Origin: an uncultured Pelagibacteraceae bacterium
GTDB lineage: Bacteria > Pseudomonadota > Alphaproteobacteria > Pelagibacterales > Pelagibacteraceae
DNA: 64,000 nucleotides
Direction of reading: 5' to 3'
Assembly: GCA_902627565.1 (NCBI GenBank)
Contig: CACOJM010000002.1
Span: 62,001-126,000 of the forward strand
Below the pieces are notes generated by a model. That model was given only the letters and a program-made list of their open reading frames with translations, searched no databases and had not been told where the DNA came from. Positions 1 through 64,000 of the stretch are shown piece after piece (position 1 is the first letter of the stretch; every line of letters begins with the position of its first letter). Position numbers and translations under genes: made by a program.

Positions 1-480
1 AAAATTGCGGTGTATACTGGTATTCTTGATGTAACAAAAAATAAAGACGGATTAGCTGCTGTAATGGGTCATGAGATAGCCCATGCAGTTGCAAAACATT
101 CTGTTGAAAGAGCAAGTAGAGGAACACTATTAAATGTTGGAACAAAGATTATAGATATTGCCAGTGGAGGTATATTATCTGATATAAATAGAACAACAGG
201 AATGGATACGGTTGGTTTGTTATCTCAGTTAGGAATTATGAATCCATTTAATAGAAAACAAGAGAGTGAAGCTGATTATTTAGGTATGATTTTTTCATCT
301 TTGTCAGGTTATGATATTAGGGAAACATCAAAAATTTGGGAAAGAATGAAAGAATATAATAAAGGAAAAGCGCCACCCGAATTTATGAGTACTCACCCTT
401 CTGCAGAAAATAGAATTAGAAAAATTAATGAGTGGGAAAATGAGATTATATTAGAATATCCACCACTTAAAATATCTTAG
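1..480 (+). CDS. M48 family zinc metalloprotease, C-terminal part (5' truncated by window)
   Basis: The reading frame is open from base 2-4 onward (first residues KIAVYTGIL, typical of the strand just before the M48 helix), so the true start lies outside the window. The zinc-binding HExxH motif is seen as HEIAH, and a downstream ExEAD motif (ESEADYLG) supplies the third metal ligand. This combination is typical of M48/Oma1/BepA-like peptidases, which in Gram-negative bacteria are usually periplasmic or membrane-attached and degrade misfolded envelope proteins. The end THPSAENRI is also family-typical. The stop lies 6 nt from the 3' end of the convergent tRNA-Lys. The exact subfamily cannot be fixed without the N-terminus. 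Confidence 0.9.
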   Translation, partial: KIAVYTGILDVTKNKDGLAAVMGHEIAHAVAKHSVERASRGTLLNVGTKIIDIASGGILSDINRTTGMDTVGLLSQLGIMNPFNRKQESEADYLGMIFSSLSGYDIRETSKIWERMKEYNKGKAPPEFMSTHPSAENRIRKINEWENEIILEYPPLKIS

Positions 481-486
481 AATAAG

Positions 487-562
<76 letters not shown>

Positions 563-586
563 ACAATTGTTCAGAGAACGAGAATG

Positions 587-614
587 TGTATACATAATTA
601 TTTAAATAATTCAA
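587..614 (-). promoter_or_regulatory. putative promoter of tRNA-Lys
   Basis: On the minus strand there is a -35-like TTGAAT (609-614), a 16-nt spacer and a -10-like TATACA (587-592). The -10 ends 24 nt before the mature tRNA 5' end, which fits a short leader. The spacer is part of an AT-only palindrome (596-611). This is inferred from sequence match only. Confidence 0.4.
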
Positions 615-644
615 ATGAGAATTTGTGAGACAAATAGTGAGTCA

Positions 645-1757
645 TTACAACTTATCAATGTATTTGTCATGAAATTCGTTGAATGTGCCGTTATTTATGT
701 TTTTTCTGATAGCGGTCATTAATTCTTGATAAAAATTTATGTTGTGTAAAGTTAACAACATAGACCCGAGTATTTCATTAGTATTAAACAAGTGATTTAG
801 ATAATTTTTTGAATATTTATTTAAGTTAAGATTTTTTACATTTGGATCAAGTGGAGTGTCATCATTTTGATACTTTTTATTTCTTATATTCACTCTTCCA
901 TTCCATGTAAAAGCTAAACCAGTTCTGCCAGATCTTGTTGGTAAAACACAATCAAACATGTCAATACCTCTTTTGACTGCACCTATGATATCAGACGGTG
1001 TTCCTACACCCATTAAATAGTGAGGCTTATCTTTTGGAAGTATATCCTTTAAGTCATCTAATACTGTAAACATTTCTTTCTGTGTTTCTCCGACTGCTAA
1101 ACCACCAACAGCGTACCCATCAAAACCAATTTTAATCAATTCATTTAATGATTTAATTCTTAAATCTCTAAATAAACCTCCTTGAATAATACCGAATAAA
1201 GCTTTGTGAGAATTCAGGCCAAATGCCTTTTTAGATCTTTCTGCCCAATACAAAGATAAATTCATTGATTTATTAATTAAATTGTAATCATTAGTATTTT
1301 TAGGGCACTCATCCATTATCATTACAATATCAGAATTAAGTCCAAGTTGTATTTTTATACTCTCTTCTGGACTTAAAATAAATTTTTTTCCATCTACATG
1401 TGAATTAAATATTGCACCTTTCTCACGATCAATCTTATTTAATTTAGATAAAGACATAACTTGGAATCCTCCAGAATCGGTAAGAATAGGTAAATCACAA
1501 TTCATGAAATTGTGTAACCCACCTGCTTTTTTAATTCTATCCACACCAGGTCTTATCATTAGATGATAAGTATTAGATAAAATTATTTCTGATCCAGTTT
1601 TTTTAATATCTTCAATTTTGCAAGCCTTCACTGTAGCTTGTGTACCAACTGGCATGAATGCCGGAGTCTGGATATTACCTCGATGTGTTTCTATCAAACC
1701 ACATCTGGCATAATCATCTATATTATTAATCTTAAAGGCAAATTTTTTTAATGCCAT
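645..1757 (-). CDS. tgt: queuine/preQ1 tRNA-guanine transglycosylase
   Basis: Exchanges guanine-34 of GUN-anticodon tRNAs for a queuine precursor. The 370-residue length is normal. The active-site DSGGFQ motif (Asp94) and the nucleophile segment DMFDCVLPTR (Asp269) are intact, as are the FGIIQGG and GGLAVGE substrate-pocket motifs. Strikingly, the C-terminal zinc site CxCxxC...H is not intact: the three cysteine positions read Val307, Asn309 and Leu312, with only His338 kept, while the spacing matches E. coli (302/304/307/333) exactly. The flanking DP...YS..YL.HL and EILG.MLL..HN sequence is conserved, so the alignment is secure. The gene lies 5 nt after the cyclophilin gene; queA, which often sits between them in alphaproteobacteria, is absent here. 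Confidence 0.93.
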   Translation of the reverse strand: MALKKFAFKINNIDDYARCGLIETHRGNIQTPAFMPVGTQATVKACKIEDIKKTGSEIILSNTYHLMIRPGVDRIKKAGGLHNFMNCDLPILTDSGGFQVMSLSKLNKIDREKGAIFNSHVDGKKFILSPEESIKIQLGLNSDIVMIMDECPKNTNDYNLINKSMNLSLYWAERSKKAFGLNSHKALFGIIQGGLFRDLRIKSLNELIKIGFDGYAVGGLAVGETQKEMFTVLDDLKDILPKDKPHYLMGVGTPSDIIGAVKRGIDMFDCVLPTRSGRTGLAFTWNGRVNIRNKKYQNDDTPLDPNVKNLNLNKYSKNYLNHLFNTNEILGSMLLTLHNINFYQELMTAIRKNINNGTFNEFHDKYIDKL

Positions 1758-1762
1758 TAAAA

Positions 1763-2323
1763 TTATAAAGATTTAAAGCTAATAATTTTGTCTGGATTAT
1801 CTACTGCGCCATTATTATTATCGTCACCACGTTTGATCTTGTCCACAAATTCCATACCTTCAATAACTTTTCCAAATACAGTATATTGTCTATCTAGAAA
1901 TGGTGCGGGTTTAAAGCAAATAAAAAATTGACTATTTGCGCTGTTAGGATCTGATGATCTAGCCATTGACAAAGTTCCTCTATCGTGAGGAAGATTATTA
2001 AATTCTTGCTTAAGATCAGGTAAGTCTGAGCCTCCCATACCAGCCATTTTTAAATTAAAATCAGTCGAACTTGAATTACCAAATTTTACATCACCAGTTT
2101 GCGCCATGAAACCATCTATTACCCGATGAAAAACAACATTATCATACTTTCCAGCCTCAGCCAGTTCTTTGATTCTTTTCACATGATTGGGGGCTACATC
2201 TTCAAATAACTCTATTTTAACATCACCGTCTTTAAGCTTTAATATCATAATATTTTCCTCTGAGTTAGATTGGTTTATAAATAAAAAAAAGAAAATAATG
2301 ATATTAATTAAAACTTTGTTCAT
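1763..2323 (-). CDS. periplasmic cyclophilin-type peptidyl-prolyl cis-trans isomerase
   Basis: Catalyses proline cis-trans isomerisation during folding of exported proteins. A hydrophobic N-terminal segment (residues 4-20) followed by SNSEE looks like a Sec signal peptide, so the enzyme is probably periplasmic. The cyclophilin domain covers about residues 24-185, with the active-site motif FHRVIDGFMAQTGD, then RGTLSMAR and SANSQFFICF. The insertion GNSSSTDFNLKMAGMGGSDLPDLKQEF is typical of alphaproteobacterial members. Its start lies inside the 3' end of coaD (20-nt overlap), which implies translational coupling in the gyrA-coaD-ppi-tgt operon. Confidence 0.93.
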   Translation of the reverse strand: MNKVLINIIIFFFLFINQSNSEENIMILKLKDGDVKIELFEDVAPNHVKRIKELAEAGKYDNVVFHRVIDGFMAQTGDVKFGNSSSTDFNLKMAGMGGSDLPDLKQEFNNLPHDRGTLSMARSSDPNSANSQFFICFKPAPFLDRQYTVFGKVIEGMEFVDKIKRGDDNNNGAVDNPDKIISFKSL

Positions 2324-2810
2324 ATTTCCTTTTTAATAATTTTATAGTACTTTTAGTTGTAAATTTTTTTATATTCCCTTTTAATTTTACAATTTCCTTA
2401 ACAAATTTTGATGAAATAATTTGATTTTCTATATCAGACATTAGAAAAACAGTTTCAATATTACTGTTTAATTTTCTATTCATACCAGCTAGTTGAAATT
2501 CATATTCAAAATCAGAAACAGCTCTTAAGCCTCTCAAAATAATGTTCGCTTTATATTTTTTACACAAATCTGTGGTTAATGAATTGAAAGTGATAACGGC
2601 AATCTTTTTTTTATTTAACCCTAGATCTGAAAATAAAGCTTTTTTAACAATTTCCACTCTCTCAAATGAATCAAAAAGGTAATCTTTATTATCAACATCA
2701 GATACAGCAATTATTATTTTGTCAAAAAGTCTTATACCTTTTTTGATTAAATCAATATGACCAAAAGTTATTGGGTCAAAGGTGCCAGGATAAATTGCTA
2801 TTTTATTCAT
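2304..2810 (-). CDS. coaD: phosphopantetheine adenylyltransferase
   Basis: Fourth step of coenzyme A synthesis: transfer of AMP from ATP to 4'-phosphopantetheine. The 168-residue length is normal. The nucleotidyltransferase signature YPGTFDPITFGH (TxGH at residues 15-18) and the C-terminal ISSKFVKEI motif (ISSTxVRE equivalent) are both present, together with LRGLRAVSDFEYEFQLAGMN. Its ATG overlaps the gyrA stop codon by one base, and its 3' end overlaps the cyclophilin gene by 20 nt. Confidence 0.96.
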   Translation of the reverse strand: MNKIAIYPGTFDPITFGHIDLIKKGIRLFDKIIIAVSDVDNKDYLFDSFERVEIVKKALFSDLGLNKKKIAVITFNSLTTDLCKKYKANIILRGLRAVSDFEYEFQLAGMNRKLNSNIETVFLMSDIENQIISSKFVKEIVKLKGNIKKFTTKSTIKLLKRKYEQSFN

Positions 2811-5389
2811 TAAATTAAATTATCATCAATTTTATTAGCTGAAACAACTTTTTCTTCACCTGATAACTTTATTATTCTTACTCCCTGAGTATTTCTACCT
2901 GCGGTTCTTATCTCTTTTACTGCAACTCTAATTACACGACCTTTGTTTGTTGATATTAATATTTCATCACCTTCGTATACAGGAAAAGATGATGATATAT
3001 CACCATTTCTTGGTGAGTTTATAATGCCAATGATACCTTTTCCTCCCCTATTTGTTACCCTATAGTCAGCATGTGAAGTTTTTTTTCCATAACCATTTTG
3101 AGTTATAGATAAAATAAACTTTTCCCTAGCTTTTATTTCTGACTTTTCATCCTTTGTTTTTTTTCCGACTTTAGATTTATTATCGTTATCAATTATTGAT
3201 AATGATACTATTTCATCATTAGGAGCTAAAACTATTCCTCTAATACCTTTAGATGATCTTCCTTTAAAAATACGTAATTTTTTTGACTCAAATCTTATAC
3301 ATTTACCAAATTTGGTGCTCAAAATGACATCTTGGTCATTTTTACATATCTTAACACCCACTATTTTATCATTTGAGTCTAACTTCATTGCAATTTTACC
3401 TGCAGCGTTTATAGATGAAAAATCCTCAAGACTATTTTTTCTTATTTTTCCTTGAGCCGTAGCAAATACTATCTGATAATTTTTTAATTCTGCCTCATCC
3501 TCGGGAAAAGGCATAATCGAACTTATAGATTGATGACTTTTTAAAGGCAATATATTAAATAAAGATTTACCTTTAGAGGAAGATGAACCAACAGGTATCT
3601 TCCAAGCTTTTAATCTATAGACAAGTCCTTCGGTTGAAAAAAATAAAACTGATGTATGAGTATTAACAGATAAAGTTTGAACAACAGAATCTTCATTTCT
3701 TGTAGTTATACCAGTTTTTCCTTTGCCACCTCTTTTTTGTTGTTTAATATTATTTAAAGAACCTCTCTTAATATAACCTTGTAAAGTAACTGTAATAATA
3801 ACCGACTCTTTTTGGATGGTTTCTTCTATATCGTAATTTAAAACAGCATCTATTATATCTGTTCTTCTTTTAACTGAAAATTTTTCTTTGATATCATTCA
3901 ATTCTTTACTAATAACTTTTAATAATTCTTTTTTAGATGAAATGATTTTTTTGTAATTAACAATTAATTCAGATAATTTTTTTATTTCAATTTCAATTTC
4001 ATTAATCCCAAGAGCAGTTAGTTTTTGTAATCTTAATTCCAAAATTGCATTAACTTGTGGTTCTGACAAATTATAAATTATATTTGATTTTTTATTTTCA
4101 ATTAATGAAATCATTTTTTGTGATTTGTTAACTTTCCATTTTATCTTGAGTAAAGATTTTTTTGCATCATCTGGTGTTTTTGATGATCTGATAATCTTAA
4201 TCACTTTATCCAAGTTTTCGACAGAAACAGATAATCCAATAAGAATATGAGCTCTTTCTTCAGCTTTTTTCAAATCAAATTTTGTTTTTTTTATTACAAC
4301 ATCTTCTCTAAAATTTAAAAAATGAGATAAAAATTCTTTAAGATTACATGTTTGAGGTTTTCCGTTTACGATAGCTAGCGTATTAAATCCAAATGAACTT
4401 TCTATTTGAGTATTTTTATACAATTGTCTTTTGACTGTTTCGGGCTCAACGCCGTTCCTTAGATCTATAGATACTCTTATTCCTTCTCTATTTGACTCAT
4501 CTCTAATATCTTTTATTCCCTCGATTTTTTTTTCTCTAACTAGCTGTGCTATTCTTTCATTTAAAACTGACTTGTTTACTTGATAAGGTATTGATGTGAT
4601 GACTAATCTTTCTCTGCCATTTTTTGCTTGCTCTATAGAAATTTGTCCTCTTACTTTAAATGAGCCTCGACCTTTAGTGTAACCATCTTTAATCATATCT
4701 TTTCCAATTATAACTCCACCTGTTGGAAAATCTGGGCCAGGGATTATTTTCATTAGTTGTTTAATTGTAATATCTTTGTTCTCAATCAAAGCTAAAGTGC
4801 CATTAATTATCTCACCTAAATTATGTGGTGGAATACTTGTAGCCATTCCTACAGCTATTCCTCCAGCACCATTTACTAATAAATTTGGATATTGAGCTGG
4901 TAAAACACTAGGTTCTTTCTCTGTCTCATCATAATTACTTTTGAATTCAATTGTATTTTTTTCAATATCATCAATTAAAAATTGTGATACTTTTGACAAT
5001 CTAGTTTCAGTATATCTCATCGCAGCAGCAGGGTCTCCATCTATTGATCCAAAGTTTCCTTGACCTTCAACTAAAGGTAAACTCATTGAAAAATCCTGTA
5101 CCATACGAACTAAGGCATCATATACTGATTGATCTCCATGAGGGTGATATTTACCTATAACATCCCCCACTATTCTTGCAGATTTTCTAAATTGTTTAGA
5201 CCAATCATAACCACCTTTATACATGGCGTAGAGAATTCTTCTATGGACAGGCTTTAAACCATCTCTTATATCTGGAAGAGCTCTACTTACAATTACACTC
5301 ATTGCGTAAGACAAATATGACGAGCTCATTTCGTCATGCATTGAGATTAATTTTATATTTTTATCGTTTTGATTTTCAGATTTTTGCAT
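2810..5389 (-). CDS. gyrA: DNA gyrase subunit A
   Basis: Breakage-reunion subunit of gyrase, which introduces negative supercoils. At 859 residues it is near the usual length. The winged-helix DNA-binding region carries the catalytic Tyr126 in [10 protein letters not shown]. The beta-pinwheel C-terminal domain carries the GyrA box QQKRGGKG (about residue 550), which separates gyrase from ParC. In the quinolone region ([12 protein letters not shown]) the residue matching E. coli Ser83 is Gln87, while Asp91 (E. coli Asp87) is kept. The gene follows ssb by 5 nt and leads the coaD-cyclophilin-tgt operon. Confidence 0.97.
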
Positions 5390-5394
5390 TTTTC

Positions 5395-5850
5395 TTAGAA
5401 TGGTATTTCATCATCCATATCATTTGAAATTTGAGACATGTCATCATTGGTATTAGATGATTGACTATTATCATTTGAAATACCACCACTAGAATTGCCA
5501 CCGCCCAACATCGTAAGTGAAGAATTATAACCTTGAATTATTATCTCTGTAGAATATTTATCTTGTCCTGACTGTTCATCTTTCCATTTTCTTGTCGACA
5601 ATTGACCTTCAACATATATTTGGGCCCCTTTCTTTAAATATTGCTGAACGACATTTACTAGACCTTCGTTGAATACAACTATACGGTGCCATTCAGTTTT
5701 TTCTTTTTTTTCTCCTGTATTTTTGTCTTTCCAAGATTGGCTAGTTGCTAGACTTAGCCTAGCTACACTTTTGCCATTCACCATTTGTTTTATTTCTGGG
5801 TCTGCGCCCAAACGACCAATTAAAAGTACTTTATTTAAACTTCCAGCCAT
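5395..5850 (-). CDS. ssb: single-stranded DNA-binding protein
   Basis: Homotetrameric OB-fold protein that coats single-stranded DNA in replication and repair. The OB fold occupies about residues 4-110 ([37 protein letters not shown]). It is followed by a Gly/Asn/Ser-rich linker and the conserved acidic tip DDEIPF, which binds partner proteins. It diverges from uvrA with 90 bp between, an arrangement frequent in proteobacteria. No alphaproteobacterial LexA box was found in that gap. Confidence 0.97.
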
Positions 5851-5940
5851 AATATTTTATTATTTGTTAAATTAATTAATTAGAATTATATCACAATTTA
5901 CTCTGAATATTAATTTTATTAAGTCAAAGCAACAAAAATT

Positions 5941-8799
5941 ATGATGAAAAAGATAGTTATTAAGGGAGCTAAAGAACATAATTTGAAGAATATTTCTTTA
6001 GAAATACCAAAGGATAAATTTATAGTTATTACTGGGTTATCTGGTTCAGGAAAGTCATCTTTAGCATTCGACACAGTTTATGCAGAAGGTCAAAGAAGAT
6101 ATGTAGAAAGTTTATCTGCTTACGCAAGACAATTTTTAGATAAGATGAAAAAACCTAAAGTTGATTTTATAGAAGGCTTGAGTCCAGCAATTTCAATTGA
6201 GCAGAAAAATACTTCTAAAAATCCTAGATCAACTGTAGCTACAGTTACAGAGATTTATGACTATATGAGAGTTCTTTATGCTAGAGCTGGAATTCCTTAT
6301 TCACCTTTTACAGGAAAACCTATTAAATCTCAGACTATTACTCAAATAGTCGACAAAATCAAAGAGTTACCAAAAAAATCAACTATTTACATATTTGCAC
6401 CAATAGTAAGAGGTCGTAAGGGTGAGTATAAAAAGGAAATTCAAAATCTTAAAAAAAGAGGATTTAGAAAAATTAAGATTGATAATACATTGTTTGATAT
6501 TGAAAAAGTTCCTGAATTAAATAAAAAGGTAAAACATGATATTTCAGTACTTGTTGATAGAATAATTTTAAATACATCTTTAGGTAATCGATTAGCTGAA
6601 AGTATAGAAACTTCTGTAAATTTAGCTAATGGTTTAGTTTTTGTAGAATATGAAGATGAAACACTACCAAAAAAATTTAGAAAAGTAGAAAATTTAATTT
6701 TTTCAACAAAATTTGCCTGTCCAGAAAGTGGTTTTACTATTGAAGAGATTGAACCGAGATTATTTTCATTCAATAGTCCTTTTGGTGCCTGTGAAGAATG
6801 TGAAGGAATAGGTATAAAATTAAATGTTGATCCAAACTTAGTAATACCTAATGAAAAAAAAAGTATAGCAGACGGAGCTATTGAACCTTGGGCAAAAACG
6901 ACTACTTTATATTACGCACAAACTCTTGCGTCTCTAGCTAAACATTATGGTTTCTCTTTAGAAGAAAAATGGTCAAAACTACAAAAAAAAATAAAAGATA
7001 TTATTCTTTATGGATCTGATGATGAGGAAATCAAATTTACATATGATGATGGTTATGAAAAATATTCTCACAAAAAAACATTTGAGGGTGTGATAAATAA
7101 CTTAGAACGAAGATATTTAGAAACAGATAGTGATTGGAAAAGAGAGGAGATATCACAATATCAGTCAGACACTAAATGTGAAAGATGTAATGGTTATAGA
7201 TTAAAAGATGAGGCTCTTTGTGTAAAAATAGATGGTTTGCATATTAGTCAGGTAACTGAAAAATCAATTTTAGATGCTACAAAATGGTTTAATAATTTAA
7301 AAGATAATCTTGACAAAAAACAATTTAAAATTGCTGAACATATTTTAAAAGAAATAAATGAAAGATTAAGTTTTTTATTAAATGTTGGACTTGACTATCT
7401 TACTCTATCAAGAGAGTCAGGAACTTTATCCGGAGGTGAAGCTCAGAGAATAAGGCTTGCTTCTCAAATAGGCTCAGGATTAACTGGTGTTCTGTATGTT
7501 TTAGATGAACCATCGATTGGTCTTCATCAAAAAGATAATGTTAAACTAATAAATGCTTTAAAAAGACTTAGAGATTTAGGTAACACAGTTATTGTTGTTG
7601 AACATGACACTGAAACAATGGAAAATGCTGATCATATTATTGATTTAGGACCTGAAGCAGGAAATAAAGGTGGTCAAGTTGTAGCTCAAGGTACTTGTAA
7701 AGAAATAAGTCAAAATAAAGATAGTATTACAGGAAAGTATCTTTCTAATAAATTAAAGATTCATATTCCTCAAAAAAGAAGATTGGCAAAGAATGGAAGA
7801 TTTTTGGAAATAACTGGAGCAACAGGAAATAATTTAGATAATGTAAATCTCAAAATACCTCTTGGAAGTTTAACTTGTGTAACAGGAGTATCGGGTAGTG
7901 GAAAATCTACTCTAGTATTACAAACATTATTTAATGCTTTAAATCTTACTTTAAATAATAATAAGTCCAGAAAAATTCCTAAACCATTCAAAAATTTTAA
8001 AGGAACTGAACTTGTTGATAAGATTATCGATATTGATCAATCTCCTATTGGAAGAACACCAAGATCAAATCCAGCTACATACACAGGTGCTTTTGGTCCA
8101 ATAAGAGATTGGTTCACCTCTTTGCCTGAAGCAAAAACTCGAGGATATAAACCAGGAAGATTTTCATTTAATGTAAAGGGTGGTAGATGCGAAGCCTGTG
8201 AGGGCGATGGTGTTATAACATATGAAATGCATTTTCTCCCAGATGTTTATATACAGTGTGATGAATGTAAAGGTACTCGTTATAATAGAGAAACTTTAGA
8301 AATTAAATTTAAAGATAAAAGTATTGCTGATGTTTTAAATATGACCGTTGATGAAGGATGTGATTTCTTTGATAATATTTCAAACATAAAATCAAAATTA
8401 CTTACTTTAAAAAAGGTTGGCTTGGGTTATATAAAAATAGGTCAACAAGCAACAACTCTATCCGGTGGTGAGGCCCAAAGGATAAAATTAGCAAAAGAAT
8501 TGTCAAAAAGATCAACTGGAAGAACGATGTATATACTTGATGAACCTACTACCGGATTACACCAACATGACATAAAAAAATTATTAGAAATTCTTCATAC
8601 TTTTGTTGCATTGGGTAATACGGTTGTTGTTATTGAACATAATCTAGATGTGATTAAAACCGCTGATTATATTGTTGATATGGGCCCAGAAGGTGGAGTT
8701 AAGGGTGGCAAGATCATAGCTGAGGGTAAACCAGAAGATATTTGTAAAATTAATTCAAGTTATACAGGAAAATTTTTAAAACCCTTGTTAGAACATTGA
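5941..8799 (+). CDS. uvrA: excinuclease ABC subunit A
   Basis: Damage-recognition ATPase of nucleotide excision repair. At 952 residues it has the full UvrA architecture. Walker A motifs lie near residues 32-40 (TGLSGSGKS) and 648-657 ([10 protein letters not shown]), and two LSGGEAQRI signatures lie near 496 and 840. The C-terminal zinc finger CEAC...CDEC (about 750-777) is complete. The first finger reads CPES...CEEC, so one ligand position is Ser; as far as I recall this is usual in alphaproteobacterial UvrA. Two adjacent ATG codons begin the frame and either could be the start. Its stop overlaps a possible small downstream ORF. Confidence 0.97.
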
Positions 8800-8942
8800 T
8801 TAATAAATTCAAAAAAATTTTTCTAAAAAAAAAAGTAGCAAAATATTTTTTAATAGGAAGTTTTGCCTTTTTTCTTATCAAAGGTTTAATTTGGTTAGTA
8901 ATAATAATAGTAGCAGGTTTTGGTTTGATTAATTATAATTAA
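8796..8942 (+). CDS. small single-pass membrane protein, unknown function (TTG start)
   Basis: A 48-residue frame starts with TTG overlapping the uvrA TGA and ends at TAA 8940-8942. The first 16 residues are strongly basic ([15 protein letters not shown]), followed by two hydrophobic stretches ([12 protein letters not shown] and [16 protein letters not shown]). This is the pattern of a positive-inside small membrane protein. It fills an otherwise empty 166-bp gap in a genome where gaps are rare. No ATG start is present and there is no recognisable family. It could still be chance in AT-rich DNA. Confidence 0.45.
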
Positions 8943-8965
8943 TTAATTATAATATACTTACATCT

Positions 8966-9385
8966 ATGGACACGAATCAAAATAATATTGAATTTAAGAT
9001 TCTGGGTATAACGATGGAAAGATTGTCTATTTTTTATGGATTATTTCTAATATTTTGGGGTATTGTAGTAAGTTTTTTAAGTGGTAGTAATTCTCTAACC
9101 TCATACATTCCATCTTTATTAGGAATTCCAGTTTTAATATTTGCCTATTTATCAACAAAATTTACTTCAAAAAAAAAAATGTTTATGCATTTTGTTGTTC
9201 TATTTGGATTATTAATAGCCATTGGTGGTTTCGATTTTTTAAGATCTTTAATAACAGGAAATGCTTTTGAAAATTATTGGGCAGATATCTCAAAATTAAT
9301 GATGTTAATAAGCGGTTTGCTTTTTGTGCATCAATGTGTGAGATCTTTTATTCATGCAAGAAAAGTTAGGGACTTAAATACCTAA
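8966..9385 (+). CDS. hypothetical multi-pass membrane protein
   Basis: A 139-residue protein I do not recognise. About four hydrophobic helices are visible (roughly residues 20-42, 47-64, 72-92 and 108-125), with a short polar N-terminus, a basic inter-helix turn (STKFTSKKK) and a charged C-terminus (FIHARKVRDLNT), suggesting cytoplasmic ends. It starts with ATG 23 nt after the small ORF downstream of uvrA. Its stop codon directly abuts the stop of convergent sodB, with no intervening base. No catalytic motif is evident. Confidence 0.75.
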   Translation: MDTNQNNIEFKILGITMERLSIFYGLFLIFWGIVVSFLSGSNSLTSYIPSLLGIPVLIFAYLSTKFTSKKKMFMHFVVLFGLLIAIGGFDFLRSLITGNAFENYWADISKLMMLISGLLFVHQCVRSFIHARKVRDLNT

Positions 9386-9979
9386 CTAATCAAGTAAAGA
9401 GTCTACAAATTCCCAATTTATCAGATTATCTACAAATTTATCTAAATATTCAGGTCTTCTATTTCTGTAATCGATGTAATATGAGTGCTCCCAAACATCA
9501 CAACCTAAAATTGGTTTCATATCTTCAATTAGAGGATTTGCTGCATTAGCAGTTTTTGTTACAACAAGTTTATCATTTTTAAGAGATAACCAGCACCATC
9601 CAGATCCAAATTGTGTAATACCAGCTTGTTTGAAATCTTTTTTAAATTGATCTACACTTCCAAAATCTGAAATAATTTTTTTTTCGAGTTTAGGAGGTAT
9701 TTTACCACCACCATTTGGCTTCATACATTTCCAAAAAAGATTATGGTTCCAATGTTGACTTGCATTATTAAAAATACCAATTTTTGATTTATCTTTTGAA
9801 CTCTCTATGATTATTTCTTGTAGAGATTTATTTTCCATATCGGTGTCTTTTATAAAATTATTTAAATTTGTTATATATGTAAGATGATGTTTGCCATGAT
9901 GTAAATCTAATGTCTCCTCTGACATAATTGGAGACAATGCGTCATTAGGGTAATCTAATTTCGGTAGTGTAAAGTTCAT
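9386..9979 (-). CDS. sodB: superoxide dismutase, Fe/Mn family (probably Fe type)
   Basis: Dismutates superoxide to hydrogen peroxide and oxygen. The 197 residues carry the expected metal ligands: His27 in LDLHHGKHH, a histidine in QHWNHNLFW, and Asp and His in the DVWEHSYYIDYRNRRPEYLDKF block. The Gln in NNASQHW sits at the position typical of the iron-dependent subgroup. No signal peptide is seen, so it should be cytoplasmic. It diverges from the PuuD-like gene and is convergent with the upstream membrane protein gene with zero spacing. Confidence 0.95.
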   Translation of the reverse strand: MNFTLPKLDYPNDALSPIMSEETLDLHHGKHHLTYITNLNNFIKDTDMENKSLQEIIIESSKDKSKIGIFNNASQHWNHNLFWKCMKPNGGGKIPPKLEKKIISDFGSVDQFKKDFKQAGITQFGSGWCWLSLKNDKLVVTKTANAANPLIEDMKPILGCDVWEHSYYIDYRNRRPEYLDKFVDNLINWEFVDSLLD

Positions 9980-10053
9980 ATATCTAGTTTAAAATTAATT
10001 TATCCTATATTTATATTATAATAATTTATTTTTTGATATATAATTTTTTATTT

Positions 10054-10656
10054 ATGTTCAAAATATTTTCATCTTTATCAAAAACAATACATTCCTCTAT
10101 TGCATTAACTATTATATTATTCTTAATATTATTTTTTCTGAATGGTGGTTTTGTTTTCGATAACTTTTTTTGGAGCTCTTTGTGCAAATTTGTACACGTT
10201 ATTGTTGCAATAATGTGGATTGGATCATTGTGGTTTCTAAATTTCGTACAAATACCCAATATGTCTAAAATACCAGATGATCAAAAAGTTGGTATGAATA
10301 ATGTGATTTTACCAGCAACACTATTTTATTTTAGATGGGCTGCGTTTTTAACAGTTTTATCAGGATTAATTTTAGCTCTTATAGATGGTTATCTTTATGA
10401 CGCTATGACACTTAGTATTAAATCTGGGATCCTAAAAAATACAGCTGTTGGAATTGGATTGTGGTTGGGACTGATAATGGCTTTGAACGTTTGGTTAATA
10501 ATTTGGCCAAATCAAAAAAGATCTCTTGGAATAGTTGAGTGTGAACAAGAAGTTAAAGAAAATTCTGAAAAAAAAGTCATAATATTTTCAAGATTAAACT
10601 TATTGCTGTCTATCCCAATGTTATTTTCGATTGTCACAGGACAAAATTTATACTAA
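10054..10656 (+). CDS. PuuD-like (urate hydroxylase membrane domain, DUF989-type) protein without cytochrome c domain
   Basis: A 200-residue membrane protein with about five to six helices. The segments CKFVHVIVAIMWIGSLWFLNFVQIP (His48, Trp55) and ILPATLFYFRWAAFLTVLSG resemble the N-terminal membrane domain of urate hydroxylase PuuD. In full-length PuuD a cytochrome c domain follows; no CxxCH is present here, so only the membrane part exists and a urate role is uncertain. I chose ATG 10054 over an upstream in-frame TTG at 10033 because ATG is preferred and the extra seven residues add nothing. Its stop overlaps secF by 4 nt, tail to tail. Confidence 0.72.
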   Translation: MFKIFSSLSKTIHSSIALTIILFLILFFLNGGFVFDNFFWSSLCKFVHVIVAIMWIGSLWFLNFVQIPNMSKIPDDQKVGMNNVILPATLFYFRWAAFLTVLSGLILALIDGYLYDAMTLSIKSGILKNTAVGIGLWLGLIMALNVWLIIWPNQKRSLGIVECEQEVKENSEKKVIIFSRLNLLLSIPMLFSIVTGQNLY

Positions 10657-11540
10657 TTTTTATCATCATCCTTTAAAATTGTTTTTTGTGATACATTGAG
10701 TCTGACAAGAACAGTGTTTGCAATATATATAGAAGAATAAGTTCCAAAAATTACTCCAAAGATCATTGCTAAGGAAAAACCTTTTAAAATTTCACCACCA
10801 AAAAAGAATATTGATAATAGAGCGAGTAAAGTAGTAATAGATGTTATTAAAGTTCTAGACAAAGTTTCGTTAATTGAAATATTGGTAAGTTCAAAAATTT
10901 TAATATCTGAATATTTTCTTAAATTTTCCCGCACCCTATCAAAAATGACCACTGTGTCATTCATTGAATAACCCACAATTGTTAACACAGCTGCAATAAT
11001 TGATAAATTTATTTCAAGACCAAGTAATGAGAATAAACCTAATGTAACCAAAACATCGTGAAACAGTGCTAAAATAGCTCCTAAACTAAATTGCCATTCA
11101 AATCTGATCCATATATAAATTAGCATTAATGTTAAAGCCACAGCAATTGCTATAATTCCAGATCTAAGTAATTCTGCACTTACTTTAGGTCCAACATTTT
11201 CAACTCGTCTAAAATCAAAAGTATTACCAAATGATTTATCTAAATTTACTTTTATTTCCTCAATAACATTTTTATTATCATCATTTTCAAATTTAATTAA
11301 ATAATCAGTTTCATTTCCAAAGTTTTTTACAGATACATCGCCTAAATTCATAGAATTCAAATTATCTCTTAAAGATGAAATATTTATTTTATTATCAGTT
11401 GATCTTAATTCAATTAAAGTTCCACCTTTAAAATCTATACCAAAATTAAGTCCTTTAAAAATTAATAAAAGTAATGAAATAAATACTACAGATATAGATA
11501 GGATATTAAATTTATTATAATATTTATTGAAAGCTATCAT
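10653..11540 (-). CDS. secF: protein translocase subunit SecF
   Basis: RND-family partner of SecD that uses the proton motive force to finish Sec-dependent export. At 295 residues it shows six membrane helices, a periplasmic loop after helix 1 opening with the family motif FGIDFKGGTLIE, and the conserved NDTVVIFDRVREN loop after helix 4. Its ATG immediately follows the secD stop, completing yajC-secD-secF. The 3' end overlaps the convergent PuuD-like gene. Confidence 0.96.
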   Translation of the reverse strand: MIAFNKYYNKFNILSISVVFISLLLLIFKGLNFGIDFKGGTLIELRSTDNKINISSLRDNLNSMNLGDVSVKNFGNETDYLIKFENDDNKNVIEEIKVNLDKSFGNTFDFRRVENVGPKVSAELLRSGIIAIAVALTLMLIYIWIRFEWQFSLGAILALFHDVLVTLGLFSLLGLEINLSIIAAVLTIVGYSMNDTVVIFDRVRENLRKYSDIKIFELTNISINETLSRTLITSITTLLALLSIFFFGGEILKGFSLAMIFGVIFGTYSSIYIANTVLVRLNVSQKTILKDDDKN

Positions 11541-13094
11541 TTAAATTAATCCTTCTTTCTCCTTATTTCTATAAACATATAAAACAGTTAATAGTCTTGC
11601 TATAAAATAAACTGAAAATAATGTTGTAAATATTCCGATACCTAATGTTAATGAAAACCCTTTAATTGGACCTGAACCCATAAAAAATAAAATAATTGCT
11701 GCCAATAAAGTTGTAATGTTTGCATCAAGTATGGCTGTTCTTGACTTTGTGTAACCACTATCAAAAGCAATCAAGTTATTTTTTTCTTTTTTTAATTCTT
11801 CCTTTATTCTCTCAAAAATTAAAACATTTGCATCCACTGCCATACCAACTGTCAAAATTATTCCAGCAATACCAGGTAAAGTTAATGTTGCCTCCAGTAT
11901 TGTTAGTATTCCAATTAATAAAAAAAGATTTATTATTAGCGTGGTATTTGTAATTAACCCGAATATTTTATATTTAACAAAAATAAAAACAACTACTAAC
12001 ATAAAACCAATTGCCAGTGCTATTATTCCTGCTTTAATTGAGTCCTTTCCTAAGTCTGGACCAACAGTTCTTTCTTCAATAATATTTAAAGGTGCAGGTA
12101 AAGCACCAGATCTTAACAATAAAGCTAAGTCTGTTGCTGATTGAAAAGTAAAACCACCACTTATTTGACCTGATCCACTAGCGATTGTATCCCTTATAAC
12201 TGGGGCACTTATAATTTTACCATCCAAAACTATTGCTAATTGTTTGCCAATACCAGTGGATGTAGCTTTACCAAATCTTTTGGCACCTACTCTATCAAGG
12301 GTAAATGTAACAACAGTTTCATTTGTCTCATTATCCATTCTTGGTTGGGCGTCAAGAAGGTTGTCACCACTTAAAATAATTCGTTTGCTAACTAAAGCTT
12401 CCTCTGAGTTATCCTCATAACTTAATTTTTCAGTTCCAAAGGACTCCTGATCATTATTAGTCACAAATCTGAAAGTTAAGTTTGCTGTTTTTCCAAGTAA
12501 TGATTTAATTCTCATAGGATCATCTAGTCCAGGAAGTTCAACAAGAATTCTATCATTTCCTCTTTTTAGAATATTTGGTTCATTAGTTCCTATCTCGTCA
12601 ATTCTTCTTCTAACAATTTCTAAAGCTTGATCTTGAGATGAAGTTTTGAGTTCAACCAATCCTTGCCTAGAATAACTTACTTTTAAAATATTGTTTTCCT
12701 CATTAATATCTAATTCATGGGATTTAAATCTTGGATAGTATGGATTAATTTCACTCTCTTCATCTTTGAAAATTTCAAGAACTTTTTGTTGGTCTTCACT
12801 TTTAACAGTAAACGATAATACCTGATTAGAAAGATTAATATTATTTAATCTTATATTTTTTTCTTTAAAATAACTTCTAAGTGTTATCGTTAAATTTTGT
12901 AATTTCTGATCAATTACCGGATTATTATCTATTTCTAATAAAAGGTAGGAACCACCTTGTAAATCTAAACCTAAATTAATTTTTTTATCTAAAAAATCGT
13001 TTTCAAATTTAATTAAATTAGATAAAGCAATAAATGTGAAAAAAGAAGATAATATTATAATAAAGATTATTCTTAATTTTGAAAAGTATAACAC
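11541..13094 (-). CDS. secD: protein translocase subunit SecD
   Basis: The larger RND-type subunit of the SecDF export motor, 517 residues. Motifs are LGLDLQGGSYLLLEID after helix 1, the periplasmic P1 region with RRIDEIGTNEPNI and LVELPGLDDP, and the C-terminal helices with GMAVDANVLIFERIKEE. The frame begins with GTG at 13094, 16 nt after yajC; no ATG lies close enough to replace it. It is shorter than the E. coli protein but close to the usual alphaproteobacterial length. Confidence 0.96.
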   Translation of the reverse strand: MLYFSKLRIIFIIILSSFFTFIALSNLIKFENDFLDKKINLGLDLQGGSYLLLEIDNNPVIDQKLQNLTITLRSYFKEKNIRLNNINLSNQVLSFTVKSEDQQKVLEIFKDEESEINPYYPRFKSHELDINEENNILKVSYSRQGLVELKTSSQDQALEIVRRRIDEIGTNEPNILKRGNDRILVELPGLDDPMRIKSLLGKTANLTFRFVTNNDQESFGTEKLSYEDNSEEALVSKRIILSGDNLLDAQPRMDNETNETVVTFTLDRVGAKRFGKATSTGIGKQLAIVLDGKIISAPVIRDTIASGSGQISGGFTFQSATDLALLLRSGALPAPLNIIEERTVGPDLGKDSIKAGIIALAIGFMLVVVFIFVKYKIFGLITNTTLIINLFLLIGILTILEATLTLPGIAGIILTVGMAVDANVLIFERIKEELKKEKNNLIAFDSGYTKSRTAILDANITTLLAAIILFFMGSGPIKGFSLTLGIGIFTTLFSVYFIARLLTVLYVYRNKEKEGLI

Positions 13095-13110
13095 TTTAAT
13101 AAAAAAAAAT

Positions 13111-13398
13111 TTATTTTTTAACTTCTTGAGAACTCATTAAGCTTTGGATACCAGTGCCTCTGATAACTTCTACAGTTACGTTATCAGCTATTTCAACTTC
13201 CACCTTGTCGTTATCTATTACTCTCGAAATAACGCCAGTAATTCCACCTGAGGTTACAACTTTGTCCCCTTTTTTTAAACTCTCAACCATTGCCTTGTGT
13301 TCTTTAACTTTTTTTTGCTGAGGTCTTATTAAGAAAAAATAAAAAATAACAAAGATTAATATTAATGGTATAAATTGACCTATTCCTGAACCTTCCAT
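13111..13398 (-). CDS. yajC: preprotein translocase accessory subunit YajC
   Basis: A small single-span membrane protein of 95 residues associated with SecDF. The N-terminal helix (about residues 9-25) is followed by the family signature RPQQKKVKEHKAMVESLKKGDKVVTSGGITG. It is the first gene of the yajC-secD-secF cluster and lies 54 bp after serS. Confidence 0.95.
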   Translation of the reverse strand: MEGSGIGQFIPLILIFVIFYFFLIRPQQKKVKEHKAMVESLKKGDKVVTSGGITGVISRVIDNDKVEVEIADNVTVEVIRGTGIQSLMSSQEVKK

Positions 13399-13452
13399 AA
13401 AACTCCTTAATTTAAAATGAATATTTACACTATCTATAGAATTAAAACAACT

Positions 13453-14712
13453 TTAATTGGTTGAAATTAATTCTAAATTGTTCATATAAGGTCGCAACAC
13501 TTTTGGAATTTCTACAGAACCATCTTTTTTTTGATAATTTTCAAGAACAGCTATTAAAGATCTACCAATTGCAAGACCACTACCATTTAATGTTCCTGCA
13601 AATAAAGTATCTTTTTTCTCATTTTTGTACCTAGTTTTCATTCTCGTAGCTTGAAATGTTGAACATGAAGAGCAGGATGAAATTTCTCTATATTTTTTTT
13701 CTGATGGCAACCATACTTCTATATCGTAAGTTTTTTCCGCACTAAAACCCATATCTCCAGTGCACAAAATAACTTTTCTATAAGGTAATTCAAGCATATC
13801 CAAAATATTAGTCGCACAATTTGTCATTCTTTCTAATTCTTCGAGACATTTTTCTTGTTCAACTATACTAACCAACTCCACCTTGTAAAACTGATGCTGT
13901 CTTATCATACCTTTTGTATCTTTACCGTAACTACCAGCTTCTTTTCTGAAACAAGGTGTTGATGCAACAAATCTTATGGGTAGTTCTTTTTGATTTATGA
14001 TCTTCTCTTTTACCATATTAGTCAAAATAACTTCAGCTGTTGGTATCAAAAATTTTCGTCCACTTTCCTCATTAAGTTTGACTTCAAATTGATCATTTTC
14101 AAATTTAGGAAGTTGTCCAGTGCCAAACATTGTATTTTCTGAAGCTAAAAGAGGTGGAGAAATCTCTTCATATCCATTTTTTTTTATATGAGTATCTAGC
14201 ATAAAATTCGATAAAGCTCTTTCTAATAAAGCTAACTTATTTTTTACAAAAACAAATCTTGAACCAGTTGTTTTTGTAGCAAGATCAAAATCAAGCATAC
14301 CAAGTTTTTCACCTAATTCGTAATGTGACCTTGGTTTAAAATCAAATTCTGGAATTTTACCTGATTTTGAAATTTCAATATTATCGTTTTCATCATTTCC
14401 AATCGGCACATCTTTGTGAGGAATATTGGGAATATTAGATAGAATTTGATCTAATTCTAATTTCACTTTATTTTGTTTATCAACAACTTCCTCAATTTCT
14501 TTTGATATCTTTTTTGATTTTTCAAATAAAGACTTATCCTTTGATTTTGATATAACTTTTTTTTCTTTTTCTAAATTTTCTTTTTCTTGAATAAACTCCC
14601 TATTTTTTTTATCTAAATCCTTTAGTTTAGAAAAATCAATATTAACTGATCTTTTTTTTAGAGACTCCTTAAAACTTTCAAAATTTTTTCTAACTTCCTT
14701 TAAATTATGCAT
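13453..14712 (-). CDS. serS: seryl-tRNA synthetase
   Basis: Class II aminoacyl-tRNA synthetase that charges tRNA-Ser. The N-terminal coiled-coil arm (about residues 5-100, rich in Lys/Glu) binds the long variable arm of the tRNA. The catalytic core shows motif 2 (RFVASTPCFRKEAGSYGKDTKGMIRQHQF) and motif 3 (LNGSGLAIGRSLIAVLEN). I placed the start at ATG 14712 (419 residues) rather than the TTG one codon earlier; this overlaps tatC by 8 nt. In many alphaproteobacteria surE and pcm follow serS; here yajC follows directly. Confidence 0.96.
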   Translation of the reverse strand: MHNLKEVRKNFESFKESLKKRSVNIDFSKLKDLDKKNREFIQEKENLEKEKKVISKSKDKSLFEKSKKISKEIEEVVDKQNKVKLELDQILSNIPNIPHKDVPIGNDENDNIEISKSGKIPEFDFKPRSHYELGEKLGMLDFDLATKTTGSRFVFVKNKLALLERALSNFMLDTHIKKNGYEEISPPLLASENTMFGTGQLPKFENDQFEVKLNEESGRKFLIPTAEVILTNMVKEKIINQKELPIRFVASTPCFRKEAGSYGKDTKGMIRQHQFYKVELVSIVEQEKCLEELERMTNCATNILDMLELPYRKVILCTGDMGFSAEKTYDIEVWLPSEKKYREISSCSSCSTFQATRMKTRYKNEKKDTLFAGTLNGSGLAIGRSLIAVLENYQKKDGSVEIPKVLRPYMNNLELISTN

Positions 14713-15475
14713 CAAATTTTTCTAAATTTTTATTTTCAATAAGTTTTACTGAAAAAATTGACAATTCATATAAAATTAACAACGGAATCGCCAAGCCAAT
14801 TTGAGTAATTGGGTCTGGTGGAGTTAATAAAGCTGCTGCAGCAAATATTATTACAACAACATACTTTCTTCTTTTTTTTAAAAAATCTGAGTCTACTAAT
14901 CCAACTCTAGCTAACAAACTAAGGACAACTGGAAGCTGAAAACTAATTCCAAAAGCAAAAATTAATTTCATAACTAATGAAAGATATTCATTCACTTTAG
15001 CCTCCAACTGTATTGGTAGATTTGTTGAAATACCTGTGCTTTCAAATGACAAAAAAAACTTTATAGCTAATGGCATTATTAAGTAATAAACAAGCATTCC
15101 TCCTAAAAAAAATAAAATAGGTGTTAAAACTAAATACGGTAAAATTGCTATTTTTTCATGTTTGTAAAGACCTGGTGCAATAAATTTCCAAATTTGCATT
15201 AATATAAATGGACAAGTAACAAAGAAAGCTGTGAAAAAAGATACTTTTAAATATGTTAAAAAAGTTTCTTGAAGTGCCGTAAAAATTAATCTCCTATCTG
15301 ACCCATCATTCTTCACTGCTTTTGCAAAAGGTTCGACTAAAAAACCATAGATATTTTCAGCAAAAAAATAACATCCTATAAAAAAAATTATAAGAAAAAT
15401 AAAACTATTGATTAATCTTTTTCTTAATTCAGCTAAATGACTTATAAAACCAGTTTCTTTATCTTCATTGGTCAT
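14705..15475 (-). CDS. tatC: Sec-independent protein translocase subunit TatC
   Basis: Twin-arginine signal receptor of the Tat system in the inner membrane, 256 residues with six hydrophobic helices. Conserved features are the N-terminal FISHLAELRKRL, the FIAPGLYKHE segment after helix 2, the SFQLPVV motif and LTPPDPITQIGLAIPLLILYE. It overlaps tatB by 11 nt and serS by 8 nt, so translation is probably coupled through tatA-tatB-tatC-serS. Confidence 0.96.
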   Translation of the reverse strand: MTNEDKETGFISHLAELRKRLINSFIFLIIFFIGCYFFAENIYGFLVEPFAKAVKNDGSDRRLIFTALQETFLTYLKVSFFTAFFVTCPFILMQIWKFIAPGLYKHEKIAILPYLVLTPILFFLGGMLVYYLIMPLAIKFFLSFESTGISTNLPIQLEAKVNEYLSLVMKLIFAFGISFQLPVVLSLLARVGLVDSDFLKKRRKYVVVIIFAAAALLTPPDPITQIGLAIPLLILYELSIFSVKLIENKNLEKFDA

Positions 15476-15680
15476 TATTCTTTTTTTCTTTTTCCTCTTT
15501 TATATCATTTTCATCTATATTGATGTTTGAAACTTCATTTTGAACATTGTTTACATACCTTTTTGCTGTGCCAATCCATGAACCAACTTTTTTTAACATT
15601 ATTGGAAAATCTTTTGGACCTAACACAACTATTGCAATAGCAACAACTATTAAAATTTCAAACCAACCAATAGTAGGCAT
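15465..15680 (-). CDS. tatB: Sec-independent protein translocase subunit TatB
   Basis: A 71-residue protein with one N-terminal helix (IGWFEILIVVAIAIVVLGP) followed by an amphipathic segment and an acidic/lysine-rich tail. The Glu in GWFEIL and the LGP turn are TatB-typical and separate it from neighbouring tatA. It partners TatC in the substrate-receptor complex. It is short for TatB, in keeping with the compact genome. Confidence 0.93.
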   Translation of the reverse strand: MPTIGWFEILIVVAIAIVVLGPKDFPIMLKKVGSWIGTAKRYVNNVQNEVSNINIDENDIKEEKEKKNNDQ

Positions 15681-15685
15681 GAGGT

Positions 15686-15895
15686 TTATTCTTTATTGTT
15701 TGAATTATTTGAATCCTGATTATCGTCAGAAATATTTTTCGGCTCAGATTCATCAGTGACATCAGAAGCCATTCCTTTTTTGAAACTTTTTATTCCTTTG
15801 GCCACATCTCCCATCAAGCTTGATATTTTTCCTCGACCAAACAATAATACAACAAGTATTACCACTATTGCAATTTGCCAAATTCCTATACTCAT
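15686..15895 (-). CDS. tatA: Sec-independent protein translocase subunit TatA
   Basis: A 69-residue pore-forming component of the Tat system. The N-terminal helix [21 protein letters not shown] is followed by the [24 protein letters not shown] amphipathic helix typical of TatA/E, then an acidic Asn/Ser-rich tail. It lies 5 nt before tatB and 42 bp after scpB. Confidence 0.95.
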
Positions 15896-15937
15896 TACTA
15901 ACTTATAACCTTTTTATTAAAAATTAAAAGTGACTTT

Positions 15938-16633
15938 TTACTTCTCTTCTTCGTTATGAAGTGTGCTACTTAACATTTCATCTATATTTGAGTATATGTC
16001 CTCTTTTTTATCTTGCTGTTTTTCTTTATAAAATTTACCAGTACCAAATATAGCATTATCTATATTTGAGCTATCTATTAAACCTGCGGCGCCTAATTCA
16101 TCGACAGTTGGAAGATCAGATAATTTTTGTAGATTAAAATGACTTAGAAAATTATCAGTTGTAACATATTGAATTGGTTTTCCTGGTACATCTTTTCTTC
16201 CTCCTGGTTTTACCCAATCTAATTCCATTAAAATTTCAATTGTGTTCGTTCCAAAAGCAACACCTCTGATTTCTTCAATTTCAGCTCTTGTAACAGGTTG
16301 ATGATATACAATTATTGCTAATGTCTCAATTGCTGCTCTAGATAATTTTTTTTCAACAGTTTTTTCTTGAGACATCAAAGTTGATAATTTTGCTGAAGTT
16401 CTGAAGGACCATTTTTTTGATATATTGACCAAATTAATACCTCGCTCACTATATTCATTTTGTAATTTTTCTAAAATTTTCTCCACATCTGCTCTTTTTG
16501 AAATTTTGTTTTGAATTGTCTCTATATCAAGAGGTTCTGCAGCTGCAAAAATAATAGCTTCTACCTCTTTTTCAATTTGAGATAATTTAGATGGAAAATC
16601 TATGATATTATTTTTCTTTTTATTCTTAATCAT
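15938..16633 (-). CDS. scpB: segregation and condensation protein B
   Basis: Winged-helix kleisin-associated subunit of the Smc-ScpAB condensin complex. The 231 residues include the signature EVEAIIFAAAEPLDIETIQ, then RAAIETLAIIVYHQPVTRAEIEEIRGV and LMELDWVKPGGRKDVPGKPIQYVTT, all diagnostic of ScpB. A lysine/glutamate-rich tail ends the protein. The start overlaps the scpA stop by 4 nt. Confidence 0.96.
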   Translation of the reverse strand: MIKNKKKNNIIDFPSKLSQIEKEVEAIIFAAAEPLDIETIQNKISKRADVEKILEKLQNEYSERGINLVNISKKWSFRTSAKLSTLMSQEKTVEKKLSRAAIETLAIIVYHQPVTRAEIEEIRGVAFGTNTIEILMELDWVKPGGRKDVPGKPIQYVTTDNFLSHFNLQKLSDLPTVDELGAAGLIDSSNIDNAIFGTGKFYKEKQQDKKEDIYSNIDEMLSSTLHNEEEK

Positions 16634-17367
16634 TTATTTTCTTTTATATATATATCTTCAAAAAGATCTTTTTGTTTAATTTCTAAATTTCCCTCTTTAA
16701 CTAATTCTAAAGATCCAGCAAAAATACCAGCTGTTCCAGTTCTTTTATATTTTTCATTATTAAAATTTTTTGGTATTAAATCCTCTAATCTTTTCCAGTC
16801 TAAAAGTTTTCCAAAAAAATTTTTGATAGTTTTAATCCCATCCTCAGTGGTAAATACTGGTAGTCTGGGAATATTTATTTTTTGAAAATCTTTTGTCATT
16901 AAAATTGTCGAATACGATTTCAATAAATCAAATAAACTAATGTTATATTCGCTATTGTATATTGGGCGAATACCTGATCTCATTCCTCTTGTTCTAATTT
17001 CCTTACCGAGTCTTTTTCTTTTAAGCATTTGATCTGATAATAAACGGATTAATTCTAATTTTTTTAATTGTAATTTTAATTTTTCTGCTACTTCTTGAAG
17101 TTTAAACTCCTCTTCAGGAGTACCAGGTAATAGTAATTTAGATTTTAAATAAGCTAACCAAGTAGCCATTAATAGGTATTCAGATGCAATTTCTAAATTA
17201 AGATTTTTTTCATTTTTTATAAAATCATTAAATTGATCTGCTAATTTAGTTATTGATATATTCTCTAAATTAACTTTTTGTGCTTTAGCTAAATCTAATA
17301 AAACATCTAAGGGACCGTCATAATTATCGACACGTACATTAAAAAATTCTGAATCACTTTGGATCAT
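16630..17367 (-). CDS. scpA: segregation and condensation protein A (kleisin)
   Basis: The kleisin subunit that bridges Smc heads. The 245 residues open with FNVRVDNYDGPLDVLLDLAK, the near-universal ScpA N-terminus, followed by EYLLMATWLAYLKSKLLLP. The C-terminal helix-turn region contains FAGSLELVKEGNLEIKQKDLF. It lies 9 nt after nagZ and is coupled to scpB by a 4-nt overlap. Confidence 0.96.
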   Translation of the reverse strand: MIQSDSEFFNVRVDNYDGPLDVLLDLAKAQKVNLENISITKLADQFNDFIKNEKNLNLEIASEYLLMATWLAYLKSKLLLPGTPEEEFKLQEVAEKLKLQLKKLELIRLLSDQMLKRKRLGKEIRTRGMRSGIRPIYNSEYNISLFDLLKSYSTILMTKDFQKINIPRLPVFTTEDGIKTIKNFFGKLLDWKRLEDLIPKNFNNEKYKRTGTAGIFAGSLELVKEGNLEIKQKDLFEDIYIKENK

Positions 17368-17376
17368 TATTAAATA

Positions 17377-18324
17377 CTATCTTAAAATTCTATAAAATTG
17401 TGATGTTTTTTTAATGATAAAATTATTTATTAATGGTGAATTTTTTGCAACTATTTGCATTTCTTTCAGATTTCCATTGCAATGAAGTGCTAAATTACAT
17501 CCAGCATTAAAAGCTTTGATTGTATTTAATTCTAGGTTGTATTTTAAACTTTTCATAGATAAATCATCTGAAATCAAAATGTTATTAAAACCAATTTTTT
17601 TTCTTATAATTGTAATCATTTTCTTTGAATGGGTAACTGTATTTTCTTTATCTATTTTTTTAAATATCAAGTGACCAGTCATACCAAAAAAAGATTTTTT
17701 CTTTTTAAAAGGTTTGAAGTCATTTTTAGATAAATATTTAAACGATTTGTTAATCATTGGTGTAAAATGATGACTGTCAACTTTAGCAAGCCCATGACCT
17801 GGTAAATGTTTGATAATTGTGCCTATTGAATTTTCATGAAATAACTTAATACACAAATCACCTATTTGAGATACAATTTTAGGATTTTTTGAGTAAGATC
17901 TGTCTCCAATAACATTACTTGATCCCTTTACTCTTAAATCTAAAACTGGAACTGAGTTTATATTTATGCCAAGTTGCTTTAGTAAAAAGGCTGTTTTATC
18001 AATAAACAATTTAAAAAAAATCTTAAATTCATATTTATTTTTAAGGTATTTTTCCCCAAAATATTCTGCAGTCAAATTGTCAAAAGTAATAATCCTTTTT
18101 AATCTATTTATTTTGCCCCCTTCTTGGTCAATTAAAATTGGATAATTTTTATCATTAAATAATCTTCTTATACTTGAAGTAAGTTTTTGAGTTTGAGAAA
18201 TATCTTTTATGTTTCTTGAAAACAAAATAATTCCCCAGGGTTTATATTTTTTTAAAAAAACTATTTCTTTTGAAGATAGTTTTTTTGATTTTATTCCAAC
18301 AATAAATGATCTTCTATTAATCAT
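17377..18324 (-). CDS. nagZ: beta-N-acetylhexosaminidase, glycoside hydrolase family 3 (NagZ-like)
   Basis: Cytoplasmic enzyme that removes N-acetylglucosamine from anhydro-muropeptides in cell-wall recycling. At 315 residues it has the GH3 barrel. Motifs are GIILFSRNI, LIDQEGGKINRL, the catalytic-loop motif KHLPGHG (about residue 170) followed by DSHH, and the nucleophile aspartate region ISDDLSM. It overlaps the upstream small membrane ORF by 8 nt. The order argS-[SPOR gene]-nagZ-scpA-scpB-tat is a well-known alphaproteobacterial arrangement. Confidence 0.9.
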   Translation of the reverse strand: MINRRSFIVGIKSKKLSSKEIVFLKKYKPWGIILFSRNIKDISQTQKLTSSIRRLFNDKNYPILIDQEGGKINRLKRIITFDNLTAEYFGEKYLKNKYEFKIFFKLFIDKTAFLLKQLGININSVPVLDLRVKGSSNVIGDRSYSKNPKIVSQIGDLCIKLFHENSIGTIIKHLPGHGLAKVDSHHFTPMINKSFKYLSKNDFKPFKKKKSFFGMTGHLIFKKIDKENTVTHSKKMITIIRKKIGFNNILISDDLSMKSLKYNLELNTIKAFNAGCNLALHCNGNLKEMQIVAKNSPLINNFIIKKTSQFYRILR

Positions 18325-18577
18325 TAGGATCTAACAGCTTCCAAAATTTGTATTTCTTTTTTTTTGTATTATTTTGTTCGACATATTGAATTATATTTTG
18401 AGTGTCACTTTCTAAGATAGGCAATTTTTTAGCAAAATTATTTAATTTTTGATTTATTTGATTTAAAGATCTGTAATTTTTTTTTTCATTATCATCTGAA
18501 AAATAATATCTAAGAGTAAAAAATAAAAAAAAAGAAATTATTATGAAAAATATAAGATATTTAATTTCTTTAATCAT
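18317..18577 (-). CDS. small single-pass membrane protein, possible reduced SPOR-domain gene
   Basis: An 86-residue protein with a basic start (MIKEIK), one strong hydrophobic helix (about residues 7-24) and a polar Lys/Asn-rich tail ending FWKLLDPND. It sits exactly where many alphaproteobacteria carry a membrane-anchored SPOR-domain (peptidoglycan-binding) protein between argS and nagZ. Only the anchor and a short linker remain, with no recognisable SPOR domain. It is coupled to argS (1-nt overlap) and nagZ (8-nt overlap), which supports real translation. The function is unknown and the relic idea rests on position. Confidence 0.7.
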   Translation of the reverse strand: MIKEIKYLIFFIIISFFLFFTLRYYFSDDNEKKNYRSLNQINQKLNNFAKKLPILESDTQNIIQYVEQNNTKKKKYKFWKLLDPND

Positions 18578-20310
18578 TACATTTTTTTTGGAGTCGAGAC
18601 ACCAACAATATTCATACCTGATTTAATTACATTTGATATTGTTTTCAAAAAAACTAATTTGTCATTAGAAATTTCTTTATGTTCGTTAATAAATCTTTTA
18701 TCTAAATTATCTTTTCCAAGATTCCAGTAAGAATGAAAAAGTGATGCTAATTCATAAAGATAGACAGGTATTCTATGTGGTTCAAATTTTTGGCTGGATG
18801 ATTCTATGCATTTTGGCCATTCGGATAATTTTTTTAAAATATTTATTTCATCTTGTGAATACTCAAAATTAAAATTATTAATATCTATTTCTGAATCTAT
18901 ATCTTTATCCAAATGTCTAAAAACTGAGGATATTCTTGCGTAAGCATACTGAACATAATAAAGAGGGTTATCTTTTGATTTTTCTATAACATTATCAAAA
19001 TCAAAATCTAACTCGACATCACTACTTCTATTAAGCATTATAAATCTTGTTGCATCCTTACCTACTTCATCAATTAAATCGTCAACTGTAATGTAATCTC
19101 CTTTTCTTTTCGACATTTTAAATGGTTTGTTATTCTTAATTAATTTTACCAATTGACTTACTTTACAAACAATTTTCTCTTTTGAATTTGATAATGCCTC
19201 AACTGATGATGATATTCTTTTAATATATCCAGCATGATCGGCACCTAAAATATTTATTAAAAAATCAAATTTTCTATCCAATTTGTTTTTATGATATGCA
19301 ATATCACTAGCAAAATAAGTCCAAGAGCCATCAGATTTTTGCAATGCTCTGTCTTTATCATCACCAAAATCTGTTGATTTAAAAAGCAACTGTTCTCTTT
19401 CTACCCATTCATCATTTTCTTCATTAGCTGGTGCTTTTATCTTTCCTTTATAAACAAAACTATTTTTTTTAAGAAATTCTATAACCTTTTCAACTTCTTT
19501 ATTTTCTACCAATTTTTTTTCACTTATAAAATTATCGTGAATAATACCTAGACTATTAAGATTATCTTTAATTAGTTTTAATGCTTCCTTAACTGAAAGG
19601 TCGCTAAGTGATTCAGAAATATTTTCAAAATTTTTAAAATCTGTTTCAGTCTTTAATTTTATTATATTTTTAGCGAATTCAATTACATAATCTCCTGGAT
19701 ACAGATCTTTATTTTCAATTGGGAAAGGTTCATTAAATTTAATTTCACGTATTCTAAAATAAACAGATTTGGTAAAATTTATTATTTGATTACCGTAATC
19801 ATTTACGTAATATTCTTTTGTTACTTTATGATTATTAAACTTTAAAACATTTGCAATTACATCTCCCAGAATAGCGCCTCTGCAATGGCCAACGTGTAAA
19901 GGTCCAGTCGGATTTGCTGAAACAAATTCAATTAAATAGTTTCTCTTTTTTTCTTTTTCATTAATACCAAAAGTTTTAGAGTTTTTAAGGATCGTTTCTG
20001 TAAAATTTGTCCAGAATATAGGATTAAATTTGATATTTATAAAACCTGGTTTAACTGTTGTTATTTTATCAATTAATTTATCATTTTCCTTAATAGATTT
20101 GCTTATTTCAGCAGCTATATCTAATGGAGATCTTTTATTGATTTTAGATAAAAACATTGCTGCATTAGATGAAATATCACAATTAAATTTTGATGGAGGA
20201 ATTTCTGTATTTATTCCATCTAAGTCATCTGGTAAAATAATTTTTCCCTCTTTAGATAAATCCAAGAGTATTTTTTTAATTTTCCCTAAATATTCATCAA
20301 ATATATTCAT
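18577..20310 (-). CDS. argS: arginyl-tRNA synthetase
   Basis: Class Ia synthetase that charges tRNA-Arg, 577 residues. The N-terminal Add-1 domain is followed by the HIGH-equivalent HVGH (residues 139-142 in SANPTGPLHVGHCRGA) and the KMSKS-equivalent FKMSKRKGD near residue 397, then a DALR anticodon-binding helical domain ending SGMNIVGVSTPKKM. Its start overlaps the dgt stop by 4 nt. Confidence 0.97.
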   Translation of the reverse strand: MNIFDEYLGKIKKILLDLSKEGKIILPDDLDGINTEIPPSKFNCDISSNAAMFLSKINKRSPLDIAAEISKSIKENDKLIDKITTVKPGFINIKFNPIFWTNFTETILKNSKTFGINEKEKKRNYLIEFVSANPTGPLHVGHCRGAILGDVIANVLKFNNHKVTKEYYVNDYGNQIINFTKSVYFRIREIKFNEPFPIENKDLYPGDYVIEFAKNIIKLKTETDFKNFENISESLSDLSVKEALKLIKDNLNSLGIIHDNFISEKKLVENKEVEKVIEFLKKNSFVYKGKIKAPANEENDEWVEREQLLFKSTDFGDDKDRALQKSDGSWTYFASDIAYHKNKLDRKFDFLINILGADHAGYIKRISSSVEALSNSKEKIVCKVSQLVKLIKNNKPFKMSKRKGDYITVDDLIDEVGKDATRFIMLNRSSDVELDFDFDNVIEKSKDNPLYYVQYAYARISSVFRHLDKDIDSEIDINNFNFEYSQDEINILKKLSEWPKCIESSSQKFEPHRIPVYLYELASLFHSYWNLGKDNLDKRFINEHKEISNDKLVFLKTISNVIKSGMNIVGVSTPKKM

Positions 20311-21425
20311 TTAATATTATTATATAAATTGATTGCATAACGATCTGTCATTCCAGAAATAAAGTCGGAAATTGCTCTAAACTTATCTGAAGAAAGTTCA
20401 TTTTTTGAAATAAATTTCCGTGGATTTTCTTTTATTTTATAAAATAACTTACTTAAAATTAATTTTCCTTTATTATTTTTTGCTAACACACTTTTATTAT
20501 TATACATTTTTGTCTTCAAAAAAAATCTTATTTCACTTTCTGAGATTTTCATTTTTTCAGAAAAATCAACCATTAATGAGTTAGTTTTAGTAATATTCTT
20601 TAAATTTTTAATCTTGTTTTTCTTTAAATTTTTTTTTGTATTAATCAACAAATCTTTAATCATCTTATCTATTGAATCTCTTATTATTTGATATGTTGCT
20701 ATCTTATAATTGTGTTTATTAATCTTATTCTTGTATTTATTATAAATGCCTTTAAAAAAATCAATCTCGACTAATTCTTCAATTCTAAATAAGTTAGCTT
20801 TAATTCCATCTTGTATATCATGATTATTATATGCAATATCATCTGATATAGCAGATATTTGAGCTTCCAATGATGGGAATATTTTAAAATTAATCATTTT
20901 TTTAAATTTATTAATACCAATTAATTCATTAACTAAATCCAAGTCTTCCACCGGTCCATTGTGTTTTAACAGCCCTTCTAAAGTTTCTATTGAAAGATTA
21001 AGGCCTTTAAATTTTAAATATTTGTTTTCTAAAAACATAACTATTCTTAAAGTTTGTAGGTTATGATCGAATCCTCCATAATTTTGCATACATTCATTCA
21101 ATGCATCTTCTCCAGCATGGCCAAAAGGTGTATGACCTAAATCATGTGCAAGACTCAAAGTCTCAGCTAAATCCTCATTTAAATTTAAGTATCTTGCTAT
21201 CGATCTTGCAATTTGAGCTACCTCCATTGAATGGGTAATTCTTGTCCTGTAATGATCCCCCTCTGTATTAACAAATACTTGAGTCTTATGTTTTAACCTT
21301 CTAAATGAAGCGCTATGAACAATACGATCCCTATCTCTTTGAAATGGTGTTCTATATTTTGACAAAGATTCTTTAAAGATCCTTCCTTTGCTTTTAAATA
21401 ACCCTAGCTTTGAGTATTTTTTCAT
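20307..21425 (-). CDS. dgt: deoxyguanosinetriphosphate triphosphohydrolase-like HD-domain protein
   Basis: Metal-dependent HD-domain hydrolase of the dNTPase family; acts on deoxynucleoside triphosphates in related bacteria. The 372 residues include FQRDRDRIVHSASFRRLKHKTQVF, His65 in THSMEVAQIARSIAR, and the AHDLGHTPFGHAGE block (His94, Asp95, His98). The C-terminal FISGMTDRYAI motif is also present. The dgt-argS order is conserved in alphaproteobacteria. It diverges from erpA with 50 bp between. Confidence 0.93.
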   Translation of the reverse strand: MKKYSKLGLFKSKGRIFKESLSKYRTPFQRDRDRIVHSASFRRLKHKTQVFVNTEGDHYRTRITHSMEVAQIARSIARYLNLNEDLAETLSLAHDLGHTPFGHAGEDALNECMQNYGGFDHNLQTLRIVMFLENKYLKFKGLNLSIETLEGLLKHNGPVEDLDLVNELIGINKFKKMINFKIFPSLEAQISAISDDIAYNNHDIQDGIKANLFRIEELVEIDFFKGIYNKYKNKINKHNYKIATYQIIRDSIDKMIKDLLINTKKNLKKNKIKNLKNITKTNSLMVDFSEKMKISESEIRFFLKTKMYNNKSVLAKNNKGKLILSKLFYKIKENPRKFISKNELSSDKFRAISDFISGMTDRYAINLYNNIK

Positions 21426-21475
21426 CCTTTAAAATTAAAAATTAAGTATTATATTAGTAATACCAGTGATCAATT

Positions 21476-21793
21476 ATGATTAAAGAAATTAAATTTACTG
21501 ATAAAGCACTAAAACAGATCAATAATCTTTTATCTAAAAAAGATAAAGGGTCTTTTTTTAGAATCGCTATAAAAGGTGGCGGTTGTTCAGGGTTTCAATA
21601 TGAATTTACTTTCGATAAAGAGAAAGCAGCAGACGATTTAAATTATGAAAATATAATAATTGATAAAACTTCTGCAGATCTTCTAAAAGGATCAGAAATT
21701 GATTATGTTTCAGAATTAATAGGAGAACAATTTAAAATAACAAACCCACAAACAAAATCTTCTTGCGGTTGTGGAGTATCTTTCTCACTTTAA
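21476..21793 (+). CDS. erpA: A-type iron-sulfur cluster insertion protein
   Basis: Carrier that passes Fe-S clusters to apo-enzymes. The 105 residues have the three invariant cysteines of the A-type fold: Cys37 in GGGCSGFQYEF, and Cys97 and Cys99 in SSCGCGVSFSL. The subgroup (ErpA versus IscA) is assigned from position beside xthA and dgt and is less sure than the family. Its TAA overlaps the ATG of xthA (TAATG). Confidence 0.92.
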   Translation: MIKEIKFTDKALKQINNLLSKKDKGSFFRIAIKGGGCSGFQYEFTFDKEKAADDLNYENIIIDKTSADLLKGSEIDYVSELIGEQFKITNPQTKSSCGCGVSFSL

Positions 21794-22569
21794 TGATTAT
21801 TTCCTCGTGGAATGTAAATTCTGTTCGAGCACGTATTGAGAATATAAAAAGTTACCTCTTAAAATATAAACCAGATATTGTCATGATGCAGGAAATTAAG
21901 ACTGAGGATGTTAACTTTCCTTATGATGATTTTTCATCAATGAATTATGAAAGTCATGTCTTTGGCCAAAAAAGCTACAATGGTGTAGCTATTATTTCTA
22001 AAGGAAAATTAAAAAATATTAGAACAGATTTAATTAAAGATAAATTAAAACAATCTAGAATAATTTCAGCTGAGCTTGAATATAAGAAAAAAAATATTCA
22101 ATTAATAAATATTTATACACCTAATGGTAATCCGGTAGATACCGAAAAATATGATTATAAAAAGAAATGGCTTGATGATTTACTTAAACAATTAAAGTTA
22201 TTAAGTAAAAAAAATCCAAACATTATTCTTGCAGGTGACTTTAATATTATTCCAGCGGCAGAAGATGTTTATAATTCAAAAAGTTTCGAGGATGATGCTT
22301 TATTTAGATTAGAAATAAGAAAAAAGTTAAGAGAGATGATCAATTTAGGTTTTAATGATGTTTATAGACATTTTAATGAAACCAAGGAAGGTTATACTTT
22401 TTGGGATTACATGAGAGGTGCTTGGCAAAAAAATAATGGTATGAGAATTGATCACTTCTTAGTTTCAAATTCTTTAATTGATCAAGTTAAAAGTATAAAT
22501 ATTAATAAAGATCCAAGAGGTCGTGAAAAGCCTTCAGACCACACCCCTATTGAAATCACTTTAACTTAA
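21793..22569 (+). CDS. xthA: exodeoxyribonuclease III
   Basis: AP endonuclease and 3'-exonuclease of base excision repair. With ATG 21793 as start the protein begins MIISSWNVNSVRARI, the family N-terminus; a longer frame from 21763 would add ten residues from inside erpA and is unlikely. Catalytic motifs are MMQEIKTED (metal Glu), GDFNIIPAAEDV, the WDYMRGAWQKNNGMRIDH block and the final SDHTPI histidine. The 3' end overlaps the convergent Ldh-family gene by 9 nt. Confidence 0.95.
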   Translation: MIISSWNVNSVRARIENIKSYLLKYKPDIVMMQEIKTEDVNFPYDDFSSMNYESHVFGQKSYNGVAIISKGKLKNIRTDLIKDKLKQSRIISAELEYKKKNIQLINIYTPNGNPVDTEKYDYKKKWLDDLLKQLKLLSKKNPNIILAGDFNIIPAAEDVYNSKSFEDDALFRLEIRKKLREMINLGFNDVYRHFNETKEGYTFWDYMRGAWQKNNGMRIDHFLVSNSLIDQVKSININKDPRGREKPSDHTPIEITLT

Positions 22570-23559
22570 AGACTTTATTTTATTTACAAGTTCTTCATTA
22601 ATGTTTCGAGGACCTTTATCTAATCTATTCTTGTGTCTTCTCTCCCCTGGAAGTCTAACACCGTCAAAAGATTTCATTTTATCAAAAAATTCATCAGCAT
22701 GTTTTTGCCAATTAGTTTCTGAAGTTTTATCTGGTGAAATTGCAATAATAAATTCTCCTCCACTGGGCGGGCCACCATCATTATTATCTTTTGTAGCTGT
22801 TTCAAAACTAAAATTATCACCAACTAAAGCACCTGCCATTAATTCTACCATCATCGCTATTGCTGAACCTTTGTAGCCTCCAAAAGGAAGTAGAACACCG
22901 CCATCAGCTATTGCACCTGGATCTGTGGTCTCTTTTCCTTCTTTTGTTAAACCAGTTCCTAGTGGAACTTTATGCCCTTCTCTTTTAGCAACTTGAACTT
23001 CTCCCATTGCCATTGATGCTGTTGCCATATCGTAAACAACTGGGGTTTTTCCAGGTCGAGGCCAAGCAAATGAAATTGGATTTGTACCAAACAATGGTTT
23101 GATTGCACCAGCAGGAGCTACTGCAGGCTTATATGATGTACATGCAAAAGCAACTAATCCTTCTTCTGCTAATTTTTCTGTTTCAGGCCACATCGCTGCC
23201 ATATGATGTGAATTATTTATTGCAAGAACTGCTACACCATTTTCTTTTGCAGCTTTGGCTAATTCAGGCAAACCTTTATTTAAAACAACAGGTGCTAAAC
23301 AATTATTACCTTGAACTTTGATTACAGATGAAGAAATCTTTTTAACTTCTGGTTTTCCTTTACCATTAATTTTTCCGCTTTTTAAACCACTTACATATGC
23401 TGGTAATCTAAATAAACCATGAGATAAAGAACCATCACGCTCTGCATTTCTAATTAAATCTGATAAAATAGATGCTGTTTCATCATCACATCCATTAGCT
23501 AATAAAGTTTTTTTAGCTAAATCAAAAATCTCATCTAATGTAAGGGAAACTGTACTCAT
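22561..23559 (-). CDS. Ldh-family (malate/L-lactate dehydrogenase-like) NAD(P)H-dependent oxidoreductase
   Basis: A 332-residue protein of the type-2 malate/L-lactate dehydrogenase superfamily, which also includes ureidoglycolate dehydrogenase and delta-1-piperideine-2-carboxylate reductase. Motifs are SHGLFRLPAYVSGLKSG, the NNSHHMAAMWPETE active-site block, FGTNPISFAWPRPG, VYDMATASMAMGEV and FGGYKGSAIAMMVELMAG. The substrate cannot be told from sequence; a 2-oxo or cyclic imino acid is likely. No operon partner is present: it ends 9 nt inside xthA and lies head to tail after znuA. Confidence 0.88.
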   Translation of the reverse strand: MSTVSLTLDEIFDLAKKTLLANGCDDETASILSDLIRNAERDGSLSHGLFRLPAYVSGLKSGKINGKGKPEVKKISSSVIKVQGNNCLAPVVLNKGLPELAKAAKENGVAVLAINNSHHMAAMWPETEKLAEEGLVAFACTSYKPAVAPAGAIKPLFGTNPISFAWPRPGKTPVVYDMATASMAMGEVQVAKREGHKVPLGTGLTKEGKETTDPGAIADGGVLLPFGGYKGSAIAMMVELMAGALVGDNFSFETATKDNNDGGPPSGGEFIIAISPDKTSETNWQKHADEFFDKMKSFDGVRLPGERRHKNRLDKGPRNINEELVNKIKSLS

Positions 23560-23601
23560 CCCATTATTAGATATTATTTATGACTAAAGATCAATTTTTA
23601 T

Positions 23602-24657
23602 TTAACAACCTTTGAAAGAATTAGACATGTTGCCAATTAAATCAAAATATAAATCTTTACCTGGATCAAGAGTAGCTCCCAATGGATCAATAACCCCTGT
23701 TGCAACATTGGTATCTTTTGCTACAGCTTTAATAATATCAGGATTAAACTGTGGCTCTGAAAATATACAGCTTACTTTATCATGCTCAATTACTTCTCTA
23801 ATCTCAGCTAATTGCTCAGCACCTGGCATAACATCAGTATTTACTGTAAATGCACCAAGAATATTAATCCCAAATCTTTTTTCAAAGTATTGATATGCAT
23901 CATGAAAAACTATTGATTTAAAATCTTTGTTTAATTCAGATTTTACTTTCTTAGTAAGTTTATCTAAATCTTTATGTGCTTTTTTTAAATTTTCCTTATA
24001 TTTAGACTCATTTTTTTGATCATTCTCGATCAAGTGTTCTGCCATTTCACTTAAGATCACTTTTGCATTCATAGGATCCAACCAAATGTGTGGGTCATAC
24101 TCACCATGCGCGTGTCCTTCATGACCATGATCATCGTGACCATCTTTTTTATGATCATCGTCATGTCCGTGTTCATCATGATCATGATCTTTTTTCTTTT
24201 TATCATGGTCGTGATCATCATGATCATCTTCTTTCTTAGCATGATCATCGTGGTCATCCTCTTTATGGCCATGATCGTCATGACCTTCAAAAATATTTCT
24301 TTCTCTAAATTTAAGCTTAGTTAAGCCTTTAATTTCCATTAACTCAATTTTCTCAGCTTTTTTTGCAATAGATTTTAATGGTTTTTCCAAAAAACTTTCT
24401 ATGTCCTCGCCAACCCAAAATATGATATCAGCTTTTTGAATCATCTTTGCATGAGATGGTTTTAAAGCAAACCCATGAGGAGATGCATAGCCATCTACTA
24501 TTAAATCAGGTTTAGCAACTCCGTCCATTAAATAACTTGCTAATGAATGAATTGGTTTAATTGAAGTAACTACTTTAATTTCAGCATTTAACGGTACAAA
24601 AATAGTTAAGAATGATAATATTGATAAGATAAATGGTAATTTTTTAATGTTTTTCAT
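23602..24657 (-). CDS. znuA: zinc ABC transporter substrate-binding protein
   Basis: Periplasmic zinc-binding protein that feeds ZnuBC. I place the start at ATG 24657 (351 residues), giving a normal signal peptide (MKNIKKLPFILSILSFLTIFVPLNA); a longer frame from 24708 would run through both Zur boxes. Metal-ligand segments are SPHGFALKPS, PHIWLDP, FHDAYQYF and the late GVIDPLGATLDPG. Between the first two lies a disordered His/Asp/Lys-rich loop of about 65 residues (24085-24290) with about 18 histidines, typical of zinc-specific members. It diverges from znuC across the Zur-box region. Confidence 0.95.
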   Translation of the reverse strand: MKNIKKLPFILSILSFLTIFVPLNAEIKVVTSIKPIHSLASYLMDGVAKPDLIVDGYASPHGFALKPSHAKMIQKADIIFWVGEDIESFLEKPLKSIAKKAEKIELMEIKGLTKLKFRERNIFEGHDDHGHKEDDHDDHAKKEDDHDDHDHDKKKKDHDHDEHGHDDDHKKDGHDDHGHEGHAHGEYDPHIWLDPMNAKVILSEMAEHLIENDQKNESKYKENLKKAHKDLDKLTKKVKSELNKDFKSIVFHDAYQYFEKRFGINILGAFTVNTDVMPGAEQLAEIREVIEHDKVSCIFSEPQFNPDIIKAVAKDTNVATGVIDPLGATLDPGKDLYFDLIGNMSNSFKGC

Positions 24658-24674
24658 ATATTGTATATTTAGAT

Positions 24675-24689
24675 TGTTATAATATAACA
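24675..24689. promoter_or_regulatory. Zur box 1 (perfect palindrome)
   Basis: TGTTATAATATAACA is a perfect 7-1-7 palindrome matching the core of the proteobacterial Zur operator (TGTTATAnTATAACA). It lies 17 bp upstream of the znuA start and in the znuA-znuC divergent gap. A zur gene lies at the end of the znuCB operon, so autoregulated zinc-dependent repression is the natural reading. Confidence 0.88.
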
Positions 24690-24692
24690 CTA

Positions 24693-24707
24693 TGTAATAA
24701 TATAACA
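24693..24707. promoter_or_regulatory. Zur box 2 (one mismatch in the palindrome)
   Basis: TGTAATAATATAACA repeats box 1 with a single change and starts 18 bp after it. It ends 20 bp before the znuC ATG. Two tandem sites would let Zur control both divergent promoters. Confidence 0.8.
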
Positions 24708-24727
24708 TTTATTAGTCAAGGAATAAA

Positions 24728-25474
24728 ATGAGCTCAAATCAAAATATACTTGTGAAGTTAAATGAAGCTGGTTTTAGTCTAAATAATAAATGGCTTGTTA
24801 AAGGAGTGTCACTTCAAGTTGAAAAAGGTAAAATAGTTACTCTTATTGGTCCGAATGGATCAGGAAAAAGTACCACAGCTAAAATTGCTTTAGGTATTTA
24901 CAAAAAGATTGATGGTTCAGTTGAAAAATATACAAATAAAGTTGGATATGTTCCACAGAAAATTTCAATTGATTGGACACTACCACTGAGAGTAAATGAT
25001 TTCATGATATTAACTGAAAGTCTTAATAAAGAAACTATAGATGAAGCTCTCTCTTTGACTGGTGTTATTCACCTTAAAGATAAAAATTTAGGTGACTTAT
25101 CTGGAGGAGAATTCCAAAGAGTATTACTTGCAAGAGCTATTTCAAAAAAACCAGAATTATTGGTACTGGACGAACCAGTACAAGGGGTAGATTTTACCGG
25201 TGAGATTGCATTATACGAATTAATTAAAAAAATTTCAGATGAATTAAATTGTGGAATTTTATTAATTTCTCACGACTTACATACTGTAATGAGTGCTACA
25301 GATCATGTTGTTTGTTTAAACGGTCATGTCTGTTGCTCAGGTTCTCCAATGGATGTTGCAAAGAATAATGAATATAAAGCTTTATTTGGTGAACAAGCAT
25401 CTCAAATATTATCAAGATATGAGCACAGACACGATCATATCCATACAAGCGAAGGTGAAATAAAGAAAAACTAA
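24728..25474 (+). CDS. znuC: zinc ABC transporter ATP-binding protein
   Basis: Cytoplasmic ATPase of the high-affinity zinc importer, 248 residues. It has Walker A GPNGSGKSTT (residues 41-50), signature LSGGEFQRVLLARA, Walker B LLVLDEPVQGVD and the switch histidine in LISHDLHTV. The C-terminus is histidine-rich (RYEHRHDHIHTSEGE), as in other ZnuC proteins. znuB begins directly after its stop. Confidence 0.95.
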   Translation: MSSNQNILVKLNEAGFSLNNKWLVKGVSLQVEKGKIVTLIGPNGSGKSTTAKIALGIYKKIDGSVEKYTNKVGYVPQKISIDWTLPLRVNDFMILTESLNKETIDEALSLTGVIHLKDKNLGDLSGGEFQRVLLARAISKKPELLVLDEPVQGVDFTGEIALYELIKKISDELNCGILLISHDLHTVMSATDHVVCLNGHVCCSGSPMDVAKNNEYKALFGEQASQILSRYEHRHDHIHTSEGEIKKN

Positions 25475-26278
25475 ATGTTAGATGACTTTTTTATAAGAGC
25501 TTTAATAGCAGGTATTGGGGTTGCAATTGTAACGGGACCTCTTGGATGTTTTGTTATATGGAGAAGACTTTCATATTTTGGTGATACCCTATCTCACTCT
25601 GCATTACTTGGAGTGACATTAGCTTATTCAATGGAATTCAATATAGCATTTTCAGTATTTATAATTTCATCTTTAATAGCCTTAACTTTAATACAACTTC
25701 AAAAAAGAACTAATCTACCTGGTGATGCTTTACTCGGCCTTTTGGCTCACTCATCATTAGCAGTAGGACTTGTTGTTATAGGTTTTTTATCATTTATTAG
25801 ATTTGATATTATGGGATTACTATTTGGAGATATATTAGCTGTTACTGTTGATGATCTTTTAATTATATGGATCGGAGGAGCATTAATCCTATTAATTTTA
25901 AAATTAATTTGGAAACCTTTATTTGCATCGACAGTTAATTATGAATTAGCTGAAGCAGAAGGATTAAATCCTGATAGAGCTAAAGCTATATTTACAATCT
26001 TAATGGCAGCAATCATTGCAATATCAATTAAGATGGTTGGCTTATTACTAATTACAGGAATGTTAATCATACCTGCTGCAATGGCTAGAAATATTTCATC
26101 AAGTCCTCAGAAGATGGTCATGTATTCAATTGTAGGTGGTTTGTTATCTGTGATCCTGGGATTATTTTCTTCATTGGAGTTTAATACTGCTTCTGGACCA
26201 TCAATTATTGCAGCTTCTTTATTCTTATTTATCTTGTCATTATTAAATATAAAGCAATCGATTAAATTGAAAAATTAA
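25475..26278 (+). CDS. znuB: zinc ABC transporter permease
   Basis: Inner-membrane channel subunit of the zinc importer, ABC-3 family, 267 residues with about eight hydrophobic helices. Recognisable segments are GPLGCFVIWRRLSYFGDTLSHSALLG and, in the second half, KMVGLLLITGMLIIPAAMARN. It abuts znuC and precedes zur by 15 bp, giving the order znuC-znuB-zur. Confidence 0.95.
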   Translation: MLDDFFIRALIAGIGVAIVTGPLGCFVIWRRLSYFGDTLSHSALLGVTLAYSMEFNIAFSVFIISSLIALTLIQLQKRTNLPGDALLGLLAHSSLAVGLVVIGFLSFIRFDIMGLLFGDILAVTVDDLLIIWIGGALILLILKLIWKPLFASTVNYELAEAEGLNPDRAKAIFTILMAAIIAISIKMVGLLLITGMLIIPAAMARNISSSPQKMVMYSIVGGLLSVILGLFSSLEFNTASGPSIIAASLFLFILSLLNIKQSIKLKN

Positions 26279-26293
26279 TAAGGAATCAGTAGA

Positions 26294-26686
26294 ATGAATA
26301 AAATGCAAACTCTTTCAAAAAATCAGCAAATCATTTTTGATTTAATTCATAAATCACCTGAACCAATGAAAGCTTATGCAATTCTTTTTAATGTTCAAAA
26401 AAAAGGGATTAAAGCTCCATTACAAGTTTATCGAGCATTAGATAAGCTGGTTGAAATAGGAAAAATCCACAAAATTGAAAGTAGAAACGCTTTTATAGCA
26501 TGTCAAAATTCAAGTTGTCAGGTATCAAAAGCTACTGCATTTTCAATCTGTGAGATCTGTGAAAAAGTAACAGAAATTAGCAGTGCAAGTCTTTCTAAAT
26601 ACTTAACTAATTTCAAAGACAAAGATGGTATGAAATATAGTAAATACAATCTTGAGTTTTTTGGATTATGTAAAAAGTGTAGATAA
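26294..26686 (+). CDS. zur: zinc uptake regulator, Fur family
   Basis: Zinc-sensing repressor of 130 residues. The N-terminal winged helix includes MKAYAILFNVQKKGIKAPLQVYRALDKLVEIGKIHKIES. The C-terminal half carries cysteine pairs (CQNSSC, CEICEK and the final CKKCR) for structural zinc. It is assigned to Zur rather than Fur from its place at the end of znuCB and the Zur boxes at 24675-24707, which also make autoregulation likely. Confidence 0.93.
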   Translation: MNKMQTLSKNQQIIFDLIHKSPEPMKAYAILFNVQKKGIKAPLQVYRALDKLVEIGKIHKIESRNAFIACQNSSCQVSKATAFSICEICEKVTEISSASLSKYLTNFKDKDGMKYSKYNLEFFGLCKKCR

Positions 26687-26730
26687 GTTATTATCTAAAA
26701 TCAAAATAAAACAAACTGAAAGGAAAACGT

Positions 26731-26952
26731 ATGTTTATTAAGAAATATCTCAAATGGATAAGCACATTTCTAGTTTTAGTTGGTATTTTATTAACAAACC
26801 TAAATATATATCCTTTGAATATCTATTTTCATGGCTTAGGAGTTGTAGGATGGACTATCGCAGGATTTATTAGTAAAGATAAAGCAATACTAACTAATTT
26901 TGGATTACAGATACCATTATTTATCATTGGTATTTATAAGGTTGTATTTTAA
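26731..26952 (+). CDS. small membrane protein, unknown function (two helices)
   Basis: A 73-residue protein with a basic N-terminus (MFIKKYLKW), a first helix (about residues 11-30), a short segment NIYFHGLGVVGWTIAGF that could form a half-helix, and a C-terminal helix ending YKVVF. A Shine-Dalgarno-like AAAGGA precedes the ATG. It may be related to the DUF6552 group, but I cannot confirm that. It lies between zur and the PiT-like transporter, 44 bp after zur and 163 bp before the transporter, so operon membership is unclear. Confidence 0.65.
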   Translation: MFIKKYLKWISTFLVLVGILLTNLNIYPLNIYFHGLGVVGWTIAGFISKDKAILTNFGLQIPLFIIGIYKVVF

Positions 26953-27104
26953 CAAAAAAGTAGACTTTGATCTTAATTAGTTTAGACAAGGACGAATCTA
27001 CAATTCGATTCTCAAATTAATAAATTTACATATAGAATTATTTTTCTTCTCAGATTACATACCCCTTAAGTCATGAATCAATAGGAACCGAAAACAATAA
27101 TATA

Positions 27105-27110
27105 AAGGAG
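27105..27110 (+). promoter_or_regulatory. strong Shine-Dalgarno site (AAGGAG) for the PiT-like gene
   Basis: AAGGAG lies 5 nt before ATG 27116. Strong canonical sites are uncommon in this window, where most genes start by overlap with the previous stop. It fixes the start and suggests high translation from a stand-alone 163-nt leader. That leader (26953-27115) holds only a weak 5-bp hairpin at 26993-27007 and no riboswitch I recognise. Confidence 0.7.
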
Positions 27111-27115
27111 AAAAA

Positions 27116-28081
27116 ATGGATATGACTTTAATTTACACGGTTATAGGGTTTTCTCTTGCCGGTTATAGTGTTATCGCTAACGACTCAATTCAAACACTGG
27201 GTACATTTATAGCTTCAAAAAAGAAGTGGTTTAAATGGTATGTGCTTGCAGGATCTGCTTCGAGTGTTATGATTATAGCATTAACATGGGGATGGTATTC
27301 ATATGATGGTGATATTTCTTATGGAAGATTAAATAGAATACCTTATCAAGAAATTCAATGGTATCACGCAGTAGCACCTGCAATACTATTATTATTAACA
27401 AGAATTGGAATACCGGTATCTACTACTTTCTTAGTTCTTTCAGCATTTGCCTCAACAGTCGTGCTTGAAAAAATGCTTATGAAAAGCGTCGTTGGCTATG
27501 GTTTAGCAGCAATGGTTGCTTACATCGCCTGGATAGCTGTTTCTAAATTCATTAATGAAAAATTTGATGAAGTAGACGAAAAATGGGTAGGCTTCTGGAG
27601 AAATAGTGTTTGGATTTCTTCTGGTTGGTTATGGTGGGTTTGGTTGTCTCACGACGTGGCTAATATAGCTGTGTATCTACCTAGACAATTAGATTTAACA
27701 TTGCTTTTAATAGTAATGGGTTACTTTACAGCACTGTTATTCTATATTTTCTACATTCAAGGTGGACCAATTCAAAAAGTTGTTCTTGAAAAAACAGGAA
27801 CAAGGTACGCAAGATCAGCAACAATTATTAATGTAATTTATGCTGGTGTCTTATTCTACTTTAAAGAACTAAACGATTTACCTATGTCTACGACATGGGT
27901 TTTTGTTGGTTTATTATGTGGAAGAGAACTTGCTATAGCTACCATGAACAAAGATTATAAGTTAGGTTATGTCTTTCCATTAATTGGAAAAGATTTCCTA
28001 AAAATGGTATTCGGATTAACTGTCTCAGTAGGTATAGTGCTTGCGATACATTATATAATAATACCAAACAATTGGTTTTAA
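27116..28081 (+). CDS. PiT-superfamily-like membrane transporter, substrate unknown
   Basis: A 321-residue protein with about nine to ten hydrophobic helices. It shows an internal two-fold repeat: ANDSIQTLGT (21-30) is followed 79 residues later by PVSTT (100-104), and SHDVANI (178-184) is followed 78 residues later by PMSTT (256-260). These match the paired GxNDxANxxGT and P[VI]STT signatures of inorganic phosphate (PiT) carriers, so a sodium- or proton-coupled anion carrier is likely. In the second half the usual Asn is His (SHD), and it is shorter than typical PiT proteins. No pit accessory gene is adjacent. Phosphate is a guess; the fold assignment is firmer. Confidence 0.7.
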   Translation: MDMTLIYTVIGFSLAGYSVIANDSIQTLGTFIASKKKWFKWYVLAGSASSVMIIALTWGWYSYDGDISYGRLNRIPYQEIQWYHAVAPAILLLLTRIGIPVSTTFLVLSAFASTVVLEKMLMKSVVGYGLAAMVAYIAWIAVSKFINEKFDEVDEKWVGFWRNSVWISSGWLWWVWLSHDVANIAVYLPRQLDLTLLLIVMGYFTALLFYIFYIQGGPIQKVVLEKTGTRYARSATIINVIYAGVLFYFKELNDLPMSTTWVFVGLLCGRELAIATMNKDYKLGYVFPLIGKDFLKMVFGLTVSVGIVLAIHYIIIPNNWF

Positions 28082-28093
28082 ATATATTTTTGT

Positions 28094-28119
28094 GGTCGTG
28101 TTAATTATTTAATACGGCC
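28094..28119. terminator. hairpin between convergent genes, possible bidirectional terminator
   Basis: GGTCGTGTTAA and TTAATACGGCC form an 11-bp stem (two wobble pairs) around TTAT. It sits in the 66-bp gap between the PiT-like gene and convergent dgkA. The downstream tracts are AT-rich but not clean T runs on either strand, so terminator strength is uncertain. Confidence 0.45.
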
Positions 28120-28147
28120 ATATATGTCTTGATATCTAGCTATTTTT

Positions 28148-28480
28148 TTAAAAAGAGATTAAAAAAGTAATAATTAATATTAATAAAACAATAAATACAG
28201 CTGCACTTGATAAGTCTTTAATCTTTTTAATTTCAGGGTCTAGATCAGTAGTAACTCTATCACACAGTTTTTCAACTGCAGTGTTCATTATTTCAAATGC
28301 TAATAATAGAAAATATAATACTGATAATATAATTTTATAGTTAAAGTCTATATTTGATAAGTAAATATATGGAATTAAAAAAACACCTAAAACAATTTCC
28401 AAAATAAAAGAATTTTCTTTCGAAACGATCTTTAATCCATTCAAAGAATTAATTAAATTACTGTATAATTTTTTTATCAT
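28148..28480 (-). CDS. dgkA: diacylglycerol kinase
   Basis: Inner-membrane enzyme that phosphorylates diacylglycerol released during phospholipid turnover. At 110 residues it has the three-helix DgkA layout, and the active-site motif is seen as AFEIMNTAVEKLCDRV (Glu and Asn conserved). It is the last gene of valS-ilvD-manC-dgkA and its start overlaps the manC stop by one base. Confidence 0.92.
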   Translation of the reverse strand: MIKKLYSNLINSLNGLKIVSKENSFILEIVLGVFLIPYIYLSNIDFNYKIILSVLYFLLLAFEIMNTAVEKLCDRVTTDLDPEIKKIKDLSSAAVFIVLLILIITFLISF

Positions 28481-29670
28481 TATTTTACTCTTCCATATAC
28501 ATCTTGATATCTAACAATATCGGATTCTTTTAATATAGATCCAACTTGAGCCTCGATAATTTTAACTGGTTTTTTGTAAGGATTTTCTATTCTATGGATT
28601 GCACCTAATGGAATAAAAATAGTTTCATCAGGATTCATGGTAAAATATTTTTTATTTAACGTAATTTTAGGTTTACCATGAGTGACTACCCAATGTTCTG
28701 CTCTATGATGATGTTTCTGAAGACTTAATATACCTTTTGGTTTTACGTATAATTCTTTAATTAAGAATTCTTTACCACTAAATAAATTAACATAGCTACC
28801 CCAAGGTCTATGAAATACATTCTTCTTTTTAAAATAATGTCTCTTGTTTCGTCCATACATTTTACAGATTTCTTTCCAAGATCCTAAATCAGACCATGGA
28901 ATATCTAATTTGATAGCATTTATATCTCTAGTTTTTTCTAATATTGCATAATCAAAAGACTTGGCTGTTGCTTTAGTGAATGCTTGTTTGTTTAGATAAT
29001 AAACATTACTTTTATATTTTGCTTTTAATACTGCTTTATTACAATTTCGATAAATATTCGGTTGATATTTTTTAAAATTATTGACGATTGAATCTTTTCT
29101 CAAATAAAACATTCCAGAATTCCAATAACCTTTTTTACTAATTATTTGTTTAGCTTTAGCCACTTTTGGTTTTTCTACAAATCTAGTTACTTTATTATTT
29201 TTTGTTAAAAAATAACCAAATTCATTTGAAGGCATTGTGGGCTTAATTCCAAAGATAAAGATATTATTATGAGTAAGTTTCTTTTGGTTTTTTTTTATAG
29301 CTTTATTAAATAATGCAACCTTCTCTATCAAATGATCAGCAGCCAAGAACATTAATGGTTGTTCGTTAGGTATATCTTTAATTAAAGCTGTACTTAATAT
29401 AGCGGGTGCAGTATTTCTTTTTGCTGGCTCCAAAACTATCTTGAATTTTCTTATTTTGTGTTTCTTTAGATGTTGTTTTACTTGTTTTAAATATTTTGCA
29501 TTAGTGCTTATAATTGGTGCATCAAATATAGATGCTTTAACTCTCTCTAAAGTTTTTCCTAATAAAGTCCAATTACCAAAATTTATAAACTGTTTAGCTT
29601 GGTGTTTTTTAGCATTAGGCCAAAGTCTTGTTCCTGCTCCACCACATAAGATGACTGGGCGAATTTTCAT
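28480..29670 (-). CDS. manC: mannose-1-phosphate guanylyltransferase (with type II mannose-6-phosphate isomerase cupin)
   Basis: Makes GDP-mannose for surface glycans. The N-terminal nucleotidyltransferase has LCGGAGTRLWP and the GYF..K....FVEKP segment. The C-terminal cupin has KHHHRAEHWVVTHGKP and the FIPLGAIHRIENP motif of type II isomerases. At 396 residues it is shorter than the usual 460-480, with the linker reduced. I use ATG 29670, which overlaps the ilvD TGA by one base, rather than the TTG just upstream. No other glycan genes lie nearby. Confidence 0.88.
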   Translation of the reverse strand: MKIRPVILCGGAGTRLWPNAKKHQAKQFINFGNWTLLGKTLERVKASIFDAPIISTNAKYLKQVKQHLKKHKIRKFKIVLEPAKRNTAPAILSTALIKDIPNEQPLMFLAADHLIEKVALFNKAIKKNQKKLTHNNIFIFGIKPTMPSNEFGYFLTKNNKVTRFVEKPKVAKAKQIISKKGYWNSGMFYLRKDSIVNNFKKYQPNIYRNCNKAVLKAKYKSNVYYLNKQAFTKATAKSFDYAILEKTRDINAIKLDIPWSDLGSWKEICKMYGRNKRHYFKKKNVFHRPWGSYVNLFSGKEFLIKELYVKPKGILSLQKHHHRAEHWVVTHGKPKITLNKKYFTMNPDETIFIPLGAIHRIENPYKKPVKIIEAQVGSILKESDIVRYQDVYGRVK

Positions 29671-31388
29671 CAAATTTTTGAGTAATCCTTAACTTCTTTT
29701 TTCTTACCTGGATGAGTTGGTGCCCCCAAATATGCAGGTCCAACTGTTTGTGCATATTTCCAAAGCGTTCCTGATCCAAAATCAGATTTTCTAGCCCTCC
29801 ATTTTCTTCTTCTTGATGTCAATTGTGCTCTAGTTAATCTAACATTAATTGTTCCCTTCTTAGCATCAATATCAATGACATCTCCATTACGTAATAGAGC
29901 GATAGGTCCACCTAAAGCAGCCTCTGGGCCCACATGACCAACACAAAATCCTCTAGTTGCTCCTGAAAATCTTCCATCAGTTATTAAGGCAACCTTCTCT
30001 CCTTTACCTTGTCCATAAATTGCACCAGTTGTTGAAAGCATTTCTCTCATGCCTGGTCCACCAACTGGTCCCTCGTATCTAATAATAATTACATCCCCAT
30101 CTTTGTATCTTCTGCTTTGAACTGCTTTCATTGCACTTTCTTCATTGTCAAAACATCTTGCTCTTCCAGTGAATTGTAATTTTTTAAGTCCAGCAATTTT
30201 AACAATCCCGCCTTCAGGTGCTAAATTGCCTTTTAATCCTACAACACCTCCATCTGGTGATAAGGGTCTGTTGTAAGCTCTTAAAACTTTTTGTTTTGGA
30301 TTAAACTTAATTCCCTTTAAATTTTCTTTCATTGTTTTACCTGTAACTGTCATACAATCACCATGAATGTAACCACCATCATATAAAGTTTTTAATAACA
30401 TTGGTACACCACCAGCTAACCACATATCTTTTGCAACATATTTTCCACCTGGTTTTAGATCTGCAAGATAAGGAGTTTTTTTAAATATTTTTGCAACATC
30501 CATTAAATCAAATTTAATTCCAGCTTCATTAGCAATCGCTGGTAAATGTAATGCTGCATTTGTTGAACCACCTGTTGCAGCAACAATTGTTGCAGCGTTC
30601 TCTAATGCTTTTCTTGTAACGATATCTCTTGGTTTAATTCTTTTAGCGAGTAATTCCATTACCATTCGACCACTTGCTTTTGCATATTTATCTCTTTCTT
30701 CATATGGTGCTGGTGTTCCTGCTGAATAAGGTAAAGCTAAACCGATTGCCTCTGATACACAAGCCATAGTGTTAGCTGTAAATTGACCCCCACAAGCTCC
30801 AGCTGTAGGACATGCAACTAATTCTAACTTTCTTAATTCTTTTGCTGACATTTGACCTGAAGAATGTTTTCCAACAGCCTCAAAAACATCTACAACTGTT
30901 ACGTCTTTACCTTTGTATTTACCTGGAAGAATTGATCCACCATATATAAAAACACTTGGTACATTTAATCTTACCATTGACATCATTAACCCTGGTAAAG
31001 ACTTATCACAACCTGCGATACCCACTAATGCATCGTAACAATGACCTCTTACAGTTAATTCAGCACTATCTGCAATTACTTCTCTTGAGATTAATGAAGA
31101 TTTCATTCCCTCATGACCCATTGCAATACCATCAGTAACTGTAATCGTACAAAATTCTCTTGGAGTTCCTCCTGAGGCTCTTACACCCTTTTTAACTGAC
31201 TGAGCTTGTCTCATTAAAGCAATATTACATGGAGCTGCCTCATTCCACGTTGATACAACACCTACAAAAGGTTTTGAAACATCCTTTTCTGTTTCTCCCA
31301 TCGCATAATAAAAAGAACGATGAGGTGCTCTATCAGCTCCCAAAGACGTATGTCTACTTGGTAATTTTTTTTTATCAAACTTCCGCAT
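29670..31388 (-). CDS. ilvD: dihydroxy-acid dehydratase
   Basis: Fe-S enzyme of valine and isoleucine synthesis that dehydrates 2,3-dihydroxy-isovalerate. The 572 residues carry [21 protein letters not shown] (cluster cysteine), [17 protein letters not shown], the [14 protein letters not shown] block and the [21 protein letters not shown] loop. The start shares one base with the valS stop, so the genes that make valine and charge tRNA-Val are translationally linked. Confidence 0.96.
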
Positions 31389-34015
31389 TATAAACTTTCA
31401 ATGGTTAATGATATTTTTTTGATATCATTTTTTAAATTACTATAGTTAGTTTTTTCTTGTTCAACAATATTTTTTGGTGCTCTTTCAGTAAATCCTTTAT
31501 TAGATAATCGTTGTGATATCTTGTCCATTTCTTCCTGATATTTACCCTGCCTTTTTATTAAATTTTCTTTTATTAGATTTAAATCAACATTCTCATCAAA
31601 ATATATCTTAAATATGTCCCCAGATATAACTAATGTAGCAGATGGCTTGGCTTGATCTTTTTCATAAAAATTATTTATTCGACCCAATCTTTTAAGGACT
31701 ACTTCATTATTGAACATTAGAGTTTTGTTCTTTTTAGCAATTTTATTAATTGATATATCAACAAAAGAACCTGGACTTACATTTAACTCATTTTTAAATG
31801 ACCTTAATTCTGAAATTATATCAATTATTTTTTCGACATCTTTTTGAGATTGATCTTTTTTCGTTTTACCAGAAGGCCAATTTTTATACATAAGAAAATT
31901 TTTATTTGATTTATCAAACTTATTTTTTAACCAAATTTCTTCAGTCACAAACGGAATAAAAGGATGAAGCATAACAAGTATTTGTTTGAAAATATAAGCA
32001 GATACCTCTTTTACTTCTTTTTGAGCTTTTTTATCATCAGAATAAAGAATTGTTTTTGAAAGCTCGATATACCAATCACAATAAGAATGCCAAGCAAACT
32101 GATAGGCATTTTTAGCAGCCTCATCAAAACGGTAATCTTCGATATTTTTTTGAATTTTGTTCTTAATTTCTATTAACTCTGAATATATCCATTTGTTTAT
32201 ATTTAGTGTGATTTTTGGAACTTTATCAGTTTTCTTAAAATCACATTTATTTGTTATTAGGAAATTATTAGCATTCCATAATTTGTTTAAAAAATTTCTA
32301 TAACCTTTAACTCTATCTTCAGAAAGTTTTACATCTGTACCAGGTGATGCCATTGATAATAAAGTAAATCTCAAAGCATCAGCACTATACTTTTCTATTA
32401 AATCTAATGGATCAATAACATTACCTTTAGACTTAGACATTTTTTGTCCTTTTTCGTCTCTTACAAGTGCATGAACATAAATATCTTTAAAAGGTTCTTT
32501 GTTTAAAAACTCCATTCCAAACATCATCATTCTAGCAACCCAAAAAAAGATAATATCAAAACCTGTAACTAAAACTGAGGTAGGATAAAATTTCTTAACA
32601 AAATCTTTTTTATCAGGCCAACCTAATGTTGCAAAAGGCCATAAACCAGATGAAAACCATGTATCCAAAACATCTGGATCTCTAGTTATTTCAACATCTT
32701 TTTTATAAAATTTTTTAGCTTGTTTTTTTGCGTCTAATTCATTTGTTGCAACAAATATTTTTTTATCAGGTCCGTACCATGCAGGAATTTGATGGCCCCA
32801 CCAGAGTTGTCTAGAGACACACCAAGGTTCAATATTATTCATCCATTGAAAATAAGTTTTAGACCAATTAGTTGGAAAGAAATTTGTTTTTTTTGTCTTA
32901 ACAATTTTTTTTGCTTTTACAGCTAATTTTTTTGCATCGACAAACCATTGCTCAGTTAAAAAAGGTTCTATAACTGAATTTGATCTATCACCGTATGGAA
33001 CTTTGTTTTTAATATTTTCTTCTTTAACAAAAAAATCTTTTTCTTTAATTTCCTCTAATAGCTTTTTACGAGCATCAAATCTATCAAGTCCTACATAATC
33101 TTTCGGAGCATTATCGTTTATTTTTCCTTCTTCAGTAAATACATTAATGATATCCAGCTTATTTCTTTGGCCTACTTCATAATCATTAAAATCGTGTGCC
33201 GGTGTTATCTTTAATGCACCTGTTCCCTGTTCAGGATCTGCATAATTATCTTTAATAATCTTAATTTTTCTACCTACTATTGGGATAGTTACTGTCTTGC
33301 CAACAAATGTCTTGTATCTTTTATCTTTTGGATTTACAGCAATTGCCGTATCACCGAGCATTGTTTCAGGCCTTGTTGTCGCAATAGTAATAAATTCTGA
33401 GGAATTTTCGATTGGATATCTAATATAGTAAATTTTAGAGTTCATTTCTCTTTGATCAACCTCTAAATCTGAAATAGCTGTTTTAAGTACAGTGTCCCAA
33501 TTAACTAATTTTTCAGCTTTGTAGATTAATTTTTTTTTATGTAATTCAACAAAAACTTTAATTACAGATTTGGATAAATTATCATCCATAGTGAAAGCGT
33601 TACGTGACCAATCGCAAGAACACCCAAGTTTTTTTAATTGATTAATTATGATATCACCATATTCATTCTTCCACTCCCATACTTTTTTAATAAATTTTTC
33701 CCTTCCAAGACTATTTTTATTTAAATTCTCTTTTTCTAATTTTCTCTCAACAAGTGCTTGAGTTGCTATACCTGCATGATCGGTACCTGGCTGCCAAAGT
33801 GTTTCATAATTGTTCATTCGATAATATCGAATTAAAAAATCTTGAATTGAATTATTTAATGCATGTCCCATATGTAAACTTCCTGTTATATTAGGTGGCG
33901 GAATTACAATCGAAAACTTTTTTGAATTTTTTTGGGGTTTGAATAATTTATTTTTCTCCCAATATGCGTAAATCTTATCTTCTACTTTAGAATGTATATA
34001 TTTATCGCTTATCAT
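31388..34015 (-). CDS. valS: valyl-tRNA synthetase
   Basis: Class Ia synthetase, 875 residues. It has HIGH-equivalent HMGH (residues 48-51 in [14 protein letters not shown]), the CP1 editing domain with [15 protein letters not shown], the KMSKSKGNV motif near residue 525, and a C-terminal coiled-coil arm (INNFYEKDQ... to the end) that is typical of ValRS and separates it from IleRS and LeuRS. It is the first gene of a four-gene leftward operon. Confidence 0.97.
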
Positions 34016-34027
34016 GGGTATAATCAG

Positions 34028-34055
34028 TTTATAATTTAATAATCTAAATTAACAA
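34028..34055 (-). promoter_or_regulatory. putative promoter of the valS operon
   Basis: On the minus strand TTGTTA (34050-34055), a 16-nt spacer and TATAAA (34028-34033) lie just upstream of the valS ATG. Transcription from here would give a very short leader. The surrounding DNA is AT-rich, so chance matches are likely. Confidence 0.25.
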
Positions 34056-34135
34056 TAATCAAATTAGAACGTTATTTAATAGACTAATTGCAAATATTTT
34101 ATATAAAACTCCTGTAGCTATCATCTAAAACATTA

Positions 34136-34209
34136 GGCAACGTGGCGGAATGGTTACGCAGAGGATTGCAAATCCTTGTATCCCGGTTCGATTCCGGGCG
34201 TTGCCTCCA
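34136..34209 (+). tRNA. tRNA-Cys (anticodon GCA)
   Basis: A full cloverleaf is visible. The acceptor GGCAACG pairs with CGTTGCC, the anticodon loop TTGCAAA gives GCA, the T-arm contains GGTTCGATTCC and the CCA end is encoded. It lies 49 bp upstream of tRNA-Asn, so the two probably share a transcript. Confidence 0.96.
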
Positions 34210-34258
34210 AAAATATTCTTGTTTTAATGTGAAAAAAAAGTAAGTTGTTTTTTTAAAT

Positions 34259-34334
34259 TCCTCGGTAGCTCAGTTGGTAGAGCAGTTGACTGTTAATCAA
34301 TTGGTCGCAGGTTCGAGTCCTGCCCGAGGAGCCA
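34259..34334 (+). tRNA. tRNA-Asn (anticodon GTT)
   Basis: The acceptor TCCTCGG pairs with CCGAGGA, and the D-arm contains GCTCAGTTGGTAGAGC. The anticodon loop CTGTTAA gives GTT, the T-arm is GGTTCGAGTCC and CCA is encoded. It is a substrate for Tgt (GUN anticodon). The 3' end is 4 nt from the stop of the convergent XRE gene. Confidence 0.96.
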
Positions 34335-34338
34335 AAAA

Positions 34339-34710
34339 TTATCCGACCTTGGTAATATTATTGCTTGATACCTGCAAGGATTTATTAAATTTTAATTTTT
34401 GATCGGCATTTAATTCCGAGTATAATTTTACTAAAAAATTATAATTTACATTCATGTGACCTTGTTGTGATTTTTCCAAATTTACTAAATATTCTGAAAA
34501 ATCCTCAAAAAAATAATTTATAGGTACTTTTAAATAATTGGACAGTTGCAATAACCTTATTGAACTCACTCCATTGGTACCTTTTTCATATTTTTGAATT
34601 TGTTGAAAAGTTACGTTGATTGCTTTAGCTACTTTTGTTTGTGTTAAACCTAATGCCAATCTTCTTAACTTAAGTTTGTTACCTAAGTGTTTATTAAAAT
34701 TATCTTCCAT
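34339..34710 (-). CDS. XRE-family transcriptional regulator
   Basis: A 123-residue protein with an N-terminal helix-turn-helix (about residues 10-68: LGNKLKLRRLALGLTQTKVAKAINVTFQQIQKYEKG) and a 45-residue C-terminal extension. It belongs to a group common in alphaproteobacteria whose members end the domain with VPINYFFEDF-like sequence. The target genes are unknown. A promoter with an overlapping direct repeat lies immediately upstream, suggesting it represses itself. It sits between tRNA-Asn and the aap operon but in the same direction as aap, 164 bp after aapP. Confidence 0.9.
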   Translation of the reverse strand: MEDNFNKHLGNKLKLRRLALGLTQTKVAKAINVTFQQIQKYEKGTNGVSSIRLLQLSNYLKVPINYFFEDFSEYLVNLEKSQQGHMNVNYNFLVKLYSELNADQKLKFNKSLQVSSNNITKVG

Positions 34711-34731
34711 TAAGACCCCTCTTAATTTTTT

Positions 34732-34760
34732 TTATAAGCTAATTCAACTAGGTTTTGCAA
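34732..34760 (-). promoter_or_regulatory. promoter of the XRE regulator gene
   Basis: On the minus strand TTGCAA (34755-34760), a 17-nt spacer and TTATAA (34732-34737) form a good sigma-70-type pair. It lies 22 bp upstream of the XRE start codon at 34710. The -35 element lies inside the repeat region at 34749-34771. Confidence 0.55.
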
Positions 34761-34771
34761 CCTACTGCAAC
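34749..34771 (-). promoter_or_regulatory. putative operator: GTTGCA direct repeat plus inverted repeat over the -35 box
   Basis: Minus strand shows GTTGCA-N4-GTTGCA, two copies exactly 10 bp apart (34766-34771 and 34756-34761), one helical turn. TAGGTT and AACCTA form an inverted repeat over the same bases (34749-34764). Both overlap the -35 element, which fits autorepression by the XRE protein. Confidence 0.5.
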
Positions 34772-34873
34772 AAGATTTTTTTTTATTTTCATTGAAAAAA
34801 CTGGATATAGATAATACCTGTCAAGCATTACTTAAGCCTGAATTAAAGAAATTTTAGTTGAAAAAAGATATGA

Positions 34874-35608
34874 CTATAGTATCTGGCTTAGGAAAAGTTT
34901 TGTCCTTTCACTCTTAGGATTGGCAAAAAATTCCTTTGTATCAGCTTTTTCTACTATCATACCTTCATCCATAAAAATCATTTGATCAGCTACTTCTTTA
35001 GCAAAACCCATTTCGTGAGTTACAACAATCATGGTCATGCCTTGTTTTGCTAGATTTACCATCACATCAAGTACTTCTTTAATCATTTCTGGATCTAAAG
35101 CTGATGTAGGTTCATCAAAAAGCATAATTTTTGGCTCCATACATAAAGCTCGCGCAATCGCTGCTCTTTGTTGTTGTCCACCTGACAACTGACCAGGGTA
35201 TTTTTGTGATTGATCAAGTATTTGTACTCTTTCCAAATGTTTTAATGCTAATTCTTCTGCATCTTTTTTAGGCATTTTTTTTACCCATATGGGAGCAAGT
35301 GTACAATTATCTAAAATAGATAGATGAGGAAATAAATTAAATTGTTGGAATACCATACCAACTTCTGCTCTTATTTGCTCAATATTTTTGGTATCCTCAG
35401 TTAACTCTGTACCATCAACAATTATATTTCCTTCTTGATGTTCTTCTAATCTATTAATACATCGAATTAAAGTTGACTTACCTGAACCTGATGGTCCACA
35501 TACTACAATTTTTTCTTTTGGTTTAACTTCTAAATCAATTTTTTTTAAGACTTGAAAATCACCAAACCATTTATTCATATTGCTAATTTGAATAATACTA
35601 TCAGACAT
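34874..35608 (-). CDS. aapP: general L-amino acid ABC transporter ATP-binding protein
   Basis: ATPase of a polar amino-acid importer, 244 residues. It has Walker [12 protein letters not shown] (near residue 38), signature [15 protein letters not shown], Walker [15 protein letters not shown] and the switch VVTHEMGFA. It ends the aapJ-Q-M-P operon, 4 nt after aapM. Assignment to Aap rather than a glutamine-specific system comes from the two large fused permeases upstream. Confidence 0.94.
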
Positions 35609-35612
35609 TTGT

Positions 35613-37058
35613 TTATCTATCGGTTTTATATTTTTGTTCTAAATTATAACTATATTTACTCATTGCATAACAAATAATCCAGAAAATTATTGCAGCAAAA
35701 ACATAGCCTTCCATAGCAAATCCTAACCATTCTGGGTTTGTTTTAGCTAAATTTAGCATACCTACTATTTCTAATAAACCAACAACAAAAATTAATGGAG
35801 TATCTTTTACTAAAGCTAAAAAAGTATTTGCTATTCCTGGAATAACTAACTTTAAAGCTTGAGGTAAAATTACAAATATATGCATTTTCCAATACCCCAT
35901 GCCCAAAGATTTTGCAGCTTCATATTGACCTCTCGGAAGGGCTTGTAAACCACCTCTTATAACCTCAGCTACATAAGCTGCTTCAAATAAAGAAATTGCT
36001 ATTATTGCTCTTACCAATTTATCAATAAAAAAATCCTCAGGTAAAAACATTGGAAACATTACTGCTGACATAAATAATACTGTTATTAAGGGAACTCCTC
36101 TCCAAAATTCAATAAAGCCAATCGAAATATATCTAATTAAAGGATAACCTGATCTTCTTCCGAGAGCAAAAGCCATACCAATCGGAAAACAGAAAATTAA
36201 ACAAAAGAAAGAAATTATAAAAGTTAAAGATAAACCTCCCCAAGCCCCCGTTTCAACCCAATTTAACCCATCTAATTTTCCAAGTTCAATCATTTCCTCA
36301 TAAAAAATGAAATATTTTAAGACAATATAAAGTGCGATAGGAACAAGTAGAAAATAATAAAATTTAAATTTATTAGGTATAAAAAAACCAATAATTATAG
36401 ATAGTATTGCAGCAATAATTCCATATGAAAAATCAAAGAATACAGGACCGCCTGAAATAAAGAAAAAAATGAACAAAAAAGCAATTAATGGGTAAATTAC
36501 AACGTAATATAAGGTTAAATATTTTTTAAATTTATCTGTTGCAAAATATCCTACAGAGCCGAGCAAAACTAGAGCTATAAATGATAAATTTATTCTCCAT
36601 TGTTCAGCATTTGGATACATTCCGTACATAAATCTTCTCATCCAAACTTTTATATATGTCCAACAAGCACCCGTGCCAGTACAAACATCTTTTGAGTCAC
36701 CTGCAAAACTAGCATCTACTACAAACCAACTAAGTATTGGTGGAATTGATTTAATAATGACAAATATTATTAGTAAAGATAGAACAGCATTAAAATTATT
36801 TGTATTTATATGCTTGTTTAATAAATCTAATTTATTAATACCACTAAATTCTATTCTTATAAAATAAAGTCCAACGAACCCTAAAATTAATGGTAGTAAA
36901 AAACTTAAAAAATTAGGCAAAAAACCTGTTAAATTAACTCTAAAAAAAGAATTTAAGGAAACATCCAATAAACTGATAAAAAACAATGAAAAACCTAAAT
37001 ACAGAAAAGTATTTAAATTTCTTTTGTCAGGTTTTAGAAAATTTATTTTAGACATCAT
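35613..37058 (-). CDS. aapM: general L-amino acid ABC transporter permease AapM
   Basis: Inner-membrane subunit of 481 residues, far longer than simple His/Glu-type permeases because of an extended N-terminal region with extra helices (about residues 1-265). The C-terminal BPD_transp_1 domain carries [17 protein letters not shown] and the EAA loop [28 protein letters not shown]. It starts with ATG overlapping the aapQ TGA by 4 nt. Confidence 0.93.
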
Positions 37059-38206
37059 TTTTCTTGTATTGCAATTCTTTTATTGTACCAATTCATTAAT
37101 ATTGAAATTGAGATACTTAAGGTTAAATAAGTAAACATTGTTATTGAAACTATTTCAATAGCTTTACCAGTTTGCATCAAAGCAGTTCCAGCAAATACTA
37201 AAACTAAATCAGGATAAGCAATTGCAGCTGCTAAAGAGGAGTTTTTAGTTAAATTTAAATATTGATTTGTTGTTGGTGGAATTATTATTCTTAAAGCTTG
37301 AGGCATTATAACAAGTTTAAGAACTTGATTTGGAGTAAGACCTATAGATGCAGCAGCCTCTTTTTGACCTTTACCCACACCCTGAATACCAGCTCTTACA
37401 CACTCTGCAATAAAAGTAGCAGTGTATAAAGACAAAGATAATGTTAAGGCAATTAATTCTGGAGGTAAACTTACGCCACCTTCATATATAAATGATGTTG
37501 TAGCTAGTTGTTTTAATACAGGAATTTCAAATGAAAGCCTTACTCCTCCAATAAGAAAACTTAAAATAGGTAAAGCAAAAATTAAGCCTAATGATATTAA
37601 AAAAACAGGAATTTGTTTCCCTTGATTTGCCTGAACTTTTTTTGCATGTGCCCGTATTAAGATAATTGCTATAATTGCTGCAACAATTGAATAAAAGAAA
37701 ATATTAAAATTTTCCCATATAAATGCCGGGACATATAATCCTTTAATAGTTAAGAAAAAAACACCAAACATAGCTTCTGCATCTTGAGGAAGTGGTAAAG
37801 CTCTAAGGGCTGCAAAATACCAAAAGAAAATTTGAAGCAATAATGGAATATTTCTAAAAAATTCAACATAAAAAGCCGCAAATTTATTTATTAAATAGTT
37901 TGGTGATAATCTTGCAACTCCAACAACTACTCCAAGTATAGTTGCAATAATTATTCCAATCACTGAAACAAGTATAGTATTTAATAAACCGACTAAATAG
38001 GCTCTAAAATAAGAGTGTGATCCATCATATTCTATTAAGGAAAATTGAACATCGAATGATGACTCTTGAGATAAAAAACCATAACCAAAATCAATACCCC
38101 TATTTTCCATATTAATTTGCGCATTATAAGTAAAGAAGCCAAAGATTAAGACTACAGCAATTACTGTAATTAACTGGGGAACAATATCTTTAAGTTTAAA
38201 ATTCAC
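37055..38206 (-). CDS. aapQ: general L-amino acid ABC transporter permease AapQ
   Basis: Second permease, 383 residues. A transmembrane block with YLVGLLNTILVSVIGIIIATILGVVVGVARLSPN is followed by VEFFRNIPLLLQIFFWYF and the EAA loop ECVRAGIQGVGKGQKEAAASIGLTPNQ. It pairs with AapM to form the heterodimeric channel. A terminator-like hairpin separates it from aapJ, so it is likely less transcribed than the binding protein. Confidence 0.93.
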   Translation of the reverse strand: MNFKLKDIVPQLITVIAVVLIFGFFTYNAQINMENRGIDFGYGFLSQESSFDVQFSLIEYDGSHSYFRAYLVGLLNTILVSVIGIIIATILGVVVGVARLSPNYLINKFAAFYVEFFRNIPLLLQIFFWYFAALRALPLPQDAEAMFGVFFLTIKGLYVPAFIWENFNIFFYSIVAAIIAIILIRAHAKKVQANQGKQIPVFLISLGLIFALPILSFLIGGVRLSFEIPVLKQLATTSFIYEGGVSLPPELIALTLSLSLYTATFIAECVRAGIQGVGKGQKEAAASIGLTPNQVLKLVIMPQALRIIIPPTTNQYLNLTKNSSLAAAIAYPDLVLVFAGTALMQTGKAIEIVSITMFTYLTLSISISILMNWYNKRIAIQEK

Positions 38207-38230
38207 AATGGGAATAATATATGGGTTTAT

Positions 38231-38263
38231 AAAAAAAAGGGCTAGAAAAATCTAGCCCTTTTT
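38231..38263 (-). terminator. intra-operon terminator between aapJ and aapQ
   Basis: A perfect 8-bp stem, GGGCTAGA with TCTAGCCC (38239-38258), closes an AAAA loop and is followed on the minus-strand transcript by eight T. A weaker A/T extension lengthens the stem. Its place just after aapJ suggests partial termination, giving more binding protein than permease. Confidence 0.85.
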
Positions 38264-38281
38264 AAATGTCTTAAACTTCAA

Positions 38282-39322
38282 TTATCTTGCAGGTGGAACG
38301 TAAAGTATTCCGCCCTTAGTCCATAATTGGTTTGGACCTCTGTCTGGTAAAATTCCAGTATCAGCTATATTTCTCTTATAACTTTCACCGTAATTACCAA
38401 CTTGCTTGATAATTCTTAAACTCCAGTCATTATCTAGTCCAAAAGCAGCTCCTAATTCTCCTTCAGCTCCAACTAATCTTTTGATTGCAGGATTATCAGA
38501 AGTTTTCATTGAGTCTGCATTTGCTGATGTAATGCCGTATTCTTCAGCTTCAATCATAGTGTTCAAAGACCATCTAACGATATCTTCCCAAACTGCATCA
38601 CCTTGTCTTACAACTGGTCCTAAAGGTTCTTTAGAAATAGTTTCTGGTAGAACAATGTGTTCGTCAGGATTTTTCATCTTTGTTCTCTGAGCAGCTAAAC
38701 CAGATTTATCAGTAGTGTAAGTATCACATCTACCTGCATCGTAAGCAGCTACAACTTCGTCAGCTTTTTCAAATGCAACTGGTTCATAAGAAATTCCTTT
38801 AGAATTAAAAAAGTCTCTCATGTTTAACTCAGTTGTCGTACCAATATTTGTACAAGCTGAGATACCATTTTTGAATTGGCTGGTTGAAGTAATACCTGAA
38901 CTTTTTCTTACCATGAAACCTTGTCCATCGTAAAAATTAACACCTACGAATGTTAGTCCGATATCAGCATCTCTAGAAAGAGTCCAAGTTGTGTTTCTTG
39001 ATAAGATATCAATCTCACCAGATGTTAAAGCTGTAAATCTTTCTTTAGCACTTAGTGGTGTAAACTTAACTTTATTTGCATCACCTAATACCGCAGCAGC
39101 AACCGCTCTACATACATCAACGTCAACTCCAGTCCAATTTCCTGCAGCGTCAGCGTTAGAAAATCCTGGAAGACCTTGAGATACTCCACATCTTACAAAA
39201 CCCTTTTTTTGAGTGTTTTTAAGCGTTTTAGATTTTTTAGCAGCCATAGACTCTGTTGTAAAAGTGAACAACACAGCAACCATTGCTACTAAAGAAGTTA
39301 ATTGTTTTAAGTATTTAAACAT
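38282..39322 (-). CDS. aapJ: general L-amino acid ABC transporter substrate-binding protein
   Basis: Periplasmic amino-acid receptor, 346 residues with a signal peptide (about 1-27, cleaved near SMAA). The mature protein follows the Aap/BztA pattern: RCGVSQGLPGFSNADAAGNWTGVDVDVCRAVAAA, then RFTALTSGEIDILSRNTTWTLSRD and DTYTTDKSGLAAQ. It is the first gene of the aap operon. Binding proteins of this class are abundant in SAR11 cells, which fits the terminator after it. Confidence 0.96.
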   Translation of the reverse strand: MFKYLKQLTSLVAMVAVLFTFTTESMAAKKSKTLKNTQKKGFVRCGVSQGLPGFSNADAAGNWTGVDVDVCRAVAAAVLGDANKVKFTPLSAKERFTALTSGEIDILSRNTTWTLSRDADIGLTFVGVNFYDGQGFMVRKSSGITSTSQFKNGISACTNIGTTTELNMRDFFNSKGISYEPVAFEKADEVVAAYDAGRCDTYTTDKSGLAAQRTKMKNPDEHIVLPETISKEPLGPVVRQGDAVWEDIVRWSLNTMIEAEEYGITSANADSMKTSDNPAIKRLVGAEGELGAAFGLDNDWSLRIIKQVGNYGESYKRNIADTGILPDRGPNQLWTKGGILYVPPAR

Positions 39323-39340
39323 ATTTCTTCCTCTGTTTGT

Positions 39341-39358
39341 TTATTTGTTAACAAATAA
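39341..39358. promoter_or_regulatory. 18-bp perfect palindrome upstream of aapJ
   Basis: TTATTTGTTAACAAATAA is a perfect palindrome starting 19 bp before the aapJ ATG. It could be a protein-binding site or a leader hairpin. All-AT flanks make short palindromes common here, but 18 bp perfect symmetry with a GTTAAC core stands out. Confidence 0.4.
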
Positions 39359-39383
39359 TTCAAAATAACTTTTGAATATTCAT

Positions 39384-39413
39384 AATTTAAGCATGTTCAA
39401 AAACTGTCTTCAA
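39384..39413 (-). promoter_or_regulatory. putative aapJ promoter
   Basis: Minus strand has TTGAAG (39408-39413), an 18-nt spacer and TAAATT (39384-39389), 62 bp before the aapJ start. The expected transcript would include the palindrome at 39341-39358. Only sequence similarity supports it. Confidence 0.3.
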
Positions 39414-39497
39414 GGAAAATTTATTGGAGAAAATGAAAATGACAAATTTCAGTCAAGCAAATTATTTTCACTTAAATACATTAAAAAGGGACAATAA

Positions 39498-39574
39498 TGG
39501 CGCGCCCTGAAGGATTCGAACCTACGACCCTCGGTTTAGAAAACCGATGCTCTATCCAGCTGAGCTAAGGGCGC
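39498..39574 (-). tRNA. tRNA-Arg (anticodon TCT)
   Basis: On the minus strand GCGCCCT pairs with AGGGCGC. The D-arm contains GCTCAGCTGGATAGAGC, the anticodon loop TTTCTAA gives TCT, and the T-arm is GGTTCGAATCC. The encoded CCA is present. It reads AGA/AGG codons, AGA being very common in the genes here. Confidence 0.96.
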
Positions 39575-39606
39575 AACTTTAAGAAATATACATATATATC
39601 AATAAG

Positions 39607-41013
39607 CTAGTTTTTAAAAAGAAATTTTTTTAAAAGTAAAAGAATTGTTAATAACTCTATTCTACCAATAATCATGAATAAAATGAGATAATATTTAGTA
39701 AGAAAATAAAGATTATTGAAATCAAACTCTTCTAAACCATAGATAGAAGAATTTACAGTATTCATTAAGGTTAAAATTGATAGTTTAAATGAGCTTTCGA
39801 AATCAATACCACTTAAACTCAATAAAGAAGTTAAAATAATTAACGATATTATAAAAATCAATAAGGTTAAAAAGTATTTATTTATCTCATTAAAATCAAA
39901 ATTTATTTTAGTAAATATCAATTTATTCATAAAAATATTTTTTGGTCGACTAAATGACAATATCTGATTAAGTGAATATTTGAATAATGAATAAATCTTT
40001 ACAAATCTTAAACCAGAACTTGTCGAAAAAAAAGACCCGCCAATAATAACCAAGATTAGATAAATAAATTGTAAATTGCTCTGTTTTGCATCTATAGAAA
40101 AACCAATATTAGATATACTACTCGAGATAGACAAAAGATTTAATGAAAAATCGCTTTTAAAACTAAAAAAAAGAAAAAATATTGATACAATTACTAAATA
40201 ATAAATAATTAGATGTAAATCTTCATAAAAGAAATTTACATTCTTTTTTTTAATAAAAATTAAATTATAAATAAAAAAAATACTGAAAAAAGATGTTAAC
40301 ATTAGTATTGATAAAACAATTATTTGAGAATTAGCTTTAATTATATTTGTAAGATCATTATCTGGCAAAAAACCTCCCGAGGAAATAAGCGTAAAAGCCA
40401 GATTTAAAGAATTAAAAGATCTTATTGATAAAAAATTTAATATAATAAAAATTATTAATGTCATTACTGAATATAAGAAAAAAATTTTTAAAGCTTGTTT
40501 AAAGACTTCTGAACTATCAAAAGATATAAAGTTAGTAAGAGTCTTTTTTAAATTTTCATCATAAATATCTATTAAAAAAATTATTGAAAATAAAAAATAA
40601 AGACCTCCTATCCATTGTGTAGAGGATCGCCATATTATCAAGCTTTGATCAATATTTCTTATATTATCAAATATCGTAAAACCTGTAGACGTAAATCCAG
40701 ATATGGCCTCAAAATAAGAGTCTAAAAAAGTTAAATTATATATACTAAAATAAAAAGGTATTGTTAAAATTAATGGTATTAATATATAACCAAAAAAAAC
40801 TGTTAAAATTTTATCAAAAATAGAATATTTAATTTCAATTTGCTTAATCTTATAAAATATAATCGAAAATATAAATGAAATTATTAAACTATAATAATAT
40901 GTATCAAGATTTAAATATAAGTTAAGATAATAGGAATAAATAATATTAAAAAATGATAAAATTGAGATTATTCCAAAAAAAAAACTCAAATATTTAAATT
41001 GTAATTTGAACAT
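39607..41013 (-). CDS. trkH: Trk/Ktr potassium transporter membrane subunit
   Basis: Potassium channel-like subunit of 468 residues with many hydrophobic helices. Selectivity-filter segments are visible as AISGFTSTGFTIFDNI (first pore), ISSGGFLPDNDL (second), SNIGFSIDAKQ (third) and MNTVNSSIYG (fourth, divergent). The RSSTQWIGGLYFLF motif is TrkH-typical. It follows trkA by 4 nt, forming the complete uptake system. Confidence 0.93.
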   Translation of the reverse strand: MFKLQFKYLSFFFGIISILSFFNIIYSYYLNLYLNLDTYYYSLIISFIFSIIFYKIKQIEIKYSIFDKILTVFFGYILIPLILTIPFYFSIYNLTFLDSYFEAISGFTSTGFTIFDNIRNIDQSLIIWRSSTQWIGGLYFLFSIIFLIDIYDENLKKTLTNFISFDSSEVFKQALKIFFLYSVMTLIIFIILNFLSIRSFNSLNLAFTLISSGGFLPDNDLTNIIKANSQIIVLSILMLTSFFSIFFIYNLIFIKKKNVNFFYEDLHLIIYYLVIVSIFFLFFSFKSDFSLNLLSISSSISNIGFSIDAKQSNLQFIYLILVIIGGSFFSTSSGLRFVKIYSLFKYSLNQILSFSRPKNIFMNKLIFTKINFDFNEINKYFLTLLIFIISLIILTSLLSLSGIDFESSFKLSILTLMNTVNSSIYGLEEFDFNNLYFLTKYYLILFMIIGRIELLTILLLLKKFLFKN

Positions 41014-41017
41014 TAAT

Positions 41018-42409
41018 TTAAAAAGAACTTAATCTAAAGATATTTTCTACAAATGATATGTTGTCCTTTTTTACAATAAAAACAACTCTATCATCTTTCT
41101 TAAAAACAAAATTTGACCTTGGAATAATTACTTTGCTATCTCTAAGAATTGCACCAATTCTAACTTCCTCTGGTAAATTAGATTTTTTTAACTCTTTATT
41201 AATTAATTCTGAATTTTCTATTACTTCAGCTTCAATAACTTCATATTCACCATCTGAAATCGTATATGCATTTTCAATTGTACCTTTGTGAATATGTTTT
41301 AGAATACTAGACACTGTTGTCATTCTTGGATCAATTAAATCATCTATTTTTAATGAAGATTGTAGAAGTGAATAATTAGGTTTATTAATCAAAGCCATTG
41401 TTCTTTTATCATCAATATCTTTTTCGTCTTTAGCAAATTTTTCTACCAAAACGCTAACCATTAAATTGTCCTCATCATCATTGGTAAGAGCTAATACTGT
41501 TTCTGCCTCTCCTAAGTTAGCTTCAGTTAATACCTCTTCATCAAGTCCATTCCCATTGATTACAATTGCATCATTTAACTCATTAGCCAAATATTCTGCT
41601 CGTTCTTTATTTTTTTCAACAATTTTCACTCTTACACTTTCTAAAGTTTCCTCAATGTTTTTCGCTAAATTAAATCCTATATTTCCACCACCAATTATAA
41701 GTATCTTCTTAGATATTTTTTCCTCATGTCCGAAAGCTTCTAAAGTTTCTGCCATTTGAGAAGAGTTTATGATTACATAAATTTTATCGTCTTTTTTAAC
41801 TGAGTCTGTTTTTTTAGGAATGAAAAATTTTCCATCTCTATTAATAGAAATTATATTAGCTTCAAGTTTTGGATATTTTTTTGTAAGTTCGTTTAATTTT
41901 ATTCCTATTGATTTGCAATCATCTTTTATCAATATCTCAAGTAATCTGATCTTATTATCAGCAAAAGGAACACTATCTAAAGCTCCAGGAGCTTCTAGTT
42001 TTCTTTGAATTGATTTTGCTATTTCAATTTCTGGTGAGATAATTACATCTATTGGTAAATTTTCTTTATTATATACTCTTGTAAATTTTGGGTTTAAATA
42101 ATCTTGTGATCTAATTCTAGCAATTTTTTTTGGGATATTGAAAATTGAATATGCTATTTGGCATATAAGCATGTTAATTTCATCATTTCTAGTTACAGCT
42201 ATTATCATATCAGTTTCTGGTGCATTAGCTTTTTCTAATATTGATGGGTATGTAGCTTTACCAACGATTGCTTTTACATCTAAACTATCATTAATTTTTT
42301 GAATATCTTCACTTGACTGATCAATTACAGTAATAGAATGACCTTGGTCACTTAATAATTTAGCAATTGTATAACCTACCCTACCAGCACCACAGATAAT
42401 TATATTCAT
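41018..42409 (-). CDS. trkA: Trk potassium transporter NAD-binding regulatory subunit
   Basis: Cytoplasmic gating subunit, 463 residues, with two Rossmann (RCK) domains: the first starts IIICGAGRVGYTIAKLLSDQGHSITVID and the second ILIIGGGNIGFNLAKNIE. Each is followed by a TrkA-C domain (about residues 140-220 and 375-460). It immediately follows ntrX with no spacer, an order common in alphaproteobacteria. Confidence 0.95.
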   Translation of the reverse strand: MNIIICGAGRVGYTIAKLLSDQGHSITVIDQSSEDIQKINDSLDVKAIVGKATYPSILEKANAPETDMIIAVTRNDEINMLICQIAYSIFNIPKKIARIRSQDYLNPKFTRVYNKENLPIDVIISPEIEIAKSIQRKLEAPGALDSVPFADNKIRLLEILIKDDCKSIGIKLNELTKKYPKLEANIISINRDGKFFIPKKTDSVKKDDKIYVIINSSQMAETLEAFGHEEKISKKILIIGGGNIGFNLAKNIEETLESVRVKIVEKNKERAEYLANELNDAIVINGNGLDEEVLTEANLGEAETVLALTNDDEDNLMVSVLVEKFAKDEKDIDDKRTMALINKPNYSLLQSSLKIDDLIDPRMTTVSSILKHIHKGTIENAYTISDGEYEVIEAEVIENSELINKELKKSNLPEEVRIGAILRDSKVIIPRSNFVFKKDDRVVFIVKKDNISFVENIFRLSSF

Positions 42410-43765
42410 TTAATTAAATTCTTTAATCCCTAAGCCTTTAAGTTTTCTATGAAGGGCACTTCTTTCCATTCCCACAAAACTTGCAGTTTTTGATATATTT
42501 CCATTAAATTTTTTTAACTGAATTGTTAAATACTCTTTTTCAAATTTTTCTCTAGCTTCTTTTAATGGCACAGATAGACTATTCTCGGTAATTTTCTTGT
42601 CTAAATCATCATTTTTTAAAGACTCTTTAACAATATTAGATATTTTTTCTTTAGTGTCAGGCTGAAGTATAGCTATTCTCTCTATAAGATTTCTTAATTC
42701 TCTTACATTTCCATGCCAATTATGATTCAAAATATAGCTGTCATTCTCATCAATTTCTAATTCTTTAATATTGTAATTTTGTGAAATTTTTTTTGAAAAA
42801 TATTTAATTAATAAAGGAATATCAGAAATTCTTTCATTAAGAGATTTTATAATGATCTCAAAAACATTAAGACGATGATAAAGATCTTCTCTAAAATTTC
42901 CAATTTTAACTTCTTCTTTTAAATCTTTACTTGAAGAACAAATAATTCTTACATCAACATTTATATCATTGTTTCCATTTAGTCTTTTAAATTTCTGATC
43001 AGTTAAAACTCTTAATATTTTTGATTGAATATCTAAAGGTATTTCAGAAACTTGATCAATTAAAAGTGTACCTTCATTTGCTTTTTCTAAAGCACCATAT
43101 GATATAGATCCATTTTCTTTTTCTTCACCAAATAATTCTAATTCATATTTATTTGAGTCTAAAAGAGCTCCATTTAAAATGATAAATGGTTTGTTACTTC
43201 TCTTTGAATTTTTGTGAATTTTTCTTGCAACTAATTCTTTACCTGATCCTGATGGACCATTAATAATTATTCTACTTTCTGTAATCGAAATTTTATCAAT
43301 TTGTTCTCTTATGGTTGAAATATTTTTACTATCTCCAATTAAATCATAAGAATAAAATAATTTATTTTCATAATCTTTATTTTGTGATCTTAAGTTTAAA
43401 TTTTCAACAGCTCTTTTAATAAAATTTAATAATCTTGCCTGATCAAACGGTTTTTCAATAAATTCAAAAGCACCATGCTTTAATGAGCTTACTGCTAATT
43501 CTATATTTGCATGACCTGTAATTATTATCACAGGTACATCTTTATTTTTAGATTTAATATGTGATAATAGCTCAATACCATCATTATCACCTTTATCTAA
43601 TTTTACATCTAAAATAGCAACATCAGGCATCTTCTTATCAATTTCAGATAAAGCTTGATTATAATTTGCAGCAATTCTAGTTTTATAACCAGCGTCAATG
43701 ATTAATTCATTCAAGATATTTCTTATATCTGAGTTATCATCTACTATTAATATTTCTATCGCCAT
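42410..43765 (-). CDS. ntrX: NtrX-type response regulator with degenerate AAA+ domain
   Basis: Response regulator of 451 residues. The receiver domain (1-120) has phospho-acceptor Asp53. The AAA+ domain (about 140-360) has Walker A NGPSGSGKE (169-177). The sigma-54-contacting GAFTGA loop is missing: the region reads LFGEEKENGSISYGALEKA. Walker B reads LLIDQVSE, with Gln238 where enhancer-binding proteins have Glu. The Fis-type helix-turn-helix is intact at the C-terminus (NISKTASFVGMERSALHRKLKGLG). It is therefore more likely a direct DNA-binding regulator than a sigma-54 activator. It overlaps ntrY by 29 nt. Confidence 0.92.
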   Translation of the reverse strand: MAIEILIVDDNSDIRNILNELIIDAGYKTRIAANYNQALSEIDKKMPDVAILDVKLDKGDNDGIELLSHIKSKNKDVPVIIITGHANIELAVSSLKHGAFEFIEKPFDQARLLNFIKRAVENLNLRSQNKDYENKLFYSYDLIGDSKNISTIREQIDKISITESRIIINGPSGSGKELVARKIHKNSKRSNKPFIILNGALLDSNKYELELFGEEKENGSISYGALEKANEGTLLIDQVSEIPLDIQSKILRVLTDQKFKRLNGNNDINVDVRIICSSSKDLKEEVKIGNFREDLYHRLNVFEIIIKSLNERISDIPLLIKYFSKKISQNYNIKELEIDENDSYILNHNWHGNVRELRNLIERIAILQPDTKEKISNIVKESLKNDDLDKKITENSLSVPLKEAREKFEKEYLTIQLKKFNGNISKTASFVGMERSALHRKLKGLGIKEFN

Positions 43766-45542
43766 TTTTTTTAAAATTAATTTCTATTTTTGCACCATCA
43801 TTCACTGAAAAAAATTCAAGTTCTCCATTATGATCATTTATGATTTTATTAACTATTGATAAACCTAATCCTGTACCATTTTTTTTTGTGGTAAAATAAG
43901 GACTCAAAATTTCATTAATATTTTTATCTAAATTATTAAAACCAATACCATTATCAATTAAAGTAATTTTAATATGGTCATTATTATCATTAATTTCAAT
44001 TACTATTTTTTTATTAAAATCAGGGTTTTTTTCTGCTTTTTGTTGAATACTTTCAATTGAATTCTTTATCAAATTAAAAAAAACTCTTGCGATCTGTTCT
44101 TTATCACAACTCAAAAAAGAATCTTTCTTATTTGTTAGTAGCTCTATTTTAATAGATTTATCTAACTCAGATAATAATTTTATATTTTCATTTAAAATTT
44201 TTATTAGATCATTTTTTTTAAAAATTGGTTTTGGCATTCTAGCAAAATCCGAAAATTCATTTACTAAATTTTCAATTTGTTTAATTTGATTATTTATAAT
44301 TTTTAAATTTTCTCTAAAATTAGCTTGATCATCAATTGAAATTTTATCCGAATATTTATCTTTTATTCGGTCAATAGTTAATTGAATTGGTGTTAATGGA
44401 TTTTTAATTTCATGAGCAAGTTTCCTTGCTAAATTCCCCCATGCTTTATATCTTTCATTAATAATTAATTTGGATTGCTGGTTTCTCAATCTATTTATCA
44501 TCGAATTAAAATTTTTATTCAAAATTTCCATATCTTTGTCTGTTCTTATTTCAGGAACTTTGGTATTTAAATTTCCTTGTCCAATTTCAGTTGAAGCTAA
44601 AATTAAATTATTGATAGATCTAAAAAATCTTGATGAAAATCTAATAGCGATAGAAATAGAAATGAACAAAAGTAATGAAACTATTATTATGTAAATTAAT
44701 ATGAATGAAATCTTTATACCTGTACTTCTTTCCTCAACTGTATAATAAAAATTTATGGCTTCTTGAGACTCTGATAAATAATTTGAAATATTTTCATCTA
44801 AAAATTTTACTACATATAAAAATCTATTATCAAAAGCCTGTAACTTTATTATTGCAGCTGAATTATTATTAGCTGTATCTATGATCTTAAGTGGTCTATC
44901 ATCCTCTAAAACTAGATTAAGTGCTTTATCGACAGGGGCTTTATATCTATTTCTTTCCTCAGATGAAAATAACAAAGTTTTATTTTTATCAATTATATGG
45001 ATTTCATCTACTCCTCTAATTAATTTTTGTGTTCTTAAAAATCTTAGATATTCATTTTCATTGTTATTTAAAAAATTAGCACTTTTATTAGTATCAAAAG
45101 CTATTAAAACTATATCAGCTTCAACTTTATTTCTTACCTCCTGAACATAATTTTTAGCAAGTTCGTATGAGTTATTAACAACTGTTGTTACTTTTTTGTC
45201 AAAATATTTCTCTAGTGCAAATGAGAAAAGAAATAATGAAAATACTGAAATTAAAATTGATGGTATAAGAGTAAATAATGAAAAATAAGTAATATATTTT
45301 TTATTTGATGTAAGACCATCTTTATCTATATCATTTTTTATAGATTTTTTTATTTCAATAAAGATAAATATAAATAATAAAAAAAGTAATAAAATATTTA
45401 GAATTAATAAAAATTGTAAATTATTTTGATTTAATTCAATAAAACTTCTATCTATGAATGTTAAAAATGTTAAAAAACCAATGAATAGTGTGATACTAGA
45501 TAGAATAATAATGAATATATTTTTTTTCAAAAATTCTAACAT
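43737..45542 (-). CDS. ntrY: NtrY-type sensor histidine kinase
   Basis: Membrane histidine kinase of 601 residues. N-terminal helices (about 10-32, 41-63 and 85-110) and a periplasmic region precede a further helix and a HAMP segment (about 300-355). Then come the H-box HEIKNPLTPIQL and the ATPase N and G boxes (FFNLIKNSIESI, DNGIGF, TKKNGTGLGLSIV). No PAS domain is recognisable between HAMP and H-box, which are joined by only about 20 residues; many NtrY proteins have one there. It is paired with ntrX. Confidence 0.92.
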   Translation of the reverse strand: MLEFLKKNIFIIILSSITLFIGFLTFLTFIDRSFIELNQNNLQFLLILNILLLFLLFIFIFIEIKKSIKNDIDKDGLTSNKKYITYFSLFTLIPSILISVFSLFLFSFALEKYFDKKVTTVVNNSYELAKNYVQEVRNKVEADIVLIAFDTNKSANFLNNNENEYLRFLRTQKLIRGVDEIHIIDKNKTLLFSSEERNRYKAPVDKALNLVLEDDRPLKIIDTANNNSAAIIKLQAFDNRFLYVVKFLDENISNYLSESQEAINFYYTVEERSTGIKISFILIYIIIVSLLLFISISIAIRFSSRFFRSINNLILASTEIGQGNLNTKVPEIRTDKDMEILNKNFNSMINRLRNQQSKLIINERYKAWGNLARKLAHEIKNPLTPIQLTIDRIKDKYSDKISIDDQANFRENLKIINNQIKQIENLVNEFSDFARMPKPIFKKNDLIKILNENIKLLSELDKSIKIELLTNKKDSFLSCDKEQIARVFFNLIKNSIESIQQKAEKNPDFNKKIVIEINDNNDHIKITLIDNGIGFNNLDKNINEILSPYFTTKKNGTGLGLSIVNKIINDHNGELEFFSVNDGAKIEINFKKNGDRNINSR

Positions 45543-45568
45543 AATTTAGAATTATAGCATTTATATAA

Positions 45569-46675
45569 ATGAACAACTATTTTGTAATACTAGCTGCAGG
45601 AAAAAGTAAGAGATTTCATAAAAATCAAGCTAAACAATTCTGCAATTACAAAAATAAAGAGATTATAGATCACTCCGTAGAAAAATCATTAAATTCTAAG
45701 CTTTTTAAAAAAATTTTAATAGTAACTAATAACTTAAATCATTTAAAAAAAAAAAATTATCCTAAATCAATTAGTGTAATTAAAGGTGGAAAAGAGAGAT
45801 CAGACTCCTCTTTAATAGGATTAAAGTACCTTAAAAAATATAAACCAAAAAATGTATTCATACATGATGCAGCAAGACCTAATTTTTCCATAAAATTACT
45901 TCAAAGATTGTTAGAAAATTTAAAACAAAATATAGCTGTAGTTCCAGTAGTTTCATCAAAAGACTCAATTAAATATAAAGTACGAAATAAAATATTTAAT
46001 CTGAATAAAAAAAATTCTTTATTAACTCAAACCCCACAAGCTTTTAGATTTAAAGAATTATATAGCCTTGCAACAGATGAAAAAAATAAGATAAGTGATG
46101 AAGCAACACTATTTATAAACAATAATTATAAAATTAAATTTATACCTGGAGAAAATGAAAATAATAAGATTACTTTCTTTAATGATATTAATATATCAAA
46201 AACTTATTTTGGTATAGGTTTTGATATTCACAAGTTAATAAAGAATAAAAAACTTTTTCTTGGTGGTGTAAAAATTCCTTTTCATTCAGGTCTAAAAGGA
46301 CATTCCGATGGAGATGTGATTTTGCATGCTATTACTGATGCAATTTTAGGTGCTACCGGAAAAAAAGATATTGGGACTTATTTCCCAAATATAAAAAAAT
46401 TTAAGAATATAAGATCCCCAAAAATGTTGGTCCCTATTATAAAGAATCTTTATAAATCTAATTTTTCAATTAATAATCTTGATATTAATTTAATTTGTGA
46501 GCAACCTAAAGTTTCAAAATATCGAAATAAAATAATTAAATCAATTTCAAAGCTTACTAAATTAAATAAAGATCAAATTAATTTAAAAGGTAAAACAGTA
46601 GAAAAATTAGGTTTGATAGGAAAAGAAAAGGCTATTGCTTGTGAAGTAATAATATCTATTACAAAATATGATTAA
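45569..46675 (+). CDS. ispDF: bifunctional IspD/IspF (MEP cytidylyltransferase / MEcPP synthase)
   Basis: Two non-consecutive steps of the MEP isoprenoid pathway in one 368-residue chain, a fusion typical of alphaproteobacteria. The IspD half (about 1-210) has LAAGKSKRF, KGGKERSDSS, HDAARP and LTQTPQAF. The IspF half (about 213-368) has GIGFDIHKL, GHSDGDVILHAITDAILGA and VEKLGLIGKEKAIACE. It diverges from ntrY and overlaps pgpA by 8 nt. Confidence 0.96.
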   Translation: MNNYFVILAAGKSKRFHKNQAKQFCNYKNKEIIDHSVEKSLNSKLFKKILIVTNNLNHLKKKNYPKSISVIKGGKERSDSSLIGLKYLKKYKPKNVFIHDAARPNFSIKLLQRLLENLKQNIAVVPVVSSKDSIKYKVRNKIFNLNKKNSLLTQTPQAFRFKELYSLATDEKNKISDEATLFINNNYKIKFIPGENENNKITFFNDINISKTYFGIGFDIHKLIKNKKLFLGGVKIPFHSGLKGHSDGDVILHAITDAILGATGKKDIGTYFPNIKKFKNIRSPKMLVPIIKNLYKSNFSINNLDINLICEQPKVSKYRNKIIKSISKLTKLNKDQINLKGKTVEKLGLIGKEKAIACEVIISITKYD

Positions 46676-47174
46676 AAAAATTAATACCTTATTTGTTACA
46701 ATGTTTGGAATTGGAAGTATTCCAAAAATTCCTGGTACTTTTGGGTCTTTGGCAACAGTGATCTTATTATATATTTTTTTTCATGTAATAAATTTGTCTC
46801 CAATTATAATATTTTCATTTCTAATAATTATCTTTTTTTTTTCTTTTATATCAGTCGCGATACATATTAGAGATATTACAAACAAAGATCCAAAAGAGGT
46901 AGTTATTGATGAGTTTATTGGTCAATCTATACCAATATACATGTATGAGATTTCGCATGGAACAGAAAAATCTTATGATGAAGCAATTATTTTTTATGTT
47001 GCTTGTTTTATTTTATTTAGATTTTTTGACATAGCAAAACCATTTCCTGTAAATTTTTTTGATAAAAAATTTAAAAATAGTTTTGGTGTAATTATGGATG
47101 ATATTTGTGCAGGTTTTTATGTTGTTTTATCATTAATTTGTTTTATGATTTTCAAAAACTATTTTATTCAATGA
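46668..47174 (+). CDS. pgpA: phosphatidylglycerophosphatase A
   Basis: Membrane phosphatase that makes phosphatidylglycerol from its phosphate precursor. The 168 residues include IPKIPGTFGSLATV, the acidic metal-binding motif VIDEFIGQSIP, and RFFDIAKPFPVNFFDKK followed by GVIMDDICAGFY. Four hydrophobic helices are visible. Its TGA overlaps the next gene's ATG (ATGA). Confidence 0.93.
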   Translation: MIKKINTLFVTMFGIGSIPKIPGTFGSLATVILLYIFFHVINLSPIIIFSFLIIIFFFSFISVAIHIRDITNKDPKEVVIDEFIGQSIPIYMYEISHGTEKSYDEAIIFYVACFILFRFFDIAKPFPVNFFDKKFKNSFGVIMDDICAGFYVVLSLICFMIFKNYFIQ

Positions 47175-47632
47175 AAACTTTAATAAAATTACTGGCCAAA
47201 AAAAAACTTAAAATTTCATTTGCAGAATCATGTACAGGAGGATTATTGGCTAGCTCTATTACTTCGATTAGTGGTGCATCAAAAGTTTTTAATTTAGGTC
47301 TTGTCACCTACTCTAACCAAGCAAAAATTAAGATTTTAAAAGTAAATAAAAATATTATTAAAAAGTATGGTGCTGTAAGTCATGAATGCTGTTCAGCAAT
47401 GGTTAAAAATTTATCTAAAATATCTAAAGCTAACATCAATGTTTCAATCACTGGTATTGCAGGACCAAAAGGTGGCACTAAAGAAAAACCTGTTGGTCTA
47501 GTTTATATTGGAGTTAAAAAAGGTATTAAAATACAAGTTAATAAATGCCTATTTAAAGCCAAAAACAGATCTTCAATACAAAAAGCCACGGTTAGAAAAG
47601 CTTTAAATTTAATTCTTAGAGCTGCCAAATAG
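47171..47632 (+). CDS. pncC: CinA C-terminal domain protein / nicotinamide-nucleotide amidase
   Basis: Deamidates nicotinamide mononucleotide in NAD recycling. With ATG 47171 (153 residues) it is a stand-alone CinA C-domain: SFAESCTGGLLASSITSISGASKVF, GLVTYSNQAK, and VSITGIAGPKGGTKEKPVGLVYIG. An upstream ATG at 47105 would lie deep inside pgpA and is rejected. The 3' end overlaps convergent ratA by 24 nt. Confidence 0.92.
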   Translation: MKTLIKLLAKKKLKISFAESCTGGLLASSITSISGASKVFNLGLVTYSNQAKIKILKVNKNIIKKYGAVSHECCSAMVKNLSKISKANINVSITGIAGPKGGTKEKPVGLVYIGVKKGIKIQVNKCLFKAKNRSSIQKATVRKALNLILRAAK

Positions 47633-48067
47633 CTCTTCTGCTCTCTTCTGGAATGCATCAGCTATTTTCTCTAATCCAAATTGAAATGAAACAACCATCA
47701 ATGAATTCAAAAATTTATTTTTAATTTCAAAGTCAATATCAAAAGTAATTTCCGTAATTCCATTTTTTTTATCAGTAAATGTCCAATTATTAGACAAATG
47801 ATTTAAAGGACCCTTAATATTTTTGACAAATATTGTATCTTTGTTTTTGTCAAAAACCACATCACTTTTATAAGTATCTTTAAATGGTCCTTTTCCAATA
47901 GTTAAATCTGCTATTATTTTTGTTAAATCACCTTCATTTTTATTTTCATAAACTTTAGCATCAAAACAAAATGGAACAAACTCTGGATATTTTTCAATAT
48001 CTAAAACTAATTTAATTAAGTCCTCTTTTTTACATTCAATTAATCGCTTAACTGAAGCTTTAGGCAT
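47609..48067 (-). CDS. RatA/Coq10-type START-domain protein
   Basis: A 152-residue polyketide cyclase-like (START) protein, family of Coq10 and RatA. Typical motifs are [34 protein letters not shown] and FLNSLMVVSFQFGLEKIADAFQKRAEELFG. In alphaproteobacteria this gene regularly follows lipA and is thought to help ubiquinone function; a toxin role is less likely. The start shares a base with the lipA stop. Confidence 0.88.
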   Translation of the reverse strand: MPKASVKRLIECKKEDLIKLVLDIEKYPEFVPFCFDAKVYENKNEGDLTKIIADLTIGKGPFKDTYKSDVVFDKNKDTIFVKNIKGPLNHLSNNWTFTDKKNGITEITFDIDFEIKNKFLNSLMVVSFQFGLEKIADAFQKRAEELFGSSKN

Positions 48068-48999
48068 TAATGACTATTAATTCTATTTTGTTTGAGTTTA
48101 GCAAAATCCTCATCAGCATGATAAGAAGATCTAGTTAGGGGCGATGATGAAACTAAAAGAAACCCTTTTGATTTTGCAGTTAACTCTAATTCTTTAAATT
48201 CATCAGGATGATAATATCTTTCAAGAGGATGATGTTTGATAGATGGTTGAAGATACTGACCAATTGTAATAAAATCTACATTTGCAGATCTTAAATCATC
48301 CATAACTTGTAATATTTCATCGTGTTCCTCTCCGAGACCAACCATTATTCCAGATTTAGTAAATACTTTACTGTTATCTTTTTTTGCATTTTTAAGAAGT
48401 TCTAGAGATGCAAAATACCGTGCCCCTGGTCTAACTTTTAAATAAAGTCTCGGCACAGTTTCAATATTATGATTAAATACGTCTAAATCTGCTTCAAGTA
48501 ATCTTTTAAAGGAATCTCCTTTTCTTAAAAAATCGGGGGTTAAAACTTCAATTGTAGTATCTGGATTTTTTTTTCTAGTAGTTTCAACTACTTTTTTAAA
48601 ATGATTTGATCCACCATCTGGTAAATCATCTCTGTCAACAGAAGTGATAACTACATGTCTTAAGTTCAGTTTTTTAACTGCATTAGCTATTTTGATATCT
48701 TCAAATGGATCTAATTTTTCAGGTTTACCAGTCTTAACATCACAAAATGCACAAGCTCTAGTGCATGTGTCACCCATTATCATAAAAGTAGCATGTCTTT
48801 TACTCCAACACTCTGTTATATTTGGGCAATTGGCTTCTTGGCATACAGTAACAAGATTACTTTTGTTGACTACAGTTTTTGTAGTAAAAAATTCTTTACT
48901 ATTAATTAATTTTGATCGAATCCAGTCTGGTTTTTTTTTAATTGGATTGATTGGATTTTTTACTTTTTCTGGATGTCTAGGTCTAATTTTTTGTGTCAT
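48067..48999 (-). CDS. lipA: lipoyl synthase
   Basis: Radical-SAM enzyme that inserts two sulfurs into octanoyl-protein. The auxiliary cluster cysteines are Cys53, Cys58 and Cys64 ([12 protein letters not shown]). The radical-SAM cluster is Cys79, Cys83 and Cys86 (CTRACAFC). The C-terminal [14 protein letters not shown] supplies the serine ligand. It overlaps ftsB by 17 nt; the pyruvate dehydrogenase genes often found between the two in relatives are absent. Confidence 0.97.
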
Positions 49000-49291
49000 T
49001 ATTTTTTATTATATAAATTATCTCATTCTTATCACCAAATAGAAATCTCTCTCTAATTAAAGTTTCTATATAATCAAGGTCGAGATTGTCACTTAGTAGT
49101 GAATTTTTAAAATCCAAGTCCTGAATTTTGTTTTTTATTTGAAATTGTTCATTTTTAAGACTTTTTAATAAGTTTTTTTTCTCAAAGTATGAAATCAATC
49201 CTCTTTGGCCAGTTAAAAGATTGAATGAAATATAGATAATAAGAAATGAAGAAATTAATAAAAAATAGTTTTTTTTTAATCTTTTAAGCAT
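48983..49291 (-). CDS. ftsB: septum formation initiator protein, FtsB/DivIC family
   Basis: A 102-residue bitopic protein with a basic start, one helix (about residues 9-27) and a coiled-coil region (about 30-68), ending in [25 protein letters not shown], the FtsB-type signature. It links FtsQ and FtsL in the divisome. Its position after eno is conserved in alphaproteobacteria. Confidence 0.88.
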
Positions 49292-50547
49292 TAATGAATC
49301 TTATTCATTCTGGCTTTTTTTCCAAGCTCTTCTTCTATACGAATTAATTGATTATATTTAGCTACTCTTTCAGATCTTGCCAAAGATCCGGTTTTAATTT
49401 GATTTGAATTAGTTCCAACAGCTAAATCAGCTATAAATGTGTCTTCACTATCTCCAGACCTATGAGAAATAATAGTTTTAAAACCTATTATCTGTGCAAA
49501 TTTTATAACATCTATGGTTTCCGAAACTGTTCCGATTTGATTAAGTTTTATCAAAATTGCATTTGAAGAAATATTTAAAAATCCTTTTTTTAACCTCTCT
49601 AAATTAGTAACATAAAGATCATCCCCAACTATTTGAATTTTTTTCAAGGATTTCATTAATTTATTCCACGACAACCAATCATTTTCAGAAAAAGGATCTT
49701 CAATCGATTTTATTTTATATTTTTTAACCATTTTTTTGTATTGTTGTATAGATTTATCTACTGAAACATATTTATTTGAGTGAATGGAATATTTATTTTT
49801 TTCATAAAGTTCATTTGCAGCTACATCTAGACATATAGAAATATCTTTACCATTAACAAAGCCTGATTTTTTTATTGCATTTACAATTAAATCTAGTGCT
49901 TTATTATTATCATTAATCATAGGCGCAAAACCGCCTTCGTCTCCAACAGATGTGGACAGTTTTTTTTGCTTAATCAATTTACTTAGATTTTTTATTACAA
50001 TGAAGCTCATCCTCATTGCCTCAGAAAAACTTCGAGCTCGGTCAGGTCTAATCATGAATTCCTGAATCCTCAAACCATTATTTGCATGTACACCTCCATT
50101 AATTATATTCATTAAAGGATAAGGTAATTTAAAATTATTTTTTATAAAAAAATTTTTATATAGTGGTATTTTTTTTTCAATAGCTGAAAGTTTTTTCACA
50201 GCCATAGATACTGCTAAGATTGAATTTGCACCAAATTTAGATTTTTGCCTTGTTCCATCTAGATTAATCATTAGTGTATCAATACGTTCTTGATCATGAA
50301 CATCTTGACCTTTTAATTTTTTTGATATTCTTTTATTAACTAAATTTACTGCAGATAAAACACTTTTACCTAAATATTTCTTATTATTTTTATCTCTTTT
50401 TTCAAATGCCTCATAAGAACCTGTAGATGCTCCAGAGGGACAAATTGCTGAGGCACTATTTTTTTTTGTAAAAACCTCTGCTTCTACAGTAGGATTTCCT
50501 CTACTATCAAAAATTTGACGAGCTTTAACTTTTAAAATTTTACTCAC
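49291..50547 (-). CDS. eno: enolase
   Basis: Interconverts 2-phosphoglycerate and phosphoenolpyruvate. The 418 residues carry ARQIFDSRGNPTVE, the substrate-loop SGASTG, NIINGGVHANNG, the catalytic GDEGGFAP, the metal ligands SIEDPFSENDW and GDDLYVTN, and SHRSGDSEDTFIADLAVG. The start is GTG (50545-50547), sharing a base with the kdsA TAG. Its product PEP is the substrate of KdsA, encoded just upstream. Confidence 0.96.
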   Translation of the reverse strand: MSKILKVKARQIFDSRGNPTVEAEVFTKKNSASAICPSGASTGSYEAFEKRDKNNKKYLGKSVLSAVNLVNKRISKKLKGQDVHDQERIDTLMINLDGTRQKSKFGANSILAVSMAVKKLSAIEKKIPLYKNFFIKNNFKLPYPLMNIINGGVHANNGLRIQEFMIRPDRARSFSEAMRMSFIVIKNLSKLIKQKKLSTSVGDEGGFAPMINDNNKALDLIVNAIKKSGFVNGKDISICLDVAANELYEKNKYSIHSNKYVSVDKSIQQYKKMVKKYKIKSIEDPFSENDWLSWNKLMKSLKKIQIVGDDLYVTNLERLKKGFLNISSNAILIKLNQIGTVSETIDVIKFAQIIGFKTIISHRSGDSEDTFIADLAVGTNSNQIKTGSLARSERVAKYNQLIRIEEELGKKARMNKIH

Positions 50548-51371
50548 TAATTCTTTATTAGGTTATCTATATCTGAAAGTTTTTTTAATAAATTTTCTAA
50601 TTTATCTAACGGTAACATATTTGGTCCATCAGATGGAGCATTCTCTGGATCTTGATGTGTTTCTATAAAAACACCAGCAACACCAACAGCAACTGCAGCC
50701 CTTGCTAAATACTCAACGAATTCTCTTTGACCTCCACTTTTTTCTCCAAGGCCTCCTGGTTGTTGTACAGAATGAGTTGCATCAAATATAACTGGATAAC
50801 CATTCTTAGCCATAATTGGTAAAGATCTCATATCAGAGACTAAGGTGTTGTAACCAAAGCTTGCTCCTCTTTCTGTTACTAGAATATTTTTATTTCCACT
50901 ATCTGAAATTTTTTTTGTCACATTAACCATATCCCAAGGTGCTAAGAACTGACCTTTTTTTACATTTATAATTTTATTTGTTTCAGCTGCAGCTATTAAT
51001 AAATCTGTTTGTCTACAAAGAAATGCTGGTATTTGTAAAACATCGACGTGCTTCGAAACTACTGCACATTGCTCAGTATTATGGATATCAGTTAAAATCG
51101 GTACTTTTAATTCCTTTTTAATTTTATCAAACACCGGTAAAGATGACTCTAACCCAGCACCTCTTGTGCTTTTTAAACTTGTTCGATTAGCTTTATCAAA
51201 AGACGTTTTATAAATGAAACCTAAATTTAATTTCTTTGTTATTTCTTGAATTTTTCCGGCCATATCCATTGCATGTTGCTCTGTTTCAAGTTGGCAGGGA
51301 CCAGCAATTATACAAATTTTATTATTATTTGAAATTTCTATATTTTCACAATTTACTTTAATCGCACTCAT
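50547..51371 (-). CDS. kdsA: 3-deoxy-8-phosphooctulonate synthase (KDO-8-P synthase)
   Basis: Condenses PEP with arabinose-5-phosphate for LPS core KDO. The 274 residues have [41 protein letters not shown] and [12 protein letters not shown]. The cysteine in AGPC, where the E. coli enzyme has Asn, marks the metal-dependent class. It overlaps pyrG by 4 nt and eno by 1. Confidence 0.95.
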
Positions 51372-52984
51372 CTATGATTTTTTGCTGCTTTGATAAACGA
51401 AGAGAATAAAGGATGTGGCGACAAAGGTCTAGATTTAAATTCAGGATGAAACTGAACTCCTATAAACCAAGGATGATTTTTAAGTTCAATTATCTCAGGA
51501 AGCTTATTATCAGGCGATAATCCTGAAAATATTAATCCTTTCTTCTCAAATTTTTCTTTATAAGAAATATTAACCTCATATCTATGTCTGTGTCTTTCTT
51601 TTATCAATCTAGACTTATAAATATCTCTAATTTTTGATTTATCTAATAATATTGCATCATAAGAACCAAGTCTCATTGTTCCACCAAGATCTTTGTCTGT
51701 GCCTCTAACTTTTCTCCCACTTTTCTCCCACTCATGCATTAGGCCAATGATATGAATACCAGATTTGTCAAATTCAGATGAAGTTGCTTTTTTGATTTTT
51801 AATTTATTTCTTGCAAATTCTATAATAGCCATTTGCATTCCATAACAAATTCCAAGGAATGGTATCTTGTTAATTCTTGCATGTTTTATTGCTGCAATTT
51901 TTCCCTCTGTTCCTCTTTTACCAAATCCACCCGGAATCAAAATTCCTGAAACATTTTTAAGTTTATTTTTGATCTCTGAAACTTTTAATTTTTCAGAATC
52001 TATTCTAACTAAATTTACTTTAAGGTTATTGGAAATTCCTCCGTGAGTGAGGGCTTCATCTAAAGATTTATATGCATCTTTTAATTCTACGTATTTGCCA
52101 ATAATAGCAATATTAACCTGTTTTTTTGTATTAAGAGTAATTTTAGTTATTTTTTTCCATGGATTTAAATTATTAGGTTTTTTAGATTTAAGTTTAAAAT
52201 AATTTAAAACCTGAATATCTAATTTTTCTTTTGCAAAACTTATGGGTGCTTCATAAATAGTTTTTACATCTACTGTTTCAATTACATTTTTAATATCAAC
52301 ATTACAAAACAAAGATATTTTCTTTCTGTGTTCTATAGGTATAGGTCTTTCTGATCTACAAATTATAATATCAGGTTGAACACCGATACTTCTTAATTCC
52401 TTAACAGAATGTTGTGTAGGTTTAGTTTTAATTTCGTCTGAAGCTTTTAAATAAGGAACCAAAGTTAAATGAATAAATAAAGCATTCTTCTTTCCAATAT
52501 CATTTGAGAATTGTCTTATTGCTTCTACAAAAGGTAAACTTTCTATATCACCAACAATGCCTCCTATTTCACATATGACAAAATCCTCATTAGAAGTGTC
52601 ATATTTAATAAATTCTTTTATTCTATCTGTGATGTGGGGAATAACTTGAACTGTTTTTCCAAGATAAAAACCTTTTCTCTCTTTACTCAAAACATCACTA
52701 TATATTTTTCCAGTTGTTATATTATCAGTTTTTTTTGCAGTAACTCCCGAAAATCTTTCATAATGACCTAAATCTAAATCTGTTTCCGCGCCATCATCTG
52801 TTACAAATACTTCACCATGTTGAAACGGACTCATGGTTCCAGGATCTATATTTAAATATGGATCTAGTTTTCTTAATCGAACTTTATAACCTCTTGATTG
52901 TAACAAATATGCAAGGGATGCAGAAGAGAGTCCTTTACCTAAAGAAGAAACCACGCCGCCAGTGACAAATATATATCGCGCCAT
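51368..52984 (-). CDS. pyrG: CTP synthase
   Basis: Aminates UTP to CTP with glutamine. The 538 residues comprise an amidoligase domain (about 1-265) with [21 protein letters not shown] and HYERFSG, and a glutamine amidotransferase domain with [16 protein letters not shown] (nucleophile Cys) and GVQFHPEF. It precedes kdsA and eno in an order shared by most alphaproteobacteria. Confidence 0.97.
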
Positions 52985-53024
52985 GGAAGTATCTTATAGC
53001 GAATAAAAAAGTATTTGAAAAGTA

Positions 53025-53327
53025 TTAATTATTATTTTCTGGAATTGTGGGTGTATCTTCAGAATTTTCTTCAACAGTATCCAAAACAGAGCCAGTTGGA
53101 GTTAGTTCACCTCTTGAAACAATAGTTAAAGCTAAACTGCAAATTATAAATAATGTAGCTATTACCGCTGTTGCTTTTGTCATGAAATTTCCAGCAGTTC
53201 TTGAAAACATATAACTTTCTTGTGAGACACCTATACCTAGTGCTCCACCCTCTGATTTTTGCATTAAAACTAAAATAACTAAAATAAATGCAAAGACAAT
53301 ATTCAGAATTAATAATATATTTTCCAT
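53025..53327 (-). CDS. secG: protein translocase subunit SecG
   Basis: A 100-residue two-helix subunit of SecYEG. The first helix (about 3-21) is followed by VLMQKSEGGALGIGVSQ and the second helix (about 52-69), then an acidic disordered tail. A TRTAGN-like segment (SRTAGNFMTKATAV) is family-typical. It lies between tpiA and pyrG. Confidence 0.93.
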   Translation of the reverse strand: MENILLILNIVFAFILVILVLMQKSEGGALGIGVSQESYMFSRTAGNFMTKATAVIATLFIICSLALTIVSRGELTPTGSVLDTVEENSEDTPTIPENNN

Positions 53328-53332
53328 TGTGG

Positions 53333-54073
53333 TTAATTATATGTTTTTTTTACTATATCAATAAAATTTTTTGAATTTTGTGATGCTCCACCAATCAAAA
53401 ATCCATCAAGATCTTTGATCATTTTTAAATTATATATATTTTTAGGATTAACTGATCCGCCGTAGAGTATTTTAGGCATTTTTTTTTTAAATTTACTTTT
53501 TATAAATCTAATGGTGTTCTCAAGTTCTTTAGTTTTTGGAATTTTGCCAGTGCCAATAGACCAAACTGGTTCGTAAGCTATAAAAAGAGTCGCTTTTTTA
53601 TTAATCTTATCTAAGCAAAGTTTGATTTGTTTAGATAAAATTAGTTTAGTTTTGCCTTTATTTTTTTCCTCTAGAGTTTCTCCGATACATAATATCACTT
53701 TTAATTTTGCTCGAATTGCACTTTTAATTTTTTGATTAATAAGTTTATTTGTTTCGCCTTTTTCTCTATTTTCTGAGTGACCAATTATCACATAATTAGC
53801 TCCGCTATTTTTTAACATTTTAGAATTAATAAATCCTGTGTGAGGACCATAATCATCATTTTCATGACAATTCTGCCCACCAATATCAATTAAACAATTT
53901 TGGAATTTTTTAAAAAAAGGAATAATTAAAGTAAAGGGTGGGCAATATATCAATCTTCCTTTCTTAATTTCCTTTGATTTTGAAAATTTTATAACTTTAT
54001 TTAATGTATTTAACGATTTTATATTTCCATACATTTTCCAATTAGCTATAAAATACATATATTTATTTGTCAT
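53333..54073 (-). CDS. tpiA: triosephosphate isomerase
   Basis: Glycolytic isomerase of 246 residues. Active-site elements are ANWKM (Lys near residue 12), IGHSENR (His), AYEPVWSIGTGKIP (catalytic Glu and loop 6) and YGGSVNPKN. It opens the leftward tpiA-secG-pyrG-kdsA-eno block and diverges from the ppiD-like gene with 54 bp between. Confidence 0.96.
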   Translation of the reverse strand: MTNKYMYFIANWKMYGNIKSLNTLNKVIKFSKSKEIKKGRLIYCPPFTLIIPFFKKFQNCLIDIGGQNCHENDDYGPHTGFINSKMLKNSGANYVIIGHSENREKGETNKLINQKIKSAIRAKLKVILCIGETLEEKNKGKTKLILSKQIKLCLDKINKKATLFIAYEPVWSIGTGKIPKTKELENTIRFIKSKFKKKMPKILYGGSVNPKNIYNLKMIKDLDGFLIGGASQNSKNFIDIVKKTYN

Positions 54074-54127
54074 AAGGATATTTTTAATTTATAGCTTTGC
54101 TTTTTATAGATCAATAAATTTATAGAT

Positions 54128-55540
54128 ATGATTGGAAGTTTTAGAAAATTTGCTAAATCAAGATATGCAGGTATTTTAGTTGGAATAATTATTATACCTT
54201 TTGTTTTTTGGGGTATGGGAAGTGTTTTCAGTTCAGGAAATACAAATAGTATTGCTAAGATTAATAAAGAAAATATATCTACCCAAGATTTTATTGATCA
54301 TATAAATCAATCAAAAATACCAACTGAAACCATAAGAGATAATTTAGACCAAAATATAATTGAAGAATTGTTATCAGGTTTAATTTCTACTAAATTGCTT
54401 AATCTAGAGATTAATAAATTTAATATTTCAATTACCCAAAATACATTGCTAAAAAAAATTAAAGGCAATAAGAATTTTTTAGATGAAAACGGTATTTTTC
54501 AAAGAGTTAAATATGAAAAATTTTTGTTAGAAAATAACTTGTCTGCAGCTCAATTTGAAAAAAGATTAAAAGATAGAGAAGAACAAAAAAATTTGTTTGA
54601 TTATATAGGTGCTGGAACTGTATCACCAAGATTTTTAGTAAAGAAATTATATGAAGAAGAAAACAAAAAACTCAATATTGAATTTATTGACTTAAATGAT
54701 TTTTACTCAAAAAAAGAGGATATATCTGATGTAGATATGGAAAAATTTATAAAAGAAAATGAAGATCTATTAAAAATTGATTATCTTGATTTTAGTTATG
54801 CTAAAATTACACCTCAAAATTTATTGGGTGTAGACGAATTTAATCAAGCTTTTTTTGATAAAATTGATCAAATTGAGATAGATATATCTAATGATGTTAA
54901 TTTTAAAACTATAATAAACGGACTTAACATAAAATCTACTACTATAAAAAATTTTAGATTTTCCGAAGATAAAGATCAAATAGAAAAAAAAATATTTGAA
55001 CTTAAAAATAGTCCATTTGACATATTTGAAAATGAAAACGAATATATTCTATATAAAATAAATAAATCTGAAGAAAGAACTCCTGATCTTAGCGATACCG
55101 AAACAAAAGCTGAAATCATACAATTAATTCATCAAAAAAATAAATTCGATTATAATAAAAATTTGATTGATCAAATTACAAATAAAAATTTCACAAATGA
55201 AAAATTTGATGAAATGAGCCAGAATAATATAAGTACAATTACTATTAATTCAGTAAGAGATAATAAAAAATTTGAAATTAATGCAGTAAAACTTCTTTAT
55301 TCCTTACCAGAAAAATCATTTACACTAATTAATGATGAACAAAATAATATCTATTTAGCTAAAATTAAAAAATTTGAAATAGTAGGTTTTACTGAAGATA
55401 ATTATAATAATAATTTGGGAAAACAAAATTCAAATACTAAACAAAGTATTTTAAGATCTTATGACATTCTTTTAAATGACAAATATGATGTTACTTTGAA
55501 CCAAAAAACAATTCAACGAGTCAAAAATTTTTATCAATGA
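54128..55540 (+). CDS. SurA/PpiD-like periplasmic folding factor, membrane-anchored
   Basis: A 470-residue protein with a short cytoplasmic start, one membrane helix (about residues 15-34) and a SurA_N-like region (INKENISTQDFIDHINQ to LEINKFNISIT). This is the layout of PpiD, which helps proteins leaving SecYEG. No clear parvulin PPIase motif could be picked out in the second half, which may be divergent or lost. It occupies the conserved place before trpE in alphaproteobacteria and overlaps trpE by 4 nt. Confidence 0.82.
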   Translation: MIGSFRKFAKSRYAGILVGIIIIPFVFWGMGSVFSSGNTNSIAKINKENISTQDFIDHINQSKIPTETIRDNLDQNIIEELLSGLISTKLLNLEINKFNISITQNTLLKKIKGNKNFLDENGIFQRVKYEKFLLENNLSAAQFEKRLKDREEQKNLFDYIGAGTVSPRFLVKKLYEEENKKLNIEFIDLNDFYSKKEDISDVDMEKFIKENEDLLKIDYLDFSYAKITPQNLLGVDEFNQAFFDKIDQIEIDISNDVNFKTIINGLNIKSTTIKNFRFSEDKDQIEKKIFELKNSPFDIFENENEYILYKINKSEERTPDLSDTETKAEIIQLIHQKNKFDYNKNLIDQITNKNFTNEKFDEMSQNNISTITINSVRDNKKFEINAVKLLYSLPEKSFTLINDEQNNIYLAKIKKFEIVGFTEDNYNNNLGKQNSNTKQSILRSYDILLNDKYDVTLNQKTIQRVKNFYQ

Positions 55541-56997
55541 TAATTAATCGAAGCTTCAAGGATTTTAAGCTACGACACAGAAGCAATAAAAATCAAATAA
55601 TCTATACTTCAAAAAAAGTTAAAAATGATGATGAAGTTTTAAATTTAATTGATAATTTTTTAGTTGAAAAAAATAGCTTTGTGTTTGAGTCTGTAGAAAA
55701 AGGCAAGATCAAAGGAAGATACACCATATTCGGAAAGAATCCTGATAAAATATGGGAATTTAATAACAAAAGTTCTTACATAATCAAAAAAAATAAGAAG
55801 ATTAAATTAAAAGAAAAACCAGAATATTTGATTGAAAAAATAATTGAGAATTTTAAATTTGAAACACCGAAAAATTTACCAAAAATTTGTTCGTTAATTT
55901 CTGGGTATTTTTCATATGACACGATTAGATATATAGAAAAAATTCCCAATAGTTGTAAAAATGATCTTAGCTTACCAGATGTAAGACTTATTAGACCAAG
56001 AACTCTTGTAATTCATGATAATTTAAAAAAAGAAATATTTTATATATCAAATATTTTTAAGGATGAAAAAATTATAAATTATCAAAAAAAATATGATGAG
56101 ATAAAAACTGATCTTTATAGATTAGTTATTCAATCATCTATTAAGAGTATTGATAATAAAATAAGTCAAAAATCTAAAGATATTATTGTTAAATCAAACA
56201 CATCTAAAAATAAATTTTTAAATATGGTTAATAAAGCAAAAAAATATATTAAATTAGGTGATATTTTTCAGGTCGTTTTAAGTCAAAGATTTGAGGCTAA
56301 ACTAACAAAAAAACCAATAGATATTTATAAAAAACTTAGAGTAACAAATCCTTCTCCTTTTATGTTTTTTTTTAATTTTAATGATTTTCAAATTATTGGA
56401 GCAAGTCCTGAAATATTAGTAAGACTTAGAGATAATAAAATTACAGTACGGCCAATAGCAGGAACTAGACCAAGAGGTAGAACAAAAAAAGAAGACCTTT
56501 TTTACGAAAAAGATCTTCTTAAAGATAAAAAAGAGCTTTCTGAACATTTAATGTTATTAGATTTAGGACGAAATGATGCTGGTAAGGTTTCAAAAATAAA
56601 TACTATCAAAGTAACTGAAAGTTTTATAATCGAGAGATATTCACATGTAATGCATATAGTTTCTAATGTTATTGGTAAATATAATAAAAAATTTTCAAAG
56701 TTTAAATCGCTTTTAGCTGGTTTTCCTGCAGGAACTGTTTCGGGGGCTCCTAAAATAAGAGCTATGGAAATTATTGATGAACTAGAAATAACTAAAAGAA
56801 AAGTTTATGCAGGTGGGATTGGTTATTTTTCCGCTAACGGTGAATTCGATACCTGTATAGCTTTAAGAACAGCGGTTGCCAAAAATGATAAATTTTATGT
56901 TCAAGCAGGAGCTGGTATTGTAGCAGATAGTAAACCTTTAAAAGAGTATGAGGAAACTGTAAATAAAGCTAAAGCCCTAATAAGTGCATTAAAATGA
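55537..56997 (+). CDS. trpE: anthranilate synthase component I
   Basis: Converts chorismate to anthranilate. The 486 residues contain an N-terminal regulatory domain and a catalytic C-half with GDIFQVVLSQRF, RVTNPSPFMFFFNF, RPIAGTRPRGRT, ERYSHVMHIVSNV and GTVSGAPKIRAMEIIDELE. The segment FVFESVEKGKIKGRYTIFG matches the tryptophan-feedback region. With its ATG inside the previous gene there is no room for a leader-peptide attenuator. Confidence 0.96.
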   Translation: MIINRSFKDFKLRHRSNKNQIIYTSKKVKNDDEVLNLIDNFLVEKNSFVFESVEKGKIKGRYTIFGKNPDKIWEFNNKSSYIIKKNKKIKLKEKPEYLIEKIIENFKFETPKNLPKICSLISGYFSYDTIRYIEKIPNSCKNDLSLPDVRLIRPRTLVIHDNLKKEIFYISNIFKDEKIINYQKKYDEIKTDLYRLVIQSSIKSIDNKISQKSKDIIVKSNTSKNKFLNMVNKAKKYIKLGDIFQVVLSQRFEAKLTKKPIDIYKKLRVTNPSPFMFFFNFNDFQIIGASPEILVRLRDNKITVRPIAGTRPRGRTKKEDLFYEKDLLKDKKELSEHLMLLDLGRNDAGKVSKINTIKVTESFIIERYSHVMHIVSNVIGKYNKKFSKFKSLLAGFPAGTVSGAPKIRAMEIIDELEITKRKVYAGGIGYFSANGEFDTCIALRTAVAKNDKFYVQAGAGIVADSKPLKEYEETVNKAKALISALK

Positions 56998-57563
56998 AAA
57001 AAATAATTTTAATTGATAATTACGATAGTTTTACATTTAATCTCTATCATTATTTGTCATCTTTAAAAGTCAATGTTGATGTAATTAGAAATGATCAAAT
57101 TACATCAGAAGAGATATTAAAAAGAAAGTATAATAAAATTGTAATATCACCAGGACCGGGTAATCCTAATCAATCAGGTAATTGTCTAAAAATTGTAAAA
57201 TCTTTATATAAAAAATTACCTATATTTGGGGTTTGTTTGGGTCATCAGATAATAGGTCAAATATTTGGTTCTAAGATTGTACAGGCAAAAAAGTTGATGC
57301 ATGGAAAAACGAGTAAAATAATATCAAAAAAAACTGGTATATTAAAAAATCTTCCTAAAACTTTTGAAGCAACTCGTTACCATAGCTTAATTATTGATAA
57401 AAAAACACTATCCAAAGATCTTGAAATTACTGCTGAAACCAAAGATGGGTTAATCATGGGTGTAAGACACAAAAATTACCACGTTCATGGAGTGCAATTT
57501 CATCCCGAAAGTATTAAAACTAAGATAGGTATTAAAATTTTAAAAAACTTTATTAAAATTTAA
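56994..57563 (+). CDS. trpG: anthranilate synthase component II (glutamine amidotransferase)
   Basis: Supplies ammonia to TrpE. The 189-residue class I amidotransferase has IDNYDSFTFNLYHYL, ISPGPGNP, the nucleophile loop FGVCLGHQIIGQ and the GVQFHPESI histidine/glutamate. It overlaps trpE by 4 nt and is not fused to trpD. It may also serve p-aminobenzoate synthesis, as TrpG does in some bacteria. Confidence 0.94.
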   Translation: MKKIILIDNYDSFTFNLYHYLSSLKVNVDVIRNDQITSEEILKRKYNKIVISPGPGNPNQSGNCLKIVKSLYKKLPIFGVCLGHQIIGQIFGSKIVQAKKLMHGKTSKIISKKTGILKNLPKTFEATRYHSLIIDKKTLSKDLEITAETKDGLIMGVRHKNYHVHGVQFHPESIKTKIGIKILKNFIKI

Positions 57564-57568
57564 AAATA

Positions 57569-58561
57569 ATGAAAAAATTTATAGAAAAAATTAAGAGTAA
57601 AGAAAATTTATCTTTTGAAGAGAGTAAATCAGCTTTTAAATTGTTGATGGAAGGCAAAGCTGAAGACCAAGAAATATTTGATTTTTTAACACTTTTATCA
57701 GCTAAAGGTGAAGCTTCAGATGAAATAGCAGGTGGAGTTTTTGTTCTGAGAAATAAGTCTAAAAGAGTAAAAGTAGAAAATTGTGTTGATACATGTGGTA
57801 CCGGTGGAGATGGTATGAATACACTTAATATATCTACAGCATCTGCACTTTTACTTGCAAGTATGGGTATTAAAGTAGCTAAACATGGTAATAAAGCAGT
57901 ATCATCTAAATGTGGATCTGGTGACGTATTAGAGGCTTTAAATATTAAAATAAATCTGGAACCAAAAGAAATTGAAGATCAGATTAATAAAAATAATTTT
58001 GGTTTTATGTTTGCACCTAATTATCATAGTGCAATGAAATTTGTTGGTCCAACTAGGAAAAAAATTGGAAAAAGAACTATATTTAATATGATCGGACCTT
58101 TAAGTAGCCCTGCTCTAGTAAAAAGACAAGTGGTAGGTGTCTTTGATCAAAAACTTTTAAAAATATTTGCAAATGCTTTAAATAATTTAGATATTAAATT
58201 TGCATGGATTGTAAATAGTGAGGATGGATTAGATGAAATTTCACCTTATGCCAAAACTAATGTCATTCAATTAAAAGATAATAAGATCTCTGAAATTACA
58301 ATTAATCCAATGGAATTAAATATAAATGCGGATAAATTTGATAATTTAATTGGTAATGATGCAAAATTTAATGCCGATAAAATGATAAATATATTCAAAG
58401 GTGAAGATAATGATTTTTCTAAGGCTGTTTGCTTAAACGCTGCCGCAGGTCTAATTGTAAATGAAACTCATGTCAAATTTGCCGATGCTTATAATAATGC
58501 AAGGGAACATATTTTATCAAATAAAGTTATTAAATATTTAGAAAAAATTCAAAATGGCTGA
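57569..58561 (+). CDS. trpD: anthranilate phosphoribosyltransferase
   Basis: Second committed step of tryptophan synthesis, 330 residues. The PRPP site is DTCGTGGDGMNTLNISTA. Other motifs are KHGNKAVSSKCGSGDVLEAL and FMFAPNYHSAMKFVGPTRKKIGKRTIFNMIGPLSSPA. It overlaps trpC by 8 nt. Confidence 0.96.
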   Translation: MKKFIEKIKSKENLSFEESKSAFKLLMEGKAEDQEIFDFLTLLSAKGEASDEIAGGVFVLRNKSKRVKVENCVDTCGTGGDGMNTLNISTASALLLASMGIKVAKHGNKAVSSKCGSGDVLEALNIKINLEPKEIEDQINKNNFGFMFAPNYHSAMKFVGPTRKKIGKRTIFNMIGPLSSPALVKRQVVGVFDQKLLKIFANALNNLDIKFAWIVNSEDGLDEISPYAKTNVIQLKDNKISEITINPMELNINADKFDNLIGNDAKFNADKMINIFKGEDNDFSKAVCLNAAAGLIVNETHVKFADAYNNAREHILSNKVIKYLEKIQNG

Positions 58562-59345
58562 AAATGTTCTTGAAAAAATAATTCAAAAGAAAAATGAGAA
58601 AATAGTAAATCTAAAAAAAACTATTTCACTTGATTCATTAGATGAAACAATCAGTTCAAATAAATCATTTATTAATTTTAAAGAAAAAATTGAAAATAAT
58701 GTTAAAGAAGATAAATTTTCAGTTATCGCTGAAATTAAAAAAGCAAGTCCTTCAGCTGGTGTAATTATAAAAAATTATGATCCTGTTAATATAGCAAAAA
58801 TATATAATGATAATAAAGCTACTTGTTTATCGGTTTTAACTGAGGAAGATTTTTTTCTTGGAAATATGATGCATATTAGCAAAATTAAACAAAAAATTAA
58901 ATTACCAATTCTGTGTAAAGATTTTTTTGTAGATAAATTTCAGATACCTTTAGCTAAAAGTTACGGAGCTGATGCTATATTAATTATTTTAGCAGGTGTT
59001 AGTGATAAACTTGCTGATGATTTATATAATGAAGCACTTAAATTAAACATGTCAGTAATTGTTGAAGTTCATACTATTGAAGAAGCTAAGAGTGCGTTAA
59101 GATTTAAAGATGCTTTAATTGGAATAAATAATAGAAATTTAAAAACTTTAAAAACTGACATAAATACAACTTTTGATATTTATAATGTTTTAGTTGATCA
59201 CCCTGGTCCATTAATTTCTGAAAGTGGCATTAAAACAAAAGATGAACTTTTAGAACTCTCAAACAAAACATCTATCAAAACATTTTTAATTGGTGAATCA
59301 CTTTTAAAAAATTTAGATAATAATTCTATTTTTTCTGTTCTTTAG
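58554..59345 (+). CDS. trpC: indole-3-glycerol phosphate synthase
   Basis: Ring-closing TIM-barrel enzyme of tryptophan synthesis, 263 residues. It has VIAEIKKASPSAGVI, LSVLTEEDFFLG, LPILCKDFFVDKFQI, GINNRNLKTL and ISESGIKTKDEL. It is not fused to TrpF, and trpF, trpB and trpA are not in this window. In many alphaproteobacteria moaC and moeA follow it; here lexA does. Confidence 0.96.
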   Translation: MAENVLEKIIQKKNEKIVNLKKTISLDSLDETISSNKSFINFKEKIENNVKEDKFSVIAEIKKASPSAGVIIKNYDPVNIAKIYNDNKATCLSVLTEEDFFLGNMMHISKIKQKIKLPILCKDFFVDKFQIPLAKSYGADAILIILAGVSDKLADDLYNEALKLNMSVIVEVHTIEEAKSALRFKDALIGINNRNLKTLKTDINTTFDIYNVLVDHPGPLISESGIKTKDELLELSNKTSIKTFLIGESLLKNLDNNSIFSVL

Positions 59346-59380
59346 TCAAATAATCCACTATTTTACTAGCTTTTTTACTA

Positions 59381-59409
59381 TTGTGAATTGTAGAGAACTT
59401 TTGTAGAAC
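59381..59409 (+). promoter_or_regulatory. putative lexA promoter
   Basis: TTGTGA (59381-59386), a 17-nt spacer and TAGAAC (59404-59409) form a plausible pair. Transcription would begin near 59416, just upstream of ATG 59434. The LexA box lies across the spacer and -10, as expected for repression. Confidence 0.45.
59395..59409. promoter_or_regulatory. LexA box (SOS operator)
   Basis: GAAC-N7-GAAC (GAACTTTTGTAGAAC) is the reverse complement of the alphaproteobacterial SOS motif GTTC-N7-GTTC and matches it exactly. It lies 24 bp upstream of the chosen lexA start, so LexA should repress its own gene. Confidence 0.88.
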
Positions 59410-59433
59410 ATGTTTTGTACGATATTTGTTCTT

Positions 59434-60111
59434 ATGTTAACAAAAAAACAAAAAAACCTGCTTTTATTTATCAACAAGAAGTTGAGAAGTTCCGGTGTAT
59501 CCCCTTCATATGAAGAAATGAAACAGTCATTAAATTTAAAGTCAAAGTCGGGAATTCATAGACTAATTAGTGCTTTAGAGGAAAGAGGATTTATTAAAAG
59601 ATTAGCTCATAAAGCTAGAGCTCTTGAAGTAATTAAATTACCAGAAACTGCCTCTGCAAATGATATATATAATAATTTTTCACCAAGCGTTATAAAAGGT
59701 GGCTTAGATGATGAAAAATCATTTTCTGATGAAAATGAAGTGTCTGTTTTGGGAAAAATTGCAGCAGGAACACCAGTTGAAGCTATTCAAAACGAAGTTT
59801 CAAGAATCCCACTTCCAAGTAATTTAGAAAAAAACGGTGATTATTTTGGCCTTAAGGTACAAGGTGACTCAATGATTGATGCTGGTATCCATGAGGGTGA
59901 TACAGTTATAATTAAAAGGACAGATACTGCAGATAATGGAAAAATTGTTGTTGCTTTAATTGATGAACATGAGGCAATGTTAAAAAGAATTAGAAAAAAA
60001 GGAAAAGTTGTAGCTTTAGAAAGTGCAAATAAAAATTACGAAACAAAAATTTTTGGACCAGATAGAGTAAAAGTTCAAGGTGTATTAGTATCTTTATATA
60101 GAAACTTCTAG
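59434..60111 (+). CDS. lexA: SOS repressor LexA
   Basis: Self-cleaving repressor of DNA-damage genes, 225 residues from ATG 59434. The winged helix spans about 1-66 (GVSPSYEEMKQSLNLKSKSGIHRLISALEERGFI). The cleavage site is Ala111-Gly112 in GKIAAGTPVE, and the serine/lysine dyad is Ser146 (GDSMIDAG) and Lys184 (AMLKR). I reject ATG 59410: it directly abuts the LexA box and would lie upstream of the likely transcription start. comEC, often next in relatives, is absent. Confidence 0.95.
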   Translation: MLTKKQKNLLLFINKKLRSSGVSPSYEEMKQSLNLKSKSGIHRLISALEERGFIKRLAHKARALEVIKLPETASANDIYNNFSPSVIKGGLDDEKSFSDENEVSVLGKIAAGTPVEAIQNEVSRIPLPSNLEKNGDYFGLKVQGDSMIDAGIHEGDTVIIKRTDTADNGKIVVALIDEHEAMLKRIRKKGKVVALESANKNYETKIFGPDRVKVQGVLVSLYRNF

Positions 60112-60133
60112 AAAAATAGTCTAAATAAATAGG

Positions 60134-61533
60134 ATGAAGAAAGTAGCGACTAGATTTGCTCCTTCCCCTACTGGGCCTTTACATATTGGTGGGATAAGGA
60201 CAGCATTATTCAACTGGTTATATTCAAAAAACCAAAATGGAAATTTTTATTTAAGAATTGAAGATACAGATAAAGAAAGATCAAAAGATGAGTATAAAAA
60301 TCAAATTATACAATCTCTTAAATGGATTGGCATAGATCATGATGGTGAAGAATATATTCAATCAAAAAAAATTGACGACCATATAAAAGTTGCTAACGAA
60401 TTATTAAAAAATGGCTTTGCCTATAAATGCTATTGTTCAAATGAAGAAATCGATGAACAAAAAAAAGAGCAAAACAAAAAAAAATACCGTATGTTTATGA
60501 TAGGAAATGGAGAAATAAAGATGAAAAAGAAGCTCCAAAAGATATTCACCCAGTAATAAGGTTTAAAAGTAAAATAGAAGGAAAATCAATATTGAAAGAT
60601 TTAGTTCAAGGCAATGTTGAAATAGAAAATAAAACTATAGAAGATTTTGTTATTTTGAGAAATGACGGTACACCTACATATAATTTATCTGCTTCTGTAG
60701 ATGATCATCAAATGAATATGACACATATAATTAGAGGTGATGATCATAAAATAAATACTTTTAAACAAATACAAATATATGACGCTATGAAATGGGAACT
60801 ACCATCTTTTGCCCATATACCTTTGATACATACTATTGATGGCAAAAAATTATCAAAAAGAGATAAGGCATCAACTTTAGATGATTATTCTAAAATTGGT
60901 ATAATGCCAGATGCATTAAGAAACTACCTTTTGAGATTAGGTTGGTCTTTTAAAGATAAAGAAATATTTTCATTAGATGAAAGTATAAAATATTTTAATA
61001 TAGAAGGAATAGGTAAATCTCCATCAAAATTAGATATGAGCCGAATACTCTCTATGAATGAACATTACATTAAAAATATAAATGAAAAAGATTTATTTGA
61101 TCAATTTATAAATTATTGTCATTTATTTAAAGATAAAATCAAAGAAGATAAAAAAGATAAAATTCAAAAATCTTTAACTATTCTTAAAAACAAAGCTAAA
61201 ACCCTAGAAGATATATTTAATAATTGCCAATATATTGTTGAGGATGAAGTAAAATTCAATAAAGAAGATTTGGCATTGATTGATGAAAAAGCAAAAAAAA
61301 TAATTTCAGAATTTTATATTAAGTTTAAAGAAATAAACGAGCTTAATAGAGAGAATTTAGAACCAATAGTTCAAGATTTAATTAAAACAAATGAGACAAA
61401 TTTTAAAGGTGTGGGACAACCATTGAGAATAGCTTTAACAGGATCAAAATTTGGGCCCGGTATTTATGATATAATAATATCACTTGGTAAAGATGATGTA
61501 GAGAAAAGGTTAACTGATAAGACTATTTCTTAA
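60134..61533 (+). pseudogene. gltX: glutamyl-tRNA synthetase gene split by a frame break at an A-run
   Basis: Charges tRNA-Glu (and, in alphaproteobacteria, usually tRNA-Gln for later amidation). The first frame (60134-60556) has the HIGH-type motif PTGPLHIGGIRTA and runs to AYKCYCSNEEIDEQ, then loses similarity after nine A (60476-60484) and stops. The -1 frame picks up exactly there with IPYVYDRKWRNKDEKEAP and continues to 61533 with DLVQGNV, TYNLSASVDDHQM and the KMSKS-type KLSKRDKAS. One extra A would restore a protein of about 466 residues, the normal length. It is the only gltX in the window. Sequencing error, real mutation or slippage are all possible. The 3' end overlaps convergent lpxB by 24 nt. 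Confidence 0.9.
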
Positions 61534-62646
61534 AATTAAAGCAACCTCATTTGAAGAAGATGATTTCGATCTAATACCCTCTAAAGTTTTATTGCACTCA
61601 TCTAATTGTTTTTTTCCAATATCTGGATTTTTAAGCATATAAATAACAGAATTATAAATTTCTTTTGCATTACACTCACCTTGTAATAACTCAGGAATTA
61701 CCTCTTTATTATTGATAATATTTATAATATTTGCATATTTTACATTAATTAATAACTTAAAAATCATAAAATTTATAAAACTAAGCTTGTAAATAATTAT
61801 TGAAGGAACATTTGAGCTGCAAACTTGTAAAGATACAGTTCCAGATTTACACACAGCAAAAATAGAATTTACCAATATTTCTTTTTTTAGACTTTCATCT
61901 GAAATGACATCGGTATTTTTAAGATTCTTGTCTTTAATATAATCAACTATATTATCTTTATTTTCTTCTGTTGCATGAAAAACATAACTATAATTCGAAT
62001 CTTTTTTAGACATCATATTGATAAAATCAATTAATATTGGTAAGAGAACAGTTGTTTCTGATTTACGGCTACCTGGCATAATAGATATAATTTTTTTATT
62101 TTGAGAAATAAAATTATTGATATCAATTTTATTAGTATCTGTTTTATCTATTAATGGATGTCCAACAAAAGTACTTTTTATATTTTCCTCGTCAAAATAT
62201 TTTTTTTCAAAATCAAATAATAAAAGCATGTGATCAATAAATTTCTTTATCTTTTTTACTCTACCTTTTCGCCAAATCCATACTTGAGGAGCCACATAAT
62301 GAATAGTTTTAATATTAGGATTTTTTTTTTTTACTAATTCAGCTACTCTGAGAGTAAAATCTGGACTATCAACACTAAATAAAATATCTGGGTCAAATTT
62401 TAAGATCTCATCAACTGTTTGATTAATTTTTTTTTTAATCTTAAAAATATTGAATAAAACACTTGTAAAACCTAAATATGTAATTTCATTTAATTTAAAA
62501 ATAGATTTTATACCAATTTTTTTTAAGTTAGAGCCACCAACAGACAAATATTCAATGTCACTATAATTTTTTCTAAGTTTTGATATTGCTGTAGATGCTA
62601 ATTTATCACCAGATGGTTCACCTGTTAGTATAAATATTTTTTTCAT
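61510..62646 (-). CDS. lpxB: lipid-A-disaccharide synthase
   Basis: Joins UDP-diacylglucosamine and lipid X to form the lipid A disaccharide. The 378 residues show the GT19 motifs ILTGEPSGDKLA, SVGGSNLKKIGI, SVDSPDFTLRVA, HYVAPQVWIWRKGRVKKI and IMPGSRKSE. It is the last gene of lpxA-lpxI-lpxB, with a 4-nt overlap with lpxI. Confidence 0.95.
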   Translation of the reverse strand: MKKIFILTGEPSGDKLASTAISKLRKNYSDIEYLSVGGSNLKKIGIKSIFKLNEITYLGFTSVLFNIFKIKKKINQTVDEILKFDPDILFSVDSPDFTLRVAELVKKKNPNIKTIHYVAPQVWIWRKGRVKKIKKFIDHMLLLFDFEKKYFDEENIKSTFVGHPLIDKTDTNKIDINNFISQNKKIISIMPGSRKSETTVLLPILIDFINMMSKKDSNYSYVFHATEENKDNIVDYIKDKNLKNTDVISDESLKKEILVNSIFAVCKSGTVSLQVCSSNVPSIIIYKLSFINFMIFKLLINVKYANIINIINNKEVIPELLQGECNAKEIYNSVIYMLKNPDIGKKQLDECNKTLEGIRSKSSSSNEVALILRNSLIS

Positions 62647-63428
62647 TTTATTGATATGAAGATTTTATTTTTATTAGCGAATCTAATACATTTAATTTTG
62701 TCTAAGAAAATATTCTTTTTAGATTTTAAAACTATCCCTTTTAACCCGTTTTTTTTACAATCTTTAAGAGTTTGAAGTCCTATGGTAGGTAAATCCATTC
62801 TTAAATCTTGTTTTTTTTTTGGATATTTTATTAAAATACCACCAAAATTATCTTTTGATTGAAAAAGCATTTTTTTCGTTCCCCGATTATCTTCTTTGGA
62901 GATAATCTTATTATCTTTTACTACCAATGCCTGAACGTGATCTAAACTATTAGATTTATTTAAATATTTAATACCTAAATTAATAGATTTGTTATCGTGT
63001 AATGATGGTTTTAACTTTGTTAAATTCCCTTTTTTGACAGCTAATTCAGGATTGAAATAAATTGAGCTAATAACTTTAATTTTTTCATTATTTAGAATTT
63101 TGATTATTGTTTTAATTATAGCTGCATCACCCAATTTAGCAGCTTTGATAACACTTGGTATATAATAGATTCCTTTTAAATCCAATCTTAGAGATGAAAA
63201 TTTTGGTTTAGCAATTTTTCCTGCAAAAAGTACTTTATTAGATTTTTTTTTCTTAATAAGATCAATAATTTCTCCAAATCTACCAATACTAATTCTGTGT
63301 GAGTTTTTATCTTTTTTAAATTTACCATTTTTAGAAAAGTCAATTATAAAATATTTATTTTTTTTTCTTTTAATTTTATTGAGTACAATATTTGAAAAGT
63401 CTGTATCTCCTAAAAATAATCCTATCAT
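62643..63428 (-). CDS. lpxI: UDP-2,3-diacylglucosamine pyrophosphatase LpxI
   Basis: Releases UMP to make lipid X; the alphaproteobacterial replacement for LpxH. The 261 residues have GRFGEIIDLIKKKKSNKVLFAGKIAKP, KLGDAAIIKTI, and late DLPTIGLQTLKDCKKNGLKGIVLK, the LpxI/DUF1009 pattern with the catalytic aspartate in DLPT. It lies one base after lpxA. Confidence 0.93.
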   Translation of the reverse strand: MIGLFLGDTDFSNIVLNKIKRKKNKYFIIDFSKNGKFKKDKNSHRISIGRFGEIIDLIKKKKSNKVLFAGKIAKPKFSSLRLDLKGIYYIPSVIKAAKLGDAAIIKTIIKILNNEKIKVISSIYFNPELAVKKGNLTKLKPSLHDNKSINLGIKYLNKSNSLDHVQALVVKDNKIISKEDNRGTKKMLFQSKDNFGGILIKYPKKKQDLRMDLPTIGLQTLKDCKKNGLKGIVLKSKKNIFLDKIKCIRFANKNKIFISIK

Positions 63429-63429
63429 C

Positions 63430-64000
63430 TTACTTCGAAAAAGGTGTGCATATTGGCCTTTTTTTATCTTTTTCTAAAAAATCAACTACATCTTTAACCA
63501 AATCATTTTCCTTAAAGTTTGTGTCTAAGTTTTTTAAATTTTCTGTTAGATTTTCATTTTTAAATATTTCTTTGTATGCCTCACTCAAAGTTAGAATTTC
63601 CTTATTGGGTATGTTTCTTCTTCTTAAACCAATTAAGTTTAATCCTTGTAAAATACTTCTATTTCCATGAGCTATTCCATAGGGAATTACATCTCTCACA
63701 ACACCACACATGCCACCAATCATTGCAAATTTTCCTATTCTAGTAAACTGTTGTACTGCTGAATTACCTCCAATTATAACATTTTGTTCAATATGTGCAT
63801 GTCCTCCTAAAGGAACATTGTTGGCTAAAATTACGTTATCTTCAACTAAACAATCATGAGCAATATGAGATGAAACCATAAATAAACAATTATTTCCAAT
63901 TTTAGTTAATCCACCTCCTCCATCGGTACCTTTGTTTATAGTCACATATTCTCTTATTTTATTATTATTCCCTATTTCTAATTTAGTTTGTTCTCCTTTA
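63430..64000 (-). CDS. lpxA: UDP-N-acetylglucosamine acyltransferase (5' part outside window)
   Basis: First step of lipid A synthesis: adds a hydroxyacyl chain to UDP-GlcNAc. The frame stays open to the window edge (KGEQTKLEIGNNNKIREYVTINKGT), so the apparent start at 63945 is internal. Left-handed beta-helix hexapeptides are clear, with the catalytic histidine in SSHIAHDC, then GNNVPLGGHAHIEQ-like repeats, GGMCGVVRDVIPYGIAHGN and the helical tail GLNLIGLRRRNI. About 70 N-terminal residues are missing. Confidence 0.95.
   Translation of the reverse strand, partial: KGEQTKLEIGNNNKIREYVTINKGTDGGGGLTKIGNNCLFMVSSHIAHDCLVEDNVILANNVPLGGHAHIEQNVIIGGNSAVQQFTRIGKFAMIGGMCGVVRDVIPYGIAHGNRSILQGLNLIGLRRRNIPNKEILTLSEAYKEIFKNENLTENLKNLDTNFKENDLVKDVVDFLEKDKKRPICTPFSK

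Follow-up and report, generated by a model that had tools for sequence, protein, structure and literature searches.

A one-base frame break at an adenine run in the gltX gene of a Pelagibacteraceae genome assembly, most readily explained by technical loss of one A

Frame breaks at adenine runs in described systems and at gltX

Among the described systems that come closest to the locus analyzed here are the poly(A) genes of insect endosymbionts whose frame is corrected by slippage. According to the passages cited, eight genes of Blochmannia vafer are frameshifted in A or T tracts, some of them considered essential in Escherichia coli (PMC3017870), and 12-50% of the transcripts of frameshifted genes are corrected in insect endosymbionts (PMC5009743). 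In both E. coli and Buchnera, slippage insertions cluster in A/T runs, and the longer the run, the more frequent they become, in an exponential fashion (cited passage of PMC5574713). In the part of PMC1088944 cited here, the yield of full-length product from an A8 run in human apoB was about one tenth, and slippage at an A9 run is described for dnaX of Thermus thermophilus. A technical counterpart is found in the homopolymer indels of Illumina assemblies made after MDA or WGA-X amplification; the passage cited gives a mean of 3.0 indels per 100 kb for a WGA-X single-cell workflow (PMC9771814). Slightly more deletions are reported for WGA-X reads than for MDA reads, and small-genome P. marinus SAGs tended to show the fewest indels (cited portion of PMC5519541).

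The gene studied here, gltX, lies in the window, i.e., the whole stretch of 64,000 nucleotides that we analyzed from an uncultured Pelagibacteraceae bacterium, and occupies positions 60134-61533 of its plus strand in two frames. The 5′ ORF (60134-60556; 140 aa), recognized from the ORF list, its translation and a match to positions 1-115 of the Pfam profile PF00749, leaves the frame of the family after about 60466 and runs into a stop codon at 60554-60556. The remainder of the gene (60467-61533) is read in another frame, in which a mechanically called ORF begins with TTG at 60592. Hence, the initial annotation had correctly described gltX as split: the ORFs, the translation and the Pfam domains all bear this out, since the catalytic domain PF00749 is divided over both frames (profile positions 1-115 in the first, 158-311 in the second) and the anticodon-binding domain PF19269 resides in the second. 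Both domains of GltX are present across the two frames, while the intact copy of the relative L033 holds them in a single protein; as assembled, the window's gene has no single continuous reading frame, the break lying at 60459-60466. The two signature motifs that had been claimed are also found in the translation: HIGG (60182-60193, plus strand), located in the 5′ ORF, and KLSKR (60847-60861, plus strand), which we take to be the HIGH-type and the KMSKS-type motif, respectively.

The gene is positioned downstream of what is presumably a lexA-like gene and is convergent with a gene that we regard as lpxB-like. The 3′ ends of gltX (plus strand) and lpxB (minus strand) overlap by 24 bases (window 61510-61533), and the same is seen in L033 (3822-3845). 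TrpC comprises 263 aa in the window (58554-59345) vs. 274 aa in L033 (831-1655), and its first half differs as well; given how similar the neighboring genes are, local recombination is possibly responsible for this difference.

Position of the break, selection on gltX and its copy number

A DNA search with gltX in 201 genomes of the genus, including the window's own, matched 185 of them, many over a short length only; among the matches listed, the strong ones had 76-90% identity. Thirty matches were made into loci (29 of them from relatives), to which 80 named loci were added. A single long ORF of 465-471 codons spans gltX in 109 of these 110 loci, a set that contains some genomes twice, and the exception is the window's own locus. 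In each of the five closest relatives compared (L004 and L033-L036), the upstream run consists of nine As, one more than in the window (A8 at 60459-60466, plus strand). The A9 run at 60476-60484, at which the break had initially been placed, does exist, but it has the same length in the window and in all five relatives; aligning the gltX genes of close relatives, a check that the initial annotation had proposed, thus rules this run out as the site of the break and points to the upstream one. The clean joining of the two frames claimed for the downstream run does not hold either: the stretch between both runs reads EQNKKK in the window vs. RAKQKK in the relatives, so that its residues are out of frame.

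In alignments, the run site was readable for 127 of the 137 loci, which correspond to 110 distinct copies. The longest A run at this site was A9 in 60 copies, A7 in 28, A4 in 14, A5 in five and A3 in one; A8 was present in the window alone, and A10 occurred in a single copy as well, that of genome G337. Relatives therefore mostly carry nine As, and otherwise shorter runs interrupted by another base. We preferred this alignment count to a text-pattern count of run lengths, which gave 59 A9 and 29 A7 runs in 116 contexts.

Outside of the run, the codon differences between the window and L033 amount to seven synonymous and one non-synonymous in the first part of the gene, and to 28 and 11, respectively, in the second. 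Changes on the window's own branch comprise 15 synonymous and five non-synonymous ones when L033 is assumed to be the nearest relative and only codons at which L034-L036 agree are considered, although L034 is slightly closer by identity over the whole locus (92.5% vs. 91.7% for L033); the probability of so few non-synonymous changes is 4e-6 under an assumed neutral ratio of 3:1. Both sides of the run are under purifying selection and there has been no long decay, so that any real loss would be very recent, in keeping with the initial view that the decay of gltX is either very recent or only apparent. Such selection is compatible alike with an error, a very recent mutation and a rescue of the broken gene.

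Exactly one GluRS-type gene, recognized as a single PF00749 match, is present in nine of nine relatives tested. This is a stronger argument for a single copy than what the window's own assembly offers: no second GluRS-type gene, for which the initial annotation had proposed to look, was found there, yet this assembly is only 84.66% complete. It also yielded no GatB_N match, even though GatB is present in seven of seven relatives tested, and the absence of a gene from this incomplete assembly is therefore weak evidence by itself. On the search of this assembly, we rejected the presence of a second gltX in it. One GluRS per relative, together with the presence of GatB, implies that this enzyme probably serves tRNA-Glu and, with GatCAB, tRNA-Gln.

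Breaks in related genomes and the expected error rate

A protein search in 399 genomes of the genus, including the window's own, found gltX in 297; the matches listed, which are the stronger ones, all consist of one open frame that no stop codon interrupts. Two gltX matches occurred in six genomes (the window's own, G021, G046, G337, G344, and G355). We searched 22 genomes again, namely the five of these that are relatives and 17 whose match was weak or short; the other genomes with a single match were assessed by match number and E-value only. Genome G337 has an internal gltX break with A10 at the very same run (L200 and L212; G337:C40, about 1006-1070), one A above the usual nine. In G046, gltX is a contig-end fragment with a break at about residue 30, in a stretch of short A runs (L209; G046:C10, about 180-345, minus strand). 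The gene is split between contigs in G344 and G355, and in G021 a complete gene is accompanied by a short additional match. Among the matches listed, gltX is thus internally broken in two of 297 genomes, or in three when G046 is counted.

In a panel of seven neighboring genes on the 137 loci, the best matches covered 685,251 bases, with duplicates counted. In this panel, lpxB of L095 shows a break close to its start, at an A9 run that is A8 in L097 (about 4970-5056, minus strand). Weak candidate breaks were also recorded near locus starts, in trpC of L197 and in trpD of L100.

We scanned 452,462 bases of the window's own genome for coding breaks against ORFs of at least 100 codons from G012 (800,000 of its 1,343,202 bases), contig C5 of G033 and contig C1 of G171, a comparison that is blind near ORF ends. 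Best matches covered 247,284 own bases, which contain 246 A/T runs of eight, 71 of nine and 41 of 10-12 bases, and gltX was the one coding break left in them. Three other candidates, at two places where an ORF lies over apparent tRNA genes, were rejected by eye from the alignments, as was one further candidate that resembles an antisense ORF crossing the boundary between genes. The own ORF at window positions 54110-55537 (contig C2, 116110-117537; 476 codons) has its G171 match divided over two frames, which may reflect a break in the G171 copy or its divergence. A second apparent frame difference between G171 and an own ORF is seen at 45072-45437 of contig C2.

At 3.0 indels per 100 kb, one expects about 0.042 indels per gltX copy and about 12 in 297 copies, of which two or three were found, and 7.4 indels in the 247,284 own bases, where we observed one coding break. 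Because these counts stay below the expectation, error suffices to account for the breaks, although the assembly is cleaner than the benchmark average; given the low indel numbers of the P. marinus SAGs, 3.0 may be too high a rate for this genome. Single-cell style names are carried by 79 of the 80 named relative loci, and many of the titles begin with 'MAG:'; we take the AG-, AH-, and SCGC names to denote single cells.

Readings of the frame break

The cell most probably carried an intact gltX gene, with the A8 run and the frame break introduced by amplification, sequencing or assembly. A run of nine As would have been miscounted by one A during whole-genome amplification, sequencing or assembly, and the resulting A8 would then give a false break of the frame. 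We infer both that the assembly stems from a single cell, like those of the named relatives, and that the loss of the A is technical in nature. In support, the difference is a single base at a single run, it is absent from the relatives read, and the gene is otherwise under purifying selection; comparable breaks at A runs, seen in individual assemblies of relatives, count in the same direction. What counts against a technical error is that the sampled part of the assembly has fewer breaks than the benchmark predicts (one vs. 7.4 expected), and the fact that the same run has been hit twice in the genus is also compatible with a biological hotspot. As judged from the cited passage on amplified Illumina assemblies (PMC9771814), the locus resembles the homopolymer indels found there in that one base is affected, in an A run, unshared and in a gene that is otherwise intact, and the frequency of gltX breaks falls within the benchmark; it differs in that the sampled part lies below that benchmark and in that the single-cell origin is deduced. 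Homopolymer error, named at the outset as the likeliest cause, therefore stands as the best-supported reading, but it had been attached to the wrong run.

We consider it improbable that the one-base loss is real and that enough full-length GluRS arises because the RNA polymerase slips at the A8 run, or the ribosome slips by −1 on the same As. A −1 slip on these As would restore the frame of the family exactly, two of the 297 matched genomes have an indel at this run, purifying selection is seen on both of its sides, and both slippage insertions at A/T runs (passage cited from PMC5574713) and frameshifted genes in endosymbionts (passages cited from PMC5009743 and PMC3017870) have been reported elsewhere. 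With the slippage-corrected genes of Blochmannia and Buchnera the locus shares an AT-rich small genome, a housekeeping gene and a one-base indel in an A run with no other decay (as described in the cited parts of PMC3017870 and PMC5009743); here, however, the run is only A8, which is short in view of how strongly slippage depends on run length, and the indel is unshared with the close relatives examined. The A9 run of T. thermophilus dnaX likewise places some nine As within a coding region, but in the passage cited it keeps the frame and the cell makes use of both products, whereas the gltX frame is broken and the products have no evident use (PMC1088944). A frameshift kept across relatives without decay is not what we see, as L033-L036 are intact. 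The 100 nt downstream hold no stem that stands out (z-score 0.28; 115 of 200 shuffles fold equally well or better). Besides the window, G337 alone, among the matches listed for 297 of 399 genomes, has an indel at the gltX run, and there a base is added rather than missing; with the break also absent from the close relatives examined, the slippage reading offered by the initial annotation gains little. In the literature searched, no paper mentions both SAR11 and transcriptional slippage, and the papers listed on frameshifts, homopolymers and slippage make no mention of Pelagibacter. We regard this SAR11-type lineage as free-living, unlike Blochmannia and Buchnera. Equally improbable is the broader proposition that free-living, AT-rich SAR11-type cells truly carry A-run indels in essential genes (A8 in gltX here, A10 in G337) and tolerate them through slippage of polymerase or ribosome, which would supply enough full-length protein.

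Very unlikely is a real, recent and unrescued mutation, a lethal or nearly lethal allele that was caught by chance in the sequenced cell or strain. Runs of nine As are mutable, such an allele would show up in the genome of a single cell, and gltX shows no other decay; however, a lethal allele should occur at roughly the rate at which mutation produces it, far below the observed two in 297, and no second GluRS-type gene that would cover the loss was found. Programmed −1 ribosomal frameshifting toward two useful products is highly improbable. A heptamer of As in the right phase speaks for it, one that is unremarkable in so A-rich a stretch. Against it, the downstream segment folds no better than shuffled ones (in folding without pseudoknots), the short product would stop within the catalytic domain, and lack of conservation already disfavors it, 109 of 110 loci reading gltX as a single long ORF and 20 of 110 distinct copies having only three to five consecutive As at the site.

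If A-run indels of this kind were real and tolerated, slippage rescue would extend from insect endosymbionts to free-living, streamlined bacteria of the ocean. If the loss of the A from gltX is technical, the reading that we favor, apparent breaks at A runs in essential genes of single-cell SAR11 assemblies should not be taken as signs of gene decay or recoding.
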